Shown here one piece after another: positions 1 through 64,000 of a stretch of 64,000 nt of DNA; positions within the stretch are counted from its first letter, which is position 1, and every line of letters begins with the position of its first letter. The notes under the pieces are model-generated. The model saw only the letters and a program-made list of their open reading frames with translations. It made no database searches and had not been told where the DNA came from. The stretch covers positions 1,364,001-1,428,000 of the forward strand of contig NC_007577.1 of assembly GCF_000012645.1 (NCBI RefSeq), written 5' to 3'. The DNA is from Prochlorococcus marinus str. MIT 9312 (GTDB taxonomy: Bacteria; Cyanobacteriota; Cyanobacteriia; PCC-6307; Cyanobiaceae). The position numbers and the translations under genes are program-made.

Positions 1-875
1 GCTACATTTTCTTGTGCTTCCCGAGTAGATGCTCCTAAATGAGGTGTAAGAATAAGATTCTTTTCAACTTGCAGAAGTGGTGAATCAGATTCCAAAGGTT
101 CTTTAGAAAAGACATCTATTGCTGCTCCTCCAATGAAGGATTGATTTAAAGCTTCTGCTAATGCTTCTTCGTCAATTAAACCTCCTCGAGCACAATTAAT
201 TAACTTTGCGCTACTTTTCATACTTTTAAGCACCTTCATATTTACTAAATTCTCTGTCTCTGGTGTGCGAGGTAAATGCAAAGTTACATAATCTGATTGT
301 TGGAATAGGTCATCTAATTCAGATAGTTTAACTTTTATTTGTTGAGCTCTTTCAGTTGAAACAAAGGGATCATATCCGTAAACTTCCATTCCTAATGCAT
401 TGGCAACTTTAGCTACATGAGCACCAATTTTCCCTAAACCTACGACTCCTAACTTTTTCTTATAAAGCTCATTACCAACAAATTTCTTTCTCTCCCATTT
501 ACCTAACAAAGTACTACTATTAGCTATTGGAATATTTCTAGATAAGGCCAACATCATAGCTATGGTGTGTTCAGCAGCAGCAATAGTATTTCCTCCTGGC
601 GAATTAACAACAAGAACCCCTTTTTGTGTAGCAGCTTTAACATCTACATTATCAACTCCTACTCCTGCTCTTCCAATAATCCTCAGTTTATTTGAAGAGT
701 TAATAATTTCTTCAGTCACTTGAGTGCCAGATCGTATCATTAGGGCATCATATTCTTTGATAATTGATGCCAATTCAGAGTTTGAGATTCCTATTCGCTG
801 ATCTACTTGCGCTACCTGTGAAAGAATATCAATTCCTGTTTGATCAATTGGATCTGTAATGAGAACTTTTGTCAT
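1..875 (-). CDS. serA: D-3-phosphoglycerate dehydrogenase, 3' end outside window
   Basis: First enzyme of the phosphorylated serine pathway: NAD-dependent oxidation of 3-phosphoglycerate in the cytosol. The start is the ATG at 873-875 (MTKVLITDPIDQTG). About 291 residues are visible. They include the RAGVGVDNVD segment, the nucleotide-binding GLGKIG motif near residue 148, the CARGGLIDEEAL segment with the catalytic Arg, and PHLGAST with the catalytic His close to the window edge. The C-terminal regulatory domains lie beyond base 1. It is divergent from the gene at 975. Identification as a 2-hydroxyacid dehydrogenase is certain; SerA is the best fit. Confidence 0.95.
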   Translation of the reverse strand, partial: MTKVLITDPIDQTGIDILSQVAQVDQRIGISNSELASIIKEYDALMIRSGTQVTEEIINSSNKLRIIGRAGVGVDNVDVKAATQKGVLVVNSPGGNTIAAAEHTIAMMLALSRNIPIANSSTLLGKWERKKFVGNELYKKKLGVVGLGKIGAHVAKVANALGMEVYGYDPFVSTERAQQIKVKLSELDDLFQQSDYVTLHLPRTPETENLVNMKVLKSMKSSAKLINCARGGLIDEEALAEALNQSFIGGAAIDVFSKEPLESDSPLLQVEKNLILTPHLGASTREAQENV

Positions 876-974
876 TTACGAGTTGTTCTTTAATCTTTTA
901 CTTTAACTTAATCTATAGTAGTTATATCTTATTTTATTAATTTGAATAAAACACAAACATTTGAGGAATGAACT

Positions 975-1541
975 TTGACTAAAAGTATAGTGATATTTGA
1001 AGACCTTGAAAAATGTATCCAACTATTTAATGTTTTCAAAGAAAAGTCAGTATTGCTCCAAGAAGCTATATTAATTCCGCCCTCAAATGCGAAAATCTCC
1101 CCTGATAAAACTAAATTGCTAAACGAATCAGCCAATAATTTCATTAAATCTCAATTAATTGAAGAGATAAGAATCCTCAATCCTAAACTTGACCGGAAAC
1201 TAAGGCAAAAAGATATGAGTAGATGGCTCATGCCGTTTGGTTTTATAGCTGGGATAGCTTTTACTAATATGACTAACTTATCTACTTTCAGCTTTCTTGG
1301 TTTAAATAACATAGGTGAAACGTTAATAGGAGGTCTCTTAGGAATGGGTTCAGGATATTTAGGAAGCGTTTTTTCTGCTGCAAGTATAAATCTAAATAGA
1401 AATAAAGAATTGAGATCAATTATTAACTTGAATAAAGAGGGTAAATGGCTTGTAATGCTTGAAAATCAAATTGGAACTGAATTACCTTGGGCTTTGATAA
1501 AGCAATCAGAAGCAAAAGATATAATTTTTTTAGAAGGCTGA
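975..1541 (+). CDS. Conserved cyanobacterial-type hypothetical membrane protein
   Basis: A 188-residue protein read from a TTG start. The N-terminal half is charged. The middle (about residues 80-130) is hydrophobic and glycine-rich (GGLLGMGSGYLG), suggesting a membrane hairpin. The C-terminus is soluble. It ends one base before the ATG of the S4-domain gene, so the two are almost surely co-transcribed. I do not recognise a named domain. The first residues (SIVIFEDLEK) read as a real beta-strand start, which supports the TTG. Confidence 0.8.
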   Translation: MTKSIVIFEDLEKCIQLFNVFKEKSVLLQEAILIPPSNAKISPDKTKLLNESANNFIKSQLIEEIRILNPKLDRKLRQKDMSRWLMPFGFIAGIAFTNMTNLSTFSFLGLNNIGETLIGGLLGMGSGYLGSVFSAASINLNRNKELRSIINLNKEGKWLVMLENQIGTELPWALIKQSEAKDIIFLEG

Positions 1542-2333
1542 ATGATTGACTTAAAAGAAATCTTAATAAACTCAAACTACAAAGAAGAAACTGAGGAATT
1601 AATAAATATTGCTAACTTAGCTTACAAACACTGGGAAACTTATTGGACTGGATTTAACTCAACTTATGTTTGCGAGGAGATTTCAAAAGATTTTGAAAAT
1701 TTAAATGATTTCAAATTTTTTGTTTATGGAGGATTCTCTTCCTCTCAAAGATCAAGAATAGCTTGCTTTAGAGGAGATAACATTCCTGAAGAGGATGCAC
1801 TAAAAAGTAATTTTCCAGCTCAAGGGATAAAAATTAATGGCAATTTTTTATTTGATAATGCTACACAAGACGATTTTAGATCCCTCTTAATTGAAAATGG
1901 GGTACATAAAGTAAAAGTAGGCGATATATGGACTATTGGAGATAGGGGGGCACAAGGAATAATTGATAATTTAGATATTGAGCATCTAAATGAAAAGATT
2001 TTTTATTTGAGAGACGTAAAAGTAAAAATTAATTTAGTTGGTATAGATGAATTACAAATACCTTCTGGAAGAACAAAAAAACTTGTTAATACAGTAGAAG
2101 CTTCAACAAGATTAGATGCTATAGCTTCAGCAGGTTTTAGGATATCACGAACCAAAATCATTGAAAGGATAGAAAATGGAATGCTCAAATTAAATGGAAG
2201 CAAAGTTAACAAGCCAACTATTAATCTAAAAATTGGCGACAAACTAGAACTAGAAAATAAAGGATTTATCGAAATTCTAAATTTAGAAATCACCAAAAGA
2301 GAAAGATGGAAAGTTAAATTACTTAGAAAATGA
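1542..2333 (+). CDS. Photosystem II S4-domain (YlmH-like) RNA-binding protein
   Basis: 263 residues. The C-terminal third (about 185-245) is a clear S4 RNA-binding domain: TRLDAIASAGFRISRTKI followed by a GxLxLNGxxV-type turn (NGMLKLNGSKV). The N-terminal part matches the YlmH-like family, called photosystem II S4-domain protein in cyanobacteria. In that family it is thought to bind rRNA or tRNA rather than to be a photosystem subunit. It starts immediately after the stop of the upstream gene and precedes tRNA-Val. Confidence 0.88.
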   Translation: MIDLKEILINSNYKEETEELINIANLAYKHWETYWTGFNSTYVCEEISKDFENLNDFKFFVYGGFSSSQRSRIACFRGDNIPEEDALKSNFPAQGIKINGNFLFDNATQDDFRSLLIENGVHKVKVGDIWTIGDRGAQGIIDNLDIEHLNEKIFYLRDVKVKINLVGIDELQIPSGRTKKLVNTVEASTRLDAIASAGFRISRTKIIERIENGMLKLNGSKVNKPTINLKIGDKLELENKGFIEILNLEITKRERWKVKLLRK

Positions 2334-2382
2334 AACATAACCTGCTATTTTCTTATAAGGGGGATTTAATATTCTTCAATTT

Positions 2383-2454
2383 GGGCGATTAGCTCAGTGG
2401 TAGAGCACTACCTCGACACGGTAGTGGCCACTGGTTCGAATCCAGTATCGCCCA
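2383..2454 (+). tRNA. tRNA-Val (anticodon GAC), unusual C33
   Basis: 72 nt cloverleaf. The 7-bp acceptor is GGGCGAT/ATCGCCC with discriminator A. The D arm is GCTC/GAGC, the anticodon stem CTACC/GGTAG, and the T arm carries GGTTCGAATCC. The anticodon loop reads TCGACAC, placing GAC at 34-36 and a C instead of the near-universal U at position 33. CCA is not encoded. The acceptor stem starts 49 bases after the S4 gene stop. Confidence 0.95.
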
Positions 2455-2520
2455 TTAAAACTTTGACGAACTAGCTTATATCCACATAAAATAATTTCAT
2501 TTTTTAGATTATTAAAAAAG

Positions 2521-3138
2521 ATGAAACTTAATCAAATAATTAATCTTCATAAGGGGCTCACAGCATTTGTAGTTATAGGTCTTATGATTTTTTTTGATAA
2601 TTTTACAATCGCTCCCTACGTTTATTTAGCTCTGCATGGTACTTATGGATTACTTTGGCTTCTAAAAGAAAAGATATTCCCGGATCCTTATTTTAAAGAA
2701 AAAATCAATTTTTTAACTTCAGTCACTGGTTTTATTTTCCTTGGAAGTTACTGGGTAGCGCCATACATTCTTATTTCATCTCAGAAATCTGTTCCGAATA
2801 TCGTAATAGCTGCATCTGTATCTATAAATATAATTGGTGTGTTTTTACACTTTGCTAGTGATGCTCAAAAATATTTTTCTCTTAAATTAAAAAAAGACCT
2901 AATTAAAGAAGGATTTTTCAAAAATATAAGGAATACAAATTATCTAGGAGAAATACTAATTTATCTATCCTTCGTAATCCTTTCAATGAGTTTCATTCCA
3001 TTAGTAATTCTTGCAATATTTTTCTTTATAGTTTTTCTGCCAAGAATGATAAAAAAAGATAAGTCGCTCTCAAAGTATGATTCATTCAAAGAATACAAAA
3101 AGAAAAGTGGTCTTATTTTGCCTAAATTAAATGCTTGA
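2521..3138 (+). CDS. DUF1295 / isoprenylcysteine methyltransferase-like membrane protein
   Basis: 205 residues with several hydrophobic helices. Near residue 140 is NTNYLGEILIYLSF, matching the R/N-x-PNYLGE-type motif of the DUF1295, steroid 5-alpha-reductase C-terminal and ICMT-like superfamily. A charged tail ends in KYDSFKEYKKKSG, also typical of that fold. The substrate is unknown. The last 8 bases overlap the start of the next gene, so translation is probably coupled. Confidence 0.75.
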   Translation: MKLNQIINLHKGLTAFVVIGLMIFFDNFTIAPYVYLALHGTYGLLWLLKEKIFPDPYFKEKINFLTSVTGFIFLGSYWVAPYILISSQKSVPNIVIAASVSINIIGVFLHFASDAQKYFSLKLKKDLIKEGFFKNIRNTNYLGEILIYLSFVILSMSFIPLVILAIFFFIVFLPRMIKKDKSLSKYDSFKEYKKKSGLILPKLNA

Positions 3139-3682
3139 TAACAACTTACCAAGTTGGAGACAAGATTTAAAATCTTCTAGGAAAAAAGAGGGTAAATCAC
3201 CCTCTAATAAATGGATACAGCTTGCAACAGTTAGCGAAAAAAATGAGCCAAGATTAAGAACAGTTGTTTTCAGAGGATGGCATAAAGATAGTTCAATGAT
3301 TATTTTTACAGATAGAAGAAGTGAAAAAATTGGTCATTTGAAATCTAACCCTAATGCAGAAATATTATGGTTCTTTTTGAAAACCAAATCACAATATAGA
3401 TTTAAAGGAAAAATACGTGAATTAAGTAATAACAAAAATTATTGGGATTCATTATCTGAAAAATCAAAATCTTCTTGGTATTGTGGATCTCCTGGAGAGA
3501 AAATAAACCCAAAAGTGCAATCTGCTTATGAAATATTATCCAATCTACCAAAGTCAGAAAATTTTGTAGTTCTAAATTTTGAAATCTATTCAGTAGATCT
3601 TCTTAAATTAGAACAGCCTATTCATAAAAGATATCTATGGGAAAAGATTAAGAAATGGGAAAAAACAGAAATCAATCCTTAA
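3131..3682 (+). CDS. Pyridoxamine 5'-phosphate oxidase-like FMN-binding protein (Alr4036 type)
   Basis: 183 residues. It opens with PSWRQDLKSSRKKEG, followed by the split-barrel motif RLRTVVFRGW and SEKIGHLKSNPNAEILWFF, features of the Alr4036-type FMN-binding PNPOx-like family found in cyanobacteria. It likely binds FMN; the true substrate is not known and it need not make pyridoxal phosphate. It overlaps the preceding membrane-protein gene by 8 bases. Confidence 0.85.
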   Translation: MLDNNLPSWRQDLKSSRKKEGKSPSNKWIQLATVSEKNEPRLRTVVFRGWHKDSSMIIFTDRRSEKIGHLKSNPNAEILWFFLKTKSQYRFKGKIRELSNNKNYWDSLSEKSKSSWYCGSPGEKINPKVQSAYEILSNLPKSENFVVLNFEIYSVDLLKLEQPIHKRYLWEKIKKWEKTEINP

Positions 3683-3720
3683 ATATTTCTAAATTGTATA
3701 TTTAGGTTGAAAAAGATGTA

Positions 3721-3930
3721 TTGATCGGTCAATTTTTAAAAAGAAGTATTTTTGATATGAATTTTTCAGAAATTCCAGATAACCCTTTTATCTTTTTATC
3801 TTGGGTAACTGCTATAGGTCTTTTTATAAGTCTTTCTGAAGCAACGATTAAGATAAAACTCGAGAAGAGAAACAATTATCTTAAAAGGGTAAAACTGATT
3901 AACAGTCTTTACCCTAAAAAATTAGCTTAA
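3721..3930 (+). CDS. Small hypothetical membrane protein
   Basis: 69 residues from TTG at 3721; the ATG at 3757 (MNFSEIPDNP, 57 residues) is an equally good start. One hydrophobic helix (FIFLSWVTAIGLFISL) is followed by a strongly basic tail. It converges with the DoxX gene, overlapping its stop by 4 bases. Function unknown. Confidence 0.6.
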   Translation: MIGQFLKRSIFDMNFSEIPDNPFIFLSWVTAIGLFISLSEATIKIKLEKRNNYLKRVKLINSLYPKKLA

Positions 3931-4475
3931 ATATCTGAGAGGATGTTAGCTTGAATATATTGGAATAAACCGCCTTTCTTTGATTCTTCTTTAATTTCAG
4001 ATTCCTTAGAGGAAGGTTTTAATTTTGCTGAACGAATACTTTCTTCATCATCTTCTGATCTAAGAATTCTAATAATAACCTCATCTAAGGAGAAATTACC
4101 AGGACCTGTCAAAACAATTGAAGTTGCTGAAGCAAAATAAAGAAGTAAAAGCTCTAATAAAAAAATATTAAAACCTGAGGTAACAAGTGCGTGATATATA
4201 GCGACAGAAATTGTTCCTACAATAGCTAAAGCTCCAAATCTTGTAGCTAACCCGATAATTATTAACCAACTACCACCTATCTCTGAAAATGCAGCAATAT
4301 ATGATAAAAAGATTGGGAATGGAAGATGCAATGGTCTGACAAAAGCATCAGCAAAATTTTCTATATTTGCTAATTTCTCATAACCGTGATGAATAAGAAC
4401 TGTACCAGTTATAACTCTAAGAATTAATAAAGCAGTATCTTTGCTAAACGACTTAGTAAGAATTGTTGAAAGCAC
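3927..4475 (-). CDS. DoxX family membrane protein
   Basis: 182 residues with four predicted helices. The RVITGTVLIHHGYEKLANIENFA region near the N-terminus matches the DoxX family, whose first helix carries R-x(n)-G-x-EK. The C-terminal 50 residues are soluble and Lys/Glu/Ser-rich. DoxX members are membrane proteins of uncertain role, some linked to redox homeostasis. A second, shorter DoxX protein lies at 30264. Confidence 0.85.
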   Translation of the reverse strand: MLSTILTKSFSKDTALLILRVITGTVLIHHGYEKLANIENFADAFVRPLHLPFPIFLSYIAAFSEIGGSWLIIIGLATRFGALAIVGTISVAIYHALVTSGFNIFLLELLLLYFASATSIVLTGPGNFSLDEVIIRILRSEDDEESIRSAKLKPSSKESEIKEESKKGGLFQYIQANILSDI

Positions 4476-4612
4476 TATAAAAAAATTATCCTTAAGTAAA
4501 AATAACTAGTCACAGATTTCATCGTGGATTAAACAGCAAAAGTCATACCTAATTAAGTATTTATACTTAGTTACCTAAAGAATTCTTTTTTCTAGTTAAG
4601 AATTTACTGCAG

Positions 4613-5767
4613 TTAAAAATCATTTTTTGAATAATTTTCTAATATTCTTTGATTTATTTCGGGAATGTTTTCTTTAAATTTAAAGAAGCCTTTTTTAGCA
4701 AATTTCCATGCGAATAAATCTACATCTCTGACGAGATTAAATATCTTCTTATTGTGTAAATTTTTGAACTTAATTATAAAGTCATAATTTTCTCCCACCC
4801 CAGGATAAATAATATCTATTTGATTAATATTTTCAAAGGTGAGTTCTAGTGAATTAGGCTCAATCTGTTCAACATTATCAAATTGCTCTGCAAATTCAGA
4901 GACCAATGCATGTTTAAATTTCAAAACAGATTCAGACAATTTAATTTGTCTTTGTTCATTCTTTAGAAGAATAATGAATACCTTTTTATAGCTTGGAAGT
5001 AAATTTTTAAGAGTTGCAACGTTCAGATCATTTTCAAACAAAATCAAATTATCTGATTTAGGATCCATATTATTTTTATAAATCTCATCTTCTAATGGAA
5101 TTTGATCCAATTCCTCAATAGAAATTTGTTTGTTAATTATTTTTTCTACATTAAATCTATTATTTGAAAATTTTCTGAGGTTTGAAGATGAAAAAAGATA
5201 TCGCTTCCCTTTAGTTTGTAATCCTGCGACCCATCTCCAACTAAGAAGATTAGATGCAGCATCACCATCAAAGAGATATTTAAAGAAAAACTTTGCTCCT
5301 AATTGCCATGGAAGGCCTAAATTAAATATCCAAGTACTCGCAAACCACATTCTTGTGTGATTATGCAAATAGTTATACTGCTTTAATTCAAGGACCCAAG
5401 AGTTAAAAAAATCTAATTCTGTATTTCCACTAATTGCATTTTCATACAGCTCATAATCAAAATCAAGATTTTTTTCTAAAGTAAAATATTGCCAAACTTT
5501 AGGTCTATTTTCCATCCACCCTTTCCAGTAAACTCTCCAAAATATTTCTTCAACAAATTTAGTTGAATTTTTGATTTTGTACTTACTTTTAATATCATTA
5601 ATCAGATCATATTCCGATAATATTCTATGCGTAATGAAAGGTGATAATTTTGAAACTGAACCTTCATTATTTGGCCCAAAATCGAAATTTCTTAACTTTG
5701 AATAATCATTAATTTTGTATTTTGCAAAATTGTCCCAAACATTTTGAGCTTCTAATAAAAATGACAT
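4613..5767 (-). CDS. Photolyase/cryptochrome-like FAD-binding protein, domain order atypical
   Basis: 384 residues. The FAD-binding domain of the photolyase/cryptochrome family fills residues 30-215: LSPFITHRILSEYDLI, EEIFWRVYWKGWMENRP, YLHNHTRMWFAS and LFDGDAASNLLSWRWVAG. Classical photolyases start with an alpha/beta antenna domain; here the protein starts directly at the flavin domain. A C-terminal segment from about residue 245 (LILFENDLNVATLKNL, later RDVDLFAWKFAKKGFFKFKE) looks like an alpha/beta domain. Repair activity cannot be inferred. It is divergent from the SDR gene. Confidence 0.8.
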   Translation of the reverse strand: MSFLLEAQNVWDNFAKYKINDYSKLRNFDFGPNNEGSVSKLSPFITHRILSEYDLINDIKSKYKIKNSTKFVEEIFWRVYWKGWMENRPKVWQYFTLEKNLDFDYELYENAISGNTELDFFNSWVLELKQYNYLHNHTRMWFASTWIFNLGLPWQLGAKFFFKYLFDGDAASNLLSWRWVAGLQTKGKRYLFSSSNLRKFSNNRFNVEKIINKQISIEELDQIPLEDEIYKNNMDPKSDNLILFENDLNVATLKNLLPSYKKVFIILLKNEQRQIKLSESVLKFKHALVSEFAEQFDNVEQIEPNSLELTFENINQIDIIYPGVGENYDFIIKFKNLHNKKIFNLVRDVDLFAWKFAKKGFFKFKENIPEINQRILENYSKNDF

Positions 5768-5919
5768 TTTTTTGATAACTATAAAAATATTTTTTGTTTA
5801 TTGAAAAAAATTTGAAAAATTAGAGGTTAAATTTAGCTCACGATACTGAATTCAATTATTTACAGTAATTAGGTAATTAAGTTTTAATTAAATCTCTAAA
5901 CAATTTGCAGGATTACTAA

Positions 5920-6849
5920 ATGACTGCCACTATTTCTAGACCTACGATTTCTAATTGGGAAACATCTGATATTCCTAATCTTAATGGAAAAACTGCACTT
6001 ATTACTGGTGCAAATAGTGGCCTTGGATATTACACGGCAAAGGCCTTAGCCGAAAAAAATGCCCATGTAATCCTGGCATGTAGATCACTTGAAAAAGCTA
6101 ATAAATCTATTCAAAAGCTTAGAGCTTCAAATCCTGAAGGAATATTTTCTCCACTTGAATTAGATTTATCAGATTTAAATAATGTTGTTGAAATTCAACC
6201 CAAAATTTTTGATGATTTTGAAAATCTGGATTTACTAATCAATAATGCAGGCATAATGCACCCGCCTAAAACACTTAGTGCTCAGGGATATGAAATACAA
6301 TTTGCAGTTAATCATTTAGCTCATATGCTTTTGACCCTAAAGCTTCTTCCAATTATTGAAAAAAAAGAGGAGTCGAGAATAGTAACGGTTACTTCTGGTG
6401 CACAATTTTTTGGCAAAGTTGGCTGGAAAAATCTGAAAGCAGAGAACTATTACAACAAATGGGAATCTTACTCCAATAGCAAATTGGCAAATGTAATGTT
6501 CGCATTGGAACTAAATGAAAACTTAAAGCCCAAAAATATACTTTCTTTAGCTGCTCACCCAGGGATAGCAAAAACAAATCTTTTTACTGCTCAAAAACCT
6601 AAACCTAGTCCAATCGAAACATTCTCCATGGAATTATTTAGCCCTATTTTTCAATCCGCTGAGATGGGTGCCTTACCTCAACTTTTTGCAGCTACTTCTC
6701 CAGAGGCAAGAGGCGGAGATCATTATGGTCCTAAATTTAATTTCAGAGGTTATCCAAAACTATCGCCTACTTCTCCTGTTGCCATTAATAAAAAAGAAAG
6801 AAAAAATTTATGGGAAAAAAGCCTTCAAATACTGAGTAATTTCTTATAA
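5920..6849 (+). CDS. Short-chain dehydrogenase/reductase (retinol-dehydrogenase-like)
   Basis: 309 residues of a classical Rossmann SDR: TGANSGLG at 29-36 for cofactor binding, then LINNAGIMHPP, then a catalytic Ser in VTSGA and the Y-x3-K pair in YSNSK. The length and the HVILACRSLEKA segment after beta-2 fit the subgroup of NADP-dependent enzymes that includes retinol dehydrogenases and light-dependent protochlorophyllide reductase relatives. Substrate unknown. Its 3' end overlaps the convergent small gene by 6 bases. Confidence 0.87.
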   Translation: MTATISRPTISNWETSDIPNLNGKTALITGANSGLGYYTAKALAEKNAHVILACRSLEKANKSIQKLRASNPEGIFSPLELDLSDLNNVVEIQPKIFDDFENLDLLINNAGIMHPPKTLSAQGYEIQFAVNHLAHMLLTLKLLPIIEKKEESRIVTVTSGAQFFGKVGWKNLKAENYYNKWESYSNSKLANVMFALELNENLKPKNILSLAAHPGIAKTNLFTAQKPKPSPIETFSMELFSPIFQSAEMGALPQLFAATSPEARGGDHYGPKFNFRGYPKLSPTSPVAINKKERKNLWEKSLQILSNFL

Positions 6850-7110
6850 ATTTTTCATTTTTACTAACTTTAGAAAATACTTCAATATATGTAACTCACT
6901 CTCTGAGAGTTTCATAAATTCTATTAAGACATCATAATTTTTTTCATCAATTTTTTTTGATAATTGAATAAAACTATCATGGTTTTCATTAACAAAGCGC
7001 TCAGCAATCTGAGATGGGGTTAAACCCTTTTCTATTAATTCACCTGGAGCATTTTTCTCCCACTTTTCATAAAACCAAGAGAACCAATATTTTGCAGTAT
7101 TATCTTCCAT
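6844..7110 (-). CDS. Small hypothetical protein, paralog of the gene at 17683
   Basis: 88 residues, soluble and helical, no signal peptide. It shares a pattern with the protein at 17683: an aromatic WF/WL start, then PxxxAExFxxxN, a central acidic helix, and a closing LxExExHxxKxF/RI segment. No known domain is recognised. It is convergent with the SDR gene. Confidence 0.68.
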   Translation of the reverse strand: MEDNTAKYWFSWFYEKWEKNAPGELIEKGLTPSQIAERFVNENHDSFIQLSKKIDEKNYDVLIEFMKLSESELHILKYFLKLVKMKNL

Positions 7111-7210
7111 TAATTAACTTTTATTTGGCGAATTCTATAAATACTAAAGAGTGATCTCATGATTGAATTAACCCTCAAACACATTTAATATAAATTCAAT
7201 TATAAATTTA

Positions 7211-8617
7211 ATGATAGATAATAATCATTTAAGAAAAAGAAAAAATATTAATCTTGTAATTGGATTAGGTAAATCTGGAGTTTGGGCTGCCAAGTATTTG
7301 AGAAGTATCGATAAGAGAGTAATTATTTGGGAAAGTAAAGATGGGAAAGAATTCTTAGAAATAAAAACAGAATTGGAGGAACTTAATATATTAGTTTCTC
7401 TGAATAAAGAATTTGTATTTAAAGAAATTCATCCCTTTATAAAAGAGATTGAATCTGTTGTTGTAAGTCCATCAATACCTTATGACCATGAAACTATTAT
7501 TAAATTAAAAAAAAAGGGAATAAAAGTAATTGGAGAAATTAATGTTGCATGGGAAATTTTAAAAGAGACAAATTGGATAGGTATTACTGGCACTAATGGT
7601 AAGACTACTGTTACTCATTTACTAAGTCATATACTCTGCGAGAATAAATTATATGCTCCTTTTGCTGGAAATATTGGTACACCTTTATGTAAATATGCTT
7701 ACTCCAAAAAATACGAAAAAATTGACTGGGTTGTAGCTGAATTAAGCAGTTATCAAATAGAAATATCTCCAGAAGTAAAACCTAATATAGGAATCTGGAC
7801 AACCTTCACAGAAGATCATCTTGAAAGACATAAAACACTTGAAAACTATTTCAACATAAAAAAAAGCTTGCTAGAAAAATCAGATTTCAGAATTTATAAT
7901 TATGACGATAAAAATCTAAGAAATCACTATAGTTCACTATCAAAAGGGGTTTGGATAACAACTAGTCTAGATAAATCAAATTTCATTCAATGCGATTATT
8001 GGATAGATGATCAAGCATTCATTATTGAGAGAGGAAAGAGACTATTCAAACTTGAACATTTTTCTTTAAAAGGAATTCATAATCTTCAAAATCTTCTATT
8101 AGTAATAGCAGCAGCAAGAAAAGTTGGATTGTCAGGAAAGAAGATTAAAGATTCTTTATCTAATTACAAACAATTACCGCATAGGATGGAAACAATTTAC
8201 AAAAATAATGATCTGGAAATAATTAATGATAGTAAAGCTACGAATTTTGATTCATCTATTGCAGGAATAAATTCAATTGAAGGTCAAATAATAATAATTT
8301 CTGGAGGCAGATTAAAAGGCAATAAATACAGTGAGTGGGTACAAGTTTTAAAGCAAAAAGTTAAATGTATTTTTCTTTTTGGAGAAAGCTCAAAAGTCCT
8401 AAAGATGGCCCTTATTAATGAAGGATTTAAAAAAGATATTTTTGAATTTTCAGAACTCAAAGAGCTTTTAAATTTTGTTTTTCATTATTTACAAAATAAT
8501 AAAGTTGGAACATTATTATTCTCACCATCATGCTCAAGTTTTGATCAATTTAAAAATTATGAAGAGCGAGGAGATCATTTCAAGAAACTAATAAGTGAAA
8601 AATTAAAGGTTAATTAA
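7211..8617 (+). CDS. murD: UDP-N-acetylmuramoylalanine--D-glutamate ligase
   Basis: Cytosolic peptidoglycan ligase adding D-Glu to UDP-MurNAc-L-Ala with ATP. 468 residues, normal length. The N-terminal Rossmann domain starts at [10 protein letters not shown]. The ATP-binding loop GTNGKTT is at 127-133, AGNIGTPL follows, and the Mur-ligase central motifs ([25 protein letters not shown]) are intact. The C-terminus has [18 protein letters not shown], diagnostic of MurD. It stands alone on this strand. Confidence 0.97.
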
Positions 8618-8733
8618 TTCAGTTTTTATTTAAAGATCATTAAGTCATTTTCAGGTCGGTCATCACAACCGTCTCACCCCTAGCGAATATTCACTTAATT
8701 AGTTAGATTTTGACTATAAATTTATTACTAACA

Positions 8734-9048
8734 ATGAGTGAATCTAACAATTTACCTCAAGCAATAAGTCATAAAAAATTAAGTTACTTAATGCTGAAGG
8801 CACAAAAAGATTCTCATTTTTCTGATGAATTAGCAGAAATAGAAAGTCCCGAAAAAAGAGAATTTGACGAGTTAATAAACAAATGGGAAGCTTCAACTAA
8901 GAAATTAATTAACGATTTATCAAAAAGAAAAGAGAATATACTAAAAGATAAATCACCAAATTCTTTAATTGCTCTTGGTGCTATGGAAGTTCACCTTAAC
9001 ATGGCTTTGCAAGCCTTAAATGCATTTAATAAAGGAGTTGATGAGTAA
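8734..9048 (+). CDS. Conserved hypothetical protein
   Basis: 104 residues from the ATG at 8734 (MSESNNLPQA); an in-frame TTG at 8710 would add 8 hydrophobic residues and is less convincing. All-helical and charged, with an ALGAMEVHLNMALQALNAF segment near the C-terminus. No membrane helix, no domain recognised. It ends 8 bases before the convergent pirin gene stop. Confidence 0.72.
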   Translation: MSESNNLPQAISHKKLSYLMLKAQKDSHFSDELAEIESPEKREFDELINKWEASTKKLINDLSKRKENILKDKSPNSLIALGAMEVHLNMALQALNAFNKGVDE

Positions 9049-9056
9049 TAGATAAA

Positions 9057-9785
9057 CTATAAGGAAGGCATTGAAAATAAAAGAAAATCTAGTTTTTTTT
9101 CAGTCTCTATAGAAATATCATCATAATTAATAACTTCAAATCCCAAGCCATCTCCAGAAGAGAGACATATATTTGAATTAGTGTCTTTATTTTTTAATAA
9201 AAGATTACCTTCTATTATTTGTATCCAATTATATTTATCGATTTTTAATGGCAATTTTTTTTCTTTAATAGGTTTATATTTACAACGCCATAAAGATATA
9301 TCTTGATTTATTAAAAGTTTATTTTTCAGATCTAAGTAATCAATAATGAGATTCTCACCTATGACATTTTTAAATGATGTTTGCTTGTAGACAGGTTTAA
9401 GATTATTTTTTTTGGGATAAATCCAAATCTGAAACAACTTGCAGGTCTCATTTTCTTCATTCTTCTCGCTATGAGAGATCCCAGTACCTGCAGACATAAC
9501 TTGCACTTCATCTTCATGAACCTTTCCAAAGTTGTTTAACGAGTCTCTATGCGTTATTGCTCCTTTTGTTACGACAGTAATTATTTCCATATTTGAATGA
9601 GAATGTGAATTAAAGCCCGCATTCGGAGAAATAATATCTTCGTTTATAACTCTAATATTCCCAAAATTATCCCATTTTGGATCTCTATGCTCTGCGAAAG
9701 AAAATGAATGTTTCGAACTTAGCCATTCTCTACTTGTGCTAAATCTATCTTGAGATTTCCTTATTTTAATAATTTGCAAAGACAC
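9057..9785 (-). CDS. Pirin family bicupin
   Basis: 242 residues. The N-terminal cupin has the metal ligands of the pirin signature: FNSHSHSNMEIITVV and the HEDEVQVMSAGTGISHSE block (about residues 55-105). The C-terminal cupin is degenerate, as in many pirins. Some family members act as quercetinases; the role in picocyanobacteria is unknown. Confidence 0.92.
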   Translation of the reverse strand: MSLQIIKIRKSQDRFSTSREWLSSKHSFSFAEHRDPKWDNFGNIRVINEDIISPNAGFNSHSHSNMEIITVVTKGAITHRDSLNNFGKVHEDEVQVMSAGTGISHSEKNEENETCKLFQIWIYPKKNNLKPVYKQTSFKNVIGENLIIDYLDLKNKLLINQDISLWRCKYKPIKEKKLPLKIDKYNWIQIIEGNLLLKNKDTNSNICLSSGDGLGFEVINYDDISIETEKKLDFLLFSMPSL

Positions 9786-9866
9786 TAATGCTTAGAAATA
9801 AATATTTAGATTATTAGTTAGACAAATATATTTTGGGGATAATCAATGACGAATAAGTAATTTTAT

Positions 9867-9995
9867 TTATTGGTTAATTTTACTTTGTGCTTTATTTGCT
9901 TTATAGATTATTTTTTTTGCTTCTTCTCTTGTAGAACATTTTTCTGCCTCAACATTTAAATTTTTTAGTTTATTTATTTGCTTTGAAACTTTCAT
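9867..9995 (-). CDS. Possible small basic protein, 42 residues
   Basis: ATG at 9993-9995. The reading is Lys-rich and helical (MKVSKQINKLKNLNVEAEKC, then STREEAKKIIYKAN). It fills an otherwise empty gap between the pirin and DUF1643 genes. The composition is protein-like, but there is no Shine-Dalgarno or known domain. Confidence 0.45.
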   Translation of the reverse strand: MKVSKQINKLKNLNVEAEKCSTREEAKKIIYKANKAQSKINQ

Positions 9996-10078
9996 ATAAA
10001 GTTTGAATTAACAACTAGAAATTAACACATATTTAATGGAAAAGCTAAAAATAATAGATTGCATTTCAGCCTTGTTAC

Positions 10079-10615
10079 CTAAAAATAAGATTGAAGGATG
10101 GAATTATCGGAACAGTAGAGAGGATGTATTGGATTATCTTTGATTGTTTTCTTAATAAGAAGCGGTCCAAGAGGTTTATCAAAATTATTTTTCCTAATTG
10201 AATTATATTCCATTATTTTTTTTGATATTTTTTTATTTCTATTTAAAAATTTCCCTTTGTTACCCCAACCCATCCATAAATCACAATTTTTATTTTCAGA
10301 CCAGTGTTTTAAGTTTTTATAAATATGATTATTGTTTAGATAACCAACAGGGTTTTTGTGATTAAAAAGTTTTTCTGGATTACTTGAAATAAGAGCAAAT
10401 AAATTTATTAATTTTACTTTGCCATAATTATTGTTTTTCAAAATTTTGATTATCTTTTTTGTTGTATTATCCAAGAAAACTGCATCTGATAATGAAGGAT
10501 TTAAACCAATAAAAATAATTTCTTTTTTAGATTTAGAAATCTTATAGCTTAAACTCCATCTATATTGTTTGTTCTGACTTATTAAACAATTTCTTTCTAA
10601 AAATAAATTTTTCAA
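10079..10615 (-). CDS. DUF1643 domain protein
   Basis: 178 residues. The DUF1643 hallmarks are present: IFIGLNPSLSDA near residue 33, then KLINLFALISSNPE and LWMGWGNKGK. The biochemical role of the family is unknown. It overlaps the end of the upstream DUF2214 gene by 4 bases, so the pair is an operon with coupled translation. Confidence 0.85.
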   Translation of the reverse strand: MKNLFLERNCLISQNKQYRWSLSYKISKSKKEIIFIGLNPSLSDAVFLDNTTKKIIKILKNNNYGKVKLINLFALISSNPEKLFNHKNPVGYLNNNHIYKNLKHWSENKNCDLWMGWGNKGKFLNRNKKISKKIMEYNSIRKNNFDKPLGPLLIKKTIKDNPIHPLYCSDNSILQSYF

Positions 10616-11097
10616 CCTAAACCTACACCTCTAGCCATGAGAGTTGCAAATAAAGGTATTATTGAAAAGCCTACTAACTCGGTCGTGATGATGAGTCTAA
10701 ACCTCTTAACAAGGTTCTCAGAAATTTCAGGTAATTTATTCTTACTCAATGGAATTGCCCATAAAATATATGTTGTTGTTGGGTATAAAGAAAGTAATCC
10801 TACCAAAATGTAAAGAGAAACCTTTATCCAAAACACAGGATTACCTGTATAAAAATCACCGCCTTGTCCAAAATACTTAACACGCAATATACCAGTAACT
10901 AATATTGCAACTCCTGCCAAACCATAAACCACATCTGCAATTATCATTGAGATCGTTTCATTTCTATTAAGACCTACTTTGAGAGTCAATCTTTCAAACA
11001 AAAGAGAACCAAAGCACAAAATAATTCCCAAATAATGAACATATGCTACCAATGCACTTTTAGCTAATTCGCCTGTTAATAAAGTTCCTAATAACAT
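10612..11097 (-). CDS. DUF2214 family membrane protein
   Basis: 161 residues with four hydrophobic helices. The opening VAYVHYLGIILCFGSLLFER and the helix-2 LAGVAILVTGILRVKYFGQG are characteristic of the DUF2214 family of cyanobacterial and proteobacterial membrane proteins. The C-terminus ends with FATLMARGVG. Function unknown. First gene of a two-gene minus-strand unit with the DUF1643 gene. Confidence 0.85.
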   Translation of the reverse strand: MLLGTLLTGELAKSALVAYVHYLGIILCFGSLLFERLTLKVGLNRNETISMIIADVVYGLAGVAILVTGILRVKYFGQGGDFYTGNPVFWIKVSLYILVGLLSLYPTTTYILWAIPLSKNKLPEISENLVKRFRLIITTELVGFSIIPLFATLMARGVGLG

Positions 11098-11189
11098 TTT
11101 CTAGTCAAAATTTATACAATACTAACCACCAAATAAAGAATTTGTTTAGAAATAGATTAATAACTTAAAAGCAAGGTATTGAATTTAAG

Positions 11190-11939
11190 CTAAGACTCTA
11201 AATACCTTTTTTGACCATCTTCAAAAAAATCCTTTTTATTCCATACTTCGATTACATCAGGGAAATGTTTTTCCATGCAATTATCACAAACCCCATGACT
11301 AAATCTAATATCACTAATTTTTGAAAGATATTTTTCCAAATGCATCCAATCTCCCTCCTTATTTTTTACTTCTCTGCAATATGAACATACAGATAAAATC
11401 CCTTCCTGTTTATGCAAATTAGACAATGCATCTAGCAAGTTTAATGACTTTTTTCTAAGCTCTAAGAATGAAACTATTTGCCTGGATAATAATTCCATGA
11501 TGTTGAATTGTTGTGTAGTTAGATTTCCTGGCTTTCTGTCTATTACACAAAGAGTTCCAAGCTTATTACCATCACTAGTTTTTAGGGGGAAACCTGCATA
11601 AAAACGAATCTTTGGGTCTCCTGTTACCAATGGATTATTTATAAATCTTTCATCTTGGAAAGCATCATGAATAATTAGTGGACTATTTTCTTTTATTGCA
11701 TGGGTACAAAAAGACCAATCTCTTCTAGTTTCTGATATTTGAAGTCCAACTTTGGACTTAAACCATTGTCTATCTTTGTCAACCAAAGTCATTAAAGAAA
11801 TAGGCACATTACAAGTTGCAGCCGCAATTTTTGTAATATCGTCATAACATGATTCTGGCTTGGTTCCCAAAATTCTATATTCTGCTAAAGATTTTAATCT
11901 TCTTTCCTCATCTTCTTTTTTTGACACAAGATTCTGCAT
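11190..11939 (-). CDS. GAF-domain sensory protein with Cys-rich tail
   Basis: 249 residues. The GAF domain spans about 25-165, with CNVPISLMTLVDKDRQWFKS and FYAGFPLKTSDGNKLGTLCV, the pattern found next to GGDEF or kinase modules. No output domain follows. Instead there is a C-terminal segment with two CxxC pairs (SVCSYCREV and GVCDNCMEKHFP), a motif common at the ends of GAF/response-regulator proteins and probably metal- or redox-binding. The signal sensed is unknown. Confidence 0.85.
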   Translation of the reverse strand: MQNLVSKKEDEERRLKSLAEYRILGTKPESCYDDITKIAAATCNVPISLMTLVDKDRQWFKSKVGLQISETRRDWSFCTHAIKENSPLIIHDAFQDERFINNPLVTGDPKIRFYAGFPLKTSDGNKLGTLCVIDRKPGNLTTQQFNIMELLSRQIVSFLELRKKSLNLLDALSNLHKQEGILSVCSYCREVKNKEGDWMHLEKYLSKISDIRFSHGVCDNCMEKHFPDVIEVWNKKDFFEDGQKRYLES

Positions 11940-12041
11940 TAATCTTCACCAATTAATTAAAACTTTAAAATTAAAGTTTCTTCAAAAAACTTTTTCCGTC
12001 TAATACTTAATAAAAAAAAGATAAACTTATTGATTTGTTAC

Positions 12042-13289
12042 TTATTGATTTAACTTTGAGACTGCCATCCCAGCGATCCATCCACTTGTCCAACAATGTT
12101 GAAAATTAAATCCACCTGTAATCCCATCAACATCTAAAACTTCTCCAGAAAAATATAATCCTGGGCAAATTAAGCTCTCCATAGTTTTAAAATTAACTTC
12201 ATTAATTTTTACGCCTCCAGAAGTAACAAATTCCTCTCCAAATGGTCCTTTGCCCGAAATTATATATTTATCCCGCATAAGAGTATTTATCATTTTGTCT
12301 CTTTCATAAGCCATTAAATCAGCCCACTTTTTCTCTTTATCAATGCCTATTTTATTTAATAAAAAAATCCATAATCTTTTTGTTAATAATGAAACCGGTC
12401 TACTATTTATTAAATTTACCTTACCTTTATTTAATCTTAAAAAATTAATTTTTTCTTTCAACTCCTCATAACTTAAAAATGACCATTTAATGATTAGGTT
12501 GAATTTATATTTTTGGCTAAAAAGTTCCCTTGCTGCAATTGATGAAAGTTTTAACACCGCTGGTCCACTAAAACCCCAATGAGTAATAAGTAAATCTCCT
12601 CTGTTTTGAAAGGTCTTGTTATTTAATTTAATTTCAATATCTATACCTTTTATCGATACGCCACTACATTCATCTAAATTTGGTTCTTTTGTGGAAAAAG
12701 TAAAAAGTGATGGTACTGGTTTAACAATACTGTGGCCAAGATTTTGAGCCAATTTATACCCGCTGGGGTGACCTCCAGTAGAAAGAATAATATTTTTTGT
12801 AATTACCGTTTCTTCTTTAAGACTAAAAATTTTAAATATATTATCTGGAGTTTTTAAAATTTCCTTCACAAAACATTTTGTTAATATCTCTACATTTTTT
12901 GATAAAGCACTTTTTCTCAAGCACTCAATAACATCCGAAGAAGAATTTGACGCTGGGAATACTCTTAGATCTTCTTCAATTTTTAATTTCAAACCTTTTT
13001 TCTCAAACCAATCAAATACATCTCCTGAAGCAAAACGGTTAAATGATTCCAATAGCTGAATACCACCTCTGGGATAATTCTCAACTAGTTCATTTGGTAT
13101 CCATGTTGCATTAGTAACGTTACATCTTCCACCTCCACTAATCCTTATTTTCTCCATAAGTTTTGAAGTCCCTTCTAAAATTATTATTCTTTTGACTCCA
13201 TTTTCAGCAGCAGTTATTGCCGTCATGAAACCAGCAGCACCACCTCCTACAACTGCTAAATCATAAGGTTCCAAAAACTTATCCTGCAA
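12042..13289 (-). CDS. HI0933/YhiN-family FAD-dependent oxidoreductase
   Basis: 415 residues. The N-terminal dinucleotide fold is VVGGGAAGFMTAITAAENG, followed by RISGGGRCNVTNA, both diagnostic of the HI0933 (YhiN/BaiN) flavoprotein family. The C-terminus has GLYFSGEVLDVDGITGG and FNFQHCWTSGWIAG, the second FAD contact. Intact and normal length. Substrate unknown; related proteins include bile-acid-modifying reductases, but that should not be carried over. Confidence 0.92.
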   Translation of the reverse strand: MQDKFLEPYDLAVVGGGAAGFMTAITAAENGVKRIIILEGTSKLMEKIRISGGGRCNVTNATWIPNELVENYPRGGIQLLESFNRFASGDVFDWFEKKGLKLKIEEDLRVFPASNSSSDVIECLRKSALSKNVEILTKCFVKEILKTPDNIFKIFSLKEETVITKNIILSTGGHPSGYKLAQNLGHSIVKPVPSLFTFSTKEPNLDECSGVSIKGIDIEIKLNNKTFQNRGDLLITHWGFSGPAVLKLSSIAARELFSQKYKFNLIIKWSFLSYEELKEKINFLRLNKGKVNLINSRPVSLLTKRLWIFLLNKIGIDKEKKWADLMAYERDKMINTLMRDKYIISGKGPFGEEFVTSGGVKINEVNFKTMESLICPGLYFSGEVLDVDGITGGFNFQHCWTSGWIAGMAVSKLNQ

Positions 13290-13462
13290 TATTTCCTAAT
13301 CTAATAATAGCAAGGAGATACCAAGAAAAATTATTCCAAAAAACTATAAAAAATATTTAAAAAACATAATTAAATCCTTAATAAATAGCTTCAATTAACT
13401 AATGTCTTGAATTTTTTTAAAAAATCAACGCAGTCGTTATTTTTATGCTCTATTTTAATTAA

Positions 13463-13699
13463 ATGAGTCTAATATTTTCTTACGTTAAATATTCTGAGGC
13501 CAGCTTTCCTATGACTGGCCAATACACCGCTCTTCTTTTAATTACCTCTATTATTTGGGTTTTACTTTGGTTTGGATATAGGCAAAACAAGATAAATGAT
13601 GAGATCAAGAAAAAAGAAAAAGATGAAAGAATTAATGCAAAAGTTCAAAGAAGAAAAAAATTAGAAAGTCTATACCCTATTAGAAAAAAAACAGTTTAA
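13463..13699 (+). CDS. Small hypothetical membrane protein
   Basis: 78 residues. One membrane helix near residues 20-40 (ALLLITSIIWVLLWFGY) is followed by a highly charged coiled-coil-like tail of Lys/Glu/Arg. It marks the beginning of a 24-kb stretch dominated by very small proteins. Confidence 0.65.
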   Translation: MSLIFSYVKYSEASFPMTGQYTALLLITSIIWVLLWFGYRQNKINDEIKKKEKDERINAKVQRRKKLESLYPIRKKTV

Positions 13700-13726
13700 A
13701 ATAAATAGATTATTTTTAGAGTAAAT

Positions 13727-13825
13727 ATGAAAACAAATAATTTTAAATCTTTAATTCAGTACTTACCAGGGATCTTGATTCTTATTTATGTATTCTTTTT
13801 AGCATTAACACAATTTATAAAATAA
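13727..13825 (+). CDS. 32-residue single-helix membrane protein
   Basis: ATG at 13727. The short soluble start MKTNNFKSLIQYLP is followed by one helix (GILILIYVFFLALTQFI). It follows the previous gene by 27 bases and may be co-transcribed with it. The topology looks real; the function is unknown. Confidence 0.5.
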   Translation: MKTNNFKSLIQYLPGILILIYVFFLALTQFIK

Positions 13826-13847
13826 AATTTTCTAAAAATTATTCGTT

Positions 13848-14720
13848 TTGATTGGAATACTTTCTGCTTTTGGCGCGGCTACATCTTGGACTTATGCATG
13901 CTTTATTTGGCGATCACAAACTCAAAAATATAACTCAATAGATATTAATTTAATAAAAAATTTAATAGCTTTTTTAGTTTTTATTCCTGCCTTTATCAAT
14001 CTCAGTTCTGCAACTGAATTGAAATACATATTTATCCTACTATTTAGTGGAATAATAGGTATTGGTTTAGGTGATACCTTCTACCTAAAGTCATTACAAA
14101 CAATAGGCACAAGAAAAACTCTATCTGTAGAAACTCTTTCTCCTTTAATAGCTGCTTTGTCGGGAGAAATTTTTATTAATGAAACTTTAACACCCAAGTC
14201 ATGGATTGGAATAATCATAGTATCTATTTCACTTTTCATAATTCTAAAAAATGGGATTAATTTTAAAGAGGGAAGCTCCTCTTTTTCAGATAAAAATAAC
14301 TTTAAGATTTATGCATTTCCTTTTTTATCAGTTTTATGTGCTGTTTTAGGAGGTCTTTTTTCAAGGATAGTTTTCCTTCAAAGTAATTTATCTCCTTTCC
14401 TTACAACTGAGATTAGATTATTAGGTGCAATAATTTTTTTGATTACTTTAAAAAGATTTAAGATTAATTTTTTCTTAAAAAATCTAGAGAAAAAACAACA
14501 AAAAAGATTTTTGCTCTCAATATTTCTTGGAACCAATATAGGAATATTGCTTCAACAAATTGTATTTAAAACTCTTCCCTTAGGAGTAGGATGGGCTTTA
14601 TTAAGTACATCTCCATTGATTTCTTTATTTTTTGCTAAGAATGAGGAAAGAGAAATTACAAACAATATAATATTTTTTACTTGTTTTTTATTTTTTGGCT
14701 TGACATTAATAATTCTTTAA
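13848..14720 (+). CDS. EamA/DMT-family transporter
   Basis: 290 residues with ten hydrophobic segments arranged as two EamA repeats of about 140 residues. Each repeat ends with the typical proline/glycine helix pair: LSPLIAALSGEIFINETL in repeat 1 and LLSTSPLISLFFAKNEE in repeat 2. It belongs to the drug/metabolite exporter superfamily; the substrate is unknown. The start is TTG at 13848, where the first helix begins directly (IGILSAFGAATSW). Confidence 0.85.
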   Translation: MIGILSAFGAATSWTYACFIWRSQTQKYNSIDINLIKNLIAFLVFIPAFINLSSATELKYIFILLFSGIIGIGLGDTFYLKSLQTIGTRKTLSVETLSPLIAALSGEIFINETLTPKSWIGIIIVSISLFIILKNGINFKEGSSSFSDKNNFKIYAFPFLSVLCAVLGGLFSRIVFLQSNLSPFLTTEIRLLGAIIFLITLKRFKINFFLKNLEKKQQKRFLLSIFLGTNIGILLQQIVFKTLPLGVGWALLSTSPLISLFFAKNEEREITNNIIFFTCFLFFGLTLIIL

Positions 14721-14798
14721 TCTCTGAGTTAATGTAATAAATACTCATGTTAATGGAAATCACATTAAATAAAATTATCCTATAAATAGTCAGAAACA

Positions 14799-14915
14799 AT
14801 GAAAATTTTAAAGAAAAAAAAACTTGGGGCACTTGAAGTTTATGTTATTTTCCTAAGCTGTATTTATGCAGGCTTTATAAGCTACAAATCTCTATTGAAA
14901 GTTTTATTTACTTGA
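14799..14915 (+). CDS. 38-residue single-helix membrane protein
   Basis: ATG at 14799. The N-terminus is basic (MKILKKKKLG), then comes one helix (LEVYVIFLSCIYAGFI). Basic residues before the helix favour an in-cytoplasm N-terminus. It is convergent with the small acidic-tailed protein that ends at 14918. Confidence 0.5.
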   Translation: MKILKKKKLGALEVYVIFLSCIYAGFISYKSLLKVLFT

Positions 14916-14917
14916 AA

Positions 14918-15052
14918 TTAATTAATTTTTTGGACTGACTTAATCAACTTACCCCCATCTTCGTCATCATCATCATTTGAGGCGAAAAATAAAAAAAATA
15001 TTCCAAGAGAAGCTATAGATAAAGAAATCGATAATACAGAAAGTTCATCCAT
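14918..15052 (-). CDS. 44-residue membrane protein with Asp-rich DGG-LI tail
   Basis: ATG at 15050-15052. One helix (SISLSIASLGIFFLFF) is followed by ASNDDDDEDGGKLIKS. The acidic cluster ending in DGGxLI recurs in the protein at 16192 (DDDNNDDQDGGMLIP), so the two look like a small family: one helix plus an acidic knob. Confidence 0.55.
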   Translation of the reverse strand: MDELSVLSISLSIASLGIFFLFFASNDDDDEDGGKLIKSVQKIN

Positions 15053-15172
15053 AAATTAAATTTTTTTTTATAATAAACTAAAAAAAATAAAAGACAGTAA
15101 AAAAATACACATTCTCGAAAACAAAAATTTCTTTTATTTGTAAAATATAAAGAAATATATCCGAACTAATTC

Positions 15173-15448
15173 GTGAAAGTTCTAATCACTTCTCCCTGTA
15201 GTGCTAGCTTAATAATTCAGTATGGCATAAAAAGTTGGCCTATTTGGGAATGTGAGCCAAGCAAATTTCAATGGAATTACGATGATAAGGAGATTTGCTT
15301 AGTTATTGAAGGCCAAGCGATTATAAGTACCCAAAAAGGTGATATTTATTTAATTAAAGCTGGAGATCTAGTTGAGTTTCCAGCTGGGCTTTCCTGCGAG
15401 TGGGAGATAACCAAGAGTATTAAAAAACATTATCGGTTAGGTAGCTAA
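15173..15448 (+). CDS. Cupin (DUF861-type) domain protein
   Basis: 91 residues from a GTG start. Single compact cupin: IWECEPSKFQWNYDDKEICL, VIEGQAIIST, then GDLVEFPAGLSCEW. This matches the DUF861/cupin_3 pattern of the (S)-ureidoglycine aminohydrolase-like small cupins. The usual metal-binding histidines are not obvious, so catalysis is doubtful. Confidence 0.8.
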   Translation: MKVLITSPCSASLIIQYGIKSWPIWECEPSKFQWNYDDKEICLVIEGQAIISTQKGDIYLIKAGDLVEFPAGLSCEWEITKSIKKHYRLGS

Positions 15449-15541
15449 ATATAAGAAAAAAGATTTTTTTCTTGTTTTACTATTAATTCAATGCAGATAA
15501 AATATAGTTAATACATAATTTTCAAAAGGGAAAAGAATATT

Positions 15542-15712
15542 ATGCCTTTTACTGATCAAGAATATTTTGAGGTTCTCGATAAAAACAAAACCGTAAAAGA
15601 AGCTTATGAAAACATTAAGCAAATTTGCTTTGATTTACAAAAACAAACAAATTGTCCTGAAGAGGACTTAAAAGAGTTTCTTGAGTTTATTTCTAGACAA
15701 TGGAATAAGTAA
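15542..15712 (+). CDS. 56-residue soluble hypothetical protein
   Basis: ATG at 15542, preceded by a purine-rich AAGGGAAAAG that can serve as Shine-Dalgarno. Acidic and helical: MPFTDQEYFEVLDKNKTVKE, then two cysteines (ICFDLQKQTNC) and a Trp near the end. No domain recognised. Confidence 0.6.
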   Translation: MPFTDQEYFEVLDKNKTVKEAYENIKQICFDLQKQTNCPEEDLKEFLEFISRQWNK

Positions 15713-15777
15713 TTATATCAAGCCCTCTAAAAATACTAGATTCAAACTCTTAATTTATTTTTACGAGGGAACAAGTT

Positions 15778-15960
15778 CTAATCTAATTCCTTTTTTGGCT
15801 TAGTATTGATACTTGAAGTGCCCTTAGCTGCAGAAACATAGAAAAAGAAGCCTACAATTCCTGATATACCAAATATCGCAGCCAAAGGATCAAAAGTGAA
15901 AGAAAACATAGAATTTATAAAATCAAGATAAATAATAGTTTTTGAATCAAAATTGTACAA
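15778..15960 (-). CDS. Small single-helix membrane protein
   Basis: 60 residues from 15960, or 43 residues from the internal ATG at 15909 (MFSFTFDPLAAIFGIS), which I favour because the protein-like part begins there. The helix GISGIVGFFFYVSA is followed by a short Ser/Lys-rich tail. Function unknown. Confidence 0.58.
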   Translation of the reverse strand: MYNFDSKTIIYLDFINSMFSFTFDPLAAIFGISGIVGFFFYVSAAKGTSSINTKPKKELD

Positions 15961-16191
15961 TTATTGTTAAGTATAAAAAATAACAATTGGGCGATTCATT
16001 ATGTCATTATTAGTTTCTTATTAGGTAGAAGTAAATTATTATCCAAATTCATATTTAAAAATAAAAATATCAATATATAACTAATATTTATTCGTATGAC
16101 AGCAAAAAGTTTTAAATAATATTAATAGAAATCTAGAATAACACTACCCAATGAATCCACAATATTTGTTTCTTTTGATTAATATTGATTT

Positions 16192-16374
16192 ATGACAGAT
16201 TTGTACTCAGCTTCTTCTTCAATTAATCCTTTTACAGCAGTAATATGGTGTTTTTATCCAATTGCTTTACTTATTATCATTGAATTAATTCTAGGTGGAG
16301 GATTTGATGATGATAATAATGATGACCAAGATGGTGGCATGCTAATACCGGCTTATTCAAGATCAAATGTTTAA
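16192..16374 (+). CDS. 60-residue membrane protein with Asp-rich DGG-LI tail
   Basis: MTDLYSASSSINPFTA leads into one long helix (VIWCFYPIALLIIIELIL), then GGGFDDDNNDDQDGGMLIPA. The tail resembles that of the minus-strand protein at 14918. The small size, single helix and acidic tail recall accessory photosynthetic membrane subunits, but I do not recognise the family. Confidence 0.62.
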   Translation: MTDLYSASSSINPFTAVIWCFYPIALLIIIELILGGGFDDDNNDDQDGGMLIPAYSRSNV

Positions 16375-16416
16375 TTTGAATCTTAAGATTTAAACCCTTA
16401 AATCAAAGTCAGTTAA

Positions 16417-16557
16417 ATGTTCATAGATATTAATGCAACTCATATATCCCTAACTTCACTTACTATTCTTATCATATCTACTCTCTCCTGGCTAATATTA
16501 AAGACCCTCAAAGAAGGTAGACAAGCTCTTAAAGATTTAAATAAGGATTCATCATAA
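16417..16557 (+). CDS. 46-residue single-helix membrane protein
   Basis: ATG at 16417. One helix (LTSLTILIISTLSWLIL) is followed by KTLKEGRQALKDLNKD, a charged amphipathic tail. Function unknown; 42 bases downstream of the 16192 gene and possibly in its operon. Confidence 0.55.
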   Translation: MFIDINATHISLTSLTILIISTLSWLILKTLKEGRQALKDLNKDSS

Positions 16558-16807
16558 ATAACACAAAAAAATTTAAGAATTTAGAAGTTATTGATCAGGA
16601 TTATTCATCTTTTTGCTTTATAAGTTTTACTCACTTAAATATATATTCCAAATAAATACAGACTTTCCCTTATTAAAGGTTGGCAAATTCATAAAAAGCT
16701 TAAATAAATATTAGAATTTGAAAATACTAAATTAAATAATTTTCAATTTATAGTTATACCTTTTGTGTAAGAGGTTTATTCTACTTACTTACTTACTTAA
16801 ATAAAAC

Positions 16808-16903
16808 ATGCATCTAAATTCTTTACTTTATATTTGTTCTATATCTTTATTCATTTATATAATGGCACTATTTTGGAGAGACTTACCAAATCAAAAAAAG
16901 TAA
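16808..16903 (+). CDS. 31-residue single-helix membrane protein
   Basis: ATG at 16808, just after a short ACTT tandem run. It is mostly one helix (LLYICSISLFIYIMALFW) with the charged end RDLPNQKK. The length is like that of PetN/PetL-type subunits, but the sequence matches none I know. Confidence 0.42.
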   Translation: MHLNSLLYICSISLFIYIMALFWRDLPNQKK

Positions 16904-16986
16904 ATAAATAATAAATATTAATTTTGTTGCCTATCAAAATAAATTGAGTTATTAATTTAATATTGGCTTTAATTTTTTCTATATAA

Positions 16987-17151
16987 ATGCTAAAAGAATC
17001 TTCAAATAATCATAATAAAAATACATTCTCAGAAACTACAAATATTGCAAAAACAAAGATGATTTGCAAAGACGGATTCTGCTCATTACCAAATCAAAAA
17101 GAAACCCCAAAAGAAGATACAAATGATATAAATTTTTTTGATCCTATTTAG
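16987..17151 (+). CDS. 54-residue soluble hypothetical protein
   Basis: ATG at 16987. Asn/Lys/Thr-rich and probably disordered, with a central MICKDGFCSLP that holds two cysteines spaced by four residues. Function unknown. Confidence 0.48.
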   Translation: MLKESSNNHNKNTFSETTNIAKTKMICKDGFCSLPNQKETPKEDTNDINFFDPI

Positions 17152-17192
17152 TAAATAAATAACATTTTGATAAATTTAAGATTTAATCGATA

Positions 17193-17555
17193 ATGATAAA
17201 TTCTTTGAATTTTAAGTTATGCTTAAAGAATTTCTTAAATGCATATCAAGAGTTTTGGATTAAAGCTACAGACTTCAAAGGATTCACATCAAGGTCAGAC
17301 TGGTGGTTCGTTCAATTAGCGAATCTAATAATTTCTTTCCTAACTATCCCAATATTTTTAAAGACGTTTGGCTTCAATGCTTATGGAATTGCTTGCATCA
17401 TTCCTCAAATAGCTATTGATATAAGAAGAATCAGAGATTTTGGTAAGGATTGGAAATGGATCTTTATAAATTTAATACCAATATTTGGATGGATTTTGTG
17501 GTTTATCTGGTTAGGATTTGGGACGTCAGGTAATGGTAAAAATAAATTTATCTAA
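17193..17555 (+). CDS. DUF805 family membrane protein
   Basis: 120 residues. DUF805 signature: an aromatic start (YQEFWIKATDFKGFTSRSDW), two helices, then IAIDIRRIRDFGKDWKW equivalent to the RRLHDxGxSGWW motif, a third helix and a C-terminal GTSGNGKNKF. Inner-membrane protein of unknown function. Confidence 0.88.
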   Translation: MINSLNFKLCLKNFLNAYQEFWIKATDFKGFTSRSDWWFVQLANLIISFLTIPIFLKTFGFNAYGIACIIPQIAIDIRRIRDFGKDWKWIFINLIPIFGWILWFIWLGFGTSGNGKNKFI

Positions 17556-17682
17556 AAATTTAAAGATTATTCAATATAATTTTAGTGTATTTATATATGA
17601 GCTGAATTGACCCTATAAAAGAATTTAAATTAAGTTCATTTAACTTTATTAAAAAAATATTAACAGGATAATCGAATGTGAA

Positions 17683-18009
17683 TCAACTTTTTATTTTTTT
17701 CTTGTTTTTAAAATCTACAAATCTTATCTTGTCCCTTAAGGCTATTTGGTTTTCAAGAATTCTAAACACATGCCATTCACATTCAGTCAATTTAAGAAAC
17801 TGATCGAGTGTATCTTTATCTTCTTCATCAAAATTCTCGAAAACTTCTAAAATAGCATTACTATTTTTAGAAATAAAATCTTCTGCAACATCTTCTGGAT
17901 TTTTACCTGAGGTGAAATCCTGAAAATCTTCATAAGAATTAAGTTCTCTCGTTAACCACCTAAACCATGGTTCATTTTTATTATTTTTGTTATTTATAAT
18001 TTTCTTCAT
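17683..18009 (-). CDS. Hypothetical protein, paralog of the gene at 6844
   Basis: 108 residues from the ATG at 18007-18009 (MKKIINNKNNKNEPWF); an upstream ATG at 18036 would add nine residues. The body (PWFRWLTRELNSYEDFQ, NPEDVAEDFISKN, LKLTECEWHVFRIL) aligns by pattern with the 88-residue protein at 6844. The tail is rich in Lys. Function unknown. Confidence 0.65.
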   Translation of the reverse strand: MKKIINNKNNKNEPWFRWLTRELNSYEDFQDFTSGKNPEDVAEDFISKNSNAILEVFENFDEEDKDTLDQFLKLTECEWHVFRILENQIALRDKIRFVDFKNKKKIKS

Positions 18010-18219
18010 GAAATAAATTTTTACTAACTTAATCATTATGAGTTATTCATTCTTTTGCACCTGTAGAATTACTCATTCTTAAAATTCAATTAAAGATAAA
18101 CCGTAATTTTTAGGTTTGCTTAGTTGATAAAATGATTGCAAAAAAAAAATTTCTAGAATTAAGTATTTATTACTCATATTTTTGTGTATCAGACAGCTAA
18201 GATTAAGTTTTAGAAACCA

Positions 18220-18438
18220 TTGTCAGTCCCATTTTATGAATTTCCTTCATCTCCAATTTTAATTATTGGTGCTCTTGGTATTGCAGTAGCAATAGCAGTT
18301 TTTTTTGTCGCATATCAAAAATATTTTAATTCGCCTTTTAACAAAGAGCTTGCAAAAAAGAAAAAAGCCTTAATTAAGGAACAAAAAGAATTAAGTGAAA
18401 GATTAGAAAAAATAGAACAAGATTTAAAAAATTTATGA
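18220..18438 (+). CDS. Small membrane-anchored coiled-coil protein
   Basis: 72 residues from TTG. One helix (ILIIGALGIAVAIAVFFVAY) is followed by a heptad-like Lys/Glu coiled coil to the C-terminus (KEQKELSERLEKIEQDLKNL). No family recognised. Confidence 0.65.
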   Translation: MSVPFYEFPSSPILIIGALGIAVAIAVFFVAYQKYFNSPFNKELAKKKKALIKEQKELSERLEKIEQDLKNL

Positions 18439-18555
18439 AATTAGTAATTTAAATCATAAAAATTTATGAAAAATTTACTTTTTTAAAAATGACTTAATGA
18501 TCTCGAATTCAAGACCTTAATTTATTTAAATAGAAATTATGGTCTATAAGGAATT

Positions 18556-18711
18556 ATGGATAAAGATCATCTTATTGAATTAATTTCTAATAGCCTTCTT
18601 TACGATAGTAAGGATTCTGAATCAACTAGGAGCCTTAGTGATTTTAAGAATTACTTAGAGAGATTAAATCTAGATCAATTGAGAACTATGTCTAAAGAAT
18701 TTATTCTTTAG
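18556..18711 (+). CDS. 51-residue protein, paralog of the gene at 42569
   Basis: ATG at 18556. It opens MDKDHLIELISNSLLYD and ends NLDQLRTMSKEFIL. The protein at 42569 has the same length, start (MDKEHLIDLISNSMIF) and end (NINQLRIISKEFIL). Conservation at both ends shows this is a genuine coding gene. Soluble, helical; function unknown. Confidence 0.68.
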   Translation: MDKDHLIELISNSLLYDSKDSESTRSLSDFKNYLERLNLDQLRTMSKEFIL

Positions 18712-18765
18712 TAAAATATAAAAATATTAGTTTTTCTTTAGTTAATAATCAATACTTTTTAGAAT

Positions 18766-19902
18766 TTGTTAGGTTCATTAAAACAACAGGGAAATATGCT
18801 CAAGGTAAATAGAAGTGATTTTTTAATAAGGCCATTTCTAAAAAGAGATAATTTTAGAGCTTTCTATCAAATTATTTCTACCATAATCCCAATTATTTCT
18901 ATTTGGTTAATTGTTTACCAAATAATAAATCATCCTTTTTCATTATTAATAAAAGTTTTCTTATTTATACCTATTATTTGTCTTCTAACTCTATTCTCTT
19001 CTAGAACATTCTCATTAATGCATGATTGCGGTCATAATTCTCTTTTTACAAAACGTAAGTTAAACCGATTTTTTGGATTTTTACTTGGTTTGATAAATGG
19101 TATTCCCCAGAAATCATGGTCGATTGATCATGCATTTCATCATAGAAATAATGGAAATTGGGAAATTTACAAAGGTCCGATAGATGTTTTAAGTCTTGAA
19201 GATTACAATTCCCTCACTAAAAGAGAGCAAATATTTTATAGAGTAAGTCGAAATTGGATAATGCTTTTCCCTGGAGGCTTTTATTACTTAGTTTTGAAAC
19301 CTAGATTAGGACTAATTATTATTATTTTTAATTTCACTAAAGATATATTGGGAGAGACTTTTAACAAAATAAAAAACAGAGAATTTTTTAAACTTTTAGA
19401 TATTAATTCAAGAGTCAAACCACCTTTTTCTGATTATGGAGATAATTTTAGTGAACTATTTGAATTAATAATAAATAACATAGTAGTAATAATAGGATGG
19501 ATTTTTATGTGCAAATGGTTGGGGTTATTTTTTTTCTTATCATTTTATTCCATAGTTTTAACCCTATCAGCAGCAATTTTAATATGTGTTTTTTTCGTAC
19601 AACATAACTATAAAAATGCATATGCTAAAAATACAAAGAATTGGGATATCGTCGATGGCGCGATTTATGGTAGTAGTAATTTAGATATACCTAATTGGCT
19701 AAATTGGTTTTTAGCAGACATATCCTTCCACAGCATTCATCATCTCTCTGAGAGAATACCAAATTACAACTTAAGAGCTTGTCATAAAGCAAATAGTCAT
19801 TTACTTAATCAATCAAAGTTTTTAAAATTAAGCGATTTTTCAAACTGTTTCAAATTTATTATATGGGACAGTAAAGATGAAAAATTAATACCCATAAGTT
19901 AA
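18766..19902 (+). CDS. Fatty acid desaturase family protein
   Basis: 378 residues from TTG at 18766; the ATG at 18796 (MLKVNRSDF) is also possible. Membrane di-iron desaturase with three His boxes: HDCGH at 86-90, HAFHH at 122-126 and HSIHH near 325, separated by paired membrane helices. Members use reduced ferredoxin to put double bonds in membrane lipids. It differs from the more DesA-like protein at 21670. The positional specificity cannot be read from the sequence. Confidence 0.85.
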   Translation: MLGSLKQQGNMLKVNRSDFLIRPFLKRDNFRAFYQIISTIIPIISIWLIVYQIINHPFSLLIKVFLFIPIICLLTLFSSRTFSLMHDCGHNSLFTKRKLNRFFGFLLGLINGIPQKSWSIDHAFHHRNNGNWEIYKGPIDVLSLEDYNSLTKREQIFYRVSRNWIMLFPGGFYYLVLKPRLGLIIIIFNFTKDILGETFNKIKNREFFKLLDINSRVKPPFSDYGDNFSELFELIINNIVVIIGWIFMCKWLGLFFFLSFYSIVLTLSAAILICVFFVQHNYKNAYAKNTKNWDIVDGAIYGSSNLDIPNWLNWFLADISFHSIHHLSERIPNYNLRACHKANSHLLNQSKFLKLSDFSNCFKFIIWDSKDEKLIPIS

Positions 19903-19905
19903 TAC

Positions 19906-20058
19906 CTAATTAAACCTTCTTCTGAATTTTCTTTTTACAGGAATACTGCTATATGCATGTGTACCGATAGATGGGGGCAAGTCATTCTTTAAAGGATGCA
20001 TAAAAGCGTTTGCCATACTCTCTAACATTTTCGAAAGCCAATTAATTACTGATTTCAT
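19906..20058 (-). CDS. 50-residue basic hypothetical protein
   Basis: ATG at 20056-20058. An amphipathic start (MKSVINWLSKMLESMANAFM) precedes a structured-looking tail NDLPPSIGTHAYSSIP and a closing KRKFRRRF. It converges with the desaturase gene (3-base gap). The Pro/Gly-rich core suggests a real conserved protein; function unknown. Confidence 0.58.
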   Translation of the reverse strand: MKSVINWLSKMLESMANAFMHPLKNDLPPSIGTHAYSSIPVKRKFRRRFN

Positions 20059-20348
20059 TATGAAAATCTAAAAGTGTACTTCTTTATCATCTAACTAATT
20101 TACTGAAAAGTAAATCAGTCTTTATGCTGATTTTCATGAAAGATTGCTTTATAAAAAATGAATATTAAATACTTAAAACTTTTGTTTTTTTAATCTTTTA
20201 AACGTATATCGTTAACAAATTTTCAAGGTAAATTAAGTAGGAAATTAATTTAGTAAATAATACTTATTTTTTCTAATTAACTTAATAAATTAAATTTTTA
20301 GACTTTATTTCGTGCTATATCTCTATTCCAAATAAATCTACCGAATTC

Positions 20349-20507
20349 ATGAATGATTCTTTTATTTCTAATAACCAGAATACAGAAATAGATTCTATTA
20401 ATTCATATTTTGAATGTATTACTGAATGCAGTATTGTGGATGGTCATCAAGAATGCATTACTCGTTGTTTAGAAATTCATTTAAAGGGAGGGGACCAAAA
20501 TGAATAA
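20349..20507 (+). CDS. 52-residue protein with two C-x3-C pairs
   Basis: ATG at 20349. The core is YFECITECSIVDGHQECITR followed by CLEIH: two C-x3-C pairs separated by eight residues. The protein at 35731 has the same plan. Twin C-x3-C helices usually form two disulfides or bind a metal. It overlaps the next gene by eight bases. Confidence 0.6.
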   Translation: MNDSFISNNQNTEIDSINSYFECITECSIVDGHQECITRCLEIHLKGGDQNE

Positions 20508-20652
20508 AAAAAATTCCCCACAAAGGAAAACAACTTTAAAATGGAATTCCAATGGAGAGCTTTCGGAAATTGATATGTTAAGAATTTTAGATAAAATATC
20601 ATCTAGTGATCTTAATCAATGTGAATTGACATGCGATTCTGATCAAGTTTAA
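20500..20652 (+). CDS. 50-residue hypothetical protein, coupled to the gene at 20349
   Basis: ATG at 20500, inside the end of the previous gene, with a strong Shine-Dalgarno AAAGGGAGGGG upstream that decides this start. The sequence ends DLNQCELTCDSDQV with one C-x3-C pair. Probably made together with the 20349 product. Confidence 0.6.
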   Translation: MNKKNSPQRKTTLKWNSNGELSEIDMLRILDKISSSDLNQCELTCDSDQV

Positions 20653-20966
20653 AAATTATTTTTTCTATAACTTTTTAAATTAATAAATTATTAATTACGC
20701 AATTAAATTTAACCCTATTATCAAAAGAAAAACATTTTTATTTATTACCTTTAAAAAAAATTCCTAATAAGCTGCATTTTTAACAATCTGAAGTCAGACC
20801 AAATTTTAAAACTTTATATATATATTTAACTATTCAGGTTATTAAAAAGCAGCTAAAGTGATAGTTGTAAGATATTAATTTAATTTTTACTTGATAAGTT
20901 TTTCAATAAAGGGTTAGAACCTTTTCTTAGAACCTTTTCTCTAGTCTTTGGGTATATGCTAAATAG
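20653..20966. other. Gene-poor AT-rich gap
   Basis: No coding signal on either strand. A short direct repeat, TTAGAACCTTTTC twice in tandem, lies at about 20914-20940. No promoter or terminator was convincing. Confidence 0.5.
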
Positions 20967-21107
20967 TTAATTTTTAGGACTCCTGTCTTTTTTTAAGAAA
21001 TTTTTACTAACTTCTTTTTTTGTTATTTTAATCGTATTTCCTATACCTAAATCGCCATGAGTTGGACAATAATAGGTTATTAGCATCCAATTTTTTTCTT
21101 CATCCAT
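20967..21107 (-). CDS. 46-residue hypothetical protein with CPTHG motif
   Basis: ATG at 21105-21107. MDEEKNWMLITYYCPTHGDL suggests a small beta-hairpin with one Cys and one His, and the rest is Lys-rich. The composition is protein-like; there is no clear Shine-Dalgarno. Function unknown. Confidence 0.5.
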   Translation of the reverse strand: MDEEKNWMLITYYCPTHGDLGIGNTIKITKKEVSKNFLKKDRSPKN

Positions 21108-21306
21108 AATAAATTAACCTAGGCTTTAATAAAACTTCTGGATAATTAAATAGGATAAATTATGAGAAAATTGATTTTTTTTAATATTTTTTTCTTTTTT
21201 GCTTAATAATTTATAGAAGTTTTGAAGCAATCCTCACTAAATAGATATAAATACGGATGACTTTTAAAAAAAATACTGCTATTTATTTATTAATTAAAAT
21301 TCTTTA

Positions 21307-21438
21307 ATGTCATTAGAATCTATATTGATGGTAGTCGCTCCAATCTGTCTTTTCACGGCAGGAGTAATTATTCTACCTATCTTAGTAAAGCCTCGTAAAC
21401 AACCAGGTCTCCCAAAGAGGTATATACGTGGTCTTTAA
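21307..21438 (+). CDS. 43-residue single-helix membrane protein
   Basis: ATG at 21307. One helix (ILMVVAPICLFTAGVIILPI) is followed by a conserved-looking basic tail LVKPRKQPGLPKRYIRGL. The tail's Pro/Arg pattern argues for a real protein. Function unknown. Confidence 0.58.
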   Translation: MSLESILMVVAPICLFTAGVIILPILVKPRKQPGLPKRYIRGL

Positions 21439-21628
21439 ATTAATAAATAAGTTTTAAAGAGAGAACAAGGACAGGCAATTTAAAAAAATAATTGCATTCA
21501 TAAATAAATTAATTTTTTTGAAGATAAAAACATGCTTTTTAAAAATTCTATTGACAAAAAAAATGATACATTCTTTTGATAAGAAGATCTTCTGATGGAT
21601 AATAGAATATGTAAATTGATTTTTATTT

Positions 21629-21670
21629 AACAAAATTCTTACCTAACAAAATTCTTACCTAACAAAAATT
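21629..21670. repeat. Tandem repeat of 16 bp upstream of the desaturase
   Basis: AACAAAATTCTTACCT occurs twice in perfect tandem (21629-21644 and 21645-21660), and a third partial unit AACAAAAATT runs into the TTG start of the desaturase. It lies in the 5' leader, so copy number could affect spacing or expression. Confidence 0.8.
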
Positions 21671-22845
21671 TGAGTAATATAAAATTTTCAGGTCTTAAAG
21701 GCCAAGCGCTTGCAATAGAGAATAAAGATATTCCAAGCCTCAAAGAATTTAAGGATGTTATCCCAAATCACTATTTCAAGTGCAACACGAAAACTTCTTT
21801 AAGGTATCTTTTACAATCAGCTTTAATTCAATTTGTTGTAGTTTTAATAGGTTTATCTATTCCATTTACTCCAAAAATGATCCCAATTTGGATCATTTTC
21901 TCATTACTATCAGGTACCACTATGATGGGATTCTGGGTAATTGCCCATGAATGTGGACATGGAGCATTTTCTAAAAACAAAACATTGGAAACTATAACTG
22001 GATATTTACTACATTCATTACTACTAGTTCCTTATTTCTCTTGGCAACGTTCTCATGCAGTTCATCATCGATTTACAAATAATGTAACCAATGGCGAAAC
22101 TCACGTTCCTTTAGTTGTTGAGGGAAACGGAGTTACAGAAAAGGTTGGAGGAGAAAGAGAGTTACATTTTTCAAATTCCATAGGTAAGAAAAATTATGGA
22201 ATTCTTCAACTTGTTTTACATCTAATATTTGGCTGGCCTGCTTATTTACTTACAGGTAGTACCGGAGGTACTAAATATGGAACTTCGAATCATTTTTGGC
22301 CAATCAAACCATTTTCCAAATCATTATGGCCATCAATATGGACTAAGAAAGTTTGGATATCAGATATAGGAGTAGGTTTAACATTATTAGGCATTTTTTT
22401 CTTTGTTTTTAAATATGGATTATTTCCAGTAATTGCAATTTATATTGGTCCTTTATTAGTAGTTAATAGTTGGTTAGTAGTTTATACATGGCTTCATCAT
22501 ACAGATTCAGATGTCCCCCATCTTTCAAATACGAAATTTTCATTTATGAAAGGAGCCTTTCTATCTATTGACAGGCCTTACGGTAAAATTCTTAATTTTC
22601 TGCATCATAATATTGGTTCGAGCCATGTAGTTCATCATGTCTGTCCAACCATTCCTCACTATCATGCTAAAAAGGCTACCGTCTTAATTAAAAAAGCCTT
22701 TAAAAAGGCATATCTTTTTAATCCTGATCCTGTCCCTAAAGCACTTTGGAATATAGCTTGCAATTGCGTAGCTGTTAAGTCAGATATCAAAGAAGGTAGA
22801 TATATCTGGCAATCTTCGTACAATAAAAGAGGATTTAAAACATAA
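21670..22845 (+). CDS. Fatty acid desaturase, DesA-like
   Basis: 391 residues from TTG. Three His boxes: HECGHG at 93-98, HAVHHRFT from 129, and a C-terminal HVVHHVCPTIPHYHA. The spacing and the PHYHA context are those of acyl-lipid delta-12 type desaturases (DesA family) acting in thylakoid and plasma membrane lipids. The 5' leader holds a 16-bp tandem repeat. The gene symbol is left empty because regiospecificity is not proven. Confidence 0.88.
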   Translation: MSNIKFSGLKGQALAIENKDIPSLKEFKDVIPNHYFKCNTKTSLRYLLQSALIQFVVVLIGLSIPFTPKMIPIWIIFSLLSGTTMMGFWVIAHECGHGAFSKNKTLETITGYLLHSLLLVPYFSWQRSHAVHHRFTNNVTNGETHVPLVVEGNGVTEKVGGERELHFSNSIGKKNYGILQLVLHLIFGWPAYLLTGSTGGTKYGTSNHFWPIKPFSKSLWPSIWTKKVWISDIGVGLTLLGIFFFVFKYGLFPVIAIYIGPLLVVNSWLVVYTWLHHTDSDVPHLSNTKFSFMKGAFLSIDRPYGKILNFLHHNIGSSHVVHHVCPTIPHYHAKKATVLIKKAFKKAYLFNPDPVPKALWNIACNCVAVKSDIKEGRYIWQSSYNKRGFKT

Positions 22846-22946
22846 TTTGTCTTGATCACATTAGTTTACGCAAATCTGAAAAAAATATAAAATAATTAAC
22901 AAAATCCTAATTTTCATATTAAAAATAATCTGATTTATTATTTTAT

Positions 22947-23108
22947 ATGAGTGGAGACAACTTACATGGCAAGCAGCCTATTAAATTTTATTCAGAGAAA
23001 ATAACTCTTACAAAAGTGGAATTATTAGAAAGACAGTTAAGTTTAGGAGAAAAAATTTTAGATTTAGATGAAAAGCATAAAGAATGGAGCAGAAAGCTAT
23101 CAAGTTGA
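22947..23108 (+). CDS. 53-residue hypothetical protein
   Basis: ATG at 22947. Soluble, charged and helical (KITLTKVELLERQLSLGEKI, then LDLDEKHKEWSRKL). No domain recognised; composition and length match the many small genes nearby. Confidence 0.55.
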   Translation: MSGDNLHGKQPIKFYSEKITLTKVELLERQLSLGEKILDLDEKHKEWSRKLSS

Positions 23109-23155
23109 TGAATTAATAAAATACTATCTCATTATTCATTAATAATAAATTTTAT

Positions 23156-23779
23156 TTAACAAGAAACTTTTTTATAAATTATTGAAAAATTATTTGCCGG
23201 CATCCTCATAATATTTTCTTGAAAAAAACCATTGTATTTAGCTTCGTCACAAACTTCCTCGAGATTTCTAATCCCCCAAAGATCATTTGTCGTTTTTATT
23301 GAATTATCGAAAAAATAATTACTTTGACTTGTATGCTTATTACCAATTTTAAATGGGCCATACAATAACAAAAATTGTCCCTTCTTAAGTAATTTTCCTG
23401 CACCCTTAAAGAGCTCTATAGTACAATTCCATTCTGCTACATGAATCATATTTATAGAAACTATACCTTGTAAAGAATTTGCTAATTTTAGTGGTAATTT
23501 CCAAGGAGTTTTTTTTACATCAAGATCAAGAGGTTGGGGCATTTTCTTATCTAATTCTTCATACTCAATCCAAGAAATTATACTTTCTCTATGTAGTAAA
23601 TTTGGATCACTTGTTTGCCAAATTATTTTAGGAAAGCGTTTTTGAAAGACCACTCCATGCTCACCACTGCCACTACCAATTTCCAATATTGAACCATTCT
23701 TTTTTATGATTTGGGATAATACATCTCCAATGCAGTCTCTATTTCTTTGAGTCGCCGAGAAAAAAAGTCTATTATCCAA
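23156..23779 (-). CDS. DUF938 family SAM-dependent methyltransferase-like protein
   Basis: 207 residues. Begins RLFFSATQRNRDCIGDVL, the DUF938 signature, followed by the SAM-binding loop ILEIGSGSGEHGVVF (motif I). Later blocks SINMIHVAEW and LLYGPFKIGNKHTSQSN are also family-specific. Substrate unknown. Confidence 0.88.
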   Translation of the reverse strand: MDNRLFFSATQRNRDCIGDVLSQIIKKNGSILEIGSGSGEHGVVFQKRFPKIIWQTSDPNLLHRESIISWIEYEELDKKMPQPLDLDVKKTPWKLPLKLANSLQGIVSINMIHVAEWNCTIELFKGAGKLLKKGQFLLLYGPFKIGNKHTSQSNYFFDNSIKTTNDLWGIRNLEEVCDEAKYNGFFQENIMRMPANNFSIIYKKVSC

Positions 23780-23829
23780 AATTATAAAAATGGGAAAATA
23801 TAGTAGAAATAATTATTCTGAGATCCTCT

Positions 23830-24072
23830 TTACTTCACTTTTCTCAATTTTGGAGTCTTAAAAAACATTATTTTAAGGCTAAAGAATAATATTGAAATTG
23901 TAAGTGCAGGCAAAATATAAAGTATTAGATCAGAATTTAATAGAGAAGGAATTCTTGCAAAAATTAAATGCATGTAATAGCTTGCTAATGACATTAATTT
24001 ATATATATCTAATTTATTAATAGCAATTTTTTGACTTCCAAAACTACTTTTTCTTAAAACTAAAAATTCCAA
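23830..24072 (-). CDS. Hypothetical small membrane protein
   Basis: 80 residues read from TTG at 24070-24072. A strong terminator-like hairpin lies immediately upstream (24075-24110), which makes the exact start doubtful; a shorter form from an internal Met (MSLASYYMHL) is possible. One or two hydrophobic segments (LILYILPALTISILFF). Function unknown. Confidence 0.45.
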   Translation of the reverse strand: MEFLVLRKSSFGSQKIAINKLDIYKLMSLASYYMHLIFARIPSLLNSDLILYILPALTISILFFSLKIMFFKTPKLRKVK

Positions 24073-24074
24073 TT

Positions 24075-24110
24075 AAAAAGAGTCAGCCTGTATCCCTACT
24101 AGCTGACTCT
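24075..24110 (-). terminator. Rho-independent terminator reading leftward
   Basis: A 9-bp perfect stem AGAGTCAGC/GCTGACTCT with a 14-nt loop. On the minus strand it is followed by five Ts. No minus-strand gene lies just upstream of it, so it may end an unannotated small RNA from the 24110-24350 region. Confidence 0.7.
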
Positions 24111-24307
24111 CAATTCCATAGTAATTTAAATTAATTCTAAATGAGGGTTTACTACTAAAAAGAAAAAGCTTTTAAATTGTATTTTTTTTGTTTCGAATTT
24201 ATTAGCTTTAACGCCAAAAGTCTTAAGACAAATAGAGTAACATATGATACATATTTGTCGCATATCTGATGATATCCAGGGAAAAATGGGGAACTTTCAC
24301 ATATTTG

Positions 24308-24336
24308 TTTACATAAGTAAATAATTATGTTATATT
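24308..24336 (+). promoter_or_regulatory. Sigma-70-type promoter of the HLIP pair
   Basis: TTTACA, 17-bp spacer, TATATT, 24 bp before the first HLIP start. The same hexamers and spacing occur before the HLIP operon at 48.7 kb, and a close variant before the HLIP gene at 25.4 kb. Confidence 0.75.
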
Positions 24337-24359
24337 AATTAACAAATTATTCAAAAAAA

Positions 24360-24467
24360 ATGACTCCAGAAGCAGAACGTTTTAATGGTTGGGCAGCAAT
24401 GTTAGGTTTTGTTGCAGCAGTTGGCGCATATGTAACAACTGGTCAAATTATTCCAGGTTGGTTCTAA
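24360..24467 (+). CDS. hli: High-light-inducible protein (HLIP), 35 residues
   Basis: Single-helix chlorophyll-binding stress protein of the thylakoid membrane. The ExxNGxxAMxGF chlorophyll motif is at residues 6-17 (ERFNGWAAMLGF), followed by AYVTTGQIIPGWF. The protein is identical to the HLIP at 48638, showing a recent duplication. Its stop codon shares one base with the next start (TAATG), so the two HLIPs are translated in series. It lies directly behind a good promoter. Confidence 0.95.
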   Translation: MTPEAERFNGWAAMLGFVAAVGAYVTTGQIIPGWF

Positions 24468-24607
24468 TGAAAAACACTGACTCCAAAATTGTAGAAAAAG
24501 AAAAAATAGTTGCTGAAATGCTTAATGGCAGATTTGCCATGATAGGTTTTGTAGCACTTGTTGGGGCTTACCTAACAACTGGACAAATCATTCCGGGTTT
24601 TGTCTAA
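24467..24607 (+). CDS. hli: High-light-inducible protein (HLIP), 46 residues
   Basis: Starts at the ATG in the TAATG junction. A charged leader (MKNTDSKIVEKEKIVA) precedes the chlorophyll-binding EMLNGRFAMIGF and LTTGQIIPGFV. It is a close paralog of the HLIP at 48167. A terminator follows, so the unit contains only these two genes. Confidence 0.95.
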   Translation: MKNTDSKIVEKEKIVAEMLNGRFAMIGFVALVGAYLTTGQIIPGFV

Positions 24608-24627
24608 AAAACTTGATATTTATTCAG

Positions 24628-24665
24628 AGAACAGAATTTAAAATTGAATTCTGTTCTTTTTTTTT
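24628..24665 (+). terminator. Terminator of the HLIP pair
   Basis: An 11-bp perfect stem (AGAACAGAATT with AATTCTGTTCT) and an 8-nt loop, followed by a run of Ts. Confidence 0.88.
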
Positions 24666-24825
24666 GAATATTTTGTTTTTTTAATAAAAGATATGAATTT
24701 TCTTAATTTTCAGATTTAACAATCTCATTTAAAACTTAGTTATGTTTTAAAAAAATCAGTATAAAAACTCTATCGCAATAATAAAAATAGAATTAATATA
24801 ATCTTATTGATTGGAGGCAAATTTC

Positions 24826-24927
24826 ATGGTTAACCCAGTGTTGGAAATAGGTTTTTGGCTAGTTTTACTAATTTACATAGGCGCAAGACTAACGCAAAAT
24901 AAGAAAGTTTTTAAACAACAAAACTAA
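24826..24927 (+). CDS. 33-residue membrane protein, paralog of the gene at 37174
   Basis: ATG at 24826 with a clear Shine-Dalgarno (TTGGAGGC). MVNPVLEIGFWLVLLIYIGA then RLTQNKKVFKQQN. The 37174 product has the same length and pattern (MTNLSLEILFWTILIAYLGL, ending KQQY), and the minus-strand gene at 36468 shares the first 25 positions. All three lie close to HLIP genes. Confidence 0.7.
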   Translation: MVNPVLEIGFWLVLLIYIGARLTQNKKVFKQQN

Positions 24928-25081
24928 AAATTCCCATACAAAAAGTTGAGAAAAATACAGAAAAATTAAATTAAAAAAAAACTAAAGTCAAACCTATTAA
25001 TTTCAACTTTTCTTCTTCTTTAATACAAAAAAATTTATTTAATAAAAAATGATATCCTAATCAAGATAACTAGAGGATTTT

Positions 25082-25210
25082 ATGAGAGTAAAGCTTGAAC
25101 CAGAAACAGCATTTATTGGCAAAAAATTTGCATATATATTTCTTGGAGTAGTATTTAGCCTTAATGCGATAATTTTTATTTGGTTTTTCTTATTCTCAAA
25201 ATTAAATTAA
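25082..25210 (+). CDS. 42-residue single-helix membrane protein
   Basis: ATG at 25082. A soluble start (MRVKLEPETAFIGKKF) precedes one long hydrophobic helix (YIFLGVVFSLNAIIFIWFFL). It is convergent with an HLIP gene. No family recognised. Confidence 0.58.
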   Translation: MRVKLEPETAFIGKKFAYIFLGVVFSLNAIIFIWFFLFSKLN

Positions 25211-25248
25211 TTTTTTGTATATTGATAGGAAGTTAATAAAAATATTTA

Positions 25249-25455
25249 TTAAAAAATTCCTGGTATAACTTGTCCTGTTGTTACGTAGGCACCTAATAAT
25301 GCAACAAAACCAACCATAGCCCATCTACCATTTACTTTTTCTGCATTTAGAGGGTATCCTTCATAAGATACAGATTCATCAATATAAGGTATAGTTTCAG
25401 ATGGGAACATATTTTGTCTTCCACCTGATTCTGTTGTAACTCCTGAGTTGGACAT
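25249..25455 (-). CDS. hli: High-light-inducible protein (HLIP), 68 residues
   Basis: Start taken at the second of two adjacent ATGs. The N-terminal extension (TTESGGRQNMFPSETIPYID) precedes the chlorophyll motif EKVNGRWAMVGF and AYVTTGQVIPGIF. It is nearly identical to the HLIP at 48429, so both HLIP clusters share the same three gene types. It has its own promoter upstream. Confidence 0.95.
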   Translation of the reverse strand: MSNSGVTTESGGRQNMFPSETIPYIDESVSYEGYPLNAEKVNGRWAMVGFVALLGAYVTTGQVIPGIF

Positions 25456-25477
25456 CAAAAAAATATAATTATTAACA

Positions 25478-25506
25478 AAAGTAACACAAATATTAATTTT
25501 TGTAAA
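25478..25506 (-). promoter_or_regulatory. Promoter of the HLIP gene at 25249
   Basis: On the minus strand: TTTACA, 17-bp spacer, TACTTT. Same -35 and spacing as the promoters of the two other HLIP units. Confidence 0.65.
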
Positions 25507-25913
25507 CTAAATCAATGGTTATGTTTGTTTTGACCGCCTATAAGGATTAATAAGTGACATTTTTGTTAAAAAAAAGGGCGTTTTTAAAAAAATATGAAAA
25601 ATTACTTTTTCTTTATTTTTTTTTGGTAAACCAATAAAATAAGCATTTATACTCACAATAAGTATTTTTACTTAGTATGATTAAATAGCATTTAGGAAGT
25701 GCTTAACTGGTTAAGATCAAAAAATCTGAATTTAACTAGGTCGTCATGAGTTTGCCAGTGGTATATACTTGCAAGCTCTTTTATTTTTAAAAGCAACCAA
25801 AAATAATCAATTAAATAATTTTTACCTATTGCATAAAAACTTATAGTAATTAAAAATTAAAGCTGTAGAAATTTGTTTTTATTGCTAAAAAGAAAATAGA
25901 CTAGATAAAGAAT
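25507..25913. other. Gene-poor AT-rich gap
   Basis: No convincing coding region. It contains the upstream flank of the HLIP promoter and otherwise low-complexity AT-rich sequence; a 14-codon reading at about 25746 is too short to support. Confidence 0.45.
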
Positions 25914-26015
25914 ATGTCTTTAGATTTTATTCTAATACCTTCATGTATTTTGATTATTATTTTTCTTTTAAATAGAGAAAATAGAATCTACAAAAGAAAT
26001 CAAAAAGCTAAGTAA
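25914..26015 (+). CDS. 33-residue single-helix membrane protein
   Basis: ATG at 25914. One helix (LDFILIPSCILIIIFLL) then NRENRIYKRNQKAK. The positive-inside tail is consistent with a real membrane micro-protein. Function unknown. Confidence 0.48.
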   Translation: MSLDFILIPSCILIIIFLLNRENRIYKRNQKAK

Positions 26016-26138
26016 TTTCTTGAATTTACAAAAGTATTTAAGGAGAAGTTCTAACAACTTAAGTGATTATCTATTCAAAAAAGATTTATAGAATTACTAT
26101 TTTGAGTTAGTTGTGAATTGAAGAAAGTTTGCAAAAAG

Positions 26139-26258
26139 CTAGGCTAAAATTTTACTTGAAATTAATTTGCTCCAATATGATCGTGAATTATTAACTTGCT
26201 CTAATTTTTGTTGGCAATGTATGCACTTACATTCTTTTAATAAAGTTTTATTTTTCAT
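26139..26258 (-). CDS. 39-residue Cys-rich small protein
   Basis: ATG at 26256-26258. KECKCIHCQQKLEQ holds a C-x-C-x2-C cluster that could bind zinc or iron. The remainder is basic and helical. No domain recognised, low certainty. Confidence 0.42.
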   Translation of the reverse strand: MKNKTLLKECKCIHCQQKLEQVNNSRSYWSKLISSKILA

Positions 26259-26446
26259 TAATTTCTTCTTTTTTTTAAAGAAACCAAATTATTTGTATTA
26301 ATGCAAGTTTTAATTAAATATATTTTGGTTTGTTTGGAAGATTAAAAATATAAAAATTTCTTCTTAACCACAAATCGCATATTGGTTTCTAAATCTTTAA
26401 TATTTTATAATGAAATAAAAGATCGTACAAATTAAATAAACTCCTT

Positions 26447-27649
26447 TTGAAACTTTCAAATCAATCCCTAATTAAAAAAACTATTTCCAAAATAATTACT
26501 CCTTGGTATGCAATAGCTTTAATAGATAGATGGTTATTAGGTCAAATAATACCTCCAATGTTATTTGCCATTTCTGCTTTTACTGTGATTTCTCTTTCAG
26601 TGGGTGTAATGTTTGATTTGATAAGAAAAATAGTTGAATATGGCTTACCTGTATTAAAAGCTTTACAAGCTTTAATTTATAGCCTTCCTAGCTTTTTAGT
26701 TTTATCATTTCCTATGGCTGTATTATTGTCCACACTATTATCTTATGGAAAGCTATCAGCCAATTCTGAATTATTAGCTTTAAGGTCATTAGGAATTAAA
26801 ACCTCTCGGATCATAGCTCCGGCCATTGCAGTTTCAATATTCATGACAGGATTAACTTTTTATTTCAATGATAATCTAGTTCCCAATAGTAATAAGCTTG
26901 CTGAATTGACATTGAGATCAGGAGTAGGAAGTTCTTTTAATAGAGAAAAATCTAAAAATAACATTATTTTTTCTAGAAAAGGATCAAGAATAGATACTAA
27001 TAATAAGCCAACAAAAACAAATACTTTCCTAACTCATATTTTCTACGCTTCGCGTTTTGAAAACAATACTATGAGGGAAGTTACAGTTTTAGACTTTTCC
27101 AGAGTAAATATAAAGCAAATTCTCACTGCAAAAAGTGCCGTATTTGATAAAAAAAACTCTTCCTGGGTATTCGCAGATGGGAGTATTGTCTCAACTGACT
27201 CTACTGGTCAAACAACAAGTATTAATTTCAAACAATATTTATATCCCTTTGTTGAAGGCCCATTAGATCTTGCAAGAGTTCCAAAGGATGCAAGCGATAT
27301 GTCTTTAAAAGAAGCTTTAGAGGCAGAAAGAATATATAAAAAGATAGGAGATCTGAAGCAGATTAGAAAGATTCAAGTACGAATCCAAGAAAAATTTACT
27401 TTACCTTGTGCATGTTTGGTCTTTGGATTGATAGGTAGTATTTTGGGATCTCAATCTAATTTAAGATCTTCAAAAAGTCAGGGTTTTGGATTGAGTGTAA
27501 TTCTGATATTAATGTATTATGTGATTTCATTTATATGCAGTTCTTTTGGGGTCAAGGGATTACTTCCTCCAATAATTGCAGCTTGGTTTCCAGTAATAAT
27601 TTCTCTTTCTGGTGGATTTTATTTCTTAAGAAATTCAAATTATAAATGA
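26447..27649 (+). CDS. LptF/LptG (YjgP/YjgQ) family permease
   Basis: 400 residues from TTG. Six membrane helices, three on each side of a periplasmic domain of about 190 residues. WLLGQIIPPMLFAISAFTVI opens helix 1; LSFPMAVLLSTLLSYGKLSANSE and the C-terminal KFTLPCACLVFGLIGSIL are family hallmarks. In proteobacteria such subunits with LptB extract lipopolysaccharide. Cyanobacteria usually have one member, probably serving outer-membrane lipid transport. No LptB is adjacent. Confidence 0.88.
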   Translation: MKLSNQSLIKKTISKIITPWYAIALIDRWLLGQIIPPMLFAISAFTVISLSVGVMFDLIRKIVEYGLPVLKALQALIYSLPSFLVLSFPMAVLLSTLLSYGKLSANSELLALRSLGIKTSRIIAPAIAVSIFMTGLTFYFNDNLVPNSNKLAELTLRSGVGSSFNREKSKNNIIFSRKGSRIDTNNKPTKTNTFLTHIFYASRFENNTMREVTVLDFSRVNIKQILTAKSAVFDKKNSSWVFADGSIVSTDSTGQTTSINFKQYLYPFVEGPLDLARVPKDASDMSLKEALEAERIYKKIGDLKQIRKIQVRIQEKFTLPCACLVFGLIGSILGSQSNLRSSKSQGFGLSVILILMYYVISFICSSFGVKGLLPPIIAAWFPVIISLSGGFYFLRNSNYK

Positions 27650-27731
27650 TCTTTTATTTATACAATTAGACTATTCTATTTAGTGGAAACATTAGCAAAC
27701 TTATCTATGAATTAAAAGGTTCCATCCTTTG

Positions 27732-28316
27732 TTAAATCTTATCTATTCTTTTATAACCATACCAATCAGGATTATTAGTTTCTTGAATACAATTATTTTC
27801 TAAAGTTAATTCTATTTCCCAATTACCTATTGTTTTTATAAGTTGGCAATCATCACAACCAATTAATATTTGAAGAGAGGCAATATCGTCCTTATGCTTT
27901 TTTTTGCAGCCCATAAGCCATTTAGATTTTGCTATATTTTTTGCCTCTAATTTACTTGAAGCCACAACCAAGCCAAATTCATGTTTTTCTTGCATAGAAT
28001 TTGGATCATAGCCTCCAATATTGACAAACCACAAATTCTTTTTAGTATTATTTCCATTAAAAAATTTCTTATTTTTAAATTTCTTTTTTTCAATATTTTT
28101 TAAATTTATCTTATACCCATCTACATAATTTATTTTCTTATAGCTATCAATATGTAATCCCTGAAAGGTTCCAAACCAATGCCTTCTTAGTACATCAAAT
28201 GTATCCTCAATTCTTGATCCTACAACCCATCTAACATCATGCAATTCTATATTAGCCATTTCTGCTCTTCCTCCAAGAACAACCAAAAAAAGATATGTTT
28301 TTTCTATTTTTGTCAC
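27732..28316 (-). CDS. DUF1543 domain protein
   Basis: 194 residues. The DUF1543 motif is clear in the N-terminal half: LVVLGGRAEMANIELHDVRW, VGSRIEDTF, and LHIDSYKKI; a second half has NIGGYDPNSMQEKHEFGLVV. A known family of unknown function in marine bacteria. Confidence 0.88.
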   Translation of the reverse strand: MTKIEKTYLFLVVLGGRAEMANIELHDVRWVVGSRIEDTFDVLRRHWFGTFQGLHIDSYKKINYVDGYKINLKNIEKKKFKNKKFFNGNNTKKNLWFVNIGGYDPNSMQEKHEFGLVVASSKLEAKNIAKSKWLMGCKKKHKDDIASLQILIGCDDCQLIKTIGNWEIELTLENNCIQETNNPDWYGYKRIDKI

Positions 28317-28440
28317 TATTAAAAAAAGAATTTGATGCTCTTAAGCTAAAATTCTATATTAACGGATTACTAATAAATGTATAAATATTTAAACCTCAAG
28401 ATTGATGTTGTAAGTAATTACTAATTAATTAAATGAATCT

Positions 28441-28584
28441 TTAACTAAACCAACCTTTTTTCTTTGCTTTCACTTCTTGGGCAGCTTGAATTCTAGGAGA
28501 TTCGTCTTTTCTTCCTTTAATAATCATTAAAGGAACAATTCCGCATAGAGCTAAAAATAATATCCAAAATAAATAAATGTTCAT
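28441..28584 (-). CDS. 47-residue single-helix membrane protein
   Basis: ATG at 28582-28584. MNIYLFWILFLALCGIVPLM then IIKGRKDESPRIQAAQEVKA. The pattern N-x-x-x-F...VP-x-MI-x-KG-x-K resembles the 29-residue protein at 47915. Function unknown. Confidence 0.62.
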   Translation of the reverse strand: MNIYLFWILFLALCGIVPLMIIKGRKDESPRIQAAQEVKAKKKGWFS

Positions 28585-29131
28585 GACATTAACTTCAATT
28601 TTTATTCATTAAAGTCGAAATAAATAATAACTGTGAGTTTCTTTTTAAAGTTCTAATTTACATGTATAATCAAAATCTTTTGTTTAATTAAAAAATTTAT
28701 CTAACACAAACAAAATTAATATTCATTTCAAAATCATGAAATTTTGAAATTAAAATTTATGACTATCAATTGAAAAGATTTGCACTCAACATGACCACTG
28801 CTTTGCTTCAGAAGATGTGAAGTGCATAACTATAATGACACCATAAAAACTTATTCGTGAATATTACTTAATAAATAATTATTTCTAATAAGAATCTTTA
28901 AATAGAGTATTTAAATTAATTATTTAGATACTTTATACCTTAAGAAAAAAATTTAAATTCTTCGACTATGCTGATAAATGACCAGAAACCGTGAGAATTA
29001 TAAAATTTAAAAAAATAAGGTATTGACAATTAATGATGGTTTAGAAACATATACTATGAAATTTACCTACAAAAATAACTATGTTTTATTTATTTAATTT
29101 ATCTTTTTAATGTACTTTTTTTAAAATAATC
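28585..29131. other. Gene-poor AT-rich gap
   Basis: About 550 bases without a supportable gene on either strand. TTGACA at about 29034 and TATACT at about 29061 are 21 bases apart, too far for a convincing promoter. Readings are all below 20 codons. Confidence 0.45.
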
Positions 29132-29581
29132 TTGTCTTATTTTGCCGAACCAAACTTTATAAAATATGACGAATGGTTTGATGATGATCTAGAAAAAAAC
29201 AAACTTGATGTTGAACATAAAAAAATAAAAACCACTTCAAAAATTCATGATTTTTTTTATGAGCAATCCAATTACAAAATTGGCGGATCAGAAAATAACT
29301 TTCAATTAGAAATAAAAGTAAATGAAAAAGAACTAATTTCTAATAACTATTTTGAAAACACTTCAACAAAAAATAATTCACTATCAAATAAAAAATTTCA
29401 GTTATTAAAAAAAATCACCAAAAACAAACTTAAATTTAATCTTACAAAAAAATTAATTTATTCTTTATCAATTTTTGGCTTAGTTTTCATTTTTGGGTTT
29501 ATTTTGTTTTTTATTTCGCAATCTAAAAAAAATGAATCAAACATGACAAATAAATTATTTAGTATTGAAAAAGAATTTTAA
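29132..29581 (+). CDS. Hypothetical C-terminally anchored membrane protein
   Basis: 149 residues from TTG. About 110 hydrophilic Asn/Lys/Glu-rich residues are followed by one helix (LIYSLSIFGLVFIFGFILFF) near the C-terminus. The acidic opening (KYDEWFDDDLE) is unusual. No family recognised. Confidence 0.58.
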   Translation: MSYFAEPNFIKYDEWFDDDLEKNKLDVEHKKIKTTSKIHDFFYEQSNYKIGGSENNFQLEIKVNEKELISNNYFENTSTKNNSLSNKKFQLLKKITKNKLKFNLTKKLIYSLSIFGLVFIFGFILFFISQSKKNESNMTNKLFSIEKEF

Positions 29582-29583
29582 TT

Positions 29584-30060
29584 TCAAAAGAGATCATTAA
29601 TTTCTTTTTTTATAGATTTATATTCTGAATTAATGTCTTTAATAAATTTATCAACTTCTTTTTTAATATCCTTATATTCATTAATTTTTTGTTTGCTTTT
29701 CTCATAGAAAATTGAAGTAAATGTTCCTGGATTTAACTCCTCAATCCAATATCCCGCAAAACAATAAATTTCATTAGGCAAAAAAGTTATAATAAATAAT
29801 TTTTTGGAAGATTTATATTGATCAATTATCTTATTAGCCAAAGCTCCTTTAGTTTTATTAGTGCCAATTACAGTAATATCTTTTGCCAAAGAGTGGACCT
29901 TCTTAGATAAATTTTTACTTTCTTCTAATGAATTTCTTGAAAGGATTTTTTCTAGACAAAAACAATAATCAAACAAATTAGTATTTTCTTTTTTTGAAGG
30001 ATAAAAAGTTATGAAAGAACTAAAAAATAAAAAAAAAGTTAAAAGTAAATTCTTAAACAT
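29584..30060 (-). CDS. Hypothetical secreted or membrane-anchored protein
   Basis: 158 residues. The N-terminal signal-like helix (LLLTFFLFFSSFITFYPS) may be cleaved or act as an anchor. The rest is Lys-rich and helical with a central hydrophobic stretch (KLFIITFLPNEIYCFAGYW). Convergent with the preceding gene. Function unknown. Confidence 0.6.
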   Translation of the reverse strand: MFKNLLLTFFLFFSSFITFYPSKKENTNLFDYCFCLEKILSRNSLEESKNLSKKVHSLAKDITVIGTNKTKGALANKIIDQYKSSKKLFIITFLPNEIYCFAGYWIEELNPGTFTSIFYEKSKQKINEYKDIKKEVDKFIKDINSEYKSIKKEINDLF

Positions 30061-30263
30061 TTTTAATTTAATTTAATTTAATTATTGCATAACAATGAAA
30101 AGACTAGTAAAAAAGGACTCTTATTTATCTTTTAAAGAGTCACATTAGTTCAAACATTTCTATTAATTAATCTAACCCTATAAAAAACTTCTAAAAGTTT
30201 TAAGTGATAATGACTAATTAAATATTTATTTATCAAATAAAATTTTTTTCTTATAATAAATTC

Positions 30264-30644
30264 ATGAAAAATTTAATTTTTAAAAATAAAGGTACCAAGT
30301 CTCTTTTAGATTTTTTTTCAAGAGTAGCAATCTCGGCAATTTTTATCTCAGCCATACCAGGCAAAATAAATGGTTTTGAAAGAACTGTTGAATATATTAC
30401 TTCAAAAGGTATTCCTGATCCAATTGCATCTTTTCTTCTTGTAGGTGCAATAATGTGCCTTATATTGGGTTCTGGATTTTTTATCTTTGGAGAAAATCAA
30501 AAAATTGGATCAATATTTTTATTACTTTTTCTTATTCCAACAACAATAATTTTTCATATGTTTCCTTTCCATCAAAGAGCCGTGCTTATGAATCTTGGAT
30601 TGATAGGGGGATTACTTATCACTGCATTGCGAGAACCAACATAA
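30264..30644 (+). CDS. DoxX family membrane protein
   Basis: 126 residues, four helices. RVAISAIFISAIPGKINGFE near the N-terminus is the DoxX first-helix pattern, with MFPFHQRAVLMNLGLIGGLL later. Shorter than the DoxX protein at 3927 because it lacks the charged C-terminal tail. Confidence 0.82.
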   Translation: MKNLIFKNKGTKSLLDFFSRVAISAIFISAIPGKINGFERTVEYITSKGIPDPIASFLLVGAIMCLILGSGFFIFGENQKIGSIFLLLFLIPTTIIFHMFPFHQRAVLMNLGLIGGLLITALREPT

Positions 30645-30769
30645 TTATCCTTAATTAAATTAACCTAAACATTTTTTAATTTTTGAAAGTGGCTAATTAA
30701 TATTAAGTAATTTTTGATGATTGCAAAAAAATTAGAAGAATAGGGAATTAAAATTTATATAGATAATTT

Positions 30770-30967
30770 TTATTCATTTTTTCCTCTTAATTCTGCAAAG
30801 CAATTAGATATATGAATTAATTCATAAACTTCTTGACTATCGTATTTTTTATTAGGAACTCCACTACCTATCTCTATTCCTTTAGCTTTCATCTTCTTTA
30901 AAATCAATGTCTTTCGTTCAAAACTAGACATAGACTTGAATTTTTTTATTCGTTCTTCTTTATTCAC
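30770..30967 (-). CDS. 65-residue hypothetical protein
   Basis: Soluble and basic: MNKEERIKKFKSMSSFERKT, KAKGIEIGSGVPN, then YELIHISNCFAELRGK. No membrane segment or known domain. Likely real from its composition. Confidence 0.6.
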   Translation of the reverse strand: MNKEERIKKFKSMSSFERKTLILKKMKAKGIEIGSGVPNKKYDSQEVYELIHISNCFAELRGKNE

Positions 30968-31010
30968 TGAATATTTATTTAATTACATTTTTTTATAAGG
31001 GTAATATCAT

Positions 31011-31142
31011 TTAGCGATTCATTAGATAAGTAAGAAAGCCAGTAAATGTAAGTAATTTAAATCCAATAAAAAAAGGCAAATATTTTTTGACCTTTTTACC
31101 AACAGGTAATAATTTGTTGAATGAATTCACTATAGTTTGCAT
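31011..31142 (-). CDS. 43-residue basic membrane protein
   Basis: ATG at 31140-31142. MQTIVNSFNKLLPVGKKVKK precedes a hydrophobic segment (LPFFIGFKLLTFTGFLTYLM). Function unknown, no Shine-Dalgarno visible. Confidence 0.45.
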   Translation of the reverse strand: MQTIVNSFNKLLPVGKKVKKYLPFFIGFKLLTFTGFLTYLMNR

Positions 31143-31257
31143 CAAAATTCTAATTACTTTGAGCATTCTAACGAATTTTTTTTAAATTATACTAGTTGCG
31201 ATTTGTACAATTTAAATAGTAGATCAAGACTTGAAGGGAAAACTACCCTATTTTTTT

Positions 31258-31644
31258 ATGAATGATAAAGAAACAATAATTTCATTATTAAATGAGTTTG
31301 CTAATCCAAAAAAAATGGCTTCATTTTTTGTTAACAATGCAACTCCAGATTTTTTATTCATAAGACCAAGTGGTAATCCTATAGAGGCAGAAGGATATGA
31401 AAAAATGATTTCTCATGATGTAGTTCAGGAAAAGACAGAAATAACCAAAATTCACCGATTCGAATTTTTAAGTGAAAATATAGTAATGTGCATTTTTACT
31501 CTAGGTTCAAAATTTACTTATAAAGGTAAACTTAATGATGACTTACCAACAGTTACGTCCATTTTTAAAAAAGTCGATAATGTTTGGAAAATTCATTGGA
31601 TGCAAAGATCTACAGGAAATTCAGATTTATCTTTATGGGATTAG
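31258..31644 (+). CDS. NTF2/SnoaL-like domain protein
   Basis: 128 residues from the ATG at 31258; an upstream in-frame TTG at 31231 adds nine residues. The helix-sheet order and endings (FLFIRPSGNPIEAEGYEKMI, then TSIFKKVDNVWKIHWMQRST) match NTF2-like/DUF4440-type folds, in which the last strand carries WKIxHxQ. It could bind a small ligand. Its end overlaps the next small gene by 10 bases. Confidence 0.7.
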   Translation: MNDKETIISLLNEFANPKKMASFFVNNATPDFLFIRPSGNPIEAEGYEKMISHDVVQEKTEITKIHRFEFLSENIVMCIFTLGSKFTYKGKLNDDLPTVTSIFKKVDNVWKIHWMQRSTGNSDLSLWD

Positions 31645-31724
31645 CAAAGTTAATAGCCCTATTAATGGTACTTCTACTGGTGGGTAGCTCTTTTGTTGGT
31701 TTAATTATTTATTTTATAAAATAA
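31635..31724 (+). CDS. 29-residue single-helix membrane protein
   Basis: ATG at 31635 within the last codons of the NTF2-like gene. MGLAKLIALLMVLLLVGSSF then VGLIIYFIK: one long helix. The overlap suggests translational coupling. Function unknown. Confidence 0.45.
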   Translation: MGLAKLIALLMVLLLVGSSFVGLIIYFIK

Positions 31725-32238
31725 ATCAAGATAAATAATACCTAATATTTATTTCTTATCTTCAAAAAGTAATAAGTTCTTTTTTGTTAAGTAATTTGAT
31801 TGTCAAATAAAAATATAAACTTTAGAAAGACTAACGCCTATATCTAAAGCTAATAAAGCAATTAGTAACTTACTCATTTTTTAGAACTCTCAACTATTTT
31901 GTTGTAAAGTTCTTCAGAAATAGGTTGCATACCCCTTTAAAAATCTGATTATAAATTAGTTATTTCTAAGTTAGTTTCTAGTTACGAAATATACGAATAA
32001 ATAATTTTTTTAATTAGGAAAAAATATCATCACCATAAGTTTTTCTTATAAAGTATCAATAAATACTTGGATAAAAATAACTTAAATAAATTCCATAGTA
32101 CCTCTTAAATAAATGTTTGTTAAATATCTAAAAAGAAATTGGAAATCTTATTTCAAGTAACTAGATCCTCTATAAGTAAACTTTATTGCCTTTTCTTCTT
32201 GTTTTTTGCAATATACGAATGACTTTCCGTTGAAATAC
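31725..32238. other. Gene-poor AT-rich gap
   Basis: No gene above 25 codons that I can support. Two minus-strand readings of 18 and 24 codons (about 31810-31932) overlap each other head to tail and are noted only as weak candidates. Confidence 0.45.
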
Positions 32239-32334
32239 ATGTTTACCATGATGCAAGTCCCTGAAGTTGCTCAAGTCCCCGTCCTATGGCTTGAGTCGTA
32301 CTGCGGTCTATCAGATGGCAGATCGGACGATTAA
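32239..32334 (+). CDS. Possible 31-residue peptide in a GC-richer patch
   Basis: ATG at 32239; MFTMMQVPEVAQVPVLWLES then YCGLSDGRSDD. The base composition is clearly richer in G and C than the flanks. It could be a micro-protein, or the patch could be a structured RNA. No Shine-Dalgarno is visible. Confidence 0.38.
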   Translation: MFTMMQVPEVAQVPVLWLESYCGLSDGRSDD

Positions 32335-33057
32335 GTAGCATTTACTACAATCTATATATAAAGTATTTATACTTAGCTGTCAACCATTTAGCGAAACTAA
32401 ACCTTAATTTAAGCTTAGATTCTTCTCTTATAAACTCTCTTCAAAGAACAAAGAACATATCGCTAAAAGTAACTCCTATGAATACTGAAATAAATGCTAA
32501 GACGACAAAAACAGGAAAATGTGGAAATCCTATTATTAATTTTCCAATATAAATTTTAATTGAGTCTCTGCACTAAGAATATCAATTCTTCTCTTAAATA
32601 ATTTCAAAAATTTAATTATTTTTTTCAAAATTAAACCATTTTTAATCATTGATAATAATATTCTTCTGAGAATGAATATATCAATAAGCAAAAATACTGA
32701 ATCTATTGATATAACTAAAGTCTTGTAACATAATTATACAATAAATAACACCAACATATTCTTAGATACTCTTGTTCTAATTAACTGATAAAGGATTATT
32801 GGGAATGCAAGAATAGTAATTGGTGATCGAGCTCTCTTGCAGTGCTATTTTTCATTTACTAAAAAGATAGAGTGGGCTGAATTTCGATACTTCACGAGGA
32901 TTTAGTCTGCTGCCTTTAGCCTGAAGGTGCAAATCTTTCTAAATTAATATGAATCTATGTTTTTTTTGATATAAATATCTTGATTACTTAAAAAATTTAT
33001 TTTGTATATTGCTATTACAAAATTTATGAGGTTATTTAGATTAGTGACTAAATTCTC
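32335..33057. other. Gene-poor AT-rich gap
   Basis: About 720 bases with no supportable gene. A 24-codon reading from ATG 32478 (MNTEINAKTTKTGKCGNP) is weak. At about 32912-32935 a GC-richer TGCCTT...AAGG imperfect hairpin could belong to a small RNA, but promoter and terminator are not evident. Confidence 0.4.
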
Positions 33058-33177
33058 GTGGAAAAAGCTTTAGTTAACTTTTTTTACTGGTTACTAATAA
33101 GATCAGCCGAATCACATTACGGCGAATCATTGGTATCCGGAGAAGTTCCATCTAATTCAATCAAAATTTTATCTTGA
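33058..33177 (+). CDS. 39-residue protein, paralog of the gene at 40552
   Basis: GTG start at 33058. MEKALVNFFYWLLIRSAESH then YGESLVSG. The 40552 protein begins MEKSFLNFIYWILVKSAESY and YGDS. Conservation of 20 N-terminal positions across two loci identifies both as real. The first half is an amphipathic or membrane-peripheral helix. Function unknown. Confidence 0.62.
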   Translation: MEKALVNFFYWLLIRSAESHYGESLVSGEVPSNSIKILS

Positions 33178-33346
33178 TTTTAAAAAGTTATTTAAAGTTA
33201 TTTATTTAAATGTTTTTATATTTAAATTCATAGCTTTCTAGAAATTGAATAACTTTTTTAAGTTAAATTGGTTAATTATCTCTATTGCAAATAAAGATGA
33301 GATTGTTACTCTGACACTTAAAGAATATAATTAATGTCTTAATCTG

Positions 33347-33556
33347 ATGCAATTTGATCGTTTAAATTCCAACCAAGATGATAACCTTATGTCAATAGAA
33401 GATTTAAGGGCTTTACGTCTTCGAAAACAGAAAATTGAAAGTGATAAAAAAGCCAGGAAATATATCCTGGAGATAAACCAAAGATATAGAAAAATGAGTT
33501 CCCACAAAACCAATAACTTATTTAAAAATATGAACCCTTTTAAAAAGGCCGCTTAA
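33347..33556 (+). CDS. 69-residue basic hypothetical protein
   Basis: Highly charged, helical: MSIEDLRALRLRKQKIESDK is in the middle and may be the true start (ATG at 33389). The tail is LFKNMNPFKKAA. No membrane segment. A terminator follows about 90 bases downstream. Confidence 0.55.
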   Translation: MQFDRLNSNQDDNLMSIEDLRALRLRKQKIESDKKARKYILEINQRYRKMSSHKTNNLFKNMNPFKKAA

Positions 33557-33642
33557 ATTTTTAATATTAATTTTATTAATTTGTTTAACTTTGCATCTTT
33601 CAGAGTAAAATTTAAACGGTGTTTCTTTGGAAGAGTTTCACC

Positions 33643-33673
33643 AAGAGGGGTCAATTTTTGGCCCCTTCTTCTT
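33643..33673 (+). terminator. Rho-independent terminator
   Basis: AAGAGGGGTC and GGCCCCTTCTT can pair with one bulge across a T-rich loop, followed by CTTT. Probably ends the 33347 transcript. Confidence 0.65.
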
Positions 33674-34131
33674 TAAGATATTTTTTTAATTGAAAGTAAG
33701 AGTGATTAAAAATGTATTTATTAAAAGGTAGTTATTCCCACTTTATGCAAACCCTATATTTTTCCCTAAATCCACTGATATGAAAAAGAAAAGTTTTAGC
33801 TAATTAACTAAATAACAAAATTTATAGACTTGTTTTGCAAAAATCATATGAATTTCATTCACGATTCTTATGGCCTCTAGCATAAGTTAGTAATCCTACG
33901 AAGAAGATCAAACTAAAATTTATGGAAATATTTGTACCCAGGATTTAGAAGGAGTAGCTATTTCAATCAATAACTGCTGGGAGACAAGATATCCAGAATA
34001 AAAAAAAACAGAGTGGTTTCTAAAAAAGAATTTGAATTAATAAAATTAAATAGTAGAAACAGCAGAAAAAAATTAATCTTTGGTAAATTTTGATGCTGAA
34101 TATTTAATTTATGTAGCTATTATAAATTCAT
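33674..34131. other. Gene-poor AT-rich gap
   Basis: No supportable gene. A minus-strand 18-codon reading at about 33872 lacks an acceptable start upstream of its hydrophobic part. Confidence 0.45.
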
Positions 34132-34170
34132 TAAATAAATAAATAAATAAATAAATAAATGAATAAATGA
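34132..34170. repeat. (TAAA)n tetranucleotide repeat
   Basis: Seven perfect TAAA units followed by TGAATAAATGAA. The last variant unit contains the ATG of the next small gene, so repeat number sets the leader length of that gene. Confidence 0.85.
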
Positions 34171-34322
34171 ATTCCGCATTCTCAAAAGTATCAAATTTAA
34201 AAATTAAAAGAGTTTCTAAAATAGCTATTACTATCTCATCATCAACTTTCTTCTTATACGCATTAGGTCAAGCAGCAATTTTTAAAAATATTATTGCAGG
34301 AGCCTTCTCTTGTTATAACTAA
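34167..34322 (+). CDS. 51-residue hypothetical protein
   Basis: ATG at 34167, inside the end of a tetranucleotide repeat. MNSAFSKVSNLKIKRVSKIA then a hydrophobic stretch (ITISSSTFFLYALGQAAIF) and AGAFSCYN. It could be a signal peptide or membrane anchor. Function unknown. Confidence 0.52.
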   Translation: MNSAFSKVSNLKIKRVSKIAITISSSTFFLYALGQAAIFKNIIAGAFSCYN

Positions 34323-34362
34323 AAAAAATACTTGTTTTTGAAAAAATCTAAAATAGACAGTA

Positions 34363-34406
34363 ATTGACAGTAGATCTAAAATTAGAGGGATAAATCCCTC
34401 TTTTTT
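34363..34406 (+). repeat. ATTGACAGTnGATCTAA repeat with attached terminator
   Basis: ATTGACAGTAGATCTAAA (34363-34380), then a hairpin GAGGGAT/ATCCCTC (34385-34400) and six Ts, ending one base before an ATG. The same 17-base word is found at 43069 and 50774; the 50774 copy also has the hairpin plus T-run immediately before a start codon. Confidence 0.75.
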
Positions 34407-34407
34407 A

Positions 34408-34467
34408 ATGTTTAATAGATTTATTGCTGAAAAAATAATGACTCTTCTTATTTCTCTTGTCAGCTGA
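34408..34467 (+). CDS. 19-residue leader-like peptide, first of five overlapping cistrons
   Basis: ATG at 34408; MFNRFIAEKIMTLLISLVS. Its TGA shares a base with the next ATG (TGATG). It lies right after a terminator-like hairpin, so it may be a leader peptide. Weak on its own, supported by the coupling. Confidence 0.35.
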   Translation: MFNRFIAEKIMTLLISLVS

Positions 34468-34583
34468 TGAATATCTCCCCACACCTATTAATTGATGCTG
34501 TAATTCTAAGCGCTGCACTTACAATAACTTTGGTATTAAGAGCTAAAGGTAATGCTGCTAGAAAAGAAAAAGAAAGTAAATGA
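34467..34583 (+). CDS. 38-residue single-helix membrane protein
   Basis: ATG at 34467. MNISPHLLIDAVILSAALTI is hydrophobic, then LRAKGNAARKEKESK is basic. Its stop overlaps the next start by ATGA. Second of five tiny overlapping genes. Confidence 0.58.
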   Translation: MNISPHLLIDAVILSAALTITLVLRAKGNAARKEKESK

Positions 34584-34720
34584 TTACTAAAAAAGAAGAA
34601 CAAGAATTTAAAAAACCTAAATTATTAAAAATTTGGAACTTTCTTCTTTATGGAAGTTCTATTGCCATTGGACTTTTCTTAGTTTATTTATATTCCGCCT
34701 ATATCTTTATAAATAAATGA
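34580..34720 (+). CDS. 46-residue single-helix membrane protein
   Basis: ATG at 34580 in an ATGA overlap. A charged start (MITKKEEQEFKKPKLLKIWN) precedes one helix (FLLYGSSIAIGLFLVYLYSA). Its own stop again overlaps the following start. Function unknown. Confidence 0.6.
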   Translation: MITKKEEQEFKKPKLLKIWNFLLYGSSIAIGLFLVYLYSAYIFINK

Positions 34721-34812
34721 TTATCATGTATTCCATAGCAATTACTTTTGGGTTTCTGAGTCTTTTATTGCTTGGTGGGCTTGCATACATTACTTTTATA
34801 ATTAAAGGCTAA
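34717..34812 (+). CDS. 31-residue single-helix membrane protein
   Basis: ATG at 34717 (second ATG at 34726). Nearly all helix: MYSIAITFGFLSLLLLGGLA then YITFIIKG. The size and hydrophobicity resemble small photosynthetic or respiratory subunits; not recognised. Confidence 0.52.
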   Translation: MIIMYSIAITFGFLSLLLLGGLAYITFIIKG

Positions 34813-34817
34813 TTTTT

Positions 34818-34943
34818 ATGTCCTCTTCAATGAAAGATTTCTTAGATAAATTTTTTAATTTATGTAGAGAATATCAACAAGTAATTCCCCCTCAAAAGAT
34901 GGCTGAAGTTTTAAGAGAATACGCAGATAGATTAGATGGATGA
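34818..34943 (+). CDS. 41-residue soluble protein
   Basis: ATG at 34818, six bases after the previous stop. MSSSMKDFLDKFFNLCREYQ then QVIPPQKMAEVLREYADRLD. Helical, amphipathic; last gene of the tiny-gene cluster. Confidence 0.58.
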   Translation: MSSSMKDFLDKFFNLCREYQQVIPPQKMAEVLREYADRLDG

Positions 34944-35187
34944 GGATACTATACTGACTGATCTGAGAAAAGATATAAAGGATAATACTTTTTATCCAAA
35001 TTTTAACCAATTTTTTTTAAAACTTGAAAAAATTTTTTTAACATTATTCAGTTCATAATTTTTTTGAATTTGAGAGTCTTTTTTGATCCTTAATCCGTAC
35101 AATTTAGTACCCCTAACCGCACACATATAACTCGAAATCAATTAACTAAATGGATTAGACCATAGATATAGATAATAGGTAAGTAGC

Positions 35188-35373
35188 ATGAAACTAAATT
35201 CAACATTCAGTATTCAAGATAAGAAGCTTAAAAATCTTGATAACATAAAAGATTTTCCAACTGATAGTGCGTTTATGAGTGAGCAAAATGTTTCTGAAAC
35301 TCATTGTGATTACTGGCATAAAGAATGTGAACTAAATCCATCTAACCCACATTGTTTGGTCTATGAAGACTAA
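35188..35373 (+). CDS. CP12-tail micro-protein, 61 residues
   Basis: MKLNSTFSIQDKKLKNLD opens the protein. The last 17 residues are ECELNPSNPHCLVYED preceded by WHK: C-x8-C with Pro at position 4 of the loop and a VYED end. This is the pattern of the C-terminal disulfide loop of CP12, with which CP12 binds GAPDH. The N-terminal CP12 parts are missing. Two relatives follow at 36923 and 37288. A hairpin (GTTGAAGGT/ACCTTCGAC) lies just after the stop. Function by inference only. Confidence 0.72.
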   Translation: MKLNSTFSIQDKKLKNLDNIKDFPTDSAFMSEQNVSETHCDYWHKECELNPSNPHCLVYED

Positions 35374-35620
35374 ATGTTGAAGGTTTATTACCTTCGACCG
35401 TATACTTACTTAATGATTTAAAGTCAATCTAGACAAAGTGGCTTTAAATTTAATTTTTTTGTTTAATAATTTTTCAAAAACTTTGACATTTGATTTTTGG
35501 CAAGTTCTCTTAATCGATAATCCTTTAAAACCATTTCACTATTTTCACAATCAGTATTTTTGCTCTAGGAAATTTCAATCATTACATCTATGTTAGTTCC
35601 ACTGATTGAGGTTTTACTTC

Positions 35621-35728
35621 ATGAATACGTATAGAACGAAATACTTAAAAAAAACAAAAAAGATTAACAACACTTTATGGTTGGACAAATTAATTAATCA
35701 ACTTGAAAAACAAGCAAAGGGAGTTTGA
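35621..35728 (+). CDS. 35-residue basic hypothetical protein
   Basis: ATG at 35621. MNTYRTKYLKKTKKINNTLW then LDKLINQLEKQAKGV. Lys-rich, helical. It ends two bases before the start of the next gene, whose N-terminus (MNTFRNKQFKN) is similar, hinting at a partial duplication. Confidence 0.52.
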   Translation: MNTYRTKYLKKTKKINNTLWLDKLINQLEKQAKGV

Positions 35729-35730
35729 CT

Positions 35731-35901
35731 ATGAATACTTTTAGAAATAAACAATTCAAAAATCAATTGGATCCGAATTATGCCTTCTATGATTGCCTTA
35801 GAAGCTGCGAACTAAAGAGTTCTTCTGAAAAATCTTTAGAAAAATGCATAGATAGTTGTGAATGGAAACCTCCATCAAAACATTCCAATAACAAAAAATA
35901 A
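35731..35901 (+). CDS. 56-residue protein with two C-x3-C pairs
   Basis: ATG at 35731 with AAAGGGAG upstream. YAFYDCLRSCELKSSSEK and SLEKCIDSCEWKPP give two C-x3-C pairs spaced by 12 residues, like the protein at 20349. Probable disulfide-linked helical hairpin or metal site. A bidirectional terminator follows. Confidence 0.62.
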   Translation: MNTFRNKQFKNQLDPNYAFYDCLRSCELKSSSEKSLEKCIDSCEWKPPSKHSNNKK

Positions 35902-35905
35902 GAAA

Positions 35906-35922
35906 GGGGCTTATAAAGCCCC
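35906..35922. terminator. Bidirectional terminator between convergent genes
   Basis: A 7-bp stem GGGGCTT/AAGCCCC with a 3-nt loop, A-rich before and after, between the 35731 gene and the convergent HLIP gene. Confidence 0.75.
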
Positions 35923-35949
35923 AAATAAAAATTCAAAACGAGATTTTTA

Positions 35950-36078
35950 TTAGAAAATACCTGGCACAATTTGACCAGTAAAATAGTATGCCCCCACAAG
36001 AGCAAACATCCCAAGCATTGCTGCTTTACCGTTAAGCTTTTCAGCTTTTTCGGTCATAAATTTTTTAGCGAATTCCAT
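35950..36078 (-). CDS. hli: High-light-inducible protein (HLIP), 42 residues
   Basis: ATG at 36076-36078. MEFAKKFMTEKAEKLNGKAA contains the chlorophyll motif EKLNGKAAMLGM; the helix continues into AYYFTGQIVPGIF. It diverges from the other HLIPs in its start and is a single gene with its own promoter. Confidence 0.93.
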   Translation of the reverse strand: MEFAKKFMTEKAEKLNGKAAMLGMFALVGAYYFTGQIVPGIF

Positions 36079-36101
36079 AAATAAGTAAATTGGATTTAAT
36101 A

Positions 36102-36130
36102 TCTATAAATTATGCATTTAAAATTTTCAA
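36102..36130 (-). promoter_or_regulatory. Promoter of the HLIP gene at 35950
   Basis: Minus strand: TTGAAA, 17-bp spacer, TATAGA, 23 bases before the start codon. Confidence 0.6.
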
Positions 36131-36264
36131 ATGATGTAGTATTTTCTACCAAATTGGTATCTTTAAAAGATAAATCTTTAATGGATTTTTACGAATATAA
36201 AAGATATTTTATTTCAATTTGAATCTGATTAATGTAAATCTATTAATGACATTGATACTTTGAA

Positions 36265-36435
36265 TTAGTAATGAAAAAAGGGTACTTCTTCTACTTGTTC
36301 AAGTCTATAGTCGCATATACCAAATTGCATACACTCCAGTTTCTCATCACTTAACTGCTTTTCTGTCGAGATGGTATCACTAAAAGGTGTAAAAGCATTC
36401 TTTGTAGTATGTTTATAAGGATTTCCGCAAGACAT
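36265..36435 (-). CDS. 56-residue hypothetical protein
   Basis: Start chosen at the ATG at 36433-36435 because AGGAGG lies seven bases upstream. MSCGNPYKHTTKNAFTPF, then ECMQFGICDYRLEQVEEVPF and FHY. Three cysteines, no membrane helix. Not recognised. Confidence 0.65.
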   Translation of the reverse strand: MSCGNPYKHTTKNAFTPFSDTISTEKQLSDEKLECMQFGICDYRLEQVEEVPFFHY

Positions 36436-36467
36436 AATTAACCTCCTGTATTGAAGCAATTAATCCA

Positions 36468-36632
36468 CTACTGCACATTTATGCAATAGGGATTACTATA
36501 TGATTTAACGCAAAAAATGTTTTTGCGTAGATGAGCTCTCAAACCTTGTTGATAAAAATTTTGTGTCATAAAAACGCCAAAATAAATTAATAAAACCGTC
36601 AATATAAGAAGCTCTAATCCTAGGTTTGTCAT
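36468..36632 (-). CDS. 54-residue membrane protein, relative of the 24826 and 37174 genes
   Basis: ATG at 36630-36632 with a strong AAAGGAGG. MTNLGLELLILTVLLIYFGV matches the N-terminal helix of the 37174 product (MTNLSLEILFWTILIAYLGL). It has an extra basic tail (RAHLRKNIFCVKSYSNPYC). It sits upstream of the 36265 gene on the same strand. Confidence 0.65.
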   Translation of the reverse strand: MTNLGLELLILTVLLIYFGVFMTQNFYQQGLRAHLRKNIFCVKSYSNPYCINVQ

Positions 36633-36712
36633 TTGATTGACCTCCTTTGGGCTAATAATTATTTAGTATCTCTTACATAGAAAAATCAAGAGTGGTAATA
36701 CCTAAAAAAAAT

Positions 36713-36842
36713 AAGAGGGCATTTTTTTGCCCTCTTCGAGTCGTATGCACCTCACTGTCCACAAAGTCGATGAAGTACTTTTGACTCCTGATTAATTTCT
36801 ACTCCTATTGAATTGGTAAAGATAGTCTTGAAAACCACAATG
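36713..36842 (-). ncRNA. Candidate small RNA ending in a strong terminator
   Basis: An 8-bp stem AAGAGGGC/GCCCTCTT (36713-36736) is followed on the minus strand by A and eight Ts. No minus-strand gene feeds into it. Upstream, TATAAA at about 36849-36854 could be a -10 box, giving an RNA of about 130 nt that is GC-richer than the flanks. The terminator is clear; the 5' end is a guess. Confidence 0.45.
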
Positions 36843-36922
36843 CATTTATACTCGGGTAATAATACTCTATTAATTTCAAGTTAAAAGGAGGATAATTAAG
36901 AAGTAGAGATAAAGGAGGTTTT

Positions 36923-37087
36923 ATGAAACTTACTACTCCGTTCATAGCTCTAAGAAATGCAACTTCAGACATGTGGTGCATGCATGATTTCAATTATCAA
37001 TTACCCATAAAAGAACTTGAAAAATATTGGGATCAAGAATGTATGGCGCATCCTGCCAATAGTCATTGCAAAATTTATTGTGATTAA
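36923..37087 (+). CDS. CP12-tail micro-protein, 54 residues
   Basis: ATG at 36923 with AAAGGAGG seven bases upstream. MKLTTPFIALRNATSDMWCM, then WDQECMAHPANSHCKIYCD at the end: C-x8-C with Pro at loop position 4, then KIYCD in place of the CP12 RVYED. It shares start (MKL-x-T/S-x-F) and tail with the 35188 and 37288 products. Confidence 0.72.
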   Translation: MKLTTPFIALRNATSDMWCMHDFNYQLPIKELEKYWDQECMAHPANSHCKIYCD

Positions 37088-37173
37088 TCTTTGATCTTTT
37101 TAGGTATTCTTACGCTTGATTTTTATATTTAATCCGTACTAAAGCTCAGTTAGTAAAAAAGGAGGAAAAGTAG

Positions 37174-37275
37174 ATGACTAATTTAAGTTTAGAGATTCTT
37201 TTTTGGACAATCTTAATTGCATATCTTGGATTAAGGTTGAATCAAACTTGGAATAGCTACAAACAACAATATTAA
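37174..37275 (+). CDS. 33-residue membrane protein, paralog of the gene at 24826
   Basis: ATG at 37174 behind AAAGGAGGAAAAG. MTNLSLEILFWTILIAYLGL then RLNQTWNSYKQQY. Same length and layout as the 24826 product. It is probably co-transcribed with the CP12-tail gene that starts 12 bases downstream. Confidence 0.7.
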   Translation: MTNLSLEILFWTILIAYLGLRLNQTWNSYKQQY

Positions 37276-37287
37276 TAGGAGGGCAAA

Positions 37288-37434
37288 ATGAAACTGCAAA
37301 CACAATTCACTGTTCCAAAAAAAGATTTGCGAGATCTTGATTACTTAAGAAAAATGCAAACTTTAGAAAAAACTCTAAAACAAAGTTGTATAGATTATCC
37401 ATCTGAGGAAGATTGTTTAGTTTGTTGCGACTAA
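37288..37434 (+). CDS. CP12-tail micro-protein, 48 residues
   Basis: ATG at 37288 with TAGGAGGG upstream. MKLQTQFTVPKKDLRDLDYL, then SCIDYPSEEDCLVCCD: again C-x8-C with Pro at loop position 4 and a CLV-x-x-D end. The middle (RKMQTLEKTLKQ) is a short charged helix. Shortest of the three family members. Confidence 0.72.
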   Translation: MKLQTQFTVPKKDLRDLDYLRKMQTLEKTLKQSCIDYPSEEDCLVCCD

Positions 37435-37509
37435 GAATCAATAAATAATTATTTTTTTGTAAATAAATTCTAATCGTATTTGTTAATTCACTAGCAGAGA
37501 GGTTGAATT

Positions 37510-38028
37510 ATGGAATTAAAATTCTGCCCTACAACTATTTTTAGAGAAACTCCCAAAGTAACTTTTTTTGATGCTGGCATAGAGTCAACTAATGGTTGTG
37601 ATGTAGTTATGCATTCAGGAGAAGCTATATCCCCTCCAGATGAATTTGAGTATGAGCAGTACTACGTACACAATCATCAAATTGATCACAATTTAGTTAT
37701 TACTGGTGAGAGGAAATTTATTTTGATAAATCCAACTTGGGACGAGCCACATCATGTTATTTATCTAAAAAGATCTATGGGAGCACTTGAAATTCCTATT
37801 GGAACTTATCACAGGTCAATCTCTGGAAAAGAAGGGAGCATTGTTTTAAATCAACCTATCAGAGATAAATTTTTTGATCCAAAACAAGAATTTATCCCTC
37901 AAAAACTAAACAAATTAAGCCTTATTAAGGCTAGAAAAAGTCCTCCCGTTTATTGGATTTGGGAAAATGATCAAATCAAAAGATTGATGTTTAATCCTTT
38001 AGTTAAAAAAACTGCAAATTCCAATTGA
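37510..38028 (+). CDS. Conserved hypothetical protein, possibly cupin-like
   Basis: 172 residues, ATG behind an AGAGAGG sequence. Beta-rich sequence with His clusters (YYVHNHQIDHNLVITGERKF, WDEPHHVIYLKRS) and IPIGTYHRSISGKEGSIVLN, which reads like a cupin or RmlC-type jelly roll. I do not recognise the exact family. It sits between the micro-protein cluster and phoH on the same strand. Confidence 0.7.
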   Translation: MELKFCPTTIFRETPKVTFFDAGIESTNGCDVVMHSGEAISPPDEFEYEQYYVHNHQIDHNLVITGERKFILINPTWDEPHHVIYLKRSMGALEIPIGTYHRSISGKEGSIVLNQPIRDKFFDPKQEFIPQKLNKLSLIKARKSPPVYWIWENDQIKRLMFNPLVKKTANSN

Positions 38029-38077
38029 TATTAAAACTCAAACTCACTTCACACTTAATTTAGAGAGGACCTTAATC

Positions 38078-39469
38078 ATGAAAAAAAGAGTTATTGTTCT
38101 TGATACAAATGTTTTATTACATGATCCCGAGTCACCTCTACATTTTACCAATGAAAATGTTGTAATTCCAATTCAGGTAGTTGAAGAGGTTGATAGATTC
38201 AAAAGGGATCCTGGCGAGAAGGGACGTAATGCCAGAAGAGTTTCAAGATTATTAGATGGTCTGCGAGAAAAAGGTAATCTATCATCGGGCGTAAAAATTA
38301 ATAATAAATCTGAGGGTACAATAAAAGTTGCATTTTGCAGAAAAGAGACTACTGATAGATTACCATCAGAGCTTAGTGACAGTAGTGGAGATAATAAGAT
38401 TTTAGCTGTCGCTCTTGAAGAAAAAAATACCAAAATCTTATCAGACTTTCCTGAAGTCGTACTTATTTCGAAAGATACAAATTTAAGAATCAAAGCAGAT
38501 GCTGTTGGTCTTAAAGCTGAAGATTTTACTAAAGATAAGGTTTCTTTAGATAATTTAGATAAGGGGTTTAGGGAAATAAGTTCAAATTCAGGGGAGATAA
38601 ATAAGGTTCAAAAAGATGGGTTTATTTATTTAAGAGATATCAAATCAAAATTTGAACCATCTTTAGTGAGTAATGAGGGTGTAATCTTGCGAGATAATTT
38701 AAAAGAGAATCATACTTACTTAACAAGATATGATCGATCTGAGAAAAAGTTAGTAGGTCTAAATTTTTTAAAAAGATCAAATTTAGGCAAAGTAAAACCT
38801 AAGAATCTTGAACAAAGTTTTGCTTTAGATTTACTCCTAGACCCAAAAGTTCAATTAGTAAGTCTTGTAGGAAAAGCTGGGACAGGTAAAACTTTACTTG
38901 CTTTGGCAGTAGGATTACATCAAGTTGCAGACGAAAATTTATACGAAAGATTATTAGTATCTAGACCACCAATACCTTTGGGCAAAGAATTAGGCTATCT
39001 CCCAGGTAGTCTTGATGAAAAATTAGCTCCTTGGATGAAGCCAATAATTGATAATTTAGATTATTTAACCAGTCCAAATTCAAATAAAAATGGGGCAAGA
39101 GTTAATCAAAAAGAAAGAGATATTAACTCTAAAAATTCATGGGAAGACTTGAGAGGCATGGGTCTCTTGGAAGTAGAAGCAATAAACTACATTAGAGGAA
39201 GATCAATACCACATCAATTTATTCTTATTGATGAAGCCCAAAATTTAACACCTTTAGAAGTAAAAACTATCGTTACTAGAGCTGGAGAAGGAACAAAAAT
39301 TGTTTTTACAGGAGATCCAAATCAAATAGATCATCCATATCTTGATTCTGATAGTAACGGATTGACTTGGTTAGCTAAAAAATTACATGGTCAAAAAATA
39401 ATTGGACACATAACTTTATCTCAAGGCGAGAGAAGTGGTTTGGCAGAATTAGCGGCTGATCTTTTGTAG
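38078..39469 (+). CDS. PIN-PhoH family ATPase
   Basis: 463 residues. N-terminal PIN RNase domain: acidic residues D9 (VLDTNVLL), D105 (GDNKIL) and D133 (SKDTNL). C-terminal PhoH ATPase: Walker A GKAGTGKT at 265-272, RPPIPLGKELGYLPG, and Walker B FILIDEAQNLTPLE. This PhoH2-type fusion acts as an ATP-dependent RNA helicase/RNase in studied bacteria. A Shine-Dalgarno GAGAGGACC precedes the start. The LOG-family gene follows 36 bases later. Confidence 0.93.
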   Translation: MKKRVIVLDTNVLLHDPESPLHFTNENVVIPIQVVEEVDRFKRDPGEKGRNARRVSRLLDGLREKGNLSSGVKINNKSEGTIKVAFCRKETTDRLPSELSDSSGDNKILAVALEEKNTKILSDFPEVVLISKDTNLRIKADAVGLKAEDFTKDKVSLDNLDKGFREISSNSGEINKVQKDGFIYLRDIKSKFEPSLVSNEGVILRDNLKENHTYLTRYDRSEKKLVGLNFLKRSNLGKVKPKNLEQSFALDLLLDPKVQLVSLVGKAGTGKTLLALAVGLHQVADENLYERLLVSRPPIPLGKELGYLPGSLDEKLAPWMKPIIDNLDYLTSPNSNKNGARVNQKERDINSKNSWEDLRGMGLLEVEAINYIRGRSIPHQFILIDEAQNLTPLEVKTIVTRAGEGTKIVFTGDPNQIDHPYLDSDSNGLTWLAKKLHGQKIIGHITLSQGERSGLAELAADLL

Positions 39470-39505
39470 AAAAAGCTTTAAAATTTTTATATACAAAATA
39501 ACAAC

Positions 39506-40393
39506 ATGGAGAACGATATGAATGACAAATTTAAATGTAATTTCGAAAACGAAAGAAGTAACGAGGTTAAATTAGTTGCTAGTAATTTAGAAGCAATTTT
39601 AAAATCTAGTACTTATAAACTTGCTCACGAAGATATTGAATTATTGAATACTGATGAAATGCGAGGAGTGAGGATGCTCCTTGAAATTACAAAGCCCGAA
39701 CAAGTTATTGAAAAAGAAAATATAATTTCAACTGTTATTGTTTTTGGAGGAGTCCACATATCAGAAGAAATTACCTCAAAAAGAAGGCTAGATGATGCAG
39801 AACAACTTCTTTCAAGTAATCCTAAATCTAAATCTTCCAAGATAAATATCGAGAGATTAAAAAATTTGCACTCCCTCTCACATTATTATTCTGCAGCAAG
39901 AGAATTATCTAAATTAATCTCACTGGATAGCAAAACAAAAAATCCTCATTCTCATGTAATAGTCACTGGCGGCGGACCTGGGATTATGGAAGCAGCTAAT
40001 AGGGGAGCATTTGATGCTGGATGTAAATCGATTGGATTAAATATAAGCCTGCCCAATGAGCAACACCCTAATTCTTTTATTACTCCAGGATTATGTTTTA
40101 AATTTAATTATTTTGCCATGAGGAAATTTCATTTTGTTATGAGATCTGCTGCTGCAGTTTTTTTTCCTGGAGGATTTGGAACTCTAGATGAATTATTTGA
40201 ATTATTAACATTAAGACAAACTGGGATGAAGAAGAATATTCCAATAATTTTATTTGGCAGAAGCCACTGGGAAAAGGTAATTAATTTTCAATTCCTATCT
40301 GATATGGGCTTAATTGGAGAAAATGATTTATCTATTTTTCAATACGCTGATACAGCAAAGGAAGCTTGGAATTTAATAAAAAATTTTTCATAA
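39506..40393 (+). CDS. LOG (lysine decarboxylase-like) family protein
   Basis: 295 residues from ATG 39506; ATG 39518 is also usable. The LOG/TIGR00730 core is intact: TGGGPGIMEAANRGAF from 154 and PGGFGTLDELFELL from 221, the nucleotide-binding and catalytic motifs. Family members hydrolyse nucleotide 5'-monophosphates, including cytokinin ribotides. The N-terminal 70 residues are an extra helical region. Confidence 0.92.
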   Translation: MENDMNDKFKCNFENERSNEVKLVASNLEAILKSSTYKLAHEDIELLNTDEMRGVRMLLEITKPEQVIEKENIISTVIVFGGVHISEEITSKRRLDDAEQLLSSNPKSKSSKINIERLKNLHSLSHYYSAARELSKLISLDSKTKNPHSHVIVTGGGPGIMEAANRGAFDAGCKSIGLNISLPNEQHPNSFITPGLCFKFNYFAMRKFHFVMRSAAAVFFPGGFGTLDELFELLTLRQTGMKKNIPIILFGRSHWEKVINFQFLSDMGLIGENDLSIFQYADTAKEAWNLIKNFS

Positions 40394-40551
40394 TCAACTT
40401 TTTATATAAAAAATGGCCAAAAGCATCAAATAAATAACTCAATCAAAAAAGCTTTTCATAAACTAACTAGGGAAATCTATTATATTAAGTATTTTCTACG
40501 ATGTTTTTATTTGAGATTCTAATTTGAATTAGTATAGTTATAGAGCTTCGT

Positions 40552-40659
40552 ATGGAAAAATCATTTCTTAATTTCATTTATTGGATCTTAGTAAAGTCAG
40601 CTGAAAGTTACTACGGCGACTCAATCAACACAAAAACTCCATACACTCCTTATTTTTAG
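40552..40659 (+). CDS. 35-residue protein, paralog of the gene at 33058
   Basis: ATG at 40552. MEKSFLNFIYWILVKSAESY then YGDSINTKTPYTPYF. The first 22 positions match the 33058 product; the tails differ. Function unknown. Confidence 0.65.
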   Translation: MEKSFLNFIYWILVKSAESYYGDSINTKTPYTPYF

Positions 40660-40719
40660 ATTTAATGAAGTTTATCTTTTAGTATAAAGAATATACTTTC
40701 AGCTTTATTAATTTTAGAT

Positions 40720-41034
40720 CTAGCTTCTTCTTACCCAATCAGGAGATCCACTAAACCAATCAGCAAGATCATCATTTTGGGGATCAAAATGATTTTCAGT
40801 TTCTAAACCATTAAGTGCAAGATTTTGGATTAGTCCATTTATTCCGTCTGAATTTTGTTTCCCATATCTTCTCAAGCTGTTAGCTTTCTTAAGCCATGTC
40901 CATATAGTTGAATTTTTTTTTGAAAACTTTTCTACATAAATTCTTTCCTCCAATGAAACAGGTTCATCTAGTGAGATCCTCTTAACGATATCCTTAATTT
41001 TTAAACGAGTCTTGTTTGTTAGAAACATATTCAT
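40720..41034 (-). CDS. Conserved hypothetical protein
   Basis: 104 residues. Helical, with RISLDEPVSLEERIYVEKFS and a distinctive end FDPQNDDLADWFSGSPDWVR plus RS. The Trp-rich C-terminus looks strongly conserved. No membrane segment. Function unknown. Confidence 0.75.
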   Translation of the reverse strand: MNMFLTNKTRLKIKDIVKRISLDEPVSLEERIYVEKFSKKNSTIWTWLKKANSLRRYGKQNSDGINGLIQNLALNGLETENHFDPQNDDLADWFSGSPDWVRRS

Positions 41035-41345
41035 AAAAGAAGTTAATGATTTATAAAAGTTTTTTTTAGGAATGTCTTGTCAGTCTTTATTTCAAGAAAA
41101 AGTATGTTTTAGGAGGTTTTCAAGGACAAAAATATTCATTCAAAAACAGGTACATTTAATTGGTAATAACGACTACTTAATTTGATTTATATAACTTATG
41201 TAAAATAACTCCAATATAAGTTTCTCTAACTAATTTAAGATTTAATTTATAAAAAAAGAATAAGGTAAATTTACATTTACAATCGATCTAAACTTAGAGA
41301 GATTAAACCTCTTTTTTCTAGCACAAACTTTTCACATAGAAACAA
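41035..41345. other. Intergenic gap with possible weak hairpin
   Basis: AT-rich, no gene seen. At about 41284-41316 it carries TCGATCTAAACTTAGAG...CCTCTTTTTT, a degenerate version of the repeat-plus-terminator found at 34363 and 50774, about 30 bases before the next start codon. An AGGAGG at 41112 is not followed by an open frame. Confidence 0.45.
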
Positions 41346-42062
41346 ATGGAAGGAAAATGGACCACCATTTATAGTGGAGATTTACCTCTAAGATCTTGGT
41401 GGGTAGATTCAGGTAATGCTTGTGAATATATATCAATAGTTTTACCAGAGGTATTTGGGATTAATAATTGGATAAGGAGTTTTTCTAAAAAATTAGCTAA
41501 ACAAAATGTTTCTGTATTAGCCTTACCTCTTTACGGTAGAACAGCTCCAAAATTGGATTTAGCATACAGCGAAGAAGATTTGAAATTAGGCAGGCATCAT
41601 AAAAATTTAACAACTTCAAAAAATATTATTCAAGATGTTTCTGCAGCTATAAATTGGTTTAAAGAAAAATATCCACAAAAGAAAATCTCAATTATTGGAT
41701 TTTGTTTTGGGGGTCATGCAGCACTTATTGCTTCTTCATTAAAAGAAATAGAAAGTTCATTTTGTTTTTATGGAGCTGGGGTTACAGCTCCAAGATCTGA
41801 TACTAACTTTGCACCTATAGATTTACTTGAAAAAGTTTCTGGAAAATTAAATTTTATTTGCGGTTCTTCAGATGATTTAATTCCCTTAAAAGATAGATTA
41901 GAAATTAAAAAAAGATTTAAAAAATTAGATCCATTAGAAGAGAGATTTATTTATGTTGAAGTTGAAGGAGCTTATCATGGCTTTATGTGTGAGGAAAGAG
42001 AATCCTTCGATAAAGATGCATCATTAATTGGTTGGAATTTATTGATGAAAGAATTCAATTAA
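41346..42062 (+). CDS. Dienelactone hydrolase family protein
   Basis: 238 residues, alpha/beta hydrolase. The nucleophile elbow is GFCFGGHAAL with Cys as nucleophile; the acid is in CGSSDDLIP and the His in EGAYHGFM. This Cys-Asp-His triad and the length fit the dienelactone hydrolase family. In a phototroph the natural substrate is unknown. Confidence 0.92.
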   Translation: MEGKWTTIYSGDLPLRSWWVDSGNACEYISIVLPEVFGINNWIRSFSKKLAKQNVSVLALPLYGRTAPKLDLAYSEEDLKLGRHHKNLTTSKNIIQDVSAAINWFKEKYPQKKISIIGFCFGGHAALIASSLKEIESSFCFYGAGVTAPRSDTNFAPIDLLEKVSGKLNFICGSSDDLIPLKDRLEIKKRFKKLDPLEERFIYVEVEGAYHGFMCEERESFDKDASLIGWNLLMKEFN

Positions 42063-42112
42063 CAAAAATCTTATGGTTGCTATCCTTATTGGCAGATAGC
42101 AATTAAGTATTA

Positions 42113-42262
42113 ATGAAGGAATTACAAGAAAATACTATTGATCAAATAAGAACTCTTCTTAGGTATTTAACGGATACAGATCTATTAAATAATAAAGAGG
42201 TTCTTAGGTGTTTAGATGTAATAGCGAGAGAGCATGGAGGAGAAGTAGTAGATAAAAATTAA
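42113..42262 (+). CDS. 49-residue soluble hypothetical protein
   Basis: ATG at 42113. MKELQENTIDQIRTLLRYLT, then LLNNKEVLRCLDVIAREHGG. Helical and acidic. Close behind the hydrolase gene on the same strand. Confidence 0.6.
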   Translation: MKELQENTIDQIRTLLRYLTDTDLLNNKEVLRCLDVIAREHGGEVVDKN

Positions 42263-42304
42263 ATAGCAAATCCAAACAAAAAACAATATAACTAGAGCAA
42301 GCTT

Positions 42305-42433
42305 ATGACGAAATTACAGTCATTTGTACCAAGTTCCAAGACTAATCCGGGGCTACAGATATGGAAGTTAAAACTCTTCAAAGAGAACTTCCCAGGGTCT
42401 GGGGAAAAGATATTAATGACGATTAAGACATAG
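42305..42433 (+). CDS. Doubtful 42-residue reading frame
   Basis: ATG at 42305 (MTKLQSFVPSSKTNPGLQIW). A second frame of the same stretch, from ATG 42361 (MEVKTLQRELPRVWGKDIND), also looks protein-like. Only one can be real and I cannot decide between them. Confidence 0.28.
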   Translation: MTKLQSFVPSSKTNPGLQIWKLKLFKENFPGSGEKILMTIKT

Positions 42434-42568
42434 ATTGTGAGAGCTAGGTTCTTTCTAAGGCTCTCCCTGTGAGTTCTTCATTAGTTTTTTACGTCTAAGT
42501 ATTATTACTTATATCTTGAGTTAAAGACTTATTCGTATTTAACTTTCCATAAAGGTTATAAGTTAAAT

Positions 42569-42724
42569 ATGGACAAAGAACATTTAATTGATTTGATATC
42601 AAATAGTATGATTTTTGAGATTAAGGATCTCGAATCTAATGAGAACAGATTCAATACAACTAATTACCTAAATAACCTAAATATAAATCAGTTGCGAATT
42701 ATTTCCAAAGAATTTATTTTGTAA
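42569..42724 (+). CDS. 51-residue protein, paralog of the gene at 18556
   Basis: ATG at 42569. MDKEHLIDLISNSMIFEIKD and NINQLRIISKEFIL at the end. Same length as the 18556 product, with about half of positions identical by eye. Soluble and helical. Confidence 0.68.
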   Translation: MDKEHLIDLISNSMIFEIKDLESNENRFNTTNYLNNLNINQLRIISKEFIL

Positions 42725-42923
42725 TTTATGTTATTATTGTTAAATCTCAGGTAGAGATAAGGAATAGATATATTGACCAAGCTAAAGAACTTATGAAAAA
42801 GAGTGCCACCTGCAATAGTCAAATACTTTCTAAAAACAAATTATTTGATCTACCCAATGTAGAAAAGTTTAAGATTCACCTTACTTATTAAGCCTGTGTA
42901 TTTGACATTAAAAAAACAAACCA

Positions 42924-43073
42924 ATGAAAAAATTAACCAAAAAGTATGCTGAATTATTACATCAAGCATCTATCGCAACTGGGAGAAAAGAAGTAGTAGG
43001 TTTATTGCATAAGGCAGCGAAGCTTCAGAATAAACTAGATAAAAATTCTAAGAGCCAGATTCCCTTTGATTGA
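42924..43073 (+). CDS. 49-residue basic hypothetical protein
   Basis: ATG at 42924. MKKLTKKYAELLHQASIATG then RKEVVGLLHKAAKLQNKLDK. Helical, very basic. Its stop codon lies inside a copy of the ATTGACAGTnGATCTAA repeat. Confidence 0.62.
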   Translation: MKKLTKKYAELLHQASIATGRKEVVGLLHKAAKLQNKLDKNSKSQIPFD

Positions 43074-43086
43074 CAGTTGATCTAAA
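43069..43086 (+). repeat. ATTGACAGTnGATCTAA repeat copy
   Basis: ATTGACAGTTGATCTAAA, sharing all but the variable base with the copies at 34363 and 50774. It lies 26 bases before the DUF1330 start and has no hairpin here. Confidence 0.7.
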
Positions 43087-43112
43087 TTTAACATTACAAG
43101 CATAAATACATC

Positions 43113-43454
43113 ATGGATAAAAAAGGAGCTAAAGGTTACTGGGTATCAACGGCAAGAATAATAAATCAGGACTTATTTGATGAATATGTAAATAAAGTTG
43201 GTCCATGGCTAAAGGAAGCTGGTGGAAAAGTTTTTGCAAAAGACACAGAGCCTCAAGGGAAGGAGAGGACGGAGGATGTCAATTTAGCAGTTATTTGTGA
43301 ATTTCCTAGTATGAGAGCAGCAGTTGAAGCTTATGAATCTGAAGAATATAGAGAGCTTTCAAAACTTAGACAAGAAGCCACTGACAATTCTACATTTACA
43401 ATTATGGAAGGTTTAGATGAGGCTGCAAAGCTAAGAAGAGCAATGGGTATGTAG
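43113..43454 (+). CDS. DUF1330 family protein
   Basis: 113 residues. KGYWVSTARIINQDLFDEYV opens a ferredoxin-like (dimeric alpha/beta barrel) fold; AGGKVFAKDTEPQGKE and VICEFPSMRAAVEAYESEEY are DUF1330 features. Role unknown. Confidence 0.87.
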   Translation: MDKKGAKGYWVSTARIINQDLFDEYVNKVGPWLKEAGGKVFAKDTEPQGKERTEDVNLAVICEFPSMRAAVEAYESEEYRELSKLRQEATDNSTFTIMEGLDEAAKLRRAMGM

Positions 43455-43587
43455 GGGCATTCTAAGTTTTTATTCTTCTTACCTAGGGAATCAAAAGTTA
43501 GAATAGGAACAATGGAAGCATTTGATTGGAGATAACTTCACTAGTCCAAGGCAACTATTTGTACATTCACTGAAAGGCTAAAAAGAA

Positions 43588-43890
43588 ATGACTATTTTTA
43601 TTGGAAATCTATCTTGGGAAACTGAAGTTGAAGATCTTGAACAACTTTTTAGTAATTATGGGGTGGTAAAGAAATGTTATTTACCTCTTGATAGAGAAAC
43701 AGGTAGAAAAAGAGGTTTTGCTTTTTTAGATTTAAATAACCAAAATTCCGAAAAAAAAGCTATAGATGACCTTCAAGATGTTGAATGGATGGGGAGAGAG
43801 ATAAGGGTGAACGAGGCTGAGAAAAGAAAAGGGCCCAATAATAAAAAACGCAATAAGTCTTATAGCAATAATAGGAACTTGAATGCATAA
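43588..43890 (+). CDS. RRM-type RNA-binding protein (cyanobacterial Rbp)
   Basis: 100 residues: one RRM with RNP2 IFIGNL and RNP1 KRGFAFLDL, followed by a short basic Asn/Lys/Arg-rich tail. This is the standard layout of cyanobacterial Rbp proteins, which bind RNA and are often cold-regulated. Confidence 0.93.
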   Translation: MTIFIGNLSWETEVEDLEQLFSNYGVVKKCYLPLDRETGRKRGFAFLDLNNQNSEKKAIDDLQDVEWMGREIRVNEAEKRKGPNNKKRNKSYSNNRNLNA

Positions 43891-43931
43891 TAAATTCATA
43901 TCTGAAAAAGTTATCCAAACTTTATTTAATA

Positions 43932-44154
43932 ATGACTTTTGTTTTTAGAAATATAAAAATTCTTTCTTTATTCTTTTTTTATATCACTAAATTTCAATCA
44001 CTATTCACATGCTCATATGAGAGGACAATTTTCTTCTAAACAAGAGGCTGTAAAAAAATCTTTAGAACTTGGTTGCGAAGAAATTCATAAGAACCAAGAG
44101 AAATGGCTTTCATGTAAGAACGAAAAAGAATTACACAAGTACCTAAGAATATAA
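43932..44154 (+). pseudogene. DUF3721-type secreted protein, apparently frameshifted
   Basis: The in-frame part 44017-44154 (MRGQFSSKQEAVKKSLELGC, then KWLSC) matches the DUF3721 pattern seen at 53670 and 53935. Upstream, a different frame from ATG 43932 gives MTFVFRNIKILSLFFFYI, a typical signal peptide. Removing one T from the seven-T run at 43974-43980 joins the two into a complete secreted protein. Either a homopolymer error, a decayed gene, or slippage. The 45-residue ORF alone could also be translated. Confidence 0.6.
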
Positions 44155-44403
44155 ATGCAAAAATTTCAACTTTTACATAGAAAAGTAGCTGCTCTCTCTG
44201 CAATACCTCTAATAATTACTCTTATATCTGGTACTTTCTATAGTTTTCTTCAACCATTAGGAGTAGATGCTTTTTGGTTGATCAAATGGCATACAGGTAA
44301 TTTTGGCATTATTAATTTGCAGCCTTTTTATTCTATATTTCTTGGTATTGCATCGATAATCTCTGTCATATCAGGAGTTAAATTATTACAAAAAATTTCT
44401 TAG
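44155..44403 (+). CDS. PepSY-associated TM-like membrane protein
   Basis: 82 residues. HRKVAALSAIPLIITLISGT begins with the His-Arg-x-x-G/A pattern of PepSY-associated helices; WLIKWHTGNFGIINL and a last helix (IFLGIASIISVISGVKLL) follow. It starts directly after the stop of the DUF3721 reading. Possibly a small heme- or metal-linked membrane protein; function unproven. Confidence 0.75.
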   Translation: MQKFQLLHRKVAALSAIPLIITLISGTFYSFLQPLGVDAFWLIKWHTGNFGIINLQPFYSIFLGIASIISVISGVKLLQKIS

Positions 44404-44450
44404 ATTTATAATCACTATATTCCGCAATTAGATAGGTCAAGCTTTACCTA

Positions 44451-44650
44451 CACTTTCCTAAATAGGTAATTTGCTCGATAATAAATTTACACAAAAAAGG
44501 GTCGAATAGCATCTATCTCAATCTTTAAAATCGCCCAAATCTATTAATATGACTGAATAAAAGTTTTGACTAATGAAAAGAACATCCTTCTAGCTATTAC
44601 TAGGATCTCAAGGAATCGTAATTTTTTATTCAAACTTTACTCAAACTTTT
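44451..44650 (+). repeat. Mosaic repeat, copy A
   Basis: Shares CACTTTCCTAA-x-x-AGG...GATAATAAATTTA, then GATATGACTGAA-like start and the segment TCTAGCTATTACTAGGATCT ending in a doubled CAAACTTTA-type word. Closely similar copy at 50569; related parts at 51504 and at the 5' end of the EVE gene (55749). Confidence 0.75.
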
Positions 44651-45016
44651 ACAGACTAAGAAACTAACCGATATTGAGTTCGGTGCGAAGAAAAAAAAAC
44701 CTTAAACTATTAATCTCTTTAATACATAGTCTTAAATGACAAAGACACAAAGGATGAGAGCAAAATTCAGGAAAATGCTAAGTGTCTTGAAAGTGATCTT
44801 CATAAATCAGAAAGGTTTTTTTTCTCCTCATGTGTAGGAGTGCGGAGTTAACCTTTAAACCGCAAGGTTCAAGTCCTTAGACCACCTATAAGGAATTTAT
44901 TTATTTATTTAAGAAAATGTTTTATAACTTGCTAGTCGCAATAACTAACAAATTGTTTCTAGCTACTACCGCATTCAAATATTTCAAGAGATAACAATAA
45001 TAATTAACTTTATTCT
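44651..45016. other. Gene-poor stretch
   Basis: No supported gene. A 33-codon reading from ATG 44736 competes with a better-looking frame that lacks a start. A GC-richer part at about 44830-44875 has a TTCAAGTCC word like a tRNA T arm, but no acceptor stem could be built. Confidence 0.4.
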
Positions 45017-45100
45017 GTGATTTCACTTTCGATATTTCTAATCATTCTTGGTCTTTATGGAGCTTTAGGTACAAAGATTTATGCCATTTTTCTTAGGTAA
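45017..45100 (+). CDS. 27-residue single-helix membrane peptide
   Basis: GTG at 45017. MISLSIFLIILGLYGALGTK then IYAIFLR. A good terminator follows 16 bases after the stop, which supports transcription of this small unit. Confidence 0.42.
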   Translation: MISLSIFLIILGLYGALGTKIYAIFLR

Positions 45101-45115
45101 GCATTGAAAAGAAAA

Positions 45116-45140
45116 AGAGAGGTATAAGAACCTCTTTTTT
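45116..45140 (+). terminator. Rho-independent terminator
   Basis: AGAGG/CCTCT stem with a short A-rich loop and a run of seven Ts. Confidence 0.7.
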
Positions 45141-45156
45141 TAACTTTTTATTCCCT

Positions 45157-45471
45157 TTATTCTGCTTTTTCATTAATTTCACTACCGTTTAACTCTTCCG
45201 CTTTTACTTCCTCTTCTTTAATTTCACTGCCGTTTACCTCTTCCTCTTTTACTTCCTCTTCTTTAACTTCAACTACTTTTACCTTTGGCTCTTCCGCTTT
45301 TACTTCCTCTTCTTTAACTTCAACTACTTTTACCTTTGGCTCTTCCGCTTTTACTTCAACTACTTTTGCTGTTATAGATTCAAACTTACCTTTAATGAAA
45401 TTGACTATGAAGATTAATATTGGAACATGGGCTAGACCACCAATTATCACTTTGGTTTCTGAATAATACAT
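45157..45471 (-). CDS. Membrane protein with acidic KEEEVKAEEP repeats
   Basis: 104 residues. One membrane helix at the start (ETKVIIGGLAHVPILIFIVN) is followed by 70 residues of Lys/Glu/Val repeats. At the DNA level a unit of about 51 bp, encoding EEPKVKVVEVKEEEVKA, is repeated almost exactly, then decays into shorter EEEV-x-GSEI units. Probably an extended, disordered charged tail. Function unknown. Confidence 0.72.
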   Translation of the reverse strand: MYYSETKVIIGGLAHVPILIFIVNFIKGKFESITAKVVEVKAEEPKVKVVEVKEEEVKAEEPKVKVVEVKEEEVKEEEVNGSEIKEEEVKAEELNGSEINEKAE

Positions 45472-45557
45472 TTGTAAGTTAATGAGAACTGAAATATTTA
45501 AGCATAAATTTAATTTGATAATTACTTATATTAAGTTGATATATTGAGTTTATAAAA

Positions 45558-45956
45558 TTAGTTTATAAGAATTGTTTGAGATCCATCTTTATTATCTGTT
45601 ACGGTTATTCTTTTATCTGGAAATAACTTCGATAGTAATCTTTTCAATTTCGAATCGGGAAATGATTTCGCAACTAAACTTTTCAAGTTTGAATCTTCAT
45701 AAGAAATTATATTTTTCGAACCTTCTGAATTAAATTTAAAATTATTATCAAAATATAATTCTCTATCATTAATAGTTTGGCCTTCAATTAAGGCTTTCTT
45801 TTGGTATTTCAGTATTAAGTCAACCAATAATGCCTTGTTTTTTCGACTATACAAAGGTACTGATAATTTCTTTGCTTCTTGCCGTAATATTCTGACGGAT
45901 AGTTTGGATAACTGATCTTTTTTGTTTTCGTGATTATCTAAGTGATTTTTAATCAT
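45558..45956 (-). CDS. Hypothetical protein with SAP/Rho-N-like segment
   Basis: 132 residues from the ATG at 45956 (MIKNHLDNHENKK); an ATG at 46007 would add 17. LSVRILRQEAKKLSVPLYSR then KNKALLVDLILKY resembles the helix-extended-helix of SAP or Rho N-terminal domains, which bind nucleic acids. The C-terminus ends DGSQTILIN. Moderate certainty. Confidence 0.62.
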   Translation of the reverse strand: MIKNHLDNHENKKDQLSKLSVRILRQEAKKLSVPLYSRKNKALLVDLILKYQKKALIEGQTINDRELYFDNNFKFNSEGSKNIISYEDSNLKSLVAKSFPDSKLKRLLSKLFPDKRITVTDNKDGSQTILIN

Positions 45957-46073
45957 TATATTAAAAACTGATAAATGAAGATAGTATGAAAGTTCTGAAT
46001 AACGCAATTTATTAATTACTTTTTAATAATTAAAAATCGATATATTCTTACTAAACCAAGCTAATATAATTTT

Positions 46074-46208
46074 CTATTTTAGGGCTATCAAAAGTACACC
46101 AAAAATAAGTGTTGATGCTAAAAAGCCAACTCCTAGTAAAGTAGCAATAATGCTAGTATTTAAATAAACCTTTACCGTAGCAAGTTCATTTCCTTCTTTT
46201 TTAGCCAT
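46074..46208 (-). CDS. 44-residue single-helix membrane protein
   Basis: ATG at 46206-46208. MAKKEGNELATVKVYLNTSI then IATLLGVGFLASTLIFGVLL. Clear positive-inside start and a long helix. Function unknown. Confidence 0.6.
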   Translation of the reverse strand: MAKKEGNELATVKVYLNTSIIATLLGVGFLASTLIFGVLLIALK

Positions 46209-46283
46209 AAAAAATTTTAATTAAATAACGATCTTTTAAAATATCAATTATTACAAATAAGTTTAAGTGTCTGATACAAATAT

Positions 46284-46841
46284 TTATTTGGAATATAAAT
46301 TCTTTAAAAAGTTAAATAAAAACCCAGTCTTCTCATAAATATGAATTTTTTTTCTTCTTAATTCAATGCCATAAGGATTTGTAAATATGGCCAATAAGAT
46401 TCTTAGAAATCTAAGCAAATTACTTTTTTTTTCTGACTTCATATCAATTGGCTTATTAAGTTGTGCGTAACAATCCTGATTAATAATTTTATTTACCAGT
46501 AAGTCCTTTAAAACTTTTTTTCTTATTGCAGGAGAAAGACTATTTAAAAGCACTTGCAAGCCTTTCAATGAAGATAAATCTCCATTTATTATTTCTCTTA
46601 TAATACTTTGAAATAACATCTCCCACTTATAAGGTTCTTTCTCAAATAGATATAAAGCTGGACTATCTTTATTAGCAATTAATAACCTATTCCTTTCATC
46701 CAAATCATTTTGTTCTGAATGCCAATAAGAATATAAAGGTGAAAGATTTTTAAGCTTAGATAAATCAACCAAAAACTTAAATAATAATTTCATTGATATT
46801 ATAAGTAAATAAAGAAACATAATCATCAATTCCATTATCAT
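46284..46841 (-). CDS. Hypothetical membrane-anchored protein
   Basis: 185 residues; the first ATG could also be the one at 46832. N-terminal helix (MFLYLLIISMKLLFKFLV), then a mixed region with SPLYSYWHSEQNDLDERNRL and LLNSLSPAIRKKVLKDLLVN. No domain recognised. Lys-rich and AT-rich like its neighbours. Confidence 0.6.
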   Translation of the reverse strand: MIMELMIMFLYLLIISMKLLFKFLVDLSKLKNLSPLYSYWHSEQNDLDERNRLLIANKDSPALYLFEKEPYKWEMLFQSIIREIINGDLSSLKGLQVLLNSLSPAIRKKVLKDLLVNKIINQDCYAQLNKPIDMKSEKKSNLLRFLRILLAIFTNPYGIELRRKKIHIYEKTGFLFNFLKNLYSK

Positions 46842-46959
46842 TAATACTTAAATAAAAGATTCAGGTTTTAAGTTCTTATAAATTGGGTATTTCTTTCAGG
46901 TAGTAAAAATTATTTTATTTAGCAAAATAGTTATATAAAATCTAATCTTTCTAAACATT

Positions 46960-47178
46960 ATGCATTGTGTAATTATTTTTGGAACTAGTAATTGGGTTCC
47001 TTCAGATTACCTTATATATCTTGTTTTGATTATGGGGGGGCTGCTAACAGCTGGCGTGGCTATGTCTGTTTTTTTATTTTACGAAGATCACTATTGGGGG
47101 GATGAGAATTTTAGAAATAAACTTAGATTTCATACTTCACATAGGAACTTATCCAAACAAGATACTCAGAAAATCTGA
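46960..47178 (+). CDS. 72-residue membrane protein
   Basis: ATG at 46960. NWVPSDYLIYLVLIMGGLLT and AGVAMSVFLFYEDHYWGDEN form one or two helices; the C-terminus is basic with several His. The YEDHYWG end of the helix is distinctive. Function unknown. Confidence 0.65.
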   Translation: MHCVIIFGTSNWVPSDYLIYLVLIMGGLLTAGVAMSVFLFYEDHYWGDENFRNKLRFHTSHRNLSKQDTQKI

Positions 47179-47270
47179 ACAAAATAATTAAAAAAAGTTA
47201 AATCAATTACTGAAAGATATTTAAATAATAAATACTATAAGTCTAAATAATTTTCTAGAAATTCAAATTC

Positions 47271-47696
47271 ATGATAAAGAATTTATTCATAGCATTAGCT
47301 TTTGCATTAATGCTTATAAACCCAAGCATTTCTATAGCTGCGGAATCTCCGGTTGATGTACAAGAAATCTTCACCTCTTCAGAAAACATTGATGGAGATA
47401 ATTTTAAGTATCCAAAAGGAAAAGCTGAAATGCGTTTGATTAGAGTAGAAGTTGAAAATGGAGCAACTATACCAATGCATTCTCATCCTGTACCTTTACT
47501 AGGTCATATTGAAAGTGGTGAATTAACGCTTGCTGAAAAGACAGGTATTAGTAAAACCTTTAAGGAAGGAGATTCATTTGTTCTCTCAGCAAATACTCCT
47601 GCTCATACAATGGCTAATAGTGGTGATTCTTCAGCAGTTATGTGGGTTGCTGTTGCTTCAGCAGAAGGTGTACCTACTTTGAATCCTGAAGAATAA
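47271..47696 (+). CDS. Secreted cupin-domain protein
   Basis: 141 residues. Signal peptide at 1-25 (NLFIALAFALMLINPSISIA, cleavage after A-E). Single cupin: GATIPMHSHPVPLLGHIESG carries the metal His residues; GDSFVLSANTPAHTMANSGD holds the second cupin motif with its His. A periplasmic metal-binding cupin; substrate unknown. Confidence 0.88.
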   Translation: MIKNLFIALAFALMLINPSISIAAESPVDVQEIFTSSENIDGDNFKYPKGKAEMRLIRVEVENGATIPMHSHPVPLLGHIESGELTLAEKTGISKTFKEGDSFVLSANTPAHTMANSGDSSAVMWVAVASAEGVPTLNPEE

Positions 47697-47729
47697 ATCA
47701 ACCTGATGGGACGATTTTATGTAAATAAT

Positions 47730-47909
47730 TTATGCTGGCAATCTACAATCAAGTTCTATTATTCCTTCATCCATTAGACGACCAATTTTTAAAACTAGTG
47801 CCATATCTAACCTTGAAAATTCTGATTGATGATTTGCAATCCAATCCAATTCAGATAAAGTTATTACTCCAGTTGTATTAACCTTGAGAAAGAGAATTCC
47901 TAAATTCAT
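47730..47909 (-). CDS. 59-residue conserved hypothetical protein
   Basis: ATG at 47907-47909. MNLGILFLKVNTTGVITLSE, LDWIANHQSEFSRLDMALVL, then KIGRLMDEGIIELDCRLP. A winged-helix-like alternation of helices and strands is possible. Five bases downstream of the 47915 gene in the HLIP operon direction. Confidence 0.68.
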   Translation of the reverse strand: MNLGILFLKVNTTGVITLSELDWIANHQSEFSRLDMALVLKIGRLMDEGIIELDCRLPA

Positions 47910-47914
47910 ATTTT

Positions 47915-48004
47915 TTAGTTAGTTGCTTTTTTCCCTTTAGCTATCATTACCACTGGCACTAATAGATATATAAAGAAAGAGATTAAGAAAATGTCTACGT
48001 TCAT
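47915..48004 (-). CDS. 29-residue single-helix membrane protein in the HLIP operon
   Basis: ATG at 48002-48004, one base after the stop of the HLIP gene. MNVDIFLISFFIYLLVPVVM then IAKGKKATN. Resembles the start of the 28441 product. Confidence 0.58.
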   Translation of the reverse strand: MNVDIFLISFFIYLLVPVVMIAKGKKATN

Positions 48005-48005
48005 T

Positions 48006-48134
48006 TTAAAAAATACCTGGTATGATCCAGCCAAAAAGACCGTAGTTTACTACTAATGCGAAGAAGCCCATCATTGCCATCCTTCCATTAGTCATTTCAG
48101 CATTTTGCCAATAGTTAGGTTGTGATTTGTCCAT
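48006..48134 (-). CDS. hli: High-light-inducible protein (HLIP), 42 residues
   Basis: MDKSQPNYWQNAEMTNGRMA contains the chlorophyll motif EMTNGRMAMMGF; the C-terminus is WIIPGIF. It lacks the TTGQ turn of most others (NYGLFG instead). Fourth HLIP of the operon that starts at 48745. Confidence 0.93.
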   Translation of the reverse strand: MDKSQPNYWQNAEMTNGRMAMMGFFALVVNYGLFGWIIPGIF

Positions 48135-48166
48135 TTGATTTAAAGTGAATTGTTTGAATTTTTTGG

Positions 48167-48319
48167 CTAAACGAAACCAGGAATAATTTGTCCAGTAGTT
48201 AGATATGCACCAATAGCAGCCATAAGACCGAGCATTGCGAATCTACCGTTGATTGTTTCTGCAACTGCTTTTTCCTTTTCGATTGTTTTTGTTTTAGTGT
48301 TTGAGTTTGTTTTGTTCAT
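48167..48319 (-). CDS. hli: High-light-inducible protein (HLIP), 50 residues
   Basis: A Thr/Lys-rich leader (MNKTNSNTKTKTIEKEKAVA), then ETINGRFAMLGL and LTTGQIIPGFV. Paralog of the HLIP at 24467, but longer at the N-terminus. Third HLIP of the operon. Confidence 0.95.
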   Translation of the reverse strand: MNKTNSNTKTKTIEKEKAVAETINGRFAMLGLMAAIGAYLTTGQIIPGFV

Positions 48320-48428
48320 TTGATTTTGGTTTGAATAAATTAGATTTTCTTGAAATTGTTTAGTTAAATAAGCAACAACTAAAGCAGTTAATGAGACTAT
48401 TAAATCAAAAAACTGACTAGAGGGCTCA

Positions 48429-48638
48429 TTAAAAAATACCTGGAATGATTTGACCAGTTAAAACGTAAGCACCTAGTAATGCAACAAAGCCGACCATTGC
48501 CCAACGACCATTAACTTTTTCTGCGTTTTGAGGGTAACCTTCATAAGAAACAGACTCATCTATATAAGGGCGTGTCTCTGAAGGAAACATATTTTGTCTT
48601 CCGCCAGACTCAGTTGTAATGTATGAAGAATTAGACAT
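48429..48638 (-). CDS. hli: High-light-inducible protein (HLIP), 69 residues
   Basis: MSNSSYITTESGGRQNMFPS, then EKVNGRWAMVGF and LTGQIIPGIF. Nearly identical to the HLIP at 25249. Its start overlaps the stop of the preceding HLIP by one base (TAATG). Confidence 0.95.
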   Translation of the reverse strand: MSNSSYITTESGGRQNMFPSETRPYIDESVSYEGYPQNAEKVNGRWAMVGFVALLGAYVLTGQIIPGIF

Positions 48639-48745
48639 TAGAACCAACCTGGAATGATTTGACCAGTTGTTACATATGCGCCAACAGCTGCTACAAAACC
48701 GAGCATTGCCGCCCAACCGTTGAATCTTTCTGCTTCTGGAGTCAT
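48638..48745 (-). CDS. hli: High-light-inducible protein (HLIP), 35 residues
   Basis: MTPEAERFNGWAAMLGFVAA, then AYVTTGQIIPGWF: identical in protein sequence to the HLIP at 24360. First gene of a six-gene unit running leftward (four HLIPs and two small proteins). Confidence 0.95.
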   Translation of the reverse strand: MTPEAERFNGWAAMLGFVAAVGAYVTTGQIIPGWF

Positions 48746-48773
48746 AATTAAGAGTGAATTTATTATGTAAAGA

Positions 48774-48802
48774 AATATAACATAAATATTAAACAATGTA
48801 AA
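48774..48802 (-). promoter_or_regulatory. Promoter of the HLIP operon
   Basis: Minus strand: TTTACA, 17-bp spacer, TATATT, identical hexamers and spacing to the promoter at 24308; ATGTTATATT around the -10 is also shared. It lies 29 bases before the first HLIP start. Confidence 0.78.
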
Positions 48803-48835
48803 GCAATTTACCATAAGTCTCCCTGATAAAAGTAT

Positions 48836-48868
48836 TTCTATACAGTACTGTTACATAACTGTATAGAA
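48836..48868. promoter_or_regulatory. 11-bp inverted repeat upstream of the HLIP operon
   Basis: TTCTATACAGT and ACTGTATAGAA, perfect arms with an 11-base spacer, about 34 bases upstream of the -35 box. The symmetry suits a dimeric regulator; no T-run, so not a typical terminator. Confidence 0.55.
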
Positions 48869-48928
48869 GTAAGTTAAACGCGGCTGGAATTTTTAACGAA
48901 CTGCTTTGGATTTAAAAAAAGTAATGAC

Positions 48929-49048
48929 ATGAAAATCTGGAATGCACGGCTATTTAAAACTTGTGTCTTTGTAATCTTTCAAGCTTTCTTAGGTTTTATC
49001 TCTCTTCTGACGAACAACCCTATAGCTGCAAAACACTTATTTAATTAG
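48929..49048 (+). CDS. Possible 39-residue signal-peptide-like protein
   Basis: ATG at 48929. MKIWNARLFKTCVFVIFQAF then LGFISLLTNNPIAAKHLFN. It reads as a signal peptide with almost no mature part, so it may be a gene remnant. Confidence 0.4.
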   Translation: MKIWNARLFKTCVFVIFQAFLGFISLLTNNPIAAKHLFN

Positions 49049-49120
49049 AAAAACGTCTAATTAAATTTTAAAAAAGTCTCTAGTAAGGTAAATAGTAAAA
49101 ATACAAATAATTAAATCAAG

Positions 49121-49155
49121 AAAAAACCCAGTCCTTTTTGTTTAAGTAAAGGACT
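49121..49155 (-). terminator. Terminator of the first porin gene
   Basis: AGTCCTTT/AAAGGACT stem (49130-49155), followed on the minus strand by GGG and six Ts; 25 bases after the porin stop. Confidence 0.82.
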
Positions 49156-49179
49156 ACTTAATTATTCTTAAATTGTTTT

Positions 49180-50475
49180 TTAGAACTTGAAAGTAGCCCC
49201 TACACCAAAAGCGGTACGCTCAAATAAAAAGAAAGCTAATTCATCATCACCAGCTGCAATATCATCAGCATCCTGAGTAGGCATTGCCATTGATATACCC
49301 GGTCTAAGCGTTAAGGAATCATTAACGTTATAAGTGTAATAAAGTTCGATAAAATAACCCAAATCATCCTGCTGAATCCTATCACCATTTAAGTCAGGTA
49401 CTTTGTAGAAAGGGAAAGTTTTATAAGTAGCATGTAAGGTTCCATCACCCCATTCTCTATCAACTGCAAATTGAAAATCTTGGATTGTATCAACTCTTGC
49501 TCCACTAATGGTTGGATCAATAAAACTGGATGTAATGCTAAATGTTAATTTCTCATCTGGGCTGTAATATCCTCCAAATGTAGTAGTTCTATAACCTTCA
49601 TCTAAAATTGCAGTTATTCCAAAATCATTACAAAGGTCAACCGTAAAATCATTAGCAAGAGTACAAAGAGAATCAGAATTTTGAAAAATAATTCCTCCAC
49701 CAAAATTATCAGCGTCATAGCCTAATGAAAAAGTAGTAACATCAATACCTTCTGCAGTTAGTAATCCACTATTGGTATTTGCCCCAGTGCCTACAATACT
49801 TGCTGAAGCATTTAATCCACCATCAAAAGTTCTTGCCACTGCTAGACCAGCTCCTGTTCCTCGACTCGCATAAAAATTAGACTTTAAACCATATTGGCTT
49901 TCAAAGAAAAACTTATCAGAATAAGCCGATGTCTTTGTAGGCATTAAGTCATCACTGTCTAATTCTGGACCTACAGCTATTTGGAATTCTCCAAGAGGAA
50001 ATTGATAATACATTGAAGCCACACTTAAAGTATCTCCTCCAACAACAGAGCTCTCTAAATCAAAATCAATTAAAGCTGATGAGCTTCCAGTTTCAATACC
50101 GACATAAAGATTATCTTCTCCTGTAAAAGAAGTATTCAAGTCGGTTTTTATAGAGTAAGTAGCTGTAACAGCTTCAGTTATATTAGAGTTATCCACAACA
50201 CCAAACTGAAAATTAGTAGAACCACTCATTGTTGTTGTTTCTGAGAAACTTCCCGCTTCTAACTCATTAATTCTAGAATCTATCCTTTCAACACTTTCAT
50301 TAAAGTTTGCAAGATCTTGTGAGAAAGTTTGGCTATTAAATTGTTTTTTTGAAGATGACTTTTTTCGAACATAACGATTTATCTCATCAATATTTATCTC
50401 AGATGCTGTTGCAGTTATAGGTGCTAAAAGACCTAAAAAAGCTGATGTAACTAATAAGCTTTTAAAAAGTTTCAA
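49180..50475 (-). CDS. Outer-membrane porin, picocyanobacterial type
   Basis: 431 residues. Signal peptide at 1-25 (LLVTSAFLGLLAPITATASE). A short coiled-coil region (about 50-75, LANFNESVERIDSRINELEA) stands where larger cyanobacterial porins have their periplasmic anchor. The rest is beta-rich, with repeated aromatic/Gly strands and a terminal Phe (VGATFKF) for outer-membrane assembly. No full SLH domain is seen. Likely a general or solute-specific channel. Confidence 0.87.
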   Translation of the reverse strand: MKLFKSLLVTSAFLGLLAPITATASEINIDEINRYVRKKSSSKKQFNSQTFSQDLANFNESVERIDSRINELEAGSFSETTTMSGSTNFQFGVVDNSNITEAVTATYSIKTDLNTSFTGEDNLYVGIETGSSSALIDFDLESSVVGGDTLSVASMYYQFPLGEFQIAVGPELDSDDLMPTKTSAYSDKFFFESQYGLKSNFYASRGTGAGLAVARTFDGGLNASASIVGTGANTNSGLLTAEGIDVTTFSLGYDADNFGGGIIFQNSDSLCTLANDFTVDLCNDFGITAILDEGYRTTTFGGYYSPDEKLTFSITSSFIDPTISGARVDTIQDFQFAVDREWGDGTLHATYKTFPFYKVPDLNGDRIQQDDLGYFIELYYTYNVNDSLTLRPGISMAMPTQDADDIAAGDDELAFFLFERTAFGVGATFKF

Positions 50476-50568
50476 AATTCCCTCACACGAAATTTTTTAC
50501 GTAAATTAACACATGTCAAATAGATTTCCAGAGATAAATTGCACTTTAAGCAAATAACCTCTACCCTT

Positions 50569-50770
50569 ACTTTCCTAATTAGGAACTTTGATGGATAATA
50601 AATTTATACCAAAAAAAGTTTGGATAACACGTACTCCAAGCTTCAAAAATCGCTAAGATCCCTTGATATGAATGAAGAAAAGTTTTGGCTAATGAAGAGT
50701 GAGCGCGTCTAGCTATTACTGGGATTTCAAGGAATCGTAATTTTTTATCCAAACTTTATCCAAACTTTTA
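50569..50770 (+). repeat. Mosaic repeat, copy B
   Basis: Begins ACTTTCCTAATTAGGAACTT, continues with GATGGATAAT and, after 90 bases, GATATGAATGAAGAAAAGTT plus TGGCTAATGAAGAGTGAG, i.e. a start codon and codons like the first 12 of the EVE gene (MNEEKFWLMKSE versus MTEINYWLMKSE). The frame stops two codons later. It ends with TATCCAAACTT twice. Confidence 0.78.
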
Positions 50771-50773
50771 GCG

Positions 50774-50817
50774 ATTGACAGTCGATCTAACATGGAGGGG
50801 TAAAACCCTCTTTTTTT
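50774..50817 (+). repeat. ATTGACAGTnGATCTAA repeat with terminator, abutting a start codon
   Basis: ATTGACAGTCGATCTAAC, a hairpin GAGGG/CCCTC (50795-50810) and seven Ts, then directly ATG of the 2OG oxygenase. Same architecture as 34363-34406. Confidence 0.75.
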
Positions 50818-51450
50818 ATGGAACTAATTGGGAAATATAAAAATTCAGGATTCGAAGCGGTAGCTGATGGTGTTATTTCTTTTTTTGATCGCCGTAAAGA
50901 CTTACATACTAATGGTATAGCTTTTGGTCAAAGCATCTCTTTGAATTCTGATCCTTACAAAGTTTCCACTGATATTAGTCTTGTTTCTATAGATCGTTCA
51001 GATCCAGAAGCCTTTGCAATCTCTGAAGTTATAATTAGAGGAGTTAATGCTGCACTAAAAAAATATCTAGAAGATCGGCCACTAGTGAAGGAATGTTGCC
51101 CAGAACAATCTTTATTTGTTAACCCAATATTTAATTTACAACGTTATGCTCCGGGAGAAGGATTTAAGAAATGGCATTGCGATTGGACTATTAGTAATGA
51201 ATCTACAGAACCTGTACACCGAGTATTAGCTTGGATTCTTTATTGTAATGATGTCACTTCTGGCGGGACTGAATTTCGTTGGCAGCAGCATCATGAAGAA
51301 GCTGAAAGAGGAAAACTTATTATCTTTCCCGCAGGAATTTCTCATATTCATCGCGGTAGAGTCAATAATACTGATTTTAAAACTATCGCAACCGGTTGGA
51401 TAAATGCAGGTAATCTTGAAACCTATATTTCACGATTAGCGAACTCCTAA
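50818..51450 (+). CDS. 2OG-Fe(II) oxygenase (prolyl-4-hydroxylase-like)
   Basis: 210 residues. The double-stranded beta-helix core has the facial triad HCDW (H-x-D) and SHIHRG, with IATGWI near the end. LQRYAPGEGFKKWHCDW is typical of the P4H-like group common in marine bacteria and cyanophages. Substrate unknown. It starts immediately after a terminator-like hairpin and between two mosaic repeats, which suggests acquisition by transfer or transcription controlled by readthrough. Confidence 0.85.
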   Translation: MELIGKYKNSGFEAVADGVISFFDRRKDLHTNGIAFGQSISLNSDPYKVSTDISLVSIDRSDPEAFAISEVIIRGVNAALKKYLEDRPLVKECCPEQSLFVNPIFNLQRYAPGEGFKKWHCDWTISNESTEPVHRVLAWILYCNDVTSGGTEFRWQQHHEEAERGKLIIFPAGISHIHRGRVNNTDFKTIATGWINAGNLETYISRLANS

Positions 51451-51503
51451 ACTTTTTCAAACCTATATTTTCACCGAGATCCCATGCCACAAAAGGAACC
51501 TAG

Positions 51504-51590
51504 CTACTGGCTAATATAAAAGTACACCCGTCTAGCTATTACTGCGATCTCAAGGATTAGAGATTTTCTACCCAAACTTTACCCAAACTC
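51504..51590 (+). repeat. Mosaic repeat, copy D (partial)
   Basis: CTACTGGCTAATATAAAAG corresponds to the EVE gene codons around YWLM; then TCTAGCTATTACTGCGATCT and a doubled CCCAAACTT word as in copies A and B. About 55 bases after the 2OG gene, so that gene is flanked by copies B and D. Confidence 0.7.
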
Positions 51591-51687
51591 TTTATTGATT
51601 AAAAGTAGATCCAAAATCGTTATTAGTCATTACTTGATAAATATCTAACTTCAAATTCAATTAAGGATGGATTAAAACAGATCTATC

Positions 51688-52305
51688 CTAAATATCTAGA
51701 TCACTAATCAACTCAGCTCCTTTTGCGCGGATAATTTGCTCTGAAGGAAAATTACTATTCGAACAAGAACATTTTCCTTTTTCTGAATTGTTAATCCAAT
51801 TAATTATTCCAGTTCTTAGAGGAGAAGGACAAATTTGACTATCCTTAAGAGAATTCATTTCATCACAATCAAGTGAATCTCCATGATCGATAAACAGAAT
51901 CTCTTTTAATCTAAGTGAACATTTTTCATTCCATTTATCAAAGCAATTCAAATGACTAATTAGGTCATTACATGCATCTTTAGTTGAATTATATTTTTTT
52001 CTCTTAACTTCTTTTTGGAAAATAGCTTTAACAAAATCATTAAAGTTAGCTGCTTCTTGAGGAGTAAAATCAGGAAACTTTTTCTTTTGTTTTATAGCTA
52101 AACCAATATTTTCTTCAATCAACTTCAATCTATTTTCATGATTACTTAATCTTATTTCTACATCATCTGAAGCATCGTTATTTAGATGTTTTTTGAAAAA
52201 ATCATTTACATACTCAACTAAAGATTTACCTTCCTTTCTTGCACTAGTTTTTATTTCTTTTAAAAGATTTGGATCAATATTAATATTGAGTTGAGTCCTT
52301 TTCAT
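51688..52305 (-). CDS. Ribbon-helix-helix N-terminal protein
   Basis: 205 residues. MKRTQLNINIDPNLLKEIKT then SARKEGKSLVEYVNDFF is a ribbon-helix-helix (Arc/CopG-like) DNA-binding motif. The next 60 residues are helical; the C-terminal half has many cysteines (CFDKWNEKCS, GKCSCSNSN). Possibly a transcriptional regulator with a metal- or redox-sensing tail. Partners unknown. Confidence 0.72.
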   Translation of the reverse strand: MKRTQLNINIDPNLLKEIKTSARKEGKSLVEYVNDFFKKHLNNDASDDVEIRLSNHENRLKLIEENIGLAIKQKKKFPDFTPQEAANFNDFVKAIFQKEVKRKKYNSTKDACNDLISHLNCFDKWNEKCSLRLKEILFIDHGDSLDCDEMNSLKDSQICPSPLRTGIINWINNSEKGKCSCSNSNFPSEQIIRAKGAELISDLDI

Positions 52306-52440
52306 CGAAAAATCAACTAAAAATTACTAAATAATCATTCATATAATAACCAAATTATTAATTTTTAATGACTCTCAAAATATAATCATTTTATACACTT
52401 CTAAACTTGCCAAAATATTCTGAATATATTGACTTCTTGT

Positions 52441-53595
52441 TTAGAATTTAAAGCTGGTTTTCACTATCACTCCTGATACATCATCAGCTCCATCCTGCTG
52501 CACTGCAAAGATTGAGGGGGTTATTGAAATATTGTCATTGATTTGCATCTTATAAAAAGTCTCCCATGCTAAGGGATCATCATAGCCATCATCATCCCTA
52601 TGAGTTTCCGCTGTTCCAATAGCAAATCCTAGGTTATTTCCTTCTTTAATTACATCGTTCCAAAGAATACCAACTGTCCATGTATTACCATCCTCAATAG
52701 AATTTGCAGCTGTATCTGGATCATCATGATTATCTGGATTCTTCCATCCAAAGCCAGCACTTATTGAAGAAGGTAAGAAGACATCTGACTGATTCAAGAA
52801 ATTGTAAGTGCCATTTATTCCATAAGATGAATAATCATTGGCATCAGGACTATTATCTGTATTTCCACCATCAGAATGTGTATAAGCAAAGGCGAGAGTA
52901 TACGAATCATCTACCAATGCAAGCTGTGTAGTAATGTTGTCTCTTCCTTCTTTAGTTAAAATTCCTTCATTAGAATCAGCATCTTCTGAAACGAGAACAG
53001 TACTTGCTATGAATTTATCTTTGGAATAAGTAACTCCTACTCCTGCTCCCATTCTTTTTGAATAGGTGTCATTAGCTCCAGCTTGATTTAAAACAAATAA
53101 AATTCCATCTTCACCAGGATAAGCTGTTGGCTTAACACCAAGTAAATCATCTTGACGAAGTTGAGGTCCCAATGTGACTTTGACAGTATCACTTACAGGA
53201 AACTTATAAAACAGCTTATGAAGTTCAAGACGGTCATTACTATTAAATGCTGTATCTAGCCTAGACTCTCCATTCATTCCAAAGGGATCCATCATATTAA
53301 AATCACCCGCACGAATAGCAGTCATCAACATGTCTTCTCCTGTAAAGCTTGTCATGCCCATTAACTTTAAGTCGTAGTTAAAATGTACAGCATCTGTTCT
53401 AGTGGAACCATCAACGCCTCCTAAAACAAACGTACTCTTTCCCATAAACATCGTTGTTGGGAACGCGTCAGTCATATTCATATGAGAATCATGCATATGA
53501 TGATCATGATGATTCATTCCTCCTGCATGAATAGCAAGAGGCATAATTGTTCCAAGAAAAGCAGGTGCAAATAATTTCTGAGGAGAAAGCTTCAT
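52441..53595 (-). CDS. Outer-membrane porin with His/Met-rich N-terminus
   Basis: 384 residues. Signal peptide to about residue 25, then GGMNHHDHHMHDSHMNMTDA, a dense His/Met/Asp metal-binding stretch. The remainder is beta-barrel-like, with the C-terminal VIVKTSFKF. The first porin at 49180 has no such stretch and has a coiled coil instead. It is divergent from the DUF3721 lipoprotein gene 74 bases away. Likely a channel for a metal ion or metal complex. Confidence 0.85.
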   Translation of the reverse strand: MKLSPQKLFAPAFLGTIMPLAIHAGGMNHHDHHMHDSHMNMTDAFPTTMFMGKSTFVLGGVDGSTRTDAVHFNYDLKLMGMTSFTGEDMLMTAIRAGDFNMMDPFGMNGESRLDTAFNSNDRLELHKLFYKFPVSDTVKVTLGPQLRQDDLLGVKPTAYPGEDGILFVLNQAGANDTYSKRMGAGVGVTYSKDKFIASTVLVSEDADSNEGILTKEGRDNITTQLALVDDSYTLAFAYTHSDGGNTDNSPDANDYSSYGINGTYNFLNQSDVFLPSSISAGFGWKNPDNHDDPDTAANSIEDGNTWTVGILWNDVIKEGNNLGFAIGTAETHRDDDGYDDPLAWETFYKMQINDNISITPSIFAVQQDGADDVSGVIVKTSFKF

Positions 53596-53669
53596 TAAAA
53601 ATAATTTCTAGGGCATCTAGATTAACTAGTAATTACATATTAATATTGGTATAAATTCTTACAATTCCT

Positions 53670-53927
53670 TTGAAACAAACATTCATTCTTTCTCCAATTT
53701 TCTTAATAACCATACTATTTAGTCTTGGCTGCACTTCAAAAGTTGAAGAAACAAAAACCCCTGCACTTTTTGATTCCAAAAGAGAAGCTGAAAAAGCTGC
53801 TAAAAGTTTTAATTGCACTGGAGCGCATAAGATGGGAAATAAGTGGATGCCTTGCGCAACTCATGAAGCTCATGAAAATTCTCATGACAAGAACAAAAAG
53901 GATCACAATCACCACCATCATCATTAA
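53670..53927 (+). CDS. DUF3721 lipoprotein with His-rich tail
   Basis: 85 residues from TTG. Lipoprotein signal peptide with lipobox LFSLGC (Cys about 21). The DUF3721 core SKREAEKAAKSFNCTGAHKM and GNKWMPCATH is followed by KKDHNHHHHH at the C-terminus. A membrane-anchored periplasmic metal binder is likely. It starts the plus-strand pair with the 53935 gene. Confidence 0.83.
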   Translation: MKQTFILSPIFLITILFSLGCTSKVEETKTPALFDSKREAEKAAKSFNCTGAHKMGNKWMPCATHEAHENSHDKNKKDHNHHHHH

Positions 53928-53934
53928 TTCTTAA

Positions 53935-54378
53935 ATGAAGGATTCAGAAAATACTAATCAGAATAAAACTGATGGTCCCGCACATTGCGGTAGTAAGCCA
54001 AAGAAAATTGCAATTGGAATAGCTCCGCTTGGATACATATCAATTGGAATAGTCCCCATGGGTATTGTCACCATAGGAATTGTGCCAATGGGAGTAGTCT
54101 CTTTTGGCGTAGTTGCAATGGGAGTAATAAATGCCTCCATAGTTGGAATGGGTGTTTTCTCTGCTGGAATTACAACGATGGGATTAAAAGTTTGGACTCC
54201 TATAGGACCTAACATTGAACAAAGCACTAAACAAAATAATTCTTCAGATTCAATGAATATTTATGCATATCCCACAAAAGCCAAAGCTATTGAAGAAGCG
54301 AAAAAACTTGGATGCAAGGGGATTCATAAAATGGGTGATTTATGGATGCCATGCGCAACACATGGTTTAAATAAATAA
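53935..54378 (+). CDS. Hydrophobic GIVPMG-repeat protein with C-terminal DUF3721
   Basis: 147 residues. Residues 25-82 consist of short repeats (IGIAPLGYISIGIVPMGIVT continuing similarly) as found in Gly/Met-rich beta-solenoid or membrane-associated repeats. The C-terminal 40 residues are a DUF3721 unit: YPTKAKAIEEAKKLGCKGIH, then WMPCATH. It starts seven bases after the lipoprotein gene. A terminator follows directly. Confidence 0.8.
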   Translation: MKDSENTNQNKTDGPAHCGSKPKKIAIGIAPLGYISIGIVPMGIVTIGIVPMGVVSFGVVAMGVINASIVGMGVFSAGITTMGLKVWTPIGPNIEQSTKQNNSSDSMNIYAYPTKAKAIEEAKKLGCKGIHKMGDLWMPCATHGLNK

Positions 54379-54403
54379 AAAAGAGGCTTTAAAACCTCTT
54401 TTT
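54378..54403 (+). terminator. Terminator of the DUF3721 pair
   Basis: AAAAGAGG/CCTCTTTT stem around a CTTTAAAA loop, ending in a T-run, directly at the stop codon. Confidence 0.8.
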
Positions 54404-54405
54404 AG

Positions 54406-54651
54406 AAAGGAGGAGAGTTAGAGGATATATCTTTTAAATCAATATTCAATAATAGTAGATTTCTTGTTGGTCCTAAGGAATGTGAAATTACTGGCATAAC
54501 TTGGAGTTCTGATAAGAAGACAATGTTTGTAGGTGTACAACATCCTGGAGAAAAAAATCCAGATAGTTGTCATTTCCCTGATGGAGGTAATAGCGTTCCA
54601 AGGTCTACAGTTATTGCCATCACAAGAAATAATGGAAGAGCAATTGGATAA
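54406..54651 (+). pseudogene. 3' remnant of a PhoX-type (DUF839) phosphatase gene
   Basis: An open frame without a usable start reads RFLVGPKECEITGITWSSDK, KTMFVGVQHPGEK, then CHFPDGGNSVPRSTVIAI and stops. This is the C-terminal end of the PhoX/DUF839 family (GPxxCExTGxxxxxDxxTMFVxxQHPGE). The N-terminal 85-90% of the protein is absent. It sits between a terminator and tatA. Confidence 0.82.
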
Positions 54652-54681
54652 TGTATAAAACAAAAAAATTAGGCTGATAAC

Positions 54682-54951
54682 ATGAATATATTTGGTGTTG
54701 GAATTCCAGAAATTGCTGTAATTTTTGTTTTAGCTCTTTTAATATTTGGACCTAAAAAGCTACCAGAACTAGGACGTTCAATTGGAAAAACATTGAAAAG
54801 CTTGCAACAAGCTTCAGGAGAGTTTCAAAAAGAAATTGAGAAGGCAGTTAAAGAAACTGACGAAGAAGTAATAAATGATGGTTCTGAAGTTTTTTCAGAC
54901 AATAGTTTAATAACTGCCAATATTGATGAGGATGAAGATGATGACGATTAA
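54682..54951 (+). CDS. tatA: Twin-arginine translocase TatA/E family subunit
   Basis: 89 residues. N-terminal helix GVGIPEIAVIFVLALLIFGP, then the invariant FGPKKLPELGRSIGKTLKSL hinge and amphipathic helix. A very acidic tail (EDEDDDD) closes it. Pore-forming component for export of folded proteins across cytoplasmic and thylakoid membranes. The adjacent PhoX remnant is of a family exported by Tat. Confidence 0.93.
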   Translation: MNIFGVGIPEIAVIFVLALLIFGPKKLPELGRSIGKTLKSLQQASGEFQKEIEKAVKETDEEVINDGSEVFSDNSLITANIDEDEDDDD

Positions 54952-54988
54952 AGTCAATTAAATCGTTTTTTTAAGATACATTAGCCAT

Positions 54989-55144
54989 CTAAACAAAATA
55001 GTTTTCATCATTTTCCTCAATACTTGTTTCGACCCATTCAGGCGGATAGTCGCCAAGTTTGACATATTGATAAAGCTTATCTAGATCTGGATCGTAATAA
55101 GTGTCATTGATTTTTGGATCTTTGATTACTTTACTTGGATGCAT
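54989..55144 (-). CDS. 51-residue acidic hypothetical protein
   Basis: ATG at 55142-55144. MHPSKVIKDPKINDTYYDPD, LDKLYQYVKLGDYPPEWVET, then an acidic end. Aromatic and Pro-rich, clearly protein-like. Function unknown. Confidence 0.65.
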   Translation of the reverse strand: MHPSKVIKDPKINDTYYDPDLDKLYQYVKLGDYPPEWVETSIEENDENYFV

Positions 55145-55332
55145 AAATAAAATCTGATTTATAAAAGTGAATTTTTAAAATCATTTATTGCTTTAAATGG
55201 TTTGTCTTCAATATTTAAGGCGTGAAAATAAAGAAGACTTTTAAAAGTTAAGATGCCAAGATTAAGGAAAAATTAATTAAAAAATAAATTTGTTTAAAAC
55301 AATTTCACTCATAATTGTTTAGCAAGTAATCC

Positions 55333-55587
55333 CTAAAAAGAAATTTTATCTAAAGACAAAATATCTTGTACTTTAACCGTATTTAGCTGATCATTATTTT
55401 CTAGATTTTTATACAATCTTCTTGATTGGGGTGATTTAAGTGCGTTATTGTAATTTTCAATAAATTCCGAATCATCCAAAATAGATTTATCTTTACTTTT
55501 GAATCTTTCTTTCTGGATATTTTTTAAATTTCCAATCTCTTTTGTTTGAGCATCACGATTGCGTGGAGGAAAATTTTCTAATTTCAT
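55333..55587 (-). CDS. 84-residue soluble hypothetical protein
   Basis: MKLENFPPRNRDAQTKEIGN, LKNIQKERFKSKDKSILDDS, then SPQSRRLYKNLENNDQ. Hydrophilic and probably partly disordered. No domain recognised. Confidence 0.6.
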   Translation of the reverse strand: MKLENFPPRNRDAQTKEIGNLKNIQKERFKSKDKSILDDSEFIENYNNALKSPQSRRLYKNLENNDQLNTVKVQDILSLDKISF

Positions 55588-55748
55588 TATTAAATTTTGT
55601 TTTTTATATCTCCAAACCTTAAAGCGTTAAAGTAATGCAGATTCCTGAATTTTAATTTCCACTGTTTAAGAGAGATTTAAGTTGGCAATAAATTTTTTTT
55701 AAACAACTTTAATTGATCAAAACTGTTTTAACCCCCCTTACCCATTAT

Positions 55749-55892
55749 CACTTTCCTAAAAAGGAAATTTGATGGATAATGAACCTAGAATTGAGCATTT
55801 TCAGCATTCTGTTCACACACCGTTCACACATTGTAATTTTCTTATAACTAATTGATATGACTGAAATTAATTACTGGCTAATGAAGAGTGAG
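55749..55892 (+). repeat. Mosaic repeat, copy C (5' region of the EVE gene)
   Basis: CACTTTCCTAAAAAGGAAAT, GATGGATAATGAACCT, then a locus-specific part with GTTCACACA twice, and GATATGACTGAAATTAATTA plus CTGGCTAATGAAGAGTGAG covering the first 12 codons of the EVE gene. The likely parent of copies A, B and D. Confidence 0.72.
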
Positions 55893-56315
55893 CCTGATGC
55901 GTACAGCATAGATAATTTAAAAAATGACGGGATAACTTTATGGGACGGCATAAGAAATTATCAAGCTCGGAATTTCATGAGAAATATGAACATAGGAGAT
56001 AAAGTATTTTTCTATCATTCAAACTGCAAACCCCCAGGTATTGTTGGACTTATGGAGGTGATAAGTCTAAAAATTGTTGATCCTACGCAATTTGATAAAG
56101 CTTCAAAGTATTTTGACCCAAAATCAAAGCCTAATAATCCTAGATGGGATTGTGTAAAAGTAAAATATATATCTAAGTCAAATAAGATGCTAAGTTTGCC
56201 TGAATTAAAGGCTTTATTTAGTGAAGATGAGTTATTAGTTGTTAAAAAAGGTAATAGGTTATCTATATTACCTATCCGAAATGATATAGCAAAATCACTA
56301 CTAGAAAAAATATAA
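55857..56315 (+). CDS. EVE domain protein (DUF55/THYN1 family)
   Basis: 152 residues. YWLMKSEPDAYSIDNLKNDG, WDGIRNYQARNFMRNM and IGDKVFFYHSNCKPPGIVGL are classic EVE-domain motifs forming an aromatic cage that recognises modified bases in DNA or RNA. Full length and intact. Its first codons and upstream region recur as repeats elsewhere in the window. Confidence 0.92.
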   Translation: MTEINYWLMKSEPDAYSIDNLKNDGITLWDGIRNYQARNFMRNMNIGDKVFFYHSNCKPPGIVGLMEVISLKIVDPTQFDKASKYFDPKSKPNNPRWDCVKVKYISKSNKMLSLPELKALFSEDELLVVKKGNRLSILPIRNDIAKSLLEKI

Positions 56316-56323
56316 TTAAATTT

Positions 56324-56581
56324 TCAGTTCTTAAAGTTCATCGAAAACATATTTCCAATATAAAGTCTTGTTAGATTTCTATTTTGAAATCCTTTTTGAA
56401 TCAAAAATCCTGCAATAGCAGCTTGTAGAATCCTGTATTGATCCCAGTTAGGATGTTCCTCAACAAATTCTTTCATAGCCTTTTGGAGATGTTCTTGAAG
56501 TTCACATTTGAAACTAATTACTTCATCGTCCTGATTTGAAATTATTGGATTTACATTGTAATTTAACTTTTGCATTTTCAA
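56324..56581 (-). CDS. DUF2811 domain protein
   Basis: 85 residues. VISFKCELQEHLQKAMKEFV and HPNWDQYRILQAAIAGFLIQ, then TRLYIGNMF, match the cyanobacterial DUF2811 family. Helical; function unknown. Convergent with the EVE gene. Confidence 0.87.
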   Translation of the reverse strand: MKMQKLNYNVNPIISNQDDEVISFKCELQEHLQKAMKEFVEEHPNWDQYRILQAAIAGFLIQKGFQNRNLTRLYIGNMFSMNFKN

Positions 56582-56889
56582 AAAAAATTTTGTTGAATTT
56601 AAATCTTCAAGATCCAGTTTTCTTTAAAATCACAAAATCGTCAACAAGTATTAATTGGAAGCAGTCTCAGTTAATAGAATAATGAGAATTCAGTCATAAA
56701 AGGGGGGATCATAGAAATTATTTTTTTTTTTAAAAATCCTACTTTAATATGAAGAATTATATACAATCAAAAGTTTTCCACACACTTCAGATGATTAAAT
56801 ATTTTTGAAAAAATAGTTGTGGAAAAGTTGTGAATTCTTTTTTTAGACACGGGGAAATATTTTCTAAAATTTCCAATTTTATTTATCTT
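56582..56889. other. Intergenic gap with two inverted DnaA-box words
   Basis: No gene. TTTTCCACA occurs at 56774-56782 on the plus strand and at 56818-56826 on the minus strand, flanked by AT-rich sequence. This 9-mer is the DnaA-box consensus used in cyanobacteria. Confidence 0.5.
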
Positions 56890-57261
56890 TTAATCCATTG
56901 ATTCCCACATTTTTTTTATTTCATAAAATAAATTTTGTGCTATTGGTATCGGCCAATACATTTCGAAAGATCTAGTTTGGTTTTGACTTTCAAAAACAAA
57001 CCTTAAACTCCATTCATTCTTGTTCCCTTTTAACTCAATATACCAAGGCAGTTGTTCTAATTCTAAGGTGATAGACTCCTCATCCATTAATTCATTCTTG
57101 ATGCCTAATAGTTGTTCATTAATTCTTAGAAGTAAAATATAAAGTGAATAAAATTCACTTTTCTGTAACTCAATTGACCAATTATCCACACCAATTAAAA
57201 AGCAGAATTTGCCTTTTGTAAAATCTCTATATAATCTCCATCTTTTTTGCTCTTTTATCAA
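56890..57261 (-). CDS. DUF1818 family protein
   Basis: 123 residues. KRWRLYRDFTKGKFCFLIGV, DNWSIELQKSEFYSLYILLL, NELMDEESITLELE and WSLRFVF match DUF1818, a cyanobacterial family of unknown role. It begins two bases after the stop of rpoZ on the same strand, the usual cyanobacterial order. Confidence 0.88.
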   Translation of the reverse strand: MIKEQKRWRLYRDFTKGKFCFLIGVDNWSIELQKSEFYSLYILLLRINEQLLGIKNELMDEESITLELEQLPWYIELKGNKNEWSLRFVFESQNQTRSFEMYWPIPIAQNLFYEIKKMWESMD

Positions 57262-57263
57262 AG

Positions 57264-57500
57264 CTAACCAGGAAGTAAATCTGGTTGGTCTTGTTCATCG
57301 CTTAGTTCAATAATTGACCTTTGAACAGGTTTAATAGTTGACTCTTCTAGCAACCCATCAAAATCATCAAAACGTCTTTGTTTAGCTCTGAAAGCAATTC
57401 TCACTGTAGTTAAGTATCTATTAGTTGATTTTCTAATTAAGCTCTCACCTCTTTTGGCAAGATCATTAGAATCAATTCCAGCATTATTGGATACGTTCAT
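57264..57500 (-). CDS. rpoZ: DNA-directed RNA polymerase omega subunit
   Basis: 78 residues. [20 protein letters not shown] then [18 protein letters not shown] is the cyanobacterial omega signature; it supports assembly of beta-prime. It is divergent from the Hsp70-like gene and co-directional with the DUF1818 gene. Confidence 0.9.
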
Positions 57501-57578
57501 TAAAAATTTTTTTTAATATATTATGTATCTTACAGTTTATTGGAACGATTCAAAATATAAATTACAAAAAGAACTTAA

Positions 57579-59165
57579 TTGATTCAAAAAATTCATATGG
57601 AAGAAAATTTATCTGGAACTCTTGCTATTGATCTAGGAAATACTAATACCGTAGTCGCTTTTCAAGATGAAAAAGATATAAACACTATATTAGTTGAAAT
57701 CCCGAATATTACATCATCTCCTGGAGTTATCCCTACAGCAGTTTGGTTCGAGAAACCTTCAGAAATTTTGAAAATTGGTGACAGTGCTTTAAAGATGATA
57801 AATAGCTCTAATTCAGAATTATTTTTTCATTCGAATTTTAAAAGATTAATTGGAAATCCTGTTGAAAAAATTAATCAGAAAAATATTTTAAGCCCTACTG
57901 AATGTGGCGAAAAATTTTTTAAATTTTTGTGGGCAAACATTCCTCAAAAATATAAAATTAAGAGACTTGTTTTAACTGCTCCTATTGACACATACAAGGG
58001 TTACAGAGAATGGTTAGTTAACCTTTGTGAGGAAATATCTGTAGATGAAATAGCGCTAGTTGATGAACCTACTGCCGCAAGTTTAGGGATAAATGTACCA
58101 TTTGGCTCGAAAATTATGACACTAGATATTGGAGGAAGCACAATAGATATGAATATAGTCAAAATAGAAGGGGGAGAAGGTAAATCTGATCCTATAGCTG
58201 AATTATTAAAATTTAAAGGAAATAATGTAAGTTCAATTTCAAAACAAAAAGTAAGATGTGCTGAAATCATTAGTAAAAGTGGCTCGAAAATTGGTGGTAA
58301 AGATATTGATCAATGGATTGTTGATTTTTTTATACCTGATAATAAATATCCAATTAATCTTTTAAAGGCAGAAGTAATTAAATGTAAACTAAGTTCATCT
58401 GCAATTAAAGATGACAATAAATATCCAACAAAACTTTTAACTGAAGGACATCAAGAAAAAGAATTTTTCCTAAGTAGAGAAACCTTTGAGAAAATTATTA
58501 TTGAGAATAATCTTCTTAATCACCTTAACTCCTTACTTAAAGATTTATTAAATGAAGCAAGAGGCAAATATTGCACAGTAGATGATTTAAGTGCAATCAT
58601 TTTGGTTGGAGGGGGTACTCAAATACCATTAATTAAAGAATGGATAGCAAAAAAGATTCCAAAAATTCATATAAAGTCGCCACCTCCAATTGAATCAATA
58701 GCATTAGGAGCTTTAGCAATGACTCCAGGAGTAAAAATTAAAGATATCTTAAACAAAGGATTATCAATAAGGTTATTAAATAAAAGAGAACAAACACACT
58801 TCTGGCATCCAATTTTTTGCAAAGGCCAAACATGGCCTACTGAAAACCCATTTAAATTAATTCTTCAAGCCAGTAAAATTAATCAGAAAATATTTGAAAT
58901 AATTATTGGAGAAACAAAAAAAGACAGGGAGTATGATGTGATTTTTGAAAATGGATTACCAAAATTATCCGAGATTCAAAGTGAAGAAGAAATTATTAGA
59001 TGGGACAAAAAACCACTCAAAATCTTACTAAAAAATAGTTCTAATATTGGAGAAGATAACTTAATACTTTTCTTCAAAATCAACAAAAAAGCTGATTTGC
59101 TAGTTAAGTGTTTTGATATTCAAGATGAATTTTTAGGGGAATATAATTTAGGAAATATCTACTAA
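57579..59165 (+). CDS. Hsp70 family protein (DnaK-like, divergent)
   Basis: 528 residues from TTG 57579, or from ATG 57597. The actin-like ATPase motifs are present: AIDLGNTNTVVAF (phosphate 1), TLDIGGSTIDMNI (phosphate 2) and ILVGGGTQIPLIKEWI (adenosine). DnaK has about 630 residues and a recognisable substrate domain and lid; here the C-terminal 140 residues are short and dissimilar. Conserved in picocyanobacteria as an additional Hsp70 of unknown client. Confidence 0.88.
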   Translation: MIQKIHMEENLSGTLAIDLGNTNTVVAFQDEKDINTILVEIPNITSSPGVIPTAVWFEKPSEILKIGDSALKMINSSNSELFFHSNFKRLIGNPVEKINQKNILSPTECGEKFFKFLWANIPQKYKIKRLVLTAPIDTYKGYREWLVNLCEEISVDEIALVDEPTAASLGINVPFGSKIMTLDIGGSTIDMNIVKIEGGEGKSDPIAELLKFKGNNVSSISKQKVRCAEIISKSGSKIGGKDIDQWIVDFFIPDNKYPINLLKAEVIKCKLSSSAIKDDNKYPTKLLTEGHQEKEFFLSRETFEKIIIENNLLNHLNSLLKDLLNEARGKYCTVDDLSAIILVGGGTQIPLIKEWIAKKIPKIHIKSPPPIESIALGALAMTPGVKIKDILNKGLSIRLLNKREQTHFWHPIFCKGQTWPTENPFKLILQASKINQKIFEIIIGETKKDREYDVIFENGLPKLSEIQSEEEIIRWDKKPLKILLKNSSNIGEDNLILFFKINKKADLLVKCFDIQDEFLGEYNLGNIY

Positions 59166-59172
59166 CTTATAG

Positions 59173-59709
59173 CTATTCAAGAAAAACTCCTTCTTCATTA
59201 TCAACATTATTAAGACGTAAACTAATACTTTCATTTTTACTAGTTGGAACTCTTTTACCGCAAAAATCCGGTTGAATAGGTAATTCCCTATGACCTCTAT
59301 CTACCATGACTAATAACATCACTCTTTGAGGTCTTCCCCATGAATAAAGAGCATCAATTGCAGCTCTAATTGTTCTCCCTGTAAAAATAACGTCATCTAT
59401 CAAGAGAATTTCTTGTTTCTCAATTGGGGTTGGAATATCAGTTGCTTTTATTAGCCTAGTTCCAACTCTATTTTGATCATCTCTATAAAAGGTTGGATCA
59501 ATTGTTCCTTTTCTTATTTTTAGACCTGTTTTACAGAATAATTCTTTTTCTAGAACTTCTGCTATATCAATTCCTCTAGTAGGAATACCTACCAAAATTA
59601 GGTTATCTAGGTTTTTTACTTTTTCAATAATTTCGGAAGTTAAACGTGAAAGGGTTTTTCTAAGCTCAACTTCAGTAAGTATTACGACCCTTTTTGTTTT
59701 ATTGGACAT
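59173..59709 (-). CDS. pyrR: Bifunctional PyrR (uracil phosphoribosyltransferase / pyr regulator)
   Basis: 178 residues. PRPP-binding loop ILLIDDVIFTGRTIRAAIDA, preceded by GIPTRGIDIAEVLEK and GTIDPTFYRDD, and ending MLLVMVDRGHRELPIQPDFC: all diagnostic for PyrR rather than for Upp. In Firmicutes it attenuates pyr operons; here no pyr genes are adjacent, so the catalytic role may dominate. Confidence 0.94.
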   Translation of the reverse strand: MSNKTKRVVILTEVELRKTLSRLTSEIIEKVKNLDNLILVGIPTRGIDIAEVLEKELFCKTGLKIRKGTIDPTFYRDDQNRVGTRLIKATDIPTPIEKQEILLIDDVIFTGRTIRAAIDALYSWGRPQRVMLLVMVDRGHRELPIQPDFCGKRVPTSKNESISLRLNNVDNEEGVFLE

Positions 59710-59845
59710 GATTTATCAATAAATAAAATTCGTTCAATATTTTTATAAATTAGCAAAAGCTAACTATGTTAAATATAAATTGTTAAAGAGTAAGGTTTAA
59801 AGCTAGATTGAAGATTAGATCACTTAAATTAGACTTGATCTAAAT

Positions 59846-61468
59846 ATGTCAAAGATTAGGAGCAAAAGTATAAATAAATTAAGTAAGCCTCAGAGTCCTG
59901 TAGTTCTTGCAATACTAGATGGATGGGGGTATCGAGAAGCAATATCCGACAATGCCATAAAAAGTGCTAAAACACCAATCATGGATTCATTATGGCATGC
60001 ATACCCTCACACTCTTATAAGCGCTAGTGGTTCTGAGGTAGGCCTTCCAGATGGTCAAATGGGCAACTCAGAGGTGGGGCACCTTACTATTGGTTCGGGA
60101 AGAATAATCCAACAAGAACTTGTAAGGATTTCAAATGTTGTAAAAAATAATCAGTTATGCATAGTCAATGAGTTAAAGGAGATGGCTGATTCATTAAAGA
60201 GAAATAAATCTACTTTGCATATTACGGGATTATGTTCTGATGGAGGCGTACATAGTCATATTGATCATTTATTGGGTTTAATAAAATGGGCATCTGATAA
60301 TGGCATCAAAAAAGTAGCAATTCATATTATTACTGATGGAAGAGATACTCCGGCAAAAAGTGCATCTAAATATCTAAACCAAATAGAGTCATGCATAAAA
60401 AAATTCGATACAGGGGAAATAGCCTCTATATGCGGAAGATACTGGATAATGGATAGAAATCTTTTATGGGATAGAACAGAAAAAGCATATGCTAATTTGA
60501 CTGATCCAGATATTAAAGTGAGCAATATCTCTCCTCAGGATTACATAAAACAAAGTTATGACAAAAATATAACTGATGAATTTATTGAGCCCATACGAAT
60601 ATCTGAAAACTATCTTAAAGATGGAGATAGTTTAATTTGCTTTAATTTTCGTCCAGACAGAGCAAGACAAATCATCAAATCCCTTTCAGAAAAGAAATTC
60701 TCAGACTTTAAAAGAAAAGTCGTTCCAAATTTAGATTTAGTTACTTTTACTCAATATGACCAAAATTTTTCAGTTAAAGTAGCGTTTCCTCCTGAGTCTC
60801 TTAATAATTTTATCGGCCAAATAGTTTCAGAAAATGGCCTCAAGCAATACAGAACAGCAGAAACAGAAAAATATCCTCATGTAACATATTTCTTTAATGG
60901 AGGAGTAGAAATTCCTTTACCAGGTGAAGAAAGGCATTTAATTCCATCTCCAAGAGTTGCAACCTATGATATGGAACCCGAAATGTCTGCAGAAGAATTA
61001 ACTATTAGTTGCTCTAAAGCTATAAAGAGTGGTGACTATGCTTTTGTCGTAATCAATTTTGCTAATCCTGATATGGTGGGTCATACAGGCAACATGAATG
61101 CAACAATAAAAGCTATAGAAACAGTCGATAAATGTATAGGTCAGATAGTTAATGCTACTGGAGAAATGGGTGGAAGCATTCTGATTACTGCTGATCATGG
61201 TAATGCAGAGGTAATGAAAGGTCCAGCAGGAGAACCATGGACGGCTCACACGATAAACAAAGTTCCCTTAATTTTTATTGAGGGTGAAAAAAGAAAAATC
61301 CCGAATATGGGAAATGAGATTTATTTAAGGGATAATGCTGGTTTAGCAGATATTGCACCAACTCTATTGCAATTATTAAATCTACCAATTCCAAAAGAGA
61401 TGACAGGAAAATCCCTAATTAAAGAAATTGAATTAAAAGGTTATAATAAAGTCGTACAACACGTTTAA
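59846..61468 (+). CDS. gpmI: 2,3-bisphosphoglycerate-independent phosphoglycerate mutase
   Basis: 540 residues. Interconverts 3- and 2-phosphoglycerate with two Mn ions. [11 protein letters not shown] at 22-32, the nucleophile Ser75 in [20 protein letters not shown], and the second metal site [10 protein letters not shown] are all intact. It forms a unit with secG, which starts 24 bases later. Confidence 0.97.
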
Positions 61469-61491
61469 AGTTAATAAGAGATTTTCAAGCA

Positions 61492-61719
61492 ATGATTCAA
61501 GTTTTAAGTTGGATATGGGTATTTTCTGGAGTACTTCTCATTCTCTTAGTTTTACTTCATAGTCCCAAAGGTGATGGAATGGGAGGAATAGCTGCCAGTG
61601 GAAGCTCCATGTTCAATAGCGCAAGTAGTGCAGAAGCCTCTCTTAACAAAATAACGTGGACGTTTTTAGTTATATTTTTGTCACTGGCAATTATTCTTAG
61701 CGCTGGTTGGATTTCATAA
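61492..61719 (+). CDS. secG: Preprotein translocase subunit SecG
   Basis: 75 residues with two helices (VLSWIWVFSGVLLILLVLLH and WTFLVIFLSLAIILSAGWI) flanking the conserved HSPKGDGMGGIAASGSSMF loop with its Gly/Ser-rich stretch. Accessory subunit of SecYEG. A strong terminator follows. Confidence 0.94.
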   Translation: MIQVLSWIWVFSGVLLILLVLLHSPKGDGMGGIAASGSSMFNSASSAEASLNKITWTFLVIFLSLAIILSAGWIS

Positions 61720-61731
61720 TAATTGAATAAA

Positions 61732-61762
61732 AAAGAGAGATCATTCAAAATGATCTCTCTTT
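61732..61762. terminator. Bidirectional terminator between secG and groL
   Basis: A 12-bp perfect stem AAAGAGAGATCA/TGATCTCTCTTT (extendable by two pairs), A-rich on the left and T-rich on the right, serving convergent secG and groL. Confidence 0.92.
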
Positions 61763-61791
61763 AAAAAGTTAATTTATTAACTAATATTTAG

Positions 61792-63456
<1,665 letters not shown>

Positions 63457-63480
63457 TTAATAATTTTTGAAACAAATATT

Positions 63481-63792
63481 TTAGCCTACTACAGCTAAAA
63501 TATCCTTTTCCGAGAGCAAGACATATTCATCTCCTCCCAATTTAATGTCTGTTCCAGCATATTTGCTGTATAAGACTTTATCGCCAATACTCACTTCTGG
63601 AGTTTGTCGAGAACCATCGTCATTAAGTTTGCCAGGGCCCACCTGAGCAACTTCTCCTACCTGTGGTTTTTCTTTAGCTGAATCAGGCAAAAGAATGCCC
63701 CCAGCAGTTTTTTCCTCAGATGCGGAAACTTTAATAAATATTCTATCTCCCAGTGGTTTTACTGTAGAGACTGTAAGTGAAACAGCTGCCAT
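63481..63792 (-). CDS. groS: Co-chaperonin GroES
   Basis: 103 residues. [12 protein letters not shown], the mobile loop region [20 protein letters not shown] and [20 protein letters not shown] are intact. A Shine-Dalgarno-like GATCCTCC lies upstream in the leader, which also has a small hairpin GACGC/GCGTC. A K-box precedes the operon. Confidence 0.97.
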
Positions 63793-63909
63793 AGATTAAT
63801 GGAGGATCATGATTGAGACGCTTTGCGTCATAAAAATGGAAAGAGCAGCACTCGATCCGTATCTTCAACAACATAATCTGAGAAGCGGCAATTAAACCAT
63901 AGTTAAACT

Positions 63910-63925
63910 GTGCGGGTGGCCGAAC
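63910..63925 (-). promoter_or_regulatory. K-box upstream of groESL
   Basis: Minus strand reads GTTCGGCCACCCGCAC, an exact fit to the cyanobacterial groE K-box consensus GTTCGG-NNAN-CCNNAC, 118 bases before the groS start. No CIRCE inverted repeat is seen in the leader. Confidence 0.75.
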
Positions 63926-64000
63926 CCATTTAACGAATCTACCCATTAAGTGGTAGTATTTTCGGATTATGAGCTGTTTAAAATCAGCTAATCATCACCA

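Follow-up and report, generated by a model that had tools for sequence, protein, structure and literature searches.

What does a porin with a His/Met-rich N-terminus do opposite two genes for DUF3721 proteins? The locus that raises this question lies in the 64,000-nucleotide stretch of DNA analysed here (the window), and to our knowledge little has been established about how picocyanobacteria pass metals across their outer membrane. The porin gene, the two DUF3721 genes and a gene for a ribbon-helix-helix (RHH) protein (51688-52305) recur together as a cassette. We consider it fairly probable, from sequence comparison, that this is a zinc-handling, most likely a zinc-acquisition, cassette of picocyanobacteria. 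Such an assignment would give the uncharacterised DUF3721 and Cys-rich RHH families a specific role, and the cassette offers a candidate regulator-operator pair.

The porin and its His/Met-rich stretch

The porin gene (52441..53595, - strand) encodes a Som/OprB-type protein of 384 amino acids without the N-terminal SLH part. The protein scores 25.2 bits against Pfam OprB, above the cut-off of 22.9, and matches the NCBIfam model por_somb 'iron uptake porin' (NF033921) over model positions 135-485 only, with 84.6 bits (E 5.7e-24), below the cut-off of 100. It has the barrel part in common with the Som-type porins (NF033921, OprB), whereas the whole-model score, which includes the SLH part, is not reached and the protein instead starts with a His/Met stretch. 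This mature N-terminus, GGMNHHDHHMHDSHMNM (residues 25-41; 53473..53523, - strand), stands directly before the barrel and is as rich in His and Met as the sequence-only reading had claimed, with the opposite DUF3721 gene 74 bp away. Since the family of the window porin presumably carries an N-terminal SLH part, the stretch may face the periplasm. A search of solved structures with the porin profile gave no match at E values up to 1. A second porin gene of the window (49180-50475, - strand) also matches por_somb below the cut-off, and has neither the SLH part nor a His-rich stretch.

The sequence-only reading had made its interpretation depend on conservation of the His/Met stretches in orthologues. 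In the porin, the stretch is His-rich in all 28 orthologues read, so it is not a product of chance. The His residues were counted by automatic anchor in 26 orthologues and by eye from the sequence in two (L162 and L175); L174 was excluded because its porin is split over two frames. The 26 anchored orthologues have 4-7 His per 27 residues, the end of the signal peptide included. Single positions vary, and among ten sequences (including that of G335, a genome of another genus in the same family) H29 and H32 are the only His residues of the window porin that are invariant. Met is less constant than His, with 0-4 residues per stretch. As a control we took 21 other picocyanobacterial porins, i.e. 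the longest ORF at each of the lower-ranked loci of the porin search, and none of them has more than two His in any 25 consecutive residues of its first 195.

One related locus (L246) sheds light on the history of the protein. It encodes a full-length, SLH-bearing porin, which at 134.1 bits exceeds the NF033921 cut-off, adjoins the same DUF3721 and RHH genes, and has MMDHSGHGHSGMGHGGG after its coiled-coil part and ahead of the barrel. Judging from this one sequence, it is likely that the wall anchor has been lost and the metal stretch retained. Spread of the cassette by phage was rejected, as viral contigs yielded no confirmed relative of either the porin or the GLTT-DUF3721 protein described below. 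Part of one article reports that the MIT9312 porin RS06535 falls with HDPE leachate and that a NATL2A porin is affected by PVC leachate (PMC6517427); neither is equated here with the cassette porin.

DUF3721 subtypes and their genomic neighbours

Across the 74-bp intergenic region (53596-53669), a divergent gene with a TTG start (53670..53927, + strand) encodes a probable lipoprotein of 85 amino acids. Both its DUF3721 core (53769-53864; PF12518, 65.0 bits against a cut-off of 27) and its HNHHHHH tail (53904-53924, + strand) are present as previously read. The lipoprotein part of that reading is less clear: the signal sequence ends in SLGC, which fits neither lipobox pattern tried, and two relatives read LMGC and LIGC at this site. 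Plasmids gave no match to the 85-aa protein, and solved structures only matches at chance level. The following gene (53935..54378, + strand) encodes a 147-aa GLTT-repeat protein with a C-terminal DUF3721 (54268-54363; 65.3 bits), as was also seen in an alignment of 17 relatives. The GIVPMG repeat noted earlier is real and corresponds to the 10-residue (2 x 5) Pfam GLTT repeat (63.6 bits); its association with the membrane is putative. The structural model of this protein is of low confidence (mean pLDDT 51.4); the repeat is drawn as short regular strands and only the DUF3721 part comes near 80. After the stop codon, a near-palindromic hairpin with a T tail (54378..54403) is a possible terminator; the consensus scan reports it on the - strand and finds 1 such site, compared with 1.5 in shuffles. 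At the gathering score, Rfam has no match between positions 48000 and 57000 of the window.

DUF3721 is common in the genus of the window: the genome itself (one contig of 1,709,204 bp, with the window at 1364001-1428000) has five matches, and the domain is found in 184 of 200 genomes and in all 67 near-complete ones. Across the phylum it occurs in 35 of 291 genomes, every one of which belongs to the family of the window. Among 168 distinct DUF3721 ORFs, two types stand out, M-type with C-x-G-x-H-x-M and N-type with C-x-G-x-H-x-N, each followed by W-[ML]-P-C. At least four His within the last eight residues are found in 47 of 64 distinct M-type proteins lacking GLTT, in one of 33 N-type proteins and in none of 72 GLTT-DUF3721 proteins. 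Both cassette proteins are M-type (HxMG..WMPC). By motif and neighbours, DUF3721 divides into zinc-linked and copper-linked subtypes. The word DUF3721 appears in none of the literature searched.

The copper-linked subtype is N-type. In each of 20 DUF411 loci read (the best 20 of 93 matches in 91 genomes), an N-type DUF3721 gene directly follows DUF411/CopG, and in 19 of them a PepSY_TM-like gene is also present, whose Pfam PepSY_TM match is below the cut-off. DUF411 matches the solved chain 6wis with an E value of 2.6e-28, and part of a review describes 6wis as CopG, a copper-resistance protein (PMC7558416). The cassette shares with these loci the same small Cys/His domain but differs in that its DUF3721 proteins are M-type, a type that is mostly His-tailed, and it does not belong to the loci with adjacent DUF411 and N-type DUF3721. 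Nor is it tied to the copper gene, since DUF411 is listed for only four of the nine porin-bearing genomes (91 of 200 overall). In the window's genome the DUF411 match lies at genome position 1132778, away from the cassette. Copper was rejected as the leading metal of the cassette because the copper context is that of N-type DUF3721, including a locus with a multicopper oxidase and DUF305 (L141). The window also holds a decayed N-type copy (44017-44154, + strand) that reads HKNQEKWLSC; MP has changed to LS, and the signal start is no longer intact. It is followed by a PepSY_TM-like gene (44155-44403, + strand), in the order seen in DUF411 loci and without DUF411.

The porin is an accessory gene in the genus of the window. 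An orthologue with 79-100% identity is found in nine of 200 genomes, the next full-length match being 35% identical; G050 has an additional partial match with 45% identity over residues 3-128. Six of the nine carry the whole cassette, including the GLTT-DUF3721 gene and the divergent gene of the 85-aa type. In two others (L072 and L074) the divergent short DUF3721 gene lacks the His tail and has no GLTT neighbour, and the third (L066) has a truncated copy.

The neighbours in relatives point to the metal. In G335, the cassette adjoins, by Pfam, an ABC-3 ZnuB-type permease, a Fur-family regulator, an ABC ATPase, ZnuA and a COG0523 GTPase. A porin-profile pattern scan of genome contigs, which does not give a random sample, yielded 29 related loci. 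In 19 of these the porin, short DUF3721, GLTT-DUF3721 and RHH genes share the locus with homologues of znuB, zur, znuC, znuA and cobW (COG0523), and in 18 of the 19 folE stands on the opposite side. Five of the other ten are orthologues of the window type, with no zinc genes in the stretch examined. Two (L162 and L174) are close to where a contig ends or come from a short one, and in L158 the 2.9 kb upstream gave no match to short DUF3721, GLTT or RHH. In the stretches examined, L173 has the cassette and no zinc genes, and L175 the cassette without RHH or zinc genes. The sequence-only reading had named copper, nickel, cobalt or zinc; the linkage to znu/zur genes (19 of 29 loci) supports metal handling and narrows the choice to zinc as the most likely metal. 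A 2OG-Fe(II) oxygenase gene (50818-51450, + strand) adjoins the cassette in the window, and both G335 and the 19 zinc-locus cassettes have a homologue where the zinc locus ends on the far side.

The name Znu rests on Pfam ZnuA, Fur-type synteny and the literature, since the ABC proteins are below the NCBIfam zinc/manganese equivalog cut-offs. According to part of a study on marine Synechococcus WH8102, Zur is a repressor of synw0968-0973, which include znuABC, and an activator of bmtA and the gene next to it (PMC9337993). The znuA, znuC and znuB genes beside the 19 cassettes are of the same kind. The cassette differs from that regulon in having no Zur box, and neither the porin nor DUF3721 is named among the eight Zur-dependent genes in the part of that study available (PMC9337993). 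ZnuA has long His/Asp-rich stretches both in G335 and in the genome of the window, where the znu/zur locus is apart from the cassette, near 953 kb. In another genus (L146), a DUF3721 pair stands beside a ZnuB/C-like pair, and at L138 DUF3721 adjoins an ABC operon of the Mn/Zn type. The DUF3721 family is not confined to zinc, since members are also found beside HupE/UreJ (L135) and Fur-family genes elsewhere. As seen by eye, GLTT-DUF3721 adjoins an oppositely oriented Fur-family-like gene in three more genomes of the taxonomic family to which the window belongs (L140, L148 and L151).

The CTAG array and the RHH protein

The sequence-only reading had called for a search for a shared operator in the 74 bp, and a candidate is present: a tandem array of three CTAG boxes at a 9-bp pitch, CTAGGGCATCTAGATTAACTAG (53608..53629), which may serve both divergent promoters. 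The pattern CTAGN{5,6}CTAGN{5,6}CTAG occurs at this single place in the genome of the window, and a CTAG triple appeared in one of 200 dinucleotide shuffles of the window. Ten of 87 near-complete genomes of the genus have a match. Six of them are among the seven near-complete porin genomes, and there the match is always at the cassette; the seventh porin genome (G050) keeps two boxes. The other four come from the remaining 80 genomes, some of which are outside the 200-genome porin search. Within the surrounding 2.3-3 kb, these four have no cassette or RHH homologue. Since a reversed control pattern with GATC boxes also matches in 18 of the 87 genomes, with one match in that of the window, chance does produce arrays of four-base boxes, and the evidence is the place of the array and not its rarity alone. 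A promoter scan was uninformative, with 6 sites compared with 13.8 in shuffles.

The related loci show the same association. A CTAG pair is present in the cassette promoter regions of 28 of the 29 loci (7,867 bp), L174 being the exception, compared with 18 pairs in 551,886 bp elsewhere. Of the 19 zinc-locus cassettes, 15 have a pair at each of their two divergent promoters. Six loci without the cassette (L132-L136 and L235) have no CTAG pair. Among 28 RHH homologues collected elsewhere, for which 250 bp upstream was searched, ten have a CTAG pair 80-132 bp before their own start; the rest of the RHH-homologue sequence holds nine pairs in 130,551 bp. The 18 homologues without an upstream pair include six second paralogues taken from genus g3 (L254 and L265-L269) and one beside a porin fragment, likewise with no pair (L263). 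Two more (L262 and L264) are cassette-linked and have CTAG pairs beside the short DUF3721 gene instead. The second RHH paralogue of the window's genome (L253) has no pair within 250 bp upstream. Mainly because the association recurs in different surroundings, we read the array as a candidate RHH operator. Its place between the two start codons, close to each, suggests that the RHH protein may repress both units and release them on a metal signal.

The RHH gene (51688..52305, - strand) follows the porin on the same strand in all nine porin-bearing genomes of the genus. By fold, the N-terminus of its product resembles the repressors Arc and CopG (Foldseek probabilities reach 0.98, at E values above 1). 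The profile gives weak matches to solved structures (best, the CopG-family 9kkd, E 0.0054), and Pfam matches are all below the cut-offs; it is by its N-terminal fold that the protein belongs to the RHH class. The structural model is fair (mean pLDDT 81.1, pTM 0.60). A fixed pitch between short boxes is a further point in common with Arc and CopG, and with MetJ and NikR, which are likewise RHH repressors of tandem boxes. The window protein differs from all four by its C-terminal domain, which is helical, rich in Cys and about 130 residues long, and for which no confident match was obtained among solved structures. C121, C159, C179 and C181 are invariant in ten close sequences, and only C159 of these is kept in 13 of 13 wider homologues; a metal site in the protein is possible. 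The earlier suggestion that this protein could be the regulator has gained support, since CTAG pairs mark 28 of 29 cassette promoter regions and the upstream regions of ten of 28 RHH homologues, and we conclude that it is probably the regulator of the cassette. A literature search for a ribbon-helix-helix protein with a CTAG operator in cyanobacteria found none.

Control by Zur was rejected. Scoring of 17 cassette promoter regions gave no Zur box, the best value being 1.9 as against 23-33 at the znuA/znuC boxes, which speaks against a simple place of the cassette among the Zur targets. A further motif, approximately TTTGTANNNAAAAGCACA and sometimes present twice, was seen by eye in the intergenic region of zinc-locus cassettes, upstream of the porin (L160, L163, L165, L168 and others).

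A proposed role and its alternatives

The gene content and its conservation, the znu/zur linkage, and the array with its association to RHH genes can be combined into a tentative scheme. The porin would let the metal cross the outer membrane, and the His/Met stretch would catch it on the barrel's periplasmic side. The His-tailed DUF3721 lipoprotein may then serve as a periplasmic buffer or hand the metal on towards the His/Asp-rich ZnuA, with the GLTT-DUF3721 protein as a putative second DUF3721 carrier. The RHH protein would govern both divergent units through the CTAG tandem arrays.

We prefer uptake to detoxification because the neighbours are import genes, although the missing Zur box leaves room for the other direction. 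If surplus metal were the inducer, the His/Met stretches could soak up periplasmic zinc or copper, because such clusters could act as sinks too; the lack of a Zur box at the cassette, and the company that another DUF3721 subtype keeps with the copper-resistance protein DUF411/CopG, would agree with this. However, import genes adjoin 19 of the 29 loci, an extra porin is no obvious defence, and DUF411 is listed for only four of the nine porin-bearing genomes, and we regard sequestration against metal excess as unlikely. It is also conceivable that the same parts handle cobalt, nickel, copper or manganese and that the zinc locus is a mere neighbour. His and Met bind several metals, and DUF3721 relatives have HupE/UreJ as neighbour at L135 and the Mn/Zn-type ABC operon at L138. 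The recurrence of zinc neighbours in 19 of 29 loci makes this quite improbable in our judgement.

The genes flanking the cassette vary among the genomes of the window's genus, as would be expected if an accessory porin, DUF3721 and RHH genes shared genomic islands by chance and had no common function. Yet the porin, DUF3721 and RHH genes and the array stay together despite different surroundings and gene orders, and the His-rich stretch is retained; a chance assembly seems very improbable. Returning to zinc acquisition, a bolder form of the proposal, which we put forward with some reserve, is a TonB-independent outer-membrane route for scarce zinc in the smallest phototrophs of the ocean. This route would comprise an anchor-less porin with a His/Met entrance, His-tailed DUF3721 carriers and, as a new type of regulator, a Zur-independent, Cys-rich RHH metal sensor that reads CTAG arrays.

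Judged by titles and the first lines of abstracts, none of the papers listed in our literature search deals with such a cassette; Barnett et al. 2012, on marine cyanobacterial zinc genes, may cover parts. Passages of PMC8374608 and PMC3865332 hold nothing on the cassette locus, and the papers listed for locus tags PMT9312_15xx concern, by title, arginine and phosphate.

The porin is rare in the genus of the window (9/200), yet other Prochlorococcus have it next to their zinc locus, and its presence could therefore reflect different metal niches. In one genome (G077, locus L075), the DUF3721 pair and the RHH gene are accompanied by a different porin and by a Gly/His-rich protein of 113 amino acids. 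This protein (L075:6600-6941, + strand), which has no Pfam match, contains MGGGHGGGHSGCSSG and occupies the position of the porin opposite the DUF3721 pair.
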